Virus record (IMG/VR): IMGVR_UViG_3300033048_000147 | Span: 1 to 23,158 of that record | Source: a virus | DNA: 23,158 nucleotides | Direction: 5' to 3' (one strand) | Shown: piece after piece, positions 1-23,158 of the stretch | Layout: every line of letters begins with the position of its first letter | Position numbering within the stretch: position 1 is the stretch's first letter | Program-made: the position numbers and the translations under genes | Notes under the pieces: generated by a model | The model's database searches: none | What the model was told of the DNA's origin: nothing | What the model saw: only the letters and a program-made list of their open reading frames with translations

Positions 1-43
1 CGGGGATCATGTGTTGCGGATCACAGTATCGCAGCGCCAACAT
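1..43 (-). CDS. Start of a further minus-strand gene (partial, unidentified)
   Basis: An ATG at 43 on the minus strand opens a frame that stays open for 14 codons to the window edge (it begins MLALRYCDPQ). It starts 7 nt after the stop of the glycosyltransferase-sulfotransferase gene, which is normal operon spacing here. The Shine-Dalgarno is poor. No function can be assigned from 14 residues; position suggests another distal tail or accessory gene. Confidence 0.35.
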   Translation of the reverse strand, partial: MLALRYCDPQHMIP

Positions 44-50
44 GGGCGTT

Positions 51-1394
51 CTACATCGTATCACCCTGCGGACAGTGCGATGCATGGTGATGTATGACAA
101 GTCGCTGTGCTTCAGAAGATTGGGCCGTAGATACCTGCAGATCGAGGAAGGCGATGATCCGCTCGACCTCTGCTGCCGGATCGGCCAGAAGCCTGTGGTA
201 GCGCACGGTCAATACCCGCTCCTGCCGCACCATCTCAAATCCGGCTGCCTTTGCCTGCCACAATGCTCGTTGGAGTTGCTCGCACTGCTCCGGTGTCGCC
301 CGGAGCCAGCCGTGGGCTTTGGCGGAGCGGTCCACCAGCGACCGGATCGACTCCTCGATCGGCCGATCGATGTGGATGAACCGGCTGTTGGGTTCGAGTT
401 CGAGGAGGAGGTCGATCATGAGGCAGAGGTGGGGGTATTTGCCGCCGATGATGGTGCCTCGGTGGGCGGCTTCTCGTTGGCGGGCTTCGATCCAGTTTTG
501 GAGTCGATCGCGTGTTGTTTCGATTGGGACCGCTCGTTCGGTTGAGGGGAATGGGTATGCCTGTTCGCAGATCATGGCGAGGCCGTGGGCTTCGTAGCCG
601 CCGGTGCTGTGGCCGTTGCGGTTTTCGTAGCCGATGAGGCGGTTGCCCATGTGGACGCCGAGGCGGTGGAGGATGCCAGCCGTAACCGACGAGCCGGAAC
701 GGTGCAGGCCGATGACCCAGACGGGGGGTTGTCGATTCTGTTTGCTGCTGTGTTTCCAGGCGTTCCAGTATCGGTCTTGCGTGATGCGGCCGCAGATGTC
801 CGACCGCCCACCCGCCTGGCCGATGATCCATTGGGTGGGTGCGTAGATGTTGTGCTCGCCTGACTTGTGGAGGAGTTCCATCCGGTGATCGACATGGTGG
901 CGCGGGCACCGGGCGTGGGCGGGCCAGTCGCAGAGGTGTTGGTAGAGTGTGCGGATGAACCGGCCGCGCACGGCGTAGGCCTGTGTGCGGTTGACCATGT
1001 GCGGGCGCACGACCTCGGCGTTGATGCGCTGGGGTGGTTTGGCACGCAGGCCGCGGTGTTGGCCGCCGAGATAGATCTGGTCCCAGTCGGATGGGAGTGC
1101 TTCGAGGAACCGCGCGGTCCGTTCGTCGAAGTCCTCGGGGAACAGGGCATCGTCTTCGAGGACGAGGAGGACTTCGCCGCGTTGGTCCATGCCGTCCATC
1201 AAAGCCTGCTCGAGGATGCGGATGTGGCTGAGCATGCAGCCCCATGCGCCGCCGCCTTGTTTCCACCAGGCGGGAGCGCGGACCTTGCGGCCATCGATGG
1301 CGGGGAAGCGTTCGACGCCGGGGATCGGGCATGAGCGTCGGAACGATTCCCACCGGTCGGGTCTGCGATTGAGGTTGATGCAGACTGCCTTCAT
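51..1394 (-). CDS. Glycosyltransferase family 25-like / sulfotransferase fusion protein
   Basis: This 447-residue protein appears to have two enzyme domains. Residues 1-215 look like a family 25 (LPS-biosynthesis type) glycosyltransferase: an N-terminal strand MKAVCINLNRRPDRW, then GCMLSHIRILEQAL and an acidic LVLEDDALF motif (residues 77-85) where this family binds the metal/nucleotide-sugar. Residues 223-440 look like a PAPS-dependent sulfotransferase: VIGLHRSGSS (227-236) fits the 5'-phosphosulfate loop, and FIHIDRPIEESIRSLVDRS (339-357) fits the 3'-phosphate site. The inferred role is adding a sugar and a sulfate to a glycan or protein. It overlaps the upstream Ser/Gly-rich Hint protein by 4 nt (ATGA), so the two are translationally coupled and that protein or the host envelope could be the substrate. 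There is no signal peptide, so it should act in the cytoplasm. The sulfotransferase assignment is fairly secure; the sugar donor and acceptor are unknown. Confidence 0.8.
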   Translation of the reverse strand: MKAVCINLNRRPDRWESFRRSCPIPGVERFPAIDGRKVRAPAWWKQGGGAWGCMLSHIRILEQALMDGMDQRGEVLLVLEDDALFPEDFDERTARFLEALPSDWDQIYLGGQHRGLRAKPPQRINAEVVRPHMVNRTQAYAVRGRFIRTLYQHLCDWPAHARCPRHHVDHRMELLHKSGEHNIYAPTQWIIGQAGGRSDICGRITQDRYWNAWKHSSKQNRQPPVWVIGLHRSGSSVTAGILHRLGVHMGNRLIGYENRNGHSTGGYEAHGLAMICEQAYPFPSTERAVPIETTRDRLQNWIEARQREAAHRGTIIGGKYPHLCLMIDLLLELEPNSRFIHIDRPIEESIRSLVDRSAKAHGWLRATPEQCEQLQRALWQAKAAGFEMVRQERVLTVRYHRLLADPAAEVERIIAFLDLQVSTAQSSEAQRLVIHHHASHCPQGDTM

Positions 1395-3022
1395 GCTGCG
1401 CCTCCCTCGAAGCCGGAGAGGAGATCGACGACGGTTGAATCTGCATTGCTTGAACCTGCATTGCTTGTCGAACCCGACGGCGCAGCCATGTCGATTCCGA
1501 TGGCGACGGAACTGCTGCCGCCGCTGGAACTCGATCCGGAACTGCCACTGCTGAGTGATGAGCCGCTGCTCTTCGATGAGGCGTTGCTCGTGCTGGAGCC
1601 TGATCCGGAACTGGAGCCCGACGATCCGCCTGAGCCGGAACTGCCGGGGTTGGATGTGCTTGGTCCACCGCCACCACCACCACCCGGCCCTGCGTCTCCG
1701 GGACCAGCGTTATGGACCCACACGCCGTCGGCCAGGTGCATGTTTGTGCCGGGCACATGAAGTGAGACGGTGGAGACTCGGGCATCGATGCGTTCGATGG
1801 ATTCGATTGCTTCTTCTGTGAGGTTCTCACGGATCAGATGATCGCCGACGCGCAGCAACTCGGAAGAGCAGAACCCGGTCTCGTCGCCCCGGCGGACGAG
1901 GAACGGGTGCTCGAAGGTCGCCTTGATGCGTGCATTAATAAGGTAGAAGCCGTCATGTTCACCGAGTGTGACACGGGAGATGGCTGCGCTGCGAGGCGAC
2001 AGCCCGTTCGTCCCGGCGTGCGACAGCCACGAGAAGTGCGCGGCGTTGTCGATGTCCGTATCCAATCCCGGCACGACCAACGATGCGATCCGGTCGCCGG
2101 GCTTGAGTCGTTCGATCGGGACGCGTCGGCCGTCTTCGAGTCGCACGAGTGTGCCGAAGAGGAAGCAGTTGCCGCCGCCACCGGAACCTCCGCCGGACCC
2201 GCCACCGGAGCCACCGCCCGAACCGCCGCCGCTTCCCCCACCACTTCCGCCGCCGGAACCACCCGACCCGCCCGACCCGCTGCCACCGCTGCCGCTTCCT
2301 CCGGACCCGCTGCCGGAACTGCCTTCGGAGCCGCTGCTTGATGCGGAGCCGGAGCCCTCGCTCGAACTCCCTTCCGAACTTGATGCACCGCTCGACGAGG
2401 ACGATGGGGAACTGCTGCCGGATGATGCGCTGCCCGACGAGCCGCTGCTGCTGGAGGAACATGGGGGTGCTTCGGTTGGGTTGCCGATGCGGGCGATGGT
2501 CCACGCGATGTCGGGCGTGTCCCGCTCCGCCTTGGGTTGAATCCACAGGAGGTAGGCCGAGCCGGTCACGCCACTCTGCAGCCGATCTATCGACTTCGGA
2601 TCGACCTCGGCGAACCGATCGCACTCGTCGATCATCTCGACGCGCACCGCCACCGCACCGTCGATGACCGCCCGGCCGATCGCTCCGTCCGGCAACGGCT
2701 CGAGCAGCACAGCGAAACGACCCGTGTGACGCCGCTTTGGCTTGACACCCTTGAAGGTCACACGGTCCTCGAAGACCTCGGCGTTGTCGGTCGGTCGGAT
2801 GAGCGGGGCTTGCACGCCGAGGATGTCGAAGCGTTGGCGAGGCTCGCCGGTGTCGTTGCGGACGAGCACGATGCCGGTCTGTCGAAACTCGCGGCTCGCA
2901 GCGGTGTCGCCCTGCAACGCACGCTGCTTGAAGTCTTGTGCTGCGTCGATGAACGCATTGAACGACGCCGCCGGGATGGCCAGCGGATCGTTCGTTCGCA
3001 CTTTCTTGAACGCGTCGCCCAT
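1391..3022 (-). CDS. Ser/Gly-rich phage tail-region protein with internal Hint (intein-like) domain
   Basis: This 543-residue protein has four visible parts. Residues 1-185 form an ordinary folded domain of unknown function (begins MGDAFKKVRTNDPLAIPAAS). Residues 188-285 are almost pure Ser/Gly, ending in repeated GGGS units. Residues 286-438 are a Hint domain: Cys286 in NCFLFGTLVRLEDG is the splice-type nucleophile, TFEH (369-372) is the TxxH block, and VWVHN (434-438) is the C-terminal His-Asn. Residues 439-543 are a second Ser/Gly-rich region. The residue after Asn438 is Ala, not Cys/Ser/Thr, so classical protein splicing is not expected; cleavage or bacterial-intein-like behaviour is more likely. 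The start has a strong GGAGGA Shine-Dalgarno 12 nt after the preceding gene. A virion role is inferred from position, after the tape measure and before the glycan-modifying enzyme. Confidence 0.85.
   Translation of the reverse strand: MGDAFKKVRTNDPLAIPAASFNAFIDAAQDFKQRALQGDTAASREFRQTGIVLVRNDTGEPRQRFDILGVQAPLIRPTDNAEVFEDRVTFKGVKPKRRHTGRFAVLLEPLPDGAIGRAVIDGAVAVRVEMIDECDRFAEVDPKSIDRLQSGVTGSAYLLWIQPKAERDTPDIAWTIARIGNPTEAPPCSSSSSGSSGSASSGSSSPSSSSSGASSSEGSSSEGSGSASSSGSEGSSGSGSGGSGSGGSGSGGSGGSGGGSGGGSGGGSGGGSGGGSGGGSGGGGNCFLFGTLVRLEDGRRVPIERLKPGDRIASLVVPGLDTDIDNAAHFSWLSHAGTNGLSPRSAAISRVTLGEHDGFYLINARIKATFEHPFLVRRGDETGFCSSELLRVGDHLIRENLTEEAIESIERIDARVSTVSLHVPGTNMHLADGVWVHNAGPGDAGPGGGGGGGPSTSNPGSSGSGGSSGSSSGSGSSTSNASSKSSGSSLSSGSSGSSSSGGSSSVAIGIDMAAPSGSTSNAGSSNADSTVVDLLSGFEGGAA
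1709..2167 (-). other. Hint domain segment within the Ser/Gly-rich protein
   Basis: This is the coding segment for residues 286-438. The N-terminal CFLFGTLVRLEDGRRVPIE matches the pattern of intein/Hedgehog Hint starts, the TxxH block is TFEH, and the domain ends in HN followed by Ala-Gly. There is no homing-endonuclease insert, since the domain is only about 153 residues. Confidence 0.82.
2168..2461 (-). repeat. Low-complexity Ser/Gly coding repeat
   Basis: This segment encodes residues 188-285, nearly all Ser and Gly. It shifts from SSSGSSG-type sequence to regular GGGS units towards the Hint domain. At DNA level it is a degenerate CCACCGGAG-like trinucleotide array on the plus strand, a likely site of replication slippage. 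Confidence 0.85.
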
Positions 3023-3034
3023 GGAATCCTCCGT

Positions 3035-3835
3035 TTAGATTCCGAGGGCCGCGAAGTTGCCGGAGTCGTAGACCTGCTCGACATACGCAGCGGCGGGTTT
3101 CTTGACCAGTGACTTGGCGACATCGTCCACCGCGTCGGCGTAGCGCACCCACAGATACTCCCATCCCTTCTTGGCGATGCCGGTGATGTCGCCGACGGTG
3201 AGGTTCATCGCGTTGGGGCTCGCGGCGAAGCGAAAGCTGATCTCCCAGTCCGAGTCGCTGCGTTTGGAGCCGGATGCGCCGAGGAACAGGCATTCGCCGA
3301 CGGCGAAACCACGGAATACCGCGTCATTGACCTTGCCGGTCAGTGCGAACAGCACGCCCTTGTATTGCTGGGTGACCTGCGCATCGGGCAGGTAGTGCGT
3401 CTCGGCGAAGTTGTAGACGGGGACGGCAACATCCACGCCCTCGACCGAGTCGTTGGTGACGCCGATCGCGCCTTTGAAATCGGGCGGCGTCTGACCCGCT
3501 GGCGCGTAACTGCCGACGGTGGTTAGTGATTGGGTGATGTGGCGCGTGCCGCCGCCGGTGTCGAAACTGAAAGTCGAGCCACCCGTCGGCGGCGGTTGCG
3601 AGTTGCTCGTCAGGCTGTACCGAACCGTGGCTTCCCAGTGCATATCGCCGACCGGTTCGATCCAGACGCTCTGGCGTGGCAGGCCGTCATAGGTTGTGGG
3701 GCTGACCGATTCGACCTCGGTCTTGACCTCGAGGTCATCGTTCGAGCCGCGCGCAGCGTAGACCAGATCGACCGAGGCGTTCGGCCCCGTGGTCGATGTG
3801 CGGCTCTCGAACTTCTCCTCAACGGTGACGGGCAC
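3035..3835 (-). CDS. Conserved phage tail-region protein, function unknown
   Basis: This 266-residue protein starts at GTG (3835), with GGAGGA upstream on the message at rather long spacing. It lies between the tape measure gene (stop at 3854) and the Hint protein. The sequence is beta-rich and soluble, with a Gly/Pro/Ser stretch near residues 80-100 and a C-terminal half containing LTVGDITGIAKKGWEYLWVR. It has no signal peptide or membrane segment. I do not recognise a named family. Its place directly after the tape measure suggests a distal tail or tail-tip component, but this rests on gene order alone. Confidence 0.75.
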   Translation of the reverse strand: MPVTVEEKFESRTSTTGPNASVDLVYAARGSNDDLEVKTEVESVSPTTYDGLPRQSVWIEPVGDMHWEATVRYSLTSNSQPPPTGGSTFSFDTGGGTRHITQSLTTVGSYAPAGQTPPDFKGAIGVTNDSVEGVDVAVPVYNFAETHYLPDAQVTQQYKGVLFALTGKVNDAVFRGFAVGECLFLGASGSKRSDSDWEISFRFAASPNAMNLTVGDITGIAKKGWEYLWVRYADAVDDVAKSLVKKPAAAYVEQVYDSGNFAALGI

Positions 3836-3853
3836 TTCGTTTCAATCCTCCGA

Positions 3854-6205
3854 TCAGGTGAACGCCAGACCGCCGTTGCGGGCGGCGTCGGCGATCTTCT
3901 TGGTGTGCTGTGCGGTCTCTTCGGTGGCCTTGGCGGTGCGTTCGTCGGCATCGCTTGAAGATGCCAGCCCCTGAATCGCCGCCGCGTTGAAGGTGCCGCG
4001 GACGGTTGCGCCGGAGCGGGCAAGTGTGCTGCCGAGCCCAGCGAGTTGGCTTTGGATACGGGCGACGAGACCCTCGGCAGAATCGGGTGCTCCAACATCG
4101 GGACTGGCGCTCTCCGCGTCCTTGCGCTTCTTGGCGGCCTCAGCAATCGCCTCGTCGAGTTGGCGGCGTGCTTCATCGAGCGCCTTCTGCGTCTCTTCGA
4201 TCTTGGTGTTGGTGCGATCGTCGAGCGCCTTCTGGGCCTCGTCGAACTGCCGCCCGATCTCGGCGAGTGTGGCCTCGTTCTCCTCGGCTGACCGGTCGCG
4301 TTGGCGTTGGCGGCCTTGCTCACGCTGGGCGAGTGCCTGCTGGGCCTGCGATTCGATTTCGGCAAGGCGTGATTCGAGTTGCTGATCGATGCCCTGCTTG
4401 GTGGCCTTGACATCGAGCGACGAATCGAACAGCCCTTGAATCTCCAGCATCCGCTTGGCCACAAACGAGGTCGCGGACTCCCAGATCTTCTTGAAGCCGC
4501 TGGAGAACCGCGTCCAGGTCTTGGAGAGGAAGGCCGTCGTTTCGATCCACGCAACCTCGATGGCGTGGAAACCGATCTGGGCTGCGGCCACAGCACCGAA
4601 CCACATCTTCTGCGCGGTGCCGATGAAGAACCGTTTGGCTTCAAGCCATGCCCCGTTGATCGCTGCGACACCCTTCTGCCAGATGAGCTTGAGCGAGAGC
4701 CAGAGAATCTGGGCGGCAAGCGCAACATCACCAGCGGCGAGGGCATCGGCCATGCCACCGACGACTTTCGTCACGGTGGCTTTGAGTTTGTTGAACTGCT
4801 CGCCCAGCCAGTTGAGTGCATCGGCCCCGGCCCCGGTTGTCGTCAGGATGGCGACGCCGACACCGATCACCGCGACAGCAACCAGTCCGATCGGCGAGAG
4901 CAACGCGGCCAGCACCGTACCCATGATTCCGATCGCTGCACCGATGCCGGTAATGATCGCAGCCAGCGAGCCGAACACCGCCCCGATGGCGACGATCGCC
5001 GCACCCGCAACGGCCAACGCGATACCAATCCCGATCACGACAGCCGTCAGTTTGAGGATCGTGACGACGAGTTGGCGGTTTTGGTTGATGAGGTTGGTGA
5101 TCCAGCCTGCGATCTTGGTGATCGCATCGGCCGCCAGGCGGACCGGCTTCTGGATTGCCTCGCCGATGGCGATTGCGATGCCTTCGACGGCGGAGAGGAG
5201 TTTGCGGAACGAGCCACCGATGCCCGCGTCCATCTCCTCGGCCGTCTTGACCGCGAGCCCCGCGGAGTTCTTGATCTGGTTCTGCAACGCATCGAACGCC
5301 TCGGCGGATGACGCGAGTTTGAGGGCGGCCGCCTGCCCACGCCCGAACAAGGTCTCGAAGATCGACAATCGCTGGGCTGAGCCGAGGCCTTTGGTCGCCT
5401 TGGACAGGTCGTTGAGGATGTCAGCGAGCGGGCGGAGGTTGCCCTGTGCATCGACGGCCTCGACACCGATCTTGCGGAGCTGGGTTTGATTCGATTCTTT
5501 GGAGAGGTTCTTGTACGCGCGGGCGAGTGCGTTGCCAGCGAGTGATCCCTTGATGCCGTTGTTGGCCAGCACCGCGATGGCAGCGGCGGTCTCCTCGATG
5601 CTCGCGCCCGCTTCGACCGCGATCGGCGCGACGGGTTTGAGTGCTTCAGCCAGGTCGTCGAGCGTCTGAGCGCTGCCGTTGGCTGTCGCGGTGAGGACAT
5701 CCGTCACGCGGACCATCTGCTCAACGGGCAGCGCGAACCCGCGCAAGGCCGCCCCGGCGATCTCGGTGGCTCGGGGGAGTTCGGTACTCGTCGCGCGGGC
5801 CAAGGCCAACACCGCCTCGGTGCTCGACAGGATCGCTTCGGGCTTGAAGCCTGCTCGACCGAGTTCGGTCATCGCCTCGGCGACTTGGCCAGCCGTGAAC
5901 GATGTCGTTCGCCCGAGGCGCTTTGCTTCTTCACGCAGCGATTGGAACTGCTTCTCGGTCGCGCCAGTCACGGCACGAACCGCACGCATCCGGTCATCGA
6001 AGCCCGCGAAGACCCGCGTCGAGATCGCAAAGCCCGCAGCGAACCCGGTGCCGATGCCGGTCAGGCGTGCGCCGATGCGTTGCACCGACGAGCCGAACGC
6101 TTTGAGCCGTTTCTGGGCGCGATTGAGCCCACGCACCAGCTTGTTGTCGTTTGCGTAGAGCTCGATGTAGGCTGCGCCTGCTCGGATGCCGCGTGCGGAT
6201 GCCAT
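3854..6205 (-). CDS. Phage tail tape measure protein (TP901 type)
   Basis: This 783-residue protein sets tail length during assembly and sits inside the tail tube. Residues about 60-350 carry the TP901-type core (FDDRMRAVRAVTGATEKQFQSL, TSFTAGQVAEAMTELGRAGF and ANNGIKGSLAGNALARAY are typical). Residues about 378-455 are a long run of hydrophobic, Gly/Ala/Ile/Val-rich helices. Residues about 600-710 are a charged, heptad-like coiled coil rich in Glu, Gln and Arg. At the usual 0.15 nm per residue the tail would be of order 115 nm, which fits a siphovirus; this is an estimate from family knowledge. ATG at 6205 has a GGAG Shine-Dalgarno 8 nt upstream. It follows the tail chaperone and lipoprotein genes in the canonical order. 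Confidence 0.95.
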   Translation of the reverse strand: MASARGIRAGAAYIELYANDNKLVRGLNRAQKRLKAFGSSVQRIGARLTGIGTGFAAGFAISTRVFAGFDDRMRAVRAVTGATEKQFQSLREEAKRLGRTTSFTAGQVAEAMTELGRAGFKPEAILSSTEAVLALARATSTELPRATEIAGAALRGFALPVEQMVRVTDVLTATANGSAQTLDDLAEALKPVAPIAVEAGASIEETAAAIAVLANNGIKGSLAGNALARAYKNLSKESNQTQLRKIGVEAVDAQGNLRPLADILNDLSKATKGLGSAQRLSIFETLFGRGQAAALKLASSAEAFDALQNQIKNSAGLAVKTAEEMDAGIGGSFRKLLSAVEGIAIAIGEAIQKPVRLAADAITKIAGWITNLINQNRQLVVTILKLTAVVIGIGIALAVAGAAIVAIGAVFGSLAAIITGIGAAIGIMGTVLAALLSPIGLVAVAVIGVGVAILTTTGAGADALNWLGEQFNKLKATVTKVVGGMADALAAGDVALAAQILWLSLKLIWQKGVAAINGAWLEAKRFFIGTAQKMWFGAVAAAQIGFHAIEVAWIETTAFLSKTWTRFSSGFKKIWESATSFVAKRMLEIQGLFDSSLDVKATKQGIDQQLESRLAEIESQAQQALAQREQGRQRQRDRSAEENEATLAEIGRQFDEAQKALDDRTNTKIEETQKALDEARRQLDEAIAEAAKKRKDAESASPDVGAPDSAEGLVARIQSQLAGLGSTLARSGATVRGTFNAAAIQGLASSSDADERTAKATEETAQHTKKIADAARNGGLAFT

Positions 6206-6217
6206 GCATTTCTCCGA

Positions 6218-6682
6218 TCAGGTGGTGAGTGTGCCTGAAGTCGGTGGCGAGACACGCCCTTCCTTCATCCCCTTGTTGAACGAGGACTCCTTTTCCTTGC
6301 GGAGGCGACCGGTGCCGAGGAAGAGGCCGACGAGTCCGGTCATCGCGGGCAGTGCCGGGCCGAGCATGGGGATGCCTGCGACAGTCGGGCCGACCTGGTC
6401 GAGGGCGGAAAGGGTCAACTGGCTGAAGATGCCTCGGATTTCGCCCGCCCGTTCAATGTTGGACTTCCATTGCGATCCGACGCGTTGGGTTTCCTCGAAC
6501 CACGCGCGGTACTCAGCCTCGGCTTCGTTGAGCGAAGTTGTCGCGGGGAGTCCGGTTGACTGTTGCACGCGGTTGGGTGTCTTGACGCGCACGAGGTCGC
6601 CAAGATCGAACCCGGCGCACGCACCCAGCGAGAGGGTGATCATCACGAGTGCGAAGATGTAGGCAATATGTCGGTGTTGCAT
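6218..6682 (-). CDS. Small phage lipoprotein with C-terminal hydrophobic segment
   Basis: This 154-residue protein has an N-terminal lipoprotein signal: MQHRHIAYIFALVMITLSLGAC, with lipobox LGAC and Cys22 as the lipidation site. A second hydrophobic stretch rich in Gly, Pro and Leu (VAGIPMLGPALPAMTGLVGLF) lies near residues 110-131. I chose ATG 6682 because it has a near-perfect GGAGGAACC Shine-Dalgarno; the same frame is open further upstream (to 6919), but that part reads as the chaperone gene in another frame. It lies 12 nt before the tape measure gene. A lysis (spanin or holin-like) or envelope role is possible; no specific family was recognised. Confidence 0.75.
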   Translation of the reverse strand: MQHRHIAYIFALVMITLSLGACAGFDLGDLVRVKTPNRVQQSTGLPATTSLNEAEAEYRAWFEETQRVGSQWKSNIERAGEIRGIFSQLTLSALDQVGPTVAGIPMLGPALPAMTGLVGLFLGTGRLRKEKESSFNKGMKEGRVSPPTSGTLTT

Positions 6683-6945
6683 GGTTCCTCCTTGATGCTG
6701 CGGGCTTGTGTTTCCTTGGCTTCTTCCTGATGCCTGATGCCTATTGCCTGATGCCTTCCCTTGATGAAGATGTCCTTGAGGATGCTCACATCGACCTTCT
6801 GCTTTGGTACTTGCATCTGGCTGAACGGGTCGAAGTCGGTTGGCCGGAACGCCCGGTGCTTCTTCGGGTCGCGGTTGGCGTTGGCGATCAGGGCCATGAG
6901 CGAGCTGGTGCGTGCCCACTCGTCGCGTTGCCTGGCCTCGGCCAT
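6643..6945 (-). CDS. Tail assembly chaperone, downstream (-1) frame
   Basis: From ATG 6945 this frame gives 100 residues. The conserved protein evidently starts earlier: the frame is open back to 7251, and residues read from about 7020 (WRFIWRLAGIVGVDPAALTL) run straight into RELVTMAEARQRDEWARTSS and ANANRDPKKHRAFRPTDFDPF. That is the typical pattern of phage tail-assembly chaperone 'T-frame' proteins. There is no ATG, GTG or TTG in this frame between 7251 and 6945, so the N-terminal part can only be reached by ribosomal frameshifting from the upstream chaperone gene (-1 relative to it), as in lambda G/GT. The C-terminal 25 or so residues overlap the lipoprotein start and contain a heptamer repeat, so the true end of the conserved part may be near LKDIFIKGR. 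Confidence 0.7.
   Translation of the reverse strand: MAEARQRDEWARTSSLMALIANANRDPKKHRAFRPTDFDPFSQMQVPKQKVDVSILKDIFIKGRHQAIGIRHQEEAKETQARSIKEEPCNTDILPTSSHS
6726..6755. repeat. Heptanucleotide tandem repeat (CCTGATG, four units)
   Basis: On the plus strand the sequence reads CCTGATG, CCTGATG, CCTATTG, CCTGATG, then CC: three exact heptamers and one variant in tandem. It lies in the tail-chaperone 3' end, about 40-70 nt upstream of the lipoprotein start codon. Because seven is not a multiple of three, a change in copy number would change the reading frame. Confidence 0.85.
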
Positions 6946-7020
6946 CGTGACCAGTTCACGCAGTGTCAGGGCGGCGGGATCGACGCCGACGATCCCGGCG
7001 AGTCGCCAGATGAATCGCCA
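6946..7020 (-). other. Start-less conserved extension of the tail chaperone -1 frame
   Basis: In the -1 frame relative to the upstream chaperone gene, this stretch encodes WRFIWRLAGIVGVDPAALTL and then RELVT, which looks conserved and joins in frame to the 100-residue product. The upstream gene ends inside it (TGA at 6966-6968). I saw no canonical XXXYYYZ slippery heptamer in the last 120 nt of the upstream gene. The proline-codon run (CCG CCG CCC) before its stop is one weak slip candidate. Confidence 0.6.
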
Positions 7021-7463
7021 GCATTCGGCACTGTTTGCATCAGTGCTTCCTCCGCGATCCGATCCAGTTCGCCGCTCTCGATCCGTTGCTCGACCAGATC
7101 CCTGGCCTTGTCCATCACCCGGCGGGTCGTTTCCAGGACTTTCTTGAAATTCGCCCGGTCCCTCGGGCTCGGGGAAAAAGACACGAGTTCCTCGAGCAGC
7201 GCTGTCGTTGCATGCTCGATCGCGTCGCCCGCCATCGCCCGGCCGAAGTCTTCATCGCTCACGCTTTGAGCGTCGGCTTCGGGCTTGCAGACGGCGTACA
7301 CGATGTCGCACAGGAGCACCGGGTCGGTGATGAGCCGGTCGATCAGTTTGCCGCCGACGACTTCGAGCAAGTCCACATCGAGCAGGCTTCGCACGCGCTT
7401 GATCGCATCGACCGTGATGCTCACGGTCCATGTGCGTCCCGCGTTGTCCTTGAATGTTCTCAT
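6966..7463 (-). CDS. Tail assembly chaperone, upstream ('G-like') frame
   Basis: This 165-residue protein is taken to start at MRTFKDNAGRTWTVSITVD. ATG 7463 has GGAGGC 3 nt upstream; the open frame further upstream (to 7691) reads antisense-like Arg-rich sequence overlapping the tail tube gene and is rejected. The body is helical (AIKRVRSLLDVDLLEVVGGK, RDRANFKKVLETTRRVMDKA) and the C-terminal tail is Ser/Gly/Pro-rich. It lies between tail tube and tape measure, where the lambda G/T-type chaperone pair always sits, and the downstream frame looks like the T partner. Its role would be to keep the tape measure and tube subunits competent during tail assembly. The family call rests on position plus the partner frame. 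Confidence 0.85.
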   Translation of the reverse strand: MRTFKDNAGRTWTVSITVDAIKRVRSLLDVDLLEVVGGKLIDRLITDPVLLCDIVYAVCKPEADAQSVSDEDFGRAMAGDAIEHATTALLEELVSFSPSPRDRANFKKVLETTRRVMDKARDLVEQRIESGELDRIAEEALMQTVPNAGDSSGDSPGSSASIPPP

Positions 7464-7474
7464 GCTGCCTCCAA

Positions 7475-7897
7475 TCAGATCCATGCGGGCGCGGTCCCGG
7501 CGTAGGTGACCTTCGCCGTCACCGAGACGGTGAGTGCTTCTTCGAGTTGCTCGTTGCGGCTGAAGTTGGTGATCGAGAAGTCGGCTTCGAGACCGGAACC
7601 GGCCGCACCGTCGAGCACCTGCATGCCGATCTCCACATTGTTGAAGAACGCGTCCTTGATCGCTGTGAACCCCGCGTCGGCGGTGTCCCACACCATCTCG
7701 AACTCGACGCTCGCCTCCTTGAGCGTGCCGACCGTCGCCCGCCAGCCCGCGTTGGCGCGGGTCGTGATGTCGGCCTCGCCAGTCTCAAGGCTGAGCGTCA
7801 CATCCTTGACATTGGAGAGTTCGGTCCAGGAACCGGCTCCGCCGACGCCTCCGGTCTTGTAGTTGAGCACGGCGTCCATGCCGAGTTTGATGGCCAT
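7475..7897 (-). CDS. Major tail tube protein
   Basis: This 140-residue protein has the pattern of the TP901-1-type tail tube family: MAIKLGMDAVLNYKTGG at the start, LSNVKDVTLSLETGEADITT (a beta-strand and loop typical of tube proteins) and AGWRATVGTLKEASVEFEM in the middle, and beta-strand LEEALTVSVTAKVTYAG at the end. Length fits the family. ATG 7897 follows a GGAGATC Shine-Dalgarno. It polymerises to form the tail tube and is followed, 11 nt later, by the tail chaperone gene. A tube without any visible sheath gene nearby supports a siphovirus-type tail. Confidence 0.92.
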   Translation of the reverse strand: MAIKLGMDAVLNYKTGGVGGAGSWTELSNVKDVTLSLETGEADITTRANAGWRATVGTLKEASVEFEMVWDTADAGFTAIKDAFFNNVEIGMQVLDGAAGSGLEADFSITNFSRNEQLEEALTVSVTAKVTYAGTAPAWI

Positions 7898-7923
7898 GAT
7901 GATCTCCTATCTGCCTGTACTTC

Positions 7924-8328
7924 TCATTTCACCGAACCGGCCCAGTGCTTGGGCAGGCGGTCTTTGGTCTTCGTGAGTGCTGGTCCCATGAACGGCCGCT
8001 TTGGGTATCGCTGTCGCTTGTAGCGCCCGCCGAACTCATGAGCTCGCGCGGACTGACCGACGATGCGATGGTCCGGCCCGATGACGACGCGCTGCCTGTT
8101 CTTCTCCACCGCAAACCGGATCGCACTGCGGAGCTGTCCACGCCGGGTCTTGGGCGGTGTGCCGGGTTCGGCGGGATTCGGACTCTTGCGGATGCTCCGC
8201 TTGGCCGTGAGCCGGATCGTCGCGCCCGCATGGCCAAGACTCTCGATGTTCGCCCGACGCACTTTGCGGAGCACCTTGGGGATGTCCGAGCGGGTCCTTA
8301 CCTGGAGTCCAATGGCAGCACTGGTCAT
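7924..8328 (-). CDS. HK97 gp10-like head-tail / minor tail protein
   Basis: This basic 134-residue protein has features of the HK97 gp10 / virion-morphogenesis family: an N-terminal helix, SIRKSPNPAEPGTPPKTRRGQLRSA in the middle, GQSARAHEFGGRY (the conserved 'A-x-x-H-E-F-G' stretch) and YPKRPFMGPAL near the end. Members work at the head-tail junction or in early tail assembly. It overlaps the preceding gene by 4 nt (ATGA) and precedes the tail tube gene, the usual place. Confidence 0.85.
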   Translation of the reverse strand: MTSAAIGLQVRTRSDIPKVLRKVRRANIESLGHAGATIRLTAKRSIRKSPNPAEPGTPPKTRRGQLRSAIRFAVEKNRQRVVIGPDHRIVGQSARAHEFGGRYKRQRYPKRPFMGPALTKTKDRLPKHWAGSVK

Positions 8329-8753
8329 CGCAGCACCCGGAAGGTCAAAGTGATGATGCTGGTGAACAGACGCTTCTCGGTGAGGTGCTCAGGGGCAAAG
8401 ACGGGCTCGGTCGCCACCTTGAGCACCGGCACGCTGCCGACGCCAACGACCTGCACACGCCCGAGCCGGAAGTGGTCGGCGATCTCCTCGGCCAAGGTCA
8501 TGAGCGCATCGGCTTCGGTGTCGTCGGCGACTTTCTGCTGGACGCCAATGTCGATCGCGTAGTCGTGCTGGTTCTGATTCCGGCTCGATGCCAGGACCTC
8601 GACGCCTTTGGGCACGACCGAGACATGCAGGTCGACCATCTCCGGCAGATCGAACACGGGCTGGTAATGACGCGCGGCGGTGAACGCCTGGCCGAACGAT
8701 CCGGCGTTGAGCGATGCGACAACGGCGTCGGCGATGGCGATGAGCGTGCTCAT
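8325..8753 (-). CDS. Putative tail terminator / head-tail completion protein
   Basis: This 142-residue protein is soluble with alternating helix and strand. It begins MSTLIAIADAVVASLNAG, then has LPEMVDLHVSVVPKG and HDYAIDIGVQQKVADDTEAD, and ends in a hydrophobic beta-strand FTSIITLTFRVLR. That arrangement, and its place just before the gp10-like and tail tube genes, resembles tail terminator (lambda gpU-like) or completion proteins. It overlaps both neighbours by 4 nt. The functional name is inferred from order; homology was not tested. Confidence 0.7.
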   Translation of the reverse strand: MSTLIAIADAVVASLNAGSFGQAFTAARHYQPVFDLPEMVDLHVSVVPKGVEVLASSRNQNQHDYAIDIGVQQKVADDTEADALMTLAEEIADHFRLGRVQVVGVGSVPVLKVATEPVFAPEHLTEKRLFTSIITLTFRVLR

Positions 8754-9025
8754 GGCGTTCCCCCCGACTGGCTCTGTGTTCGCCCGTTCAGACGACCCTC
8801 AAGGTATGACACCCGCCGCTCCATCGAGTAGAGGTCACTGCGGAGGCTACGGATCTCGCCGGTGAGGTCGGTGATGCGTGACTCGATCTGGTCGAGTTTG
8901 GTCGTAACGACACCCCACTGGACGGTGAACGCCAGCACCGCGATCGCAGCCGTCATGCCCACACCCGCCCAGCGGGCCTTGGTGCCGTTCGTGTTGGTGG
9001 GTGCTTTCTCGGTCGTGCTGCTCAT
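8750..9025 (-). CDS. Small membrane protein with one TM helix and coiled coil
   Basis: This 91-residue protein has a polar N-terminus, one membrane helix at about residues 20-42 (WAGVGMTAAIAVLAFTVQWG) and a heptad-rich coiled coil at about 43-80 (KLDQIESRITDLTGEIRSLR). It lies with 4-nt overlaps between the head-tail joining candidate and the terminator candidate. Topology would be N-in with the coiled coil outside, or the reverse. Function is unknown; i-spanin or holin-accessory roles are possible from architecture but unproved. Confidence 0.75.
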   Translation of the reverse strand: MSSTTEKAPTNTNGTKARWAGVGMTAAIAVLAFTVQWGVVTTKLDQIESRITDLTGEIRSLRSDLYSMERRVSYLEGRLNGRTQSQSGGTP

Positions 9026-9408
9026 GGGGCGCCCTCCGTGGCGATGTGCTTGGTGTGGATGCGGAGCGTCTTGCGGTAGGGATCGCTGTAGCGGAAGATG
9101 GGTTCGTCCCCGGGTGAGAGAACCTCGTAGACGAAGGTGGTCGTGCCCTCGGCCTCTCGAATCAGATCGCCGCGTTTGGGCAGCGTGATCTGTGCATCAA
9201 GAACGAGGTCCGCCGTGCGGATCAGGAAGTCCCGCGTCTCGGTCTTCTGGACGATCCCGTACTCGTCGGCCTGCTCGAAAACAGTCCTGCCGACAGTGGC
9301 CTGCACACCTACAGAGGAGGTCCCGCGCACATAAGTCACCGCCCGCGTCATGTGCTGGTGACGCTGGTCATCGAGCCAGGTCGCGCCTTGTTCGAGCATG
9401 TCAGCCAC
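9022..9408 (-). CDS. Putative head-tail joining (stopper) protein
   Basis: This protein has about 128 residues. The frame also contains GTG 9414 and ATG 9399. I prefer GTG 9408 because AAGGAG ends 5 nt upstream of it, and MADMLEQGATWLDDQRHQH is a natural family-like start. Residues about 20-120 are beta-rich (VTYVRGTSSVGVQATVGRTV, TRDFLIRTADLVL, YSDPYRKTLRIHTKHI). It lies after the DUF2190 protein and before the terminator candidate, where head-tail connector or stopper proteins are encoded. Assignment is by context and overall pattern. Confidence 0.7.
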   Translation of the reverse strand: MADMLEQGATWLDDQRHQHMTRAVTYVRGTSSVGVQATVGRTVFEQADEYGIVQKTETRDFLIRTADLVLDAQITLPKRGDLIREAEGTTTFVYEVLSPGDEPIFRYSDPYRKTLRIHTKHIATEGAP

Positions 9409-9429
9409 AGCCACTCCTTCCCTTCGTCC

Positions 9430-9768
9430 CTACTGGCTCATCCGAACACGGACGGTCGCGTCGTTATCCGTCGCGTCGGCGACGACTCGACCGAGCCCTT
9501 TGTTCGCGCCCGTTGCGTCGTCGGTCGTGGCCTGCCTCAGATCCGCGTCCCAATACACATCCGCACCCGCCGCGATCGCCTTGCCAAGACCGATCGCCTT
9601 GGGAAAGTCGAAGACCCCGACGACCGCCAGTGCGCCCAGTGTGTTCGCAAGGATGTCGAGCTTGGCGACGCCGACGAGTTCGCCCTGAACGACCACATCA
9701 CCCGCCGCGACATCGGCCGCGGGTGTGTAGTCGATCGAGTTGCCTTCATGGATATATGTTGCACTCAT
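9430..9768 (-). CDS. DUF2190 family capsid-associated protein
   Basis: This 112-residue protein begins MSATYIHEGNSIDYTPAADV, followed by AAGDVVVQGELVGVAK and GKAIAAGADVYWDADLRQAT, which match DUF2190 proteins encoded directly after phage major capsid genes (decoration or head-fibre proteins). I chose ATG 9768 because AGGAG lies 9 nt upstream and the start fits the family. An upstream in-frame ATG at 9834 would add 22 Gly/Gln-rich residues but lacks a good ribosome site. It lies about 80 nt after the capsid gene stop. Confidence 0.85.
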   Translation of the reverse strand: MSATYIHEGNSIDYTPAADVAAGDVVVQGELVGVAKLDILANTLGALAVVGVFDFPKAIGLGKAIAAGADVYWDADLRQATTDDATGANKGLGRVVADATDNDATVRVRMSQ

Positions 9769-9849
9769 TGCTTGTGGCTCCTGTTGATTGGGATCACCGC
9801 CGCCGGCTTGTCCGCCTCCGGGAATCTGTGACATAGTGTGTTCACCGCT

Positions 9850-11346
9850 TTAGGCCTCGCCCTTCATCTTTACGCCGCCGCGCGGCTCTTGAAGCGCGAC
9901 GCCGAAGTCGTGGTAGCCGCGCATCTGGATGCCCAGGTTGTTGAAGTCGGCGTCGGCGCTTTCAACCGTCGGCTGCTGCTGGCCGTTGAGGAACGCGACC
10001 TCGATCACGGGCATGTCGTTCGGATCGGCGAGCACATACCACGCCAGACTCGAAAAGCCCGTGTACTTCGGGTTGCTCAGATAGCTCGAACGCACCGGGC
10101 GGAACTTGCCCGCGTGCGGGTTGGCGACCGGGGTCTTCTTGGTCGAAGATGGGTCGCGCAGCTCGGTCGAGTTCATGATCTGCGTCGCTGGCACATAGAG
10201 CGCGTTGGGGACGAGCAGGATGACGGGTGCGACCGCCAGTGGATGGCCATCGGGGTCGGTCTGATCGAGGAAAAGCGTTTCGGCCTGTGTCAAGGCATCG
10301 ATACCCAAGGCCGTGCCGACGCCTTCTGCGTAGTTGTTGTTGCCCGCAATAAAGAACGCGGCGTTGTTGAGGAAGGCGCTCCAGAAGACCTCGTTGAGTT
10401 TGAGCGCACCGCCACGACCGAGTCGACGCGGGACAGCCGTCAGCGCATCGAGATCATCATTGATCAGATCGCGACGATCGATCCCGAACATGCGGCCGTA
10501 GGTCTTGGCCTGGTTCGTGTACGCCGTCTCTCCGACCGTGGCGTGTTTGAGTTCGCCACCCGGTGCGATTTCCTCGTAGACGAAGCCGCCGGTGAGCGAG
10601 TAACTGGAGACCTGCTTGAAGTCACGCACGGAGCGGATCGCAGCCAGTTCGCGCCAGGTCGATTCGACAGCCTCGAAGCCCGCGCGCAGGAACTTGTTGG
10701 CGACATTGCTCAGAATGCCGGGCAGGCTCATTGTGCTCAGTCCCGCTGCCTGCACATCGGCGAAGGCGAACTGGAGCAGTCCCTTGAGGTCGCTGCGTCC
10801 GTAGCCGCGATAGCCGTTGGCCTGCGCGAAGATGAGCAGCGTCTCACACAACCCGAGCCCATGGCGGTATTGCCGCTGGGCGACATCGAGCGTGCGCTCG
10901 GTGAACTGTGATTCGAGTGTCTCGGTGTCCAGACCACCAGCCACGCACATCGCCGCCTCGATGATCGATCCCTCGATCCGATCGCTCTGCGAGCGTGGCC
11001 CACCGATCCCCTCGTAACTGCGACCGAGCCGCATGACCTCGAGCTGGTACTTGTCGGGCTTCCATCCCGCCTCGAGCGCTGCGTGCGCCAGGCGACCGAG
11101 ATCATCAGCGAGTTCCGGGCGCTGCGTGAGCACCTCGGCCGTCATCGCCTGGATGCGCTGGCGTCGCTCCGACTCGGCCCGAGCCCGCGACGTGATCTGA
11201 TCAATCTCTGCCGCCGGGTCGCTTGCGGTGATGGTGCCGTTGCGCTGCGCCGGGGAGGGCTGACTCGCTTCGATGGTGGCGGCGTTGTTCTTCGATGTGT
11301 CATCGGTCATCGCCGCATCGTCATGGTTGTTCTGGGGGTCCGGCAT
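9850..11346 (-). CDS. Nested internal start: scaffold-capsid product
   Basis: Inside the protease-capsid gene, Met191 (ATG 11346, MPDPQNNHDD) is preceded by AGGAG with a 9-nt spacer, a much better site than chance. Initiation here would give a 498-residue protein holding only the scaffold-like and capsid parts. Phages that fuse protease and capsid need many more capsid than protease copies, so a nested start (as lambda C/Nu3 uses) would solve the ratio. This is predicted from the ribosome site and the domain boundary, which coincide. Confidence 0.6.
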   Translation of the reverse strand: MPDPQNNHDDAAMTDDTSKNNAATIEASQPSPAQRNGTITASDPAAEIDQITSRARAESERRQRIQAMTAEVLTQRPELADDLGRLAHAALEAGWKPDKYQLEVMRLGRSYEGIGGPRSQSDRIEGSIIEAAMCVAGGLDTETLESQFTERTLDVAQRQYRHGLGLCETLLIFAQANGYRGYGRSDLKGLLQFAFADVQAAGLSTMSLPGILSNVANKFLRAGFEAVESTWRELAAIRSVRDFKQVSSYSLTGGFVYEEIAPGGELKHATVGETAYTNQAKTYGRMFGIDRRDLINDDLDALTAVPRRLGRGGALKLNEVFWSAFLNNAAFFIAGNNNYAEGVGTALGIDALTQAETLFLDQTDPDGHPLAVAPVILLVPNALYVPATQIMNSTELRDPSSTKKTPVANPHAGKFRPVRSSYLSNPKYTGFSSLAWYVLADPNDMPVIEVAFLNGQQQPTVESADADFNNLGIQMRGYHDFGVALQEPRGGVKMKGEA

Positions 11347-11916
11347 CGTGTGATTCTCCTGCTGTTGCTGTGCGGCGATTCGGGCGCGGGTTTGCTGGTC
11401 CGCACCAAGATCGACGAAACTGATCTCGTTGAGTGTGGTCTTGTGGGCGATGTAGATCGGGCCTTTGAACTTTCGGCCGTTCACCGTCACCGATACATCG
11501 CGTTTGATGAACTCGAGTTCGTCGACCGATGCGCCGATCGAGGCTTGCCAGGGGAAGCCCTTCTTCCCGCTGGCCACGATCTCTTGGGCTGCGGGGGTGT
11601 CGCGAGACACGACACCCTCGGCGATGAGCTTGCCGTTTTCGATGGCGATCCGCTCGGTGTGCCCGACGCCCTCGAGCGCCGAGTGCTGGAAGCGAACCGG
11701 GCGCTGCTGGGCCGGGATCTTCAGGCCGTCGAGGTTGACCACAACCGGGTAGGCGAACCCGAGCGTTCGGATCGGACCGCCGGTGTAGGCGACCATCGAG
11801 AACTTCGGGAGCGCATCGGACCCGCCACCATCACCATCCGGGTGCGCGGCGGCTTCAATTGCGACCTCACAATCGATCGCCAGAATGTCAGGCGGCTTAT
11901 TGATCGTCTGGGTCAT
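9850..11916 (-). CDS. Prohead protease-major capsid protein fusion
   Basis: This 688-residue polyprotein combines an HK97-type prohead protease with the major capsid protein. Residues about 10-185 are the protease: RFQHSALEGVGHTE (75-88) holds the likely catalytic His, WQASIGA (123-129) the likely catalytic Ser126, and TTLNEISFVDLGAD (160-173) is the conserved C-terminal strand. Residues about 186-300 are polar and helical, Gln/Ala/Glu-rich, consistent with a scaffold (delta) domain. Residues about 310-688 are the capsid fold (GSIIEAAMCVAGGL, TYGRMFGIDRRDLINDDLDAL, PAVAPVILLVPNALYVP-like region). I chose ATG 11916 because AAAGGAAC lies upstream; it overlaps the portal gene by 20 nt. An internal start at 11346 probably makes the capsid protein alone. 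Confidence 0.92.
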   Translation of the reverse strand: MTQTINKPPDILAIDCEVAIEAAAHPDGDGGGSDALPKFSMVAYTGGPIRTLGFAYPVVVNLDGLKIPAQQRPVRFQHSALEGVGHTERIAIENGKLIAEGVVSRDTPAAQEIVASGKKGFPWQASIGASVDELEFIKRDVSVTVNGRKFKGPIYIAHKTTLNEISFVDLGADQQTRARIAAQQQQENHTMPDPQNNHDDAAMTDDTSKNNAATIEASQPSPAQRNGTITASDPAAEIDQITSRARAESERRQRIQAMTAEVLTQRPELADDLGRLAHAALEAGWKPDKYQLEVMRLGRSYEGIGGPRSQSDRIEGSIIEAAMCVAGGLDTETLESQFTERTLDVAQRQYRHGLGLCETLLIFAQANGYRGYGRSDLKGLLQFAFADVQAAGLSTMSLPGILSNVANKFLRAGFEAVESTWRELAAIRSVRDFKQVSSYSLTGGFVYEEIAPGGELKHATVGETAYTNQAKTYGRMFGIDRRDLINDDLDALTAVPRRLGRGGALKLNEVFWSAFLNNAAFFIAGNNNYAEGVGTALGIDALTQAETLFLDQTDPDGHPLAVAPVILLVPNALYVPATQIMNSTELRDPSSTKKTPVANPHAGKFRPVRSSYLSNPKYTGFSSLAWYVLADPNDMPVIEVAFLNGQQQPTVESADADFNNLGIQMRGYHDFGVALQEPRGGVKMKGEA
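11356..11360 (-). promoter_or_regulatory. Internal ribosome binding site (AGGAG) for nested capsid start
   Basis: AGGAG on the minus strand sits 9 nt before the in-frame ATG at 11346, exactly at the boundary between the protease domain and the polar scaffold-like region. It is imposed on codons for the Gln/Glu run before Met191. Confidence 0.6.
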
Positions 11917-13417
11917 CGTCTTGTTCCTTTGTGCCTGCGGGGACGGGAGCATCTGGGGCGTCTGCGGCGTCCGGGGGCTGAATGCCGAGCGTCTGCATCA
12001 ACTCGCGTTCCTTGGCGATCTGGCGCAGCTCGGCCTCCCAGTCGAGCCCCTGCTTGGCGTATTCGCGTGCAAGCGATGTCGTGCGACTGTCGAGCCGCGT
12101 GGACTGGGCGTTGGCTTCCTTGGCCGGGTCGACGTGCTCGGTCCCGTCCCAGAACCACTGGTGGGTGCGAACGGCATCGCGCAGCCGCATTGATTGCGGC
12201 AGCAGCCCCTCGACAAGAACAGCCTCGTCGAACCACGCGTGGAAGATGTGATCGAGCACGCAGCGTTCGATGTGCGCCTGCTCGATGCGGATGCTCTTGA
12301 AGTAGGCCTGGTGGTCAAGCCGACCGGAGGCGTAGTTGTACCCCGAGGAGTTGCCAGCCGCGACGTTGAACGGCATGTTCAGGCACCGGGCGATCTCGTT
12401 GAGAATCTCGCGCTTGAACTCGCCGTAGGTGGTAGAAGGCTGCTCGGCCTTCATCTGCGCCATCTTCCAGCCGCCGGGCATGGTCAGGAGCATCCGCTGT
12501 TCGAGTTCGATCGCATCCATCGGCTCGACGTCTTCCGCCTCGCCGTTGGCCGGTGCGTCCGTGTAGAGCACACCCGCGAAATCGGCCGCTGTCTCTGCGG
12601 CGCTGATCACGGCGAGTGTGAACCGGCGCAGTTGCGCAAACAATGGGAGCGCGGGTGTGATGTCGGGAATGCCACGACTCTGACCGGGCCGGTCGGCCCG
12701 GAAGTAGTGGATCATGACCTGCGCGGAGATGCGGTTGTACTCGAGGTTTGAGAACCATCGCAGATCGCCGGGATGTTGCTTGAGGACGTGGTACTCGGTC
12801 GGATTGCCGAAGTCGTCGAAGACGATGCCGTCGATCATGTGGGGGGCGCGAGGTGTGTGAGGGTTGTTGGTGCGGAGATCCGGCGTCGCGATCTGATCCG
12901 CCTCGATGAGACGGACATCGAGCTGGACTGGCGAGGCATGACTGGGATTGCGGGCCAGGAGCATGAACCCCTCGCCGGACTCGGCCCGCGCCATCCGCAT
13001 CGTGCGGAGTTTGGCGGCGAGCCCGATGGTCCGCGCCCAGTCGGCAAAGGCCATCTCGATGCGCCGATCCGCATCGGGATCACCGGTCAACATCTGGAGA
13101 CGCGGCCCCGTCCCGATGACATCGTTGGCGAGCGTCAGCACGATCCCGCGGGCGTAGCTGTTGTTGGCAACCTCGTAGCGGGCCCGGTTGCGCAGCACGC
13201 GCCGGACTTCGGGATTGGCGGCCGCGTCGGCGCTGAGACCATCGGCGTTCGCCCAATGGCGGCGGTTCCCATCCGTGGTCGCCGCCGCGTCGTACCGGGC
13301 TTGAAGAGGTCGCAGACTGACGACTGGATTCCGCACCCGCGCACCGTGCGCGACTCGTGTGTCATCGCTTCGGTGCGGTGTGTGCGTAGCCAGCGTGTTG
13401 ATCAGTCGCCTGAGCAT
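11897..13417 (-). CDS. Phage portal protein (lambda family)
   Basis: This 506-residue protein forms the dodecameric DNA gate at the capsid vertex. The pattern is that of lambda gpB-type portals: a basic N-terminus, RRVLRNRARYEVANNSYARG (a hallmark start), TLANDVIGTGPRLQML, FADWARTIGLAAKLRTMRMA, ESGEGFMLLARN, the VRLIEADQI strand, HYFRADRPGQSRGIPDITPA, and CLNMPFNVAAGNSSGYNYAS. The last residues are Asp/Gln-rich. ATG 13417 is preceded by a purine-rich GAGGGA. It lies between the small connector-like gene and the protease-capsid fusion, as expected. Confidence 0.95.
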   Translation of the reverse strand: MLRRLINTLATHTPHRSDDTRVAHGARVRNPVVSLRPLQARYDAAATTDGNRRHWANADGLSADAAANPEVRRVLRNRARYEVANNSYARGIVLTLANDVIGTGPRLQMLTGDPDADRRIEMAFADWARTIGLAAKLRTMRMARAESGEGFMLLARNPSHASPVQLDVRLIEADQIATPDLRTNNPHTPRAPHMIDGIVFDDFGNPTEYHVLKQHPGDLRWFSNLEYNRISAQVMIHYFRADRPGQSRGIPDITPALPLFAQLRRFTLAVISAAETAADFAGVLYTDAPANGEAEDVEPMDAIELEQRMLLTMPGGWKMAQMKAEQPSTTYGEFKREILNEIARCLNMPFNVAAGNSSGYNYASGRLDHQAYFKSIRIEQAHIERCVLDHIFHAWFDEAVLVEGLLPQSMRLRDAVRTHQWFWDGTEHVDPAKEANAQSTRLDSRTTSLAREYAKQGLDWEAELRQIAKERELMQTLGIQPPDAADAPDAPVPAGTKEQDDDPDDQ

Positions 13418-13444
13418 CCGTGCTCGTCCCTCTCGATTCCTCAG

Positions 13445-13642
13445 TCAGGCCGTCCCGTGCGGGATGGCCCGGGTGATCTTGATCCCGAGCCCCTTCTTCT
13501 TCGCAGCCGCCTTCGAGTTCAGATACCGATCCGCCTCGACCTGGTCCTTCAAACCGTGCTGCTCGACACTGCCCGAATCACCCTGCGCCCGCTTGGGGCC
13601 GCTGGCGTTGTCCTTGATGTTCTGGTCGAGATCGTTCGGCAT
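13445..13642 (-). CDS. Small conserved head gene, connector-like position
   Basis: This protein has 65 residues from ATG 13642 (MPNDLDQNIKDNASGPKRAQ). A GTG at 13675 would add 11 unconvincing residues. It has a polar N-terminus, then QHGLKDQVEADRYLNSKAAA and a Lys-rich stretch KKKGLGIKITRAIP. It lies directly upstream of the portal gene, the place of lambda gpW, but I cannot confirm gpW homology from sequence. The Shine-Dalgarno is weak. It is 126 nt after the AbiE toxin stop, so it may have belonged with the terminase operon before the AbiE pair was inserted. Confidence 0.65.
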   Translation of the reverse strand: MPNDLDQNIKDNASGPKRAQGDSGSVEQHGLKDQVEADRYLNSKAAAKKKGLGIKITRAIPHGTA

Positions 13643-13743
13643 GGCAGCATCCACTGCGGTACATGCAAGAGGCACGACCGCTATGGATCACCTATGCTGT
13701 TGATTCAGATGATGCCCGCTTACGAACGGCTTTCGATCAGCTC

Positions 13744-13759
13744 ATTCCAGATATGGAAT
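13744..13759. repeat. Short inverted repeat after the AbiE pair
   Basis: ATTCCA-GATA-TGGAAT is a perfect 6-bp stem with a 4-nt loop in the gap (13643-13768) between the AbiE toxin stop and the small head gene. It has no T-run, so it is a weak terminator candidate at best, and could be a regulatory or junction sequence. The gap is visibly richer in A+T than the genes around it; nothing else was seen in it. Confidence 0.4.
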
Positions 13760-13768
13760 CGAGGCGGG

Positions 13769-14683
13769 TCAGATCCAAGGGCCGGACGCTTGCCAGTTGC
13801 GTTCGAACTGTGTTCCGTTGCTGATGGCAGCTACGACCGGCAGCAGGAACTCGGTGACCTTCTCGACGACTTCCGGGAAGTCTTCGGGACACACCGCTGG
13901 CACGAGGCGTTTGCGGAACGCCTTCCACTGCGCACGCCTTGAAGGGTCGGCGGCGAATCCAAGGGTCATCGCCAACGGCTGGACTGGAATGGCCGTGCCA
14001 CGATGCTCACAGGTCGTTCGGATGGCTCTCGCGAGAGTCGCGCCATCAAACGAGAAACCGCGGGCCAACCACCAGATGTCGTGGAAGTCCTTCATCCTGC
14101 TGTTGGCCTCGCCACGTCGGAGCATGACCTCGAGCTTCTCGGCCACGGTGGTCTCCGGTGGATACGCCTTCAGACACGGCCCTGGCATGTCAAGAAACGT
14201 CGGGAATTTGATATCACGTGGCTCGGGGGTCACCCTGTCTCCGAAACCGACATCGATCTGCATCGCCAGTCGCGTATTGCCAAGCATGCCGCGGAAGGTC
14301 ACACGGATCCCCGAATAATCAGCTTCCTCTACGATCGTCGCTCCGAGCACGCTGCTCTCGTCGAACGCGAGGCCGTCGTCTTCGACCGTCTGCTGGCAGA
14401 TATCCCGAACAATCGACTCCACCGTGTCGATCTCATTGGCGACCCGGCCGAGAAGGTCGATGTCACGAGTCGTGCGATACGACGCGGTGTCCCATACCCG
14501 CAGCAGAAGCGCGCCTTTGAGGACGAACTTCGACGCGTGCGGCGACTCTGAGAGCCGATACAGGAATCGCTCCATGGCGAAGAGCTGCACAAGGTCATTG
14601 AACGAGCGCCCGCTGGAACGCGCCTGATTGAGCAGACGGGCGTGGACGGAGGCCGCCAGGTTGGTCGGCTGGCCCTTCTTCAC
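13769..14683 (-). CDS. abiEii: AbiEii-type nucleotidyltransferase toxin
   Basis: This 304-residue protein is the toxin of a type IV toxin-antitoxin / abortive infection pair. It has the nucleotidyltransferase core: KGALLLRVWD (56-65) then TRDIDLLG (72-79), a G-A variant of the GS...DxD motif with Asp74 and Asp76 as metal ligands. MQIDVGFGD (141-149) is the third-acidic region, AEKLEVMLRRGE (181-192) the conserved AEK stretch, and SRMKDFHDIWWL (195-206) the Lys/Asp motif. It starts at GTG 14683 and overlaps the antitoxin gene by 4 nt (GTGA). Family members modify tRNA or bind GTP and cause reversible growth arrest. All key motifs are intact, so it should be active. Confidence 0.9.
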   Translation of the reverse strand: MKKGQPTNLAASVHARLLNQARSSGRSFNDLVQLFAMERFLYRLSESPHASKFVLKGALLLRVWDTASYRTTRDIDLLGRVANEIDTVESIVRDICQQTVEDDGLAFDESSVLGATIVEEADYSGIRVTFRGMLGNTRLAMQIDVGFGDRVTPEPRDIKFPTFLDMPGPCLKAYPPETTVAEKLEVMLRRGEANSRMKDFHDIWWLARGFSFDGATLARAIRTTCEHRGTAIPVQPLAMTLGFAADPSRRAQWKAFRKRLVPAVCPEDFPEVVEKVTEFLLPVVAAISNGTQFERNWQASGPWI

Positions 14684-15306
14684 AGGATCGCCTCGATGTA
14701 GGGCATCATGATCTGTCGGACACGATTGATGTCGGCGAACCTCAGCAGATCATCCATGTTTGATCCTCGACGCCGGAGATATGTTCGCAGCGCTTCGACC
14801 GCGACATCGGTCCCGACCTTGTTGCGGAACTTAAAGCAGTCAGCGATCGTCTTCGGTGCGCTGAAGATGCGCACGGGTGTCCCGCTGATGCTGTGCTCCT
14901 CCACCCCCTTGGTGAAGGACCGGCCACCGAAGCGATAGATCTGGATTGGCGGGTGAGCGAGTTTCGGTGTCCGAGAGCCCGGGGCCAGCGCGAGATCCAC
15001 GCGGTGTGGGATCTGTGTCGTCAGCTCGTGAAATGCCAGCGCAGAGATCAGGCACACGACGGCCGAGGGCACTTTGATCGCGGCCACGACGAGATCCGGG
15101 TCGGAAATCGGGGGTGCATCGGCGAGCTGGTAGATGCCACGGCTCACCCGCTCGATGATGCCCGCCTCCCGCATGGCGGAGAGGGTCCGCGGGTGGACGC
15201 CAGCCGCCCGAGCGTCGCCCGCGCGGAATGTGCCTCCAGCTTCTTGGAAGAACCTCCTGGCTCGCTCGAAAGGAGAGGATGTCGGGCTGGATGGGTGTTT
15301 GGACAT
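14680..15306 (-). CDS. abiEi: AbiEi-type antitoxin / transcriptional regulator
   Basis: This 208-residue protein is the antitoxin partner. Residues about 10-70 form a winged-helix DNA-binding domain (FFQEAGGTFRAGDARAAGVH, PRTLSAMREAGIIERVSRGI, then YQLAD), the typical AbiEi N-terminus. Residues about 75-205 are the antitoxin domain (VCLISALAFHELTTQIPHRV, FSAPKTIADCFKFRNKVGTD). AbiEi proteins neutralise AbiEii without stable binding and repress their own promoter through inverted repeats; a candidate palindrome lies just upstream at 15322-15337. The pair is cotranscribed, antitoxin first. Confidence 0.9.
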   Translation of the reverse strand: MSKHPSSPTSSPFERARRFFQEAGGTFRAGDARAAGVHPRTLSAMREAGIIERVSRGIYQLADAPPISDPDLVVAAIKVPSAVVCLISALAFHELTTQIPHRVDLALAPGSRTPKLAHPPIQIYRFGGRSFTKGVEEHSISGTPVRIFSAPKTIADCFKFRNKVGTDVAVEALRTYLRRRGSNMDDLLRFADINRVRQIMMPYIEAIL

Positions 15307-15321
15307 GGATCAACTCGTCAC

Positions 15322-15337
15322 TACTTATCGACAAGTA
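15322..15337. promoter_or_regulatory. Near-perfect palindrome, candidate AbiEi operator
   Basis: The minus strand reads TACTTGTCGATAAGTA, a 16-bp palindrome with one mismatched pair. It begins inside the -10 element of the candidate AbiE promoter and lies 16 nt before the antitoxin start codon. AbiEi antitoxins are known to repress by binding inverted repeats at their own promoter, which fits. AbiE promoters normally carry two repeats; only one is clear here. Confidence 0.5.
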
Positions 15338-15362
15338 TAGGCATATTGCTCCAGTCCGTCAG
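15334..15362 (-). promoter_or_regulatory. Candidate AbiE promoter
   Basis: On the minus strand, CTGACG (15362-15357) and TATACT (15339-15334) are separated by 17 nt: a 4/6 match at -35 and a 5/6 match at -10, in a gap that is unusually A+T-rich for this window. It would give the toxin-antitoxin pair its own expression, apart from the late operon. The -10 overlaps the palindrome. Confidence 0.5.
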
Positions 15363-15544
15363 CCACGGATTTGCTCCTTGGTGAGGATTCTCCGCCCGCA
15401 GTGCCTGCACTCCCGCTGCCGGATCAGGCGGCCGTGGAGCGTCCGCCGCGTGTAAATCACACGAAAGTGGCAACACCCACACTTCGGGCACCGGATTCCA
15501 CGATCCCCTACATCATTCGAGTAGGAGTCTGGAAGCTGGGTCAT
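15359..15544 (-). CDS. NrdR-like zinc-ribbon protein
   Basis: This 61-residue protein is almost only a zinc ribbon: Cys19-x2-Cys22 and Cys46-x2-Cys49, with an arginine-rich segment between (VIYTRRTLHGRLIRQRE) and a short TKEQIRG tail. The spacing and the CRHCGRR-x-LTKEQ ending resemble the N-terminal ribbon of the NrdR repressor, but the ATP-cone domain is absent. It overlaps the large terminase gene by 4 nt (ATGA). It could bind DNA and regulate late genes or aid packaging; there is no direct evidence. Its last bases overlap the -35 of the AbiE promoter. Confidence 0.75.
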   Translation of the reverse strand: MTQLPDSYSNDVGDRGIRCPKCGCCHFRVIYTRRTLHGRLIRQRECRHCGRRILTKEQIRG

Positions 15545-17826
15545 CGCTTCGCCTCACGAAGGGATGACAGCTTGATCCGGGGTCGCCTGGCTGTCGGTTT
15601 GCTGCCTGTGCCGAAGAGCACCGCGCCTTGGATGGAACCCGCGACGGCTGCGCCGACGAGGCAGTCGAGCCAGTGGTTGTCCGCGCTGGCGAGGCGCAGT
15701 TTCCACTCATCGACCGTTCGGCCACGCCCTTCGGTTTTGACGCGGTACTCGGCTGTCAGGTGCTCGGCCAGGAGGAGGTGCAACTCGGCCTTCCGCCCGA
15801 AGAGCGAGAGGCAACCGGGATCGCCCATCAGCACCGAAAGGCGAGCTTGCACGAACGACTTCCAGTAGTTCGTGTCGAAGACGATGTGACGCACGGCGCG
15901 CTTGCCCGCGACATTGGGGATGCGCCAGTTGTGACCGACGCGGTCGCCGCGTTTGCGTTTGTACTCGCTGAACGGGATGCTCGACGCGCCGACATATCGC
16001 CCGTGCGATGGCAGGAGCAGATTGGCGTAGTTCGACTGGCGGCAGAACTGGTACACGACATCAGTCGATGCACCCCAGTTGGCGTCGATCAGACAACGAT
16101 CGATGCGGACCATTGCTCCGTCGTCCCGCCGCCACTCCTTGCCGAGCTTGGCCTCGGTCAGGCGTTCGAGCCCGGCGTAGATCGCGCCCTCCTGGCCCGC
16201 CCTTGGTGCAGCGCGGGCAAGCGTCCGCTTCGCGTCCCGTAGCGTGAAATGACTTCCTGGGGGCAGCTTCTGGTCTGGCTCTGTGCCGTAATCGATCACA
16301 TGGCCCGTGAAGTCATCCGACCACGCAGCAACGAGCCAGAACAGGCACTTGCCCTGCACATCGATGAACATGGTCAGGTGGGAGCAGCCGATTGGCACTT
16401 CGCCGCGTTTGAGACCGCTCGTCTTGGCCGCGATCTCGTCGGCGGTCATCAGCTCATCGTCCGGCTCGTCTTCGGGCAGCGGTTCGTTCTGGTACTCCGC
16501 CCAGAAGGCGGCCTCGTTCTGGAGCTTGAGATTCATCGCGTGCTGGATGGCTGACAGTTCATCGTGGTTGAACCGCTCGGGCCAGGCGATGACCGCACCC
16601 TCGTCCATCGCTTCACGGTGTTCGCGGTAGAACTCGGTCGCTGCCTTGAGCCCGGCTTCGGCACGGAGGCCATCGGCTCGCACCTGCGCATACTCGGCCC
16701 AGAGCGCCTCGTTCGTCGGGAACTCGTACACCATCCGGGTGCGCTGTCCTTGCCATTGCGGGTGCTTCTCGCGATCGAGCAAGCGGTCGGCCATGTCGTC
16801 GGGACGAACGACCGTGATCGTCATGAGCCCGGCAATCTTCTTGCCCGGTCCGCCGAGGCCAAGGATCGCGCCCGCGAGGATCTTCTCGCGCGTCGCGCAC
16901 TGGCTCGGGCTCCTCGCCGATTCGTCCGTTTGTGGATCGTCGATGAGAACGAGCGACGGCCGAACGGACTGACCATCGGGGCGTTTGTGCTTCATGCCTC
17001 GGATACGGCCCGTGATCCCGGCGACTCGAATGATCGCTCCCGATGCCTTCGACTCGGGCATCGTGGGAAGCACGATCTCCTTGGCCGTCCAGCCGATGTG
17101 CGTCTGACTGCCGTCGTACAACTGTCCGCCGGCACGCTGGTGGATGCCTTCGAGGCGGTGAATCGGATACACCACCTCGGGAAAGTCCGCCAGCAGCAGC
17201 TCGTTGTTCTCGAGTTCGGCCTTGATCGAGTCGAGCATGTTGGCCGCGTGCTCCTCATCCGCGCCGATCAAGGCCACGAACCCGCGCGCACCGATCAGAA
17301 TCGCCCAGAGGCAGGCCATCTCACACAGCGTCGTCTTGCCGCTGCCGCGCGGCATCGCCATCGCAAACAACCCACCCTCAAGCACCGCCTGCTCGATCTT
17401 GGCGATGACCTTGAGGTGGTCATCCGACCATGCCATCGTGAAGGTCTGCGGGAAGTAGGTCTCGCAGAACAGCCGGAATGATCCCTCGCACTTGCGACGC
17501 CGATCTGGATCGACGACCTCCGGCAACTCGCCGATGTCGCGTCCCGAGAGCGACATCGCCACATTGCGCGCCCGGGCGCGCTCGCGGTGCGCGTCGTAGC
17601 CGGTCAGTTCTTCCGGCTTGGGCTTGGGCTTGTGGCGTTCGCCCACCAGCCACGCGGCGTAGCGCAGCAGATCGACCCGGCTTGAATCGCTGGCCGATGC
17701 CACCCGCATTCCCGCACGCGTGCGGTGCTGGCGCAGTTGCCGTTCGCTGATCACCTCGCCGAGCGGCGTGGAGTTCAGAAGACGGCACAGCTCGCCCGGT
17801 CTGATGTTGCGCGGGTCAACCGCCAA
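15541..17826 (-). CDS. Terminase large subunit (GpA-like) with N-terminal DNA-binding-like domain
   Basis: This 761-residue motor-nuclease packages phage DNA. I place the start at TTG 17826 because GGGAGGGG ends 6 nt upstream; the open frame above it (to 17955) is Arg-rich and shadows the small gene. Residues 8-62 resemble the preceding small protein (see findings). The ATPase domain has Walker A PRGSGKTT (159-166) and Walker B LVLIDDPQ (292-299). The nuclease domain begins at MFIDVQGKCLFWLVAAW (about 486-502), with LIDANWGASTDVV around 579-591 and DNHWLDCLVGAA near 716-727 supplying further acidic residues. It overlaps the small gene by 11 nt. A GpA-type enzyme usually cuts at cohesive ends, so a cos-type genome is possible. 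Confidence 0.92.
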   Translation of the reverse strand: MAVDPRNIRPGELCRLLNSTPLGEVISERQLRQHRTRAGMRVASASDSSRVDLLRYAAWLVGERHKPKPKPEELTGYDAHRERARARNVAMSLSGRDIGELPEVVDPDRRRKCEGSFRLFCETYFPQTFTMAWSDDHLKVIAKIEQAVLEGGLFAMAMPRGSGKTTLCEMACLWAILIGARGFVALIGADEEHAANMLDSIKAELENNELLLADFPEVVYPIHRLEGIHQRAGGQLYDGSQTHIGWTAKEIVLPTMPESKASGAIIRVAGITGRIRGMKHKRPDGQSVRPSLVLIDDPQTDESARSPSQCATREKILAGAILGLGGPGKKIAGLMTITVVRPDDMADRLLDREKHPQWQGQRTRMVYEFPTNEALWAEYAQVRADGLRAEAGLKAATEFYREHREAMDEGAVIAWPERFNHDELSAIQHAMNLKLQNEAAFWAEYQNEPLPEDEPDDELMTADEIAAKTSGLKRGEVPIGCSHLTMFIDVQGKCLFWLVAAWSDDFTGHVIDYGTEPDQKLPPGSHFTLRDAKRTLARAAPRAGQEGAIYAGLERLTEAKLGKEWRRDDGAMVRIDRCLIDANWGASTDVVYQFCRQSNYANLLLPSHGRYVGASSIPFSEYKRKRGDRVGHNWRIPNVAGKRAVRHIVFDTNYWKSFVQARLSVLMGDPGCLSLFGRKAELHLLLAEHLTAEYRVKTEGRGRTVDEWKLRLASADNHWLDCLVGAAVAGSIQGAVLFGTGSKPTARRPRIKLSSLREAKR

Positions 17827-18094
17827 GAGCAGCCCCTCCCGTACCCGCCGCCGCCTTCGCCTTGGCCAGCCACGCCGTGTAGTGCATGAGGTTGACCGTT
17901 CCGACCGCGTTGGCGGGCGCACCCGCCGCCAGGTCGGCCTCGATCCAGGCGACATCGACCCGCACGCCGCACGCCTTGGTCAGCAGCGCGGCCAGATCGG
18001 CCACCGTCAGAGCAGCCGGGTCCAGGCGCGATCTGGCGTCCTGAACGCCTTGTTCGGCCTGTGTGTTTGGATTGTGGCCGGAGTTGTTCGCCAT
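17816..18094 (-). CDS. Candidate terminase small subunit
   Basis: This 92-residue protein runs from ATG 18094, with AGGAGG 10 nt upstream; the frame is open above (to 18193) but that part has no ribosome site. It begins MANNSGHNPNTQAEQG, then a helical core LTVADLAALLTKACGVRVD-V and VGTVNLMHYTAWLAKAKA, ending Gly/Ala-rich. It is the first gene of the packaging and head operon and abuts the large terminase, the usual place of the DNA-recognition subunit. The core is similar to the start of the large subunit. No named family was recognised, so the function is inferred from position. Confidence 0.65.
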   Translation of the reverse strand: MANNSGHNPNTQAEQGVQDARSRLDPAALTVADLAALLTKACGVRVDVAWIEADLAAGAPANAVGTVNLMHYTAWLAKAKAAAGTGGAALGG

Positions 18095-18213
18095 GAGCCA
18101 GAATCCTCCTAAATGGCTGCCCAGAAGGGATTTGACGCCTTGACATGGGCGATATGGCAGCCACTCATGTGCCCACGTTGACCCGAACAACATCCATTCA
18201 GAAAGGACGGCCC
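18095..18213. promoter_or_regulatory. Divergent intergenic region between late operon and plus-strand island
   Basis: This 119-bp gap separates the minus-strand late operon start (18094) from the plus-strand island start (18214) and must hold promoters for both unless they are read from outside. On the plus strand a consensus -35 hexamer TTGACA lies at 18140-18145, but no good -10 follows at 17 nt. No clear minus-strand promoter was seen. A TGGGC/GCCCA inverted repeat spans 18146-18175. Confidence 0.35.
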
Positions 18214-18576
18214 ATGACCACGAAGAACGACACGACGACCACCCACGACCGCGACCGGATGCTCGAGGCGATCGCCACGCGATCCCTCAACATCCCCACG
18301 CTTCAGCGCCGCAACAGCGACCACCTCGACTTCCACGAGGTCTCGGTCTGGTCTCTGCTCGAAGCGCTGCGGCTGGCGTACGCGTCCGGCTACGAGCAGG
18401 CGGTCACGGACCGCGAGCCCCACGACAACCCAGACGAGTCGAATCTGGTCCCGCGAAACTTCGCTTGCCCCAAGTGCGGCCAGCGCGACATGGACCAACT
18501 CATCTGCGACGAGGACGGCGAGAGCGTCGCCTGCCAGAAGTGCGGCACGAGCTACATCGTCGCCCAACTCGACTGA
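18214..18576 (+). CDS. DUF6900-like protein with C-terminal zinc ribbon
   Basis: This 120-residue protein starts at ATG 18214 with AAAGGA 7 nt upstream. Residues 15-65 contain LNIPTLQRRNSDHLDFHEVS followed by VWSLLEALRLAYASGYEQA, which I recognise as the small phage/plasmid domain DUF6900 (RNSD-LDFHEV-VW pattern). Residues 85-110 are a zinc ribbon: Cys85-x2-Cys88 and Cys107-x2-Cys110. The fusion suggests a nucleic-acid-binding accessory protein, but no activity is known. It is the first gene of the plus-strand island. Confidence 0.75.
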   Translation: MTTKNDTTTTHDRDRMLEAIATRSLNIPTLQRRNSDHLDFHEVSVWSLLEALRLAYASGYEQAVTDREPHDNPDESNLVPRNFACPKCGQRDMDQLICDEDGESVACQKCGTSYIVAQLD

Positions 18577-18627
18577 CGCACCGCCCCTCCCACACACCCG
18601 ACACCACCCACGACAAGGAGCAACGCC

Positions 18628-18963
18628 ATGCCAACAACGAAGACGAACACCAACGAACACATCCGCGAGATCGCGGCCACCCAGCGCCAGATCGCCGACC
18701 TGCTCAACGCGGCGGGCGCGAAGGTCCGCGAGCTCGAGATCGCCTTGAGCGACAATGCCAACGAACTCGAAGACGCGATCACGCGTCGGCGCAGCCCGAT
18801 CAATGCTGCCGAGGTCGCCGAGGCCTTCACCGAGTACCGCGTCAACACCGGCGAGTTGAACAGTCGCCTGATCGACGCCATCGAGCGACGAGGGCACGAG
18901 GTCTTCCCGCCCAAGTACGAACCCATCCGCGCCGCGTGGGCGCTCATCGAGAACCGGCCGTAG
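18628..18963 (+). CDS. Small helical protein of unknown function
   Basis: This 111-residue protein from ATG 18628 has AAGGAG 7 nt upstream. It is largely helical and charged: HIREIAATQRQIADLLNAAG and KVRELEIALSDNANELEDAI look like an amphipathic or coiled-coil helix pair, and EPIRAAWALIENRP ends the protein. There is no membrane segment, signal peptide or metal motif. It is the second gene of the plus-strand island. No family was recognised. Confidence 0.7.
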   Translation: MPTTKTNTNEHIREIAATQRQIADLLNAAGAKVRELEIALSDNANELEDAITRRRSPINAAEVAEAFTEYRVNTGELNSRLIDAIERRGHEVFPPKYEPIRAAWALIENRP

Positions 18964-18996
18964 CCGGTTCACACATCCAAAAGGAAAGGAACTGCT

Positions 18997-19599
18997 ATGA
19001 AGAAGAACGACATCAAGATCGGAGCAACCTACACCGCCAAGATCACCAACCGGGTCGTCCCCGTCCGAATCGACCGACCGAACCCACACGGCGGCTGGGA
19101 CGCGACGAATCTGGTCACGAAGAAGAAGGTCCGCATCAAGAGCGCAGCCAAACTCCGAGGCCCGTACCGCGACGGTGCGAAGGCCGAACCCACGGCCAAC
19201 CATGTGTCCAAGTCGGACGCACCGAAAGCCAAAGCCACACGGGCCAACACGGCCGCAACTCCCGCCAAAGCCAAGCCCAAGGCGACCACCAAGGCCAAGC
19301 CCGCCAAGGCCGCGACGCGGGCCAACGACGCCAAACCGAGTGGCGGCAAGCCCAAGGCCAAGAAGTGGGTTGGCATCCTCGACGCCGCCGCCGCGATCCT
19401 CGCCAAGGCGAACGGGCCGATGGGCTGCAAGGCGATCGTGGACACGGCGATCGAATCGGGCGTGTGGAAGACCAACGGCAAGACGCCCGCCGCCACGCTC
19501 TACGCAGCGATGACCCGCGAGATCGCCAAGAAGGGCAAAGACGCCCGCTTCAAGAAGGTCGATCGCGGCCTCTTCGTCGCTGCCGGGAAGGGGGCGTGA
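18997..19599 (+). CDS. HARE-HTH domain protein with basic Ala/Lys/Pro linker
   Basis: This 200-residue protein from ATG 18997 has AAAGGAA upstream. Residues 5-55 form a small beta-rich domain (IKIGATYTAKITNRVVPVRI). Residues about 70-123 are Ala/Lys/Pro-rich with repeated AKPKA/KAKPA units, like histone H1 tails, and probably coat DNA. Residues 125-196 are a HARE-HTH domain: WVGILDAAAAILAKANGPMG, CKAIVDTAIESGVWKTNGKT, PAATLYAAMTREIAKKGKDA, RFKKVDRGLFVAA. This winged-helix fold occurs in bacterial RNA polymerase delta, restriction enzymes and eukaryotic chromatin proteins and is linked to reading modified DNA. A methyltransferase is encoded nearby, so a link is conceivable; that is inference. 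Confidence 0.85.
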   Translation: MKKNDIKIGATYTAKITNRVVPVRIDRPNPHGGWDATNLVTKKKVRIKSAAKLRGPYRDGAKAEPTANHVSKSDAPKAKATRANTAATPAKAKPKATTKAKPAKAATRANDAKPSGGKPKAKKWVGILDAAAAILAKANGPMGCKAIVDTAIESGVWKTNGKTPAATLYAAMTREIAKKGKDARFKKVDRGLFVAAGKGA

Positions 19600-19602
19600 A
19601 CG

Positions 19603-19968
19603 ATGAACAGCGCACCTGCCCCCCAACAACGCATCGAGACCTTCACCGTCGCCGATGACCATCTGATTCGCTCGGTGGTTCCGCAGCGCGGCGAGCCGTA
19701 CGAACATCGATGTCCGCGAACTTCGTACCAGGACATCGCATACGCTGCGGAGTTGTTCAGCAACCAACCCGCAGATGGCGGCTTCACGCTCGAGGAACTC
19801 GCCGCTGCCGCCAACACGCCGAGCACCCAGACGGCGGTCGCCCTCGCCTTTATGAAGGAACGCGGCTGCGTCGTCACACGCTACCGGCGCACCTACGCCG
19901 CCAGTCGCTGCCTCTTCGAGGACGCGATGATCGAATACCACGCTCTGCACGAGAAGGACGACGAGTAG
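19603..19968 (+). CDS. Predicted winged-helix protein, function unknown
   Basis: This 121-residue protein starts at ATG 19603, 3 nt after the preceding stop, with GGGAAGGGGG upstream. Residues 55-105 (DGGFTLEELAAAANTPSTQT, AVALAFMKERGCVVTRYRRT) look like a helix-turn-helix followed by a wing, and the end reads FEDAMIEYHALHEKDDE. It is the last gene of the plus-strand island and converges on the recombinase-methyltransferase gene, with only 5 nt between stops. A regulatory role is likely from the fold; nothing more specific can be said. Confidence 0.75.
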   Translation: MNSAPAPQQRIETFTVADDHLIRSVVPQRGEPYEHRCPRTSYQDIAYAAELFSNQPADGGFTLEELAAAANTPSTQTAVALAFMKERGCVVTRYRRTYAASRCLFEDAMIEYHALHEKDDE

Positions 19969-19973
19969 CAGGA

Positions 19974-21110
19974 TCATCCCGCTTCTCCTCTCCTAGCCTC
20001 GACTTCGGTCGAGGCTTTCTCTCCGGCCTCAGCGTTTGCGGCCCCCGGAATCCGCTCGGCCTTCTTCCCCGCGAACTCCTCCCATCGCTGCACGATCACA
20101 TCGCAATACGCCGGATCGATTTCCATGAGGAACGCATGACGATCCGTCTGCTCGCAGGCGATGAGTGTCGAACCGCTCCCTCCGAAGAGGTCGAGGACAT
20201 TTTCATCCGGGCGTGATGAATACTGAATCGCGCGGACCGCTAGTTCGACGGGTTTCTCGGTGAGATGCACCATGCTTTGTGGATTAACCTTCTTCACATG
20301 CCAGAGATCGGTCGCGTTGTTGGGGCCGAAGAACTTGTGCCCGGCCCCCTCGCGCCAGCCATAGAAGCAGATCTCGAACGCGCCCATGAAATCTTTGCGC
20401 GTCAGCACCGGGTGCTGCTTGTCCCACACGATCCCCTGGCTGAAGTACAGCTCGCATGCCTTGAGCGGTGCCGGGTAGTTCCCGATGTTCGCGTACCCGC
20501 CCCAGATGTAGAACGAGCCTCCCGGCTTGAGGACTCGGCTGATGTTGCCGAACCACGCGAGGAGCATCTCGTCGAACGCTTCGTCCGTCATGAAGTCGTT
20601 TTCGAGTGGCCGATCCTTCGCCCGCATCTTCTTGTGCGTGGCCTTGGCCTTCTCTGGATGACGGGCCAGGTCGAACTTCTGGTGGTGCTTCTTCTCGGGT
20701 GCCGTGAAAGAAGAGTTGCCCGCCGCGATGGCGTTGTTGCTCCGAGGCTCGACCTTCACATTGTACGGCGGGTCAGTATTCACCATGTCGATGGTGTTCC
20801 CATCGAGCAACCGATCCAGATCATTCTCGCTCGATGAATCGCCGCACAGCAGACGATGATCGCCGAGCACCCACAGATCGCCGGGCTTGGTGATCGGTTC
20901 ATCCGGCGGCTCGGGAACATCGTCTGGATCGGTCAGCCCTTCCGTCACCCCGGCCTCACCGGCCATCAGGCTGGCAAGTTCGTCCTCATCAAAGCCAAGC
21001 AGCGACCAATCAATCCCCGCCTCCTGCAACTCGGCGATCTCGATCGGCAGCAGGTCCATGTCCCAGGTGGCCAACTCGCCGGTCTTGTTGTCCGCGATGC
21101 GGTACGCCCG
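19974..21110 (-). other. Methyltransferase half of the fusion
   Basis: This segment encodes residues 516-893. It carries the ParB-type linker (RIADNKTGELATWDMDLLPI), the acidic LTDPDDVPEPPDEPITKPGD lead-in, catalytic DPPY at 20763-20774, a recognition region, the SAM motif LDLFGGSGST (821-830) and an Ala/Glu-rich tail. A ParB/sulfiredoxin-like domain, usual upstream of this linker, is missing. Confidence 0.88.
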
Positions 21111-22655
21111 GATGCTCGTCGGGCGGAAGGTAACCGCGATGCTTCCGGCCTCCCCATCGTACTCAACCGTGGAGATCAGGAGGTTGAGGAGCCGGGCCTG
21201 CTCGCGTGGGATCAGGTTGGCCCAGAGTGTGTCGAAATCAGCGAACGCGGCTTCGGCTTCTGCTGGCGAGACCGTCTCATGCTCCAATGCAGCGATCCGC
21301 GTATCCAGTTCGGGGCGTCGCTGCTCGGCAGCGCTGATCCGTTCGTGCAGGTCTGCGACGCGAGCGGTGACATCGCTTGTCATGGCACCGTCCGCGACCA
21401 GACCCCGCAACTCCTTATCGTGACGAGCCGTTTCACGGCTGAGATCGTCGCGTTCCCTCGTCAGCGCAGCCAACTCCTCGGAAACCGTGACTTGTGATTC
21501 GGTGAGTACCCGGGCGAGGAGCGACTTGTCGGCTGCAAGCCCCCGTACCTCGTCCACCACCACACGCTCGATCTCTTGTGCGGGCAGCGTACCCGTCTGA
21601 CACGCGCTGCTGCCGCTCTTGATGGCGCGGATGCATCGGTAATAGCGATAGAACTTCCCCTTCCGCATGCCGCAGAATGTGTGCGTCATAGCACTGTCGC
21701 AGGTCTTGCACCGGAGGAGCCCGCGGAGCAAGGCCCCGTATTTGTTCCGCACTTCCACACCGCCGGTGCGGCCATTGTGCCTGAGTTGAGCCTGAACTGT
21801 GTCGAACAGTTCCAGATCGATGATTGCTTCGTGCTCGCCCTCGTAGATCTGGTCCTTGTGTTTGATCTTCCCGGTCAGGACCGGATTCGTCAGCAGCGTG
21901 TAAAGCGTCGCCCTGTCGAAGGGGCGTCCTCCGACCTTCTTGCCCTTCTTCGTGACACGCCGTTTGTTGACCCACCTGCGTCGTCCAAGTTCGCTCGCAA
22001 CGGGGAGCAGCGATCCTTTCTCGATGTACATCTGGAAGATCGTGCGGACGCGTGCGGCCTCCGTGGCGTTTATGACGAGCTTCGGGCTGCCGCCAGATCG
22101 ATCGACATCGTACCCCAGGACGGGCACGCCGCCCGCCCACTTCCCCTTGCGTTTCTGCGCCGCGATCTTGTCGCGGATGCGTTCGCCGATGATCTCCCGC
22201 TCGAACTGTGCGAAGGAGAGCAGGATGTTCAGCGTGAGGCGGCCCATCGAGTGGGTCGTGTTGAACTGCTGCGTGACGGACACAAACGAGACGCCGCGTT
22301 TTTCGAATGTCTCGAGGATCCGAGAGAAGTCCATCAAAGAACGGCTGAGGCGATCCACCTTGTAGACAACCACGCAGTCGATCTTGCCCTCCTCGATGTC
22401 GCGGAGCATGTGGTCAAGGGCGGGACGTTCCATGCTCCCGCCGGAGAAGCCGCCGTCGTTGTACTGCGTCGGGACCACGGTCCATCCCTCGGCCTTCTGG
22501 CTGGCGATGAACGCCTCGGCGCTTTCACGCTGGGCGTCGAGGGAGTTGAACTCCTGGTCGAGCCCTTCCTCGCTGGACTTCCGGGTGTAGATCGCGCACC
22601 GAACGGTCGGTGAGTCCAGCCCGTTGGTTTTCTCACTCTTGCGTCGGCCACTCAT
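19974..22655 (-). CDS. Serine recombinase-DNA adenine methyltransferase fusion
   Basis: This single 893-residue frame holds two complete enzymes. Residues 19-170 are the serine recombinase catalytic domain: YTRKSSEEG with Ser27 as nucleophile, DGGFSGGSMERPAL (67-80), and DRLSRS (101-106). Residues 175-300 are the recombinase DNA-binding domain. Residues 316-352 are the zinc ribbon (Cys316-x2-Cys319, Cys341, Cys352), and about 375-465 a coiled coil, as in large serine integrases. At residue 516 the recombinase ends and RIADNKTGELATWD begins, the linker normally following a ParB domain in ParB-methyltransferase proteins. Then PGDLWVLGDHRLLCGD (591-606), DPPY (628-631) and FGGSGST (824-830) give motif order IV before I: a beta-class, probably N6-adenine, methyltransferase. 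All catalytic residues are present. It overlaps DUF2924 by 4 nt. Likely roles are prophage integration/excision plus DNA methylation. Confidence 0.93.
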   Translation of the reverse strand: MSGRRKSEKTNGLDSPTVRCAIYTRKSSEEGLDQEFNSLDAQRESAEAFIASQKAEGWTVVPTQYNDGGFSGGSMERPALDHMLRDIEEGKIDCVVVYKVDRLSRSLMDFSRILETFEKRGVSFVSVTQQFNTTHSMGRLTLNILLSFAQFEREIIGERIRDKIAAQKRKGKWAGGVPVLGYDVDRSGGSPKLVINATEAARVRTIFQMYIEKGSLLPVASELGRRRWVNKRRVTKKGKKVGGRPFDRATLYTLLTNPVLTGKIKHKDQIYEGEHEAIIDLELFDTVQAQLRHNGRTGGVEVRNKYGALLRGLLRCKTCDSAMTHTFCGMRKGKFYRYYRCIRAIKSGSSACQTGTLPAQEIERVVVDEVRGLAADKSLLARVLTESQVTVSEELAALTRERDDLSRETARHDKELRGLVADGAMTSDVTARVADLHERISAAEQRRPELDTRIAALEHETVSPAEAEAAFADFDTLWANLIPREQARLLNLLISTVEYDGEAGSIAVTFRPTSIRAYRIADNKTGELATWDMDLLPIEIAELQEAGIDWSLLGFDEDELASLMAGEAGVTEGLTDPDDVPEPPDEPITKPGDLWVLGDHRLLCGDSSSENDLDRLLDGNTIDMVNTDPPYNVKVEPRSNNAIAAGNSSFTAPEKKHHQKFDLARHPEKAKATHKKMRAKDRPLENDFMTDEAFDEMLLAWFGNISRVLKPGGSFYIWGGYANIGNYPAPLKACELYFSQGIVWDKQHPVLTRKDFMGAFEICFYGWREGAGHKFFGPNNATDLWHVKKVNPQSMVHLTEKPVELAVRAIQYSSRPDENVLDLFGGSGSTLIACEQTDRHAFLMEIDPAYCDVIVQRWEEFAGKKAERIPGAANAEAGEKASTEVEARRGEAG
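19995..20016 (+). terminator. cUUCGg hairpin terminator of the plus-strand island
   Basis: AGCCTCGAC-TTCG-GTCGAGGCT is a perfect 9-bp stem with the very stable cUUCGg tetraloop, followed by TTCTCT on the plus strand. It lies 27 nt after the stop of the last plus-strand gene and within codons for the C-terminal tail of the recombinase-methyltransferase. On the minus strand no T-run follows, so it should act only on plus-strand transcripts. Confidence 0.8.
21111..22655 (-). other. Serine recombinase half of the fusion
   Basis: This segment encodes residues 1-515: resolvase-type catalytic domain with Ser27, recombinase domain, zinc ribbon, coiled coil and the terminal strand SIAVTFRP (505-512) that usually ends such integrases. 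It is a full-length large serine recombinase by content, neither truncated nor frameshifted. Confidence 0.9.
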
Positions 22656-23158
22656 CGCTTGCTCCCGAGGCGGAAGAAGCGGAATCCGTTGATGTGGCTC
22701 CCGGTGACCTTTTTCGCAATCGCCGAAAGCGTGCGGTACCGATCACCGTCATACTCGAAGCCCTGACGGTCTGCGAGGACGACCACGCGGATCTTCCGGC
22801 CCTTGTATTCGCGGATGATCGCCGAACCAGGCGACGGGATGCGCGGATCGTTGTGCTCGCCGTTTGGGAGCAATCGCGTGACTGTTGCTTCCGACCCCGA
22901 CTGCGGTGGGCAGACCAGCGTCTTCGGAGCCATGACTCGGATATCCGCGTCGTCGGCCAACTCCGCAGCCCGTTTGCGAGCACGCTCGGTGAGGTCGCCC
23001 TCCGCGTTTGCCTGGATGCGCCAGGCAATCTTGCGGATCAGGTAGGCGCGGTGCCGGGTCCGGACTGGTTGGCCGTGGAGATCCTCGTATCGCTCAGCCA
23101 GTTCGCTGGTGGTCATGCGATGGAGGGCGTCGATCTCTGCTGCGATGTCGTTGGGCAT
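22652..23158 (-). CDS. DUF2924 family protein
   Basis: This 168-residue protein begins at ATG 23158, the last base of the window, so its ribosome site is outside. The pattern is DUF2924: IDALHRMTTSELAERYEDLH and RAYLIRKIAWRIQANAEGDL, with ERARKRAAELADDADIR, then a C-terminal GFEYDGDRYRTLSAIAKKVT module ending NGFRFFRLG. The family is very common directly upstream of large serine recombinases in prophages, and the 4-nt ATGA overlap here shows translational coupling. It is probably a DNA-binding partner or regulator of the recombinase; no biochemical role is established that I know of. Confidence 0.88.
   Translation of the reverse strand: MPNDIAAEIDALHRMTTSELAERYEDLHGQPVRTRHRAYLIRKIAWRIQANAEGDLTERARKRAAELADDADIRVMAPKTLVCPPQSGSEATVTRLLPNGEHNDPRIPSPGSAIIREYKGRKIRVVVLADRQGFEYDGDRYRTLSAIAKKVTGSHINGFRFFRLGSKR

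Follow-up and report, generated by a model that had tools for sequence, protein, structure and literature searches.

A BIL type A-like Hint domain and a conserved lysine motif, its candidate acceptor, in a Ser/Gly-rich protein of a phage structural-gene cluster

The window, i.e., the whole analyzed stretch of 23,158 nucleotides (IMG/VR virus record IMGVR_UViG_3300033048_000147, positions 1 to 23,158), contains a structural-gene cluster with the gene order of a tailed phage: GpA-type terminase, lambda-type portal, a protease/major capsid fusion, decoration, neck and tail tube proteins, tape measure, gene 3035-3835, an ORF encoding a Hint domain, and a gene for a GT25 glycosyltransferase joined to a sulfotransferase. 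The first-pass annotation, made from the letters of the window, had placed the Hint domain in a phage protein, which agrees with this setting; a tail protein, as it was also called, is what its gene position, after the tape-measure gene and gene 3035-3835, would suggest. The annotated ORF at 1391-3022 is present, with the correction that its coding strand is the minus strand (ATG at 3022, stop at 1391-1393). The plus-strand reading of the same interval is interrupted by stops and was rejected. The protein, its parts and the adjoining gene are located as follows:

1391-3022, minus strand: whole ORF, 543 aa, with the order N-terminal domain, Ser/Gly arm, Hint, Ser/Gly arm
2459-3022, minus strand: N-terminal domain, aa 1-188, a conserved phage gene product without known fold
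2168-2458, minus strand: N-side Ser/Gly arm, aa 189-285
2168-2170, minus strand: Asn285, residue -1
1709-2167, minus strand: Hint domain (BIL type A-like), Cys286-Asn438
1907-1918, minus strand: block B, T-F-E-H, aa 369-372
1709-1714, minus strand: terminal His437-Asn438
1706-1708, minus strand: residue +1, Ala439
1394-1708, minus strand: C-side Ser/Gly arm, aa 439-543
1553-1573, minus strand: lysine motif K484-S-S-G-S-S-L490, the proposed acceptor
51-1394, minus strand: GT25 glycosyltransferase (N-terminal) and sulfotransferase (C-terminal) in one protein, overlapping the Hint ORF by 4 bases

All residues previously attributed to the Hint domain, namely, Cys286, TxxH (T369-F-E-H372) and H437-N438 followed by Ala439, were found in the translation. 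The Ser/Gly tracts described on both sides of the domain are borne out by composition, with 45 S and 43 G in residues 190-284 and 38 S and 28 G in residues 439-543. The exceptional character of Ala at +1, where Asp is usual, the near-invariant Asn before Cys1 and the downstream lysine motif were absent from that annotation.

The N-terminal domain (aa 1-188) gave no PDB profile match and no PHROG match. In nearly all related phages it is encoded directly after gene 3035-3835, usually as a separate gene lacking Hint. The clade of the window has this domain and the arm-Hint-arm cassette in one fused protein, next to which the gene for GT25 and sulfotransferase is conserved. In other clades, the Hint protein begins with a short conserved peptide and is encoded further downstream, behind genes of a methyltransferase and an MptE-like protein.

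Single-sequence Pfam matches of the window ORF, to PT-HINT (E 0.0066) and Hint_2 (E 0.027), are below threshold. The profile of 28 relatives matches the BIL domain of C. thermocellum, 2lwy (E 3.4e-7). For the AlphaFold2 model of the Hint domain (pLDDT 93.2, pTM 0.86), the best PDB matches by Foldseek are 2lwy (E 1.4e-8) and 6y75 (E 6.9e-8), and structural alignment gave Z 18.6 and 18.8, respectively, at rmsd 1.3-1.5 A over 128-130 residues. The Z values of inteins (up to 18.4) and of Hedgehog (17.7) are so close to these that both are effectively tied with BIL domains, and the choice between BIL and intein therefore rests on sequence features. By these features, namely, Cys1, TxxH, the HN end and the absence of a +1 nucleophile, the domain with its modelled Hint fold is assigned to the A-type BIL domains. 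The assignment of residues 286-438 to Hint, predicted from sequence and model, is solid, and the same Hint residues in the sequences of 86 distinct relatives exclude chance resemblance.

The family sample comprises 86 distinct Hint domains from GTDB and IMG/VR loci, represented by Phycisphaerae prophages and viral contigs. Genomes with relatives are those of Phycisphaerae and other Planctomycetes, including the chromosome-level records CP053450 and CP054186. A sample of 397 genomes from the class to which genome G001 belongs contained the family in 25, some of them with several copies. Two contigs with relatives are binned as Nevskiales and may be mis-binned.

Conservation of Cys286 among relatives, on which the first-pass annotation had made its reading depend, was found throughout: both Cys1 and the terminal His-Asn are present in 86/86. 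Thr, Glu and His of block B are invariant in the 28-member alignment (Cys with TxxH, 28/28), which has 38 invariant columns in all; Cys1, TxEH and HN are kept although the domains are only 46-91% identical. Residue -1 is Asn in 84 of the 86 relatives and Ser in 2; such a nearly fixed Asn is unusual and could tune the lifetime of the thioester. The +1 position is occupied by Asp (75), Thr (6), Ala (2), Gln (2) or Tyr (1), Cys, Ser and Thr being missing in 80/86 and Ala being limited to the window and its near relative. Median dN/dS of the Hint domain is 0.10 over 321 pairs (0.18 for the window against L024), indicative of purifying selection. The earlier statement that Ala at +1 blocks standard splicing chemistry holds for the class 1 route, but not as a general claim, since Thr stands at +1 in six relatives and, as described in PMC4031507, cleavage is usual and ligation possible in A-type BIL domains, which lack the +1 nucleophile.

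The C-terminal arm, otherwise poor in Lys, contains the motif K-x-S-G-S-S-[F/M/L] in all 86 relatives, in 82 of them exactly and in 4 as near variants (KSSSSSF twice, KSNGSSM and KSSGAGN). It is kept in 14 of 14 clusters formed at 70% Hint identity. First noticed in 31 members, the motif was then predicted for 16 further loci and recovered in 16 of 16. The spacing between HN and the motif is variable, in most members 20 to 54 residues, in keeping with a flexible tether. In the AlphaFold2 model of Hint with the tail, the motif is disordered (pLDDT about 36) and undocked, which lends docking on Hint no support; a transient substrate would be compatible with this model. Against an acceptor role speak an additional Lys between HN and the motif in ten members and the tail of L034, of 16 residues, in which only KSSG is left, at +6. 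The motif codons vary, including both Lys codons, all four Gly codons and an exchange of AGC and TCN for the last Ser, and no copy of the motif was found elsewhere in the first set of loci; selection thus acts on the peptide. An origin at the DNA level, as a recombination or regulatory site, was rejected because Ser codons change between the AGC and TCN families while amino acids remain constant. A compositional accident of the Ser/Gly arms was likewise rejected: the N-side arm has no Lys in the last 60 residues before Cys1 in 86/86 relatives, L139 (Hint at 11844-12302) retains the motif as KHSGSSF (GKHSGSSF) in a C-terminal arm rich in His and Ser instead of Ser and Gly, and the motif is missing from orthologues lacking Hint.

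Five such Hint-less orthologues were found (L103, L107, L108, L111 and L133). They retain 'MSEPTRYYLYIPVWATGRAPQGGGSS' at the N-terminus, 'EGG(M/V)EGVPPA' at the C-terminus and both arms, and KxSGSS was found in none of the five. In the gene 3035 tree, Hint-bearing lineages surround a single clade made up of the four of them whose sequences are distinct and usable; the absence of Hint is therefore probably due to a single loss. Judging by these sequences, the motif and Hint were lost together in one clade. As an argument for the lysine as acceptor this co-loss is weakened by the probable single event and by a possible exchange of the segment as a block. At the position of Hint and the lysine motif, L103 (10365-12279), L108, L111 and L133 contain a duplicated segment (SDSFxxxLTLGSxGTI... 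/ SDSFTGTxTTxPSGTI...), possibly a functional replacement of both.

The N-terminal domain of L002 (6350-8600), L009 (7308-9543) and L026 is interrupted by a second arm-Hint-arm cassette and thereby divided between two adjacent ORFs, both of which have a Hint and a lysine motif of their own; in the genome of L093 the domain is likewise split into two ORFs by a second cassette. Hints at the same position are 75-93% identical between double-cassette loci, while the two copies within a locus are about 60% identical, which indicates that the double cassette is old and maintained. A split intein in L002, L009 and L026 was rejected, as neither Hint is incomplete and the second half is located at the N-terminus of its own ORF.

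Among known systems, the C. thermocellum BIL shares with the family the fold (2lwy, Z 18.6, rmsd 1.3 A, 128 residues), Cys1, TxxH, HN and the absence of a fixed +1 nucleophile. It is 27% identical; the family differs from it by its placement among structural genes of phages and between two Ser/Gly arms, by mostly Asp at +1, a nearly fixed Asn at -1, an invariant Asn in place of the block F His, and the downstream lysine motif. The highest Z (18.8) belongs to BIL2 of the Tetrahymena BUBL1 polyubiquitin-like locus (6y75/6tmm), 22% identical, for which PMC8616854 describes splicing that forms an isopeptide between a lysine epsilon-amine and a C-terminus, conjugating the N-terminal ubiquitin-like domain to other proteins. 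BIL2 is eukaryotic and Zn-regulated, with ubiquitin-like flanks; in the phage family, the domain is directly flanked in all members by disordered Ser/Gly arms instead of ubiquitin-like domains, with the lysine in a short invariant motif. Similar to the window protein, gp117 of Erwinia phage pEa_SNUABM_7 (L177:520-1956, 'virion structural protein'), encoded beside tail-fibre genes, has a flexible collagen-like region followed by a C-terminal Hint with the HN end, but it is about 26% identical, ends in HN-Thr and lacks both Ser/Gly arms and the KxSGSS motif. By analogy, this distant Hint with collagen-like arms in Erwinia jumbo-phage virion proteins suggests that a flexible arm joined to Hint is a wider phage design. 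Pretoxin HINT (PF07591), the best single-sequence Pfam match, is an autoprocessing Hint of long proteins that are secreted or delivered, a trait that the phage family would share; the score of the match is below gathering, and in the relatives examined Hint is followed by a short Ser/Gly-rich arm and not by a toxin domain. Hedgehog differs by a sterol-recognition region after Hint, where the family has a Ser/Gly arm, and by a Hog domain without the HN end that is found here.

Self-cleavage or transfer of the N-terminal part, as proposed in the first-pass annotation, is a reasonable expectation from the intact Hint active site, and autoprocessing activity is predicted with high confidence from sequence and model. 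Because Tetrahymena BIL2, the closest structural match, forms lysine isopeptide bonds, we propose, by analogy and with a probability of roughly 0.45, that the domain is an active A-type BIL acting as a one-shot protein ligase in a phage structural protein, with the motif lysine as acceptor. Cys286 would convert the Asn285-Cys286 peptide bond into a thioester by an N-S acyl shift, assisted by T369 and H372 of block B, and Asn438 would cyclize with the help of His437, releasing the domain from the C-terminal arm. As the +1 residue is not a nucleophile, the acyl group would not be handed over to its side chain and would pass to the epsilon-amine of Lys484, tentatively the natural acceptor, in the same chain or in a neighbouring copy. 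Such a transfer would yield a Ser/Gly fibre that bears the N-terminal domain and is isopeptide-branched or cross-linked. We infer thioester formation, cleavage, the acceptor role of the lysine and the presence of the protein in the virion. A rather unlikely extension is a phage-encoded, enzyme-free system of covalent assembly: every copy would combine a BIL donor with a short lysine tag (KxSGSS[FML]) linked to it genetically, and copies would be joined through isopeptide transfer into a cross-linked, possibly glycosylated, Ser/Gly fibre or mesh on the virion.

The simplest rival is an ordinary A-type BIL, in which the Cys1 thioester and Asn cyclization are followed by hydrolysis or by attack of the +1 alpha-amine (linear splicing of the arms), and the motif serves some other function, such as partner binding or assistance in the Hint reaction. 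Every sequence feature of BIL-A is present, and according to PMC4031507 cleavage dominates in BIL-A and alpha-amine splicing is the published proposal; this reading, which leaves an invariant lysine motif tied to Hint without a reason, is possible while falling well short of probable. Standard class 1 splicing by a true mini-intein, which Thr at +1 in six members would favour, is very improbable, as +1 is Asp in 75/86 and Ala in the window, and in the profile alignment the block F Asp and His of 2lwy and archaeal inteins are aligned with a variable residue (Ala or other) and an invariant Asn, respectively. Moreover, the domain sits between variable low-complexity arms, whereas a class 1 intein would be inserted at a conserved position of a host protein that is complete without it. 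For an inactive structural remnant serving only as a spacer, nothing speaks beyond the absent +1 nucleophile, and the invariance of Cys1, TxEH and HN at 46-91% identity, together with low dN/dS, makes it the least probable reading.

A Hedgehog-like reaction, in which the N-terminal part is passed to a nucleophile other than protein, for example, a sugar supplied by the adjacent glycosyltransferases, would explain why a methyltransferase, MptE-like or glycosyltransferase gene adjoins nearly every Hint of the family. The same neighbours are retained in Hint-less orthologues, so they go with the Ser/Gly protein and not with Hint; the glycosyltransferases may glycosylate the Ser-rich arms. The Hog domain of Hedgehog is not known to use Asn cyclization, whereas HN is conserved here, and a sugar acceptor is improbable. 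Ligation to the motif lysine is the reading that we prefer.

No published account of this Hint family was found in open-licence literature. As far as that literature shows, the kind of domain, A-type BIL, is known, and the phage structural setting, the near-invariant Asn at -1 and the coupled lysine motif are undescribed. The natural role of BIL domains is a long-standing question, for which the window represents a large conserved family in a defined genomic setting, with a candidate acceptor motif verified out of sample and natural orthologues lacking Hint. If ligation to the lysine is correct, it would be a second way in which phage particles become covalently cross-linked, in addition to the capsid cross-links of HK97 type, and possibly a compact protein-ligation tool with a Lys tag.

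Elsewhere in the window, an ORF of 893 aa (19974-22655, minus strand) encodes a large serine recombinase (Resolvase, Recombinase and Zn ribbon) with a C-terminal N6/N4 DNA methyltransferase; the relative L013 matches it in the recombinase part only (query residues 15-517). Genes of the AbiEii nucleotidyltransferase toxin and the AbiEi antitoxin, a phage-borne system of abortive-infection type, are located between portal and terminase (13769-15306, minus strand).

Follow-up and report, generated by a model that had tools for sequence, protein, structure and literature searches.

Comparative evidence for a lambda-type G/GT tail-assembly chaperone pair, very probably made by −1 ribosomal frameshifting at U_UUU_UCC, in a group of mostly planctomycete phages

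Results

The tail region and its start-less T frame

How is a conserved tail-protein segment translated when the reading frame encoding it has no start codon ahead of it? This question is raised by the tail region of an IMG/VR virus record, the whole of which (23,158 bases) is called the window here. All tail genes considered lie on the minus strand and are transcribed in the order neck or tail-completion protein, tail tube, G, T, small ORF and tape measure:

7924-8328, minus strand: neck or tail-completion protein
7475-7897, minus strand: tail tube (major tail) protein (PF06199, 1.1e-10; phrog_1407, 4e-13)
6966-7463, minus strand: G, zero-frame tail-assembly chaperone of 165 aa, assigned from its relatives and its position between tail tube and tape measure
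6643-7179, minus strand, after G in transcription order: T frame between slip site and stop codon (6645-6643), 178 aa (linker beginning FFPEPEG, then the T domain), with 0 stops between slip and motif in 199 loci
6823-7020, minus strand: conserved T domain (WRFIWRLAGIVGVDPAALTLRELVTMAEA...DFDPF), resembling lambda gpT (Pfam Phage_tail_T, PF06223)
6682-6218, minus strand: small ORF between the T frame and the tape measure gene
3854-6205, minus strand: tape measure protein (phrog_1533, 3e-91; PF10145, 3.5e-51)

The −1 frame relative to G is open from 7251 to a stop at 6645-6643, its first ATG, GTG or TTG is the ATG at 6945, and the conserved T motif begins upstream of this codon, at W 7020. A preliminary description of this DNA had given the same opening and first start codon and a conserved segment from about 7020, all of which was borne out when the frame was checked to its stop; it had also expected a frameshift from G into T, which is now strongly supported by the step in −1-frame stops and the conservation of the slip codon in 199 loci described below. 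The missing T start is partly trivial, because an NTG codon in the −1 frame requires that G have a Cys or Trp codon there. What lies far beyond chance is that the −1 frame stays open once past the slip, not the absence of a start.

The T domain of the window matches PF06223 with an E value of 0.0007 and 20.4 bits, which is under the gathering score of 25.9, and 44 of 53 family members match at E<0.01, the best at 1.4e-5; a sequence comparison of the T frame with solved structures gave no match. For G, sequence searches gave no convincing Pfam or PHROG family, no PDB match and no known chaperone family. Tail G proteins diverge widely. The C-terminal extension of the T frame contains two copies of GGCATCAGG (6726-6755), which among ten close relatives occurs as one copy in a single locus (L009); T seems to have been lengthened here by a small inserted repeat.

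Several other ORFs on the minus strand of the window were also annotated. An 893-aa ORF (19974-22655) combines a large serine recombinase part (residues 13-506; phrog_95, 1e-120) with a DNA methyltransferase part that has ParB-like matches (residues 511-884; phrog_498, 4e-100), and is a candidate integrase–methyltransferase fusion. A 700-aa ORF (9850-11952) has its match in a family that unites head protease and major head protein (phrog_4523, 1.6e-78), with a decoration protein following at 9430-9834. A 447-aa ORF at the end of the tail region (51-1394) shows matches to phage glucosyltransferase families (phrog_2835, 2.7e-11).

Relatives of the G/T pair

Searches with the G and T queries gave 160 loci on viral contigs (IMG/VR), and a family profile gave 80 from genomes. 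With identical copies and a few loci whose frames were not cleanly paired set aside, 127 distinct viral loci were left, and further frame checks gave the 199 distinct loci, from viral and genome collections together, that were used for counts. Neither frame found a match among 50,697 records of deposited phages. Where relatives come from named genomes, these are for the most part Planctomycetota MAGs, with many Phycisphaerales; the few with other labels may be binning errors. The window belongs to a phage of uncultured planctomycete bacteria. A Nevskiales-labelled contig carries two related loci (L169 and L192), the second of which has a G frame broken just past the slip (115 aa) and is possibly a decayed prophage.

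T stands at −1 to G in each of the 127 distinct viral relatives whose pair is intact, and across these no conserved T start was found upstream of the motif. A T frame without a start could also be read as an assembly error or a decaying gene, a reading to which we give practically no weight: the same −1 break recurs, with the T domain conserved, in 199 distinct loci that were assembled independently, which refutes it.

Location of the probable slip by −1-frame stops

Among 94 G genes with more than about 45% identity to that of the window, stops in the −1 frame occur here and there as far as codon 95; none lie between codon 101 and the gene end, whereas +1-frame stops stay common over that part. 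Over the 199 loci, the stretch between slip codon and T motif holds 0 −1-frame stops in 9,101 codons, against about 192-195 expected (synonymous redraw of G codons, 200 runs, mean 195 and minimum 165), while 382 +1-frame stops were observed in the same stretch. The change is a sharp step: the last five codons before the slip contain 41 −1 stops against 32 expected, and the successive five-codon bins after it contain 0 each, against 9, 26, 9, 15, 28, 25, 26 and 32 expected. A dereplicated set of 130 gave the same picture (0 against 118 expected). In nine viral loci, and likewise in L212, L233 and L236, the last −1 stop directly abuts a heptamer at this place, and a peak of synonymous conservation in G falls on codons 95-101. 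The linker that follows, of about 50 T-frame residues, is not conserved in sequence, yet is never interrupted by stops. The following elements of the window surround this position:

7188-7193, minus strand: Shine–Dalgarno-like GAGGAA, its GAGGA ending 9 nt before the heptamer, a possible stimulator
7173-7179, minus strand: slip site U_UUU_UCC, zero-frame codons TCT TTT TCC (G codons 95-97), located by the U_UUU_UUC codon of relatives and by the end of the −1 stops
7153-7168, minus strand: possible stem-loop GCCCG-AGGGAC-CGGGC, 4 nt past the slip, weak in the window, where another fold was found

This puts the slip some 150 nt ahead of the conserved T motif, at the codon to which the alignment of relatives, proposed earlier as a way to find it, pointed. 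The preliminary description had instead placed it within 6940-7100, so that the reporter fragment it suggested, of the same extent, would miss the slip. A slip close to the T motif (7100-6940) would bring it nearer to the G stop, as is typical of phage slip sites, which lie on average 26 and 36 nt from the zero-frame stop in two phage data sets (PMC10885494). However, that stretch is variable with indels and holds no shared slippery sequence, and a slip there is contradicted by the stop step, since it does not explain why −1 stops are lacking at and after codon 97; we regard it as very unlikely. G-runs just before the T motif in three loci (L002, L004 and L012) were rejected as slip sites, being unshared and within the region of indels.

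As little credit is due to translation of T from its own start without frameshifting, by the ATG at 6945, a non-AUG start or reinitiation. The Met of ATG 6945 is conserved in 116 of the 119 relatives where the motif was found, but a start there would delete the conserved WRxxWxxAGxxGVDPxxLTLREL segment and has no convincing Shine–Dalgarno sequence, and an own start gives no reason for some 50 unconserved codons without −1 stops beginning exactly at the heptamer. Relatives with their own T start, which the preliminary description had named as a possible counter-indication, were sought and are isolated cases, none of them clade-wide. One is L078, where the heptamer is lost (C_UUC_UUC at the usual codon), T is open and a T-frame ATG has GGAG upstream, making a switch to separate T translation possible in this locus. 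The other candidate, L130, was set aside because it keeps U_UUU_UUC at the usual place, so that its ATG is not needed. The Shine–Dalgarno-like GGAGGA before the ATG at 7040 was likewise discarded as a T start, this ATG being in the G frame.

Sequence of the putative slip site across the family

The forms found at the slip codon in the 199 loci are U_UUU_UUC in 102, U_UUC_UGC in 51 and U_UUU_UCC in 38 (the window included), with U_UUU_UGC and U_UUC_UCC in three each and U_UUU_UCA and U_UUU_UUU in one each. A canonical X_XXY_YYZ heptamer is therefore present in 103 relatives (102 TTTTTTC and one TTTTTTT), whereas the TTTTTCC of the window is not strictly of this type in a zero-frame test. The earlier statement that no canonical heptamer is visible was hence literally true of the window, although it passed over U_UUU_UCC at 7179-7173 and the canonical U_UUU_UUC of 102 relatives; its suspicion of an unusual signal holds in a mild sense, U_UUU_UCC being a decayed version of U_UUU_UUC, the family form.

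Either U_UUU_UUC or a decayed form of it occupies the same codon in all viral relatives except L078 and L123, where the site search in the viral set required UUU, failed by these two loci only, and the position in the genome set came from protein alignment, the collection search having already fixed the amino-acid pattern there. L123 has neither the heptamer nor a T start, and its T frame is open; L078 and L123 may be real switches, users of other shift sites or sequence errors. The codon before the slip ends in T in every locus, whereas elsewhere in these G genes the shares are 27% for GAT among Asp codons, 12% for GGT among Gly codons, 3% for TCT among Ser codons and 20% for TTT among Phe codons.

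The stop step holds within the non-canonical classes as well, with 0 −1 stops after the slip against 39 expected for U_UUU_UCC, the class of the window, and 0 against 55 expected for U_UUC_UGC. This bears on transcriptional rather than ribosomal slippage, for which the runs of T5-T6 in the U_UUU_UCC and U_UUU_UUC forms might speak. Such runs are short, transcriptional realignment being linked to Tn with n>8 in the GeneTack work (PMC3711429), and the 51 loci of the U_UUC_UGC class retain TTTC alone with the T frame still open; slippage of the polymerase is thus a highly improbable source of T.

In a tree built on the G N-terminus without the slip region, loci with U_UUU_UUC occur throughout. 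They include nearly all of the most distant relatives, and nearly all other forms fall into one weakly supported group of 47 rows (46 with other forms), which includes the window. The clade of the window has U_UUU_UCC and its sister group U_UUC_UGC; owing to the few alignment columns, the branch order and the direction of change are no more than suggestive.

Flanking signals

A dnaX-type stimulated −1 site has a Shine–Dalgarno-like element about 10 nt upstream and a stem-loop 5-9 nt downstream, and both flanks were examined for such signals. GAGGA stands at 9-nt spacing in 172 of the 199 loci, a frequency most of which is explained by Glu-Glu codons and which is not clearly beyond codon choice. 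The 63 nt downstream of the slip in the window fold with a z of −1.25 relative to dinucleotide shuffles. Compared with synonymous shuffles, folding is moderately stronger in two classes, with a mean z at the best offset of −0.9 for U_UUU_UUC and −1.35 for U_UUC_UGC, and it is near 0 for the U_UUU_UCC class of the window. CCGAGCCCGAGG stands directly after the slip in 31 of 38 U_UUU_UCC and 46 of 51 U_UUC_UGC loci but in few of the canonical ones; it may act as a stimulator, or dual coding alone may account for it.

Discussion

The gpT-like T frame and its place between the tail tube and tape measure genes point to a lambda-type G/GT programmed −1 frameshift, and we consider it very probable that this tail-assembly chaperone pair is made by such ribosomal frameshifting at U_UUU_UCC. 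From the frame relation, the open −1 frame from the slip codon, the conservation of the slippery codons, the gpT-like domain and the gene order, all computed here, we infer the slippage itself and its rate, the behaviour of the tRNAs and a role in tail assembly. Most ribosomes would translate G, and a minority would slip back by one base at 7179-7173. The P-site tRNA-Phe would re-pair perfectly (UUU to UUU), as it would in relatives with UUC in the P site, re-pairing as UUU, whereas the tRNA-Ser in the A site of the window (UCC to UUC) would need a G:U pair in the middle, a kind of re-pairing that the PRFect authors suggested for GGGGGAA (PMC10885494). With UUC in the A site, the canonical form, both tRNAs would re-pair, and at U_UUC_UGC the P-site tRNA alone, as at minimal sites of the Z_ZZN kind. 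Shifted ribosomes would cross the linker into the gpT-like domain, giving the following product:

6643-7463, minus strand: predicted GT fusion, 273 aa, 7463 to 7173 joined to 7173 to 6646 (base 7173 read twice), stop at 6645-6643

By analogy with lambda, GT may connect the tape measure and tail tube proteins. G residues 1-96 are common to G and the predicted GT, and residues 97-165 are private to G. The distance from the slip to the G stop is 207 nt in the window (family median 198, range 138-270), and over this overlap conservation is higher in the G frame just past the slip and slightly higher in the T frame over the T motif.

The distribution of site forms allows a more tentative proposal, which we hold with somewhat less than even confidence: in one planctomycete-phage lineage the site may have drifted from U_UUU_UUC through U_UUU_UCC to U_UUC_UGC, where the P-site Phe tRNA alone would re-pair, with frameshifting kept, perhaps through a newly fixed downstream CCGAGCCCGAGG (with a longer GCCCGAGG/CCTCGGGC stem in some lineage members), and with G and GT, from a site about 200 nt upstream of the G stop, serving as isoforms with alternative C-termini. 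With shift sites that range naturally from textbook forms to ones hardly recognisable, all at the same codon of the same gene, what lets a weak slip site work becomes directly testable with reporters. The comparative analysis of −1 stops, in turn, locates a site that would escape a heptamer scan around the zero-frame stop.

The system is a new family member of a mechanism already well known, its two-frame overlap being unusually long and its slip sites forming a decaying series, and it can be compared with systems described before. It shares a U-run slip with P2 E/E+E' (T6G) and the Smp131-like T7G/T7C sites, U_UUU_UUC being of the same kind, but those belong to other proteins of another gene family, and the run of the window is U5 followed by CC (PMC3931495). 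U_UUU_UCC fits the 'fivetwo' motif of PRFect (XXXXXYY), which in the portion of that source used here is reported as GGGGGAA only, without a U5C2 example (PMC10885494). The P-site-only re-pairing that U_UUC_UGC would need is known from Z_ZZN tetranucleotide −1 sites (A_AAG, IS1222), whereas the use of U_UUC in this phage group is argued from its conservation (PMC5009743). With the G/GT system of phage lambda as summarized in PMC5009743 (Levin 1993; Xu 2004, 2013) the window would share a −1 frameshift in the tail operon and G followed by GT; the genes lie, as in lambda, between the major tail protein and the tape measure, and the T domain resembles the Phage_tail_T type. Lambda-style frameshifting would then extend to a large number of related phages and prophages, chiefly planctomycete ones. 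In contrast to lambda, which shifts near the 3' end of G, the window would shift 207 nt before the G stop, so that G would have a private C-terminus of 69 residues and G and GT would differ by alternative C-termini, rather than as a short and an extended form.
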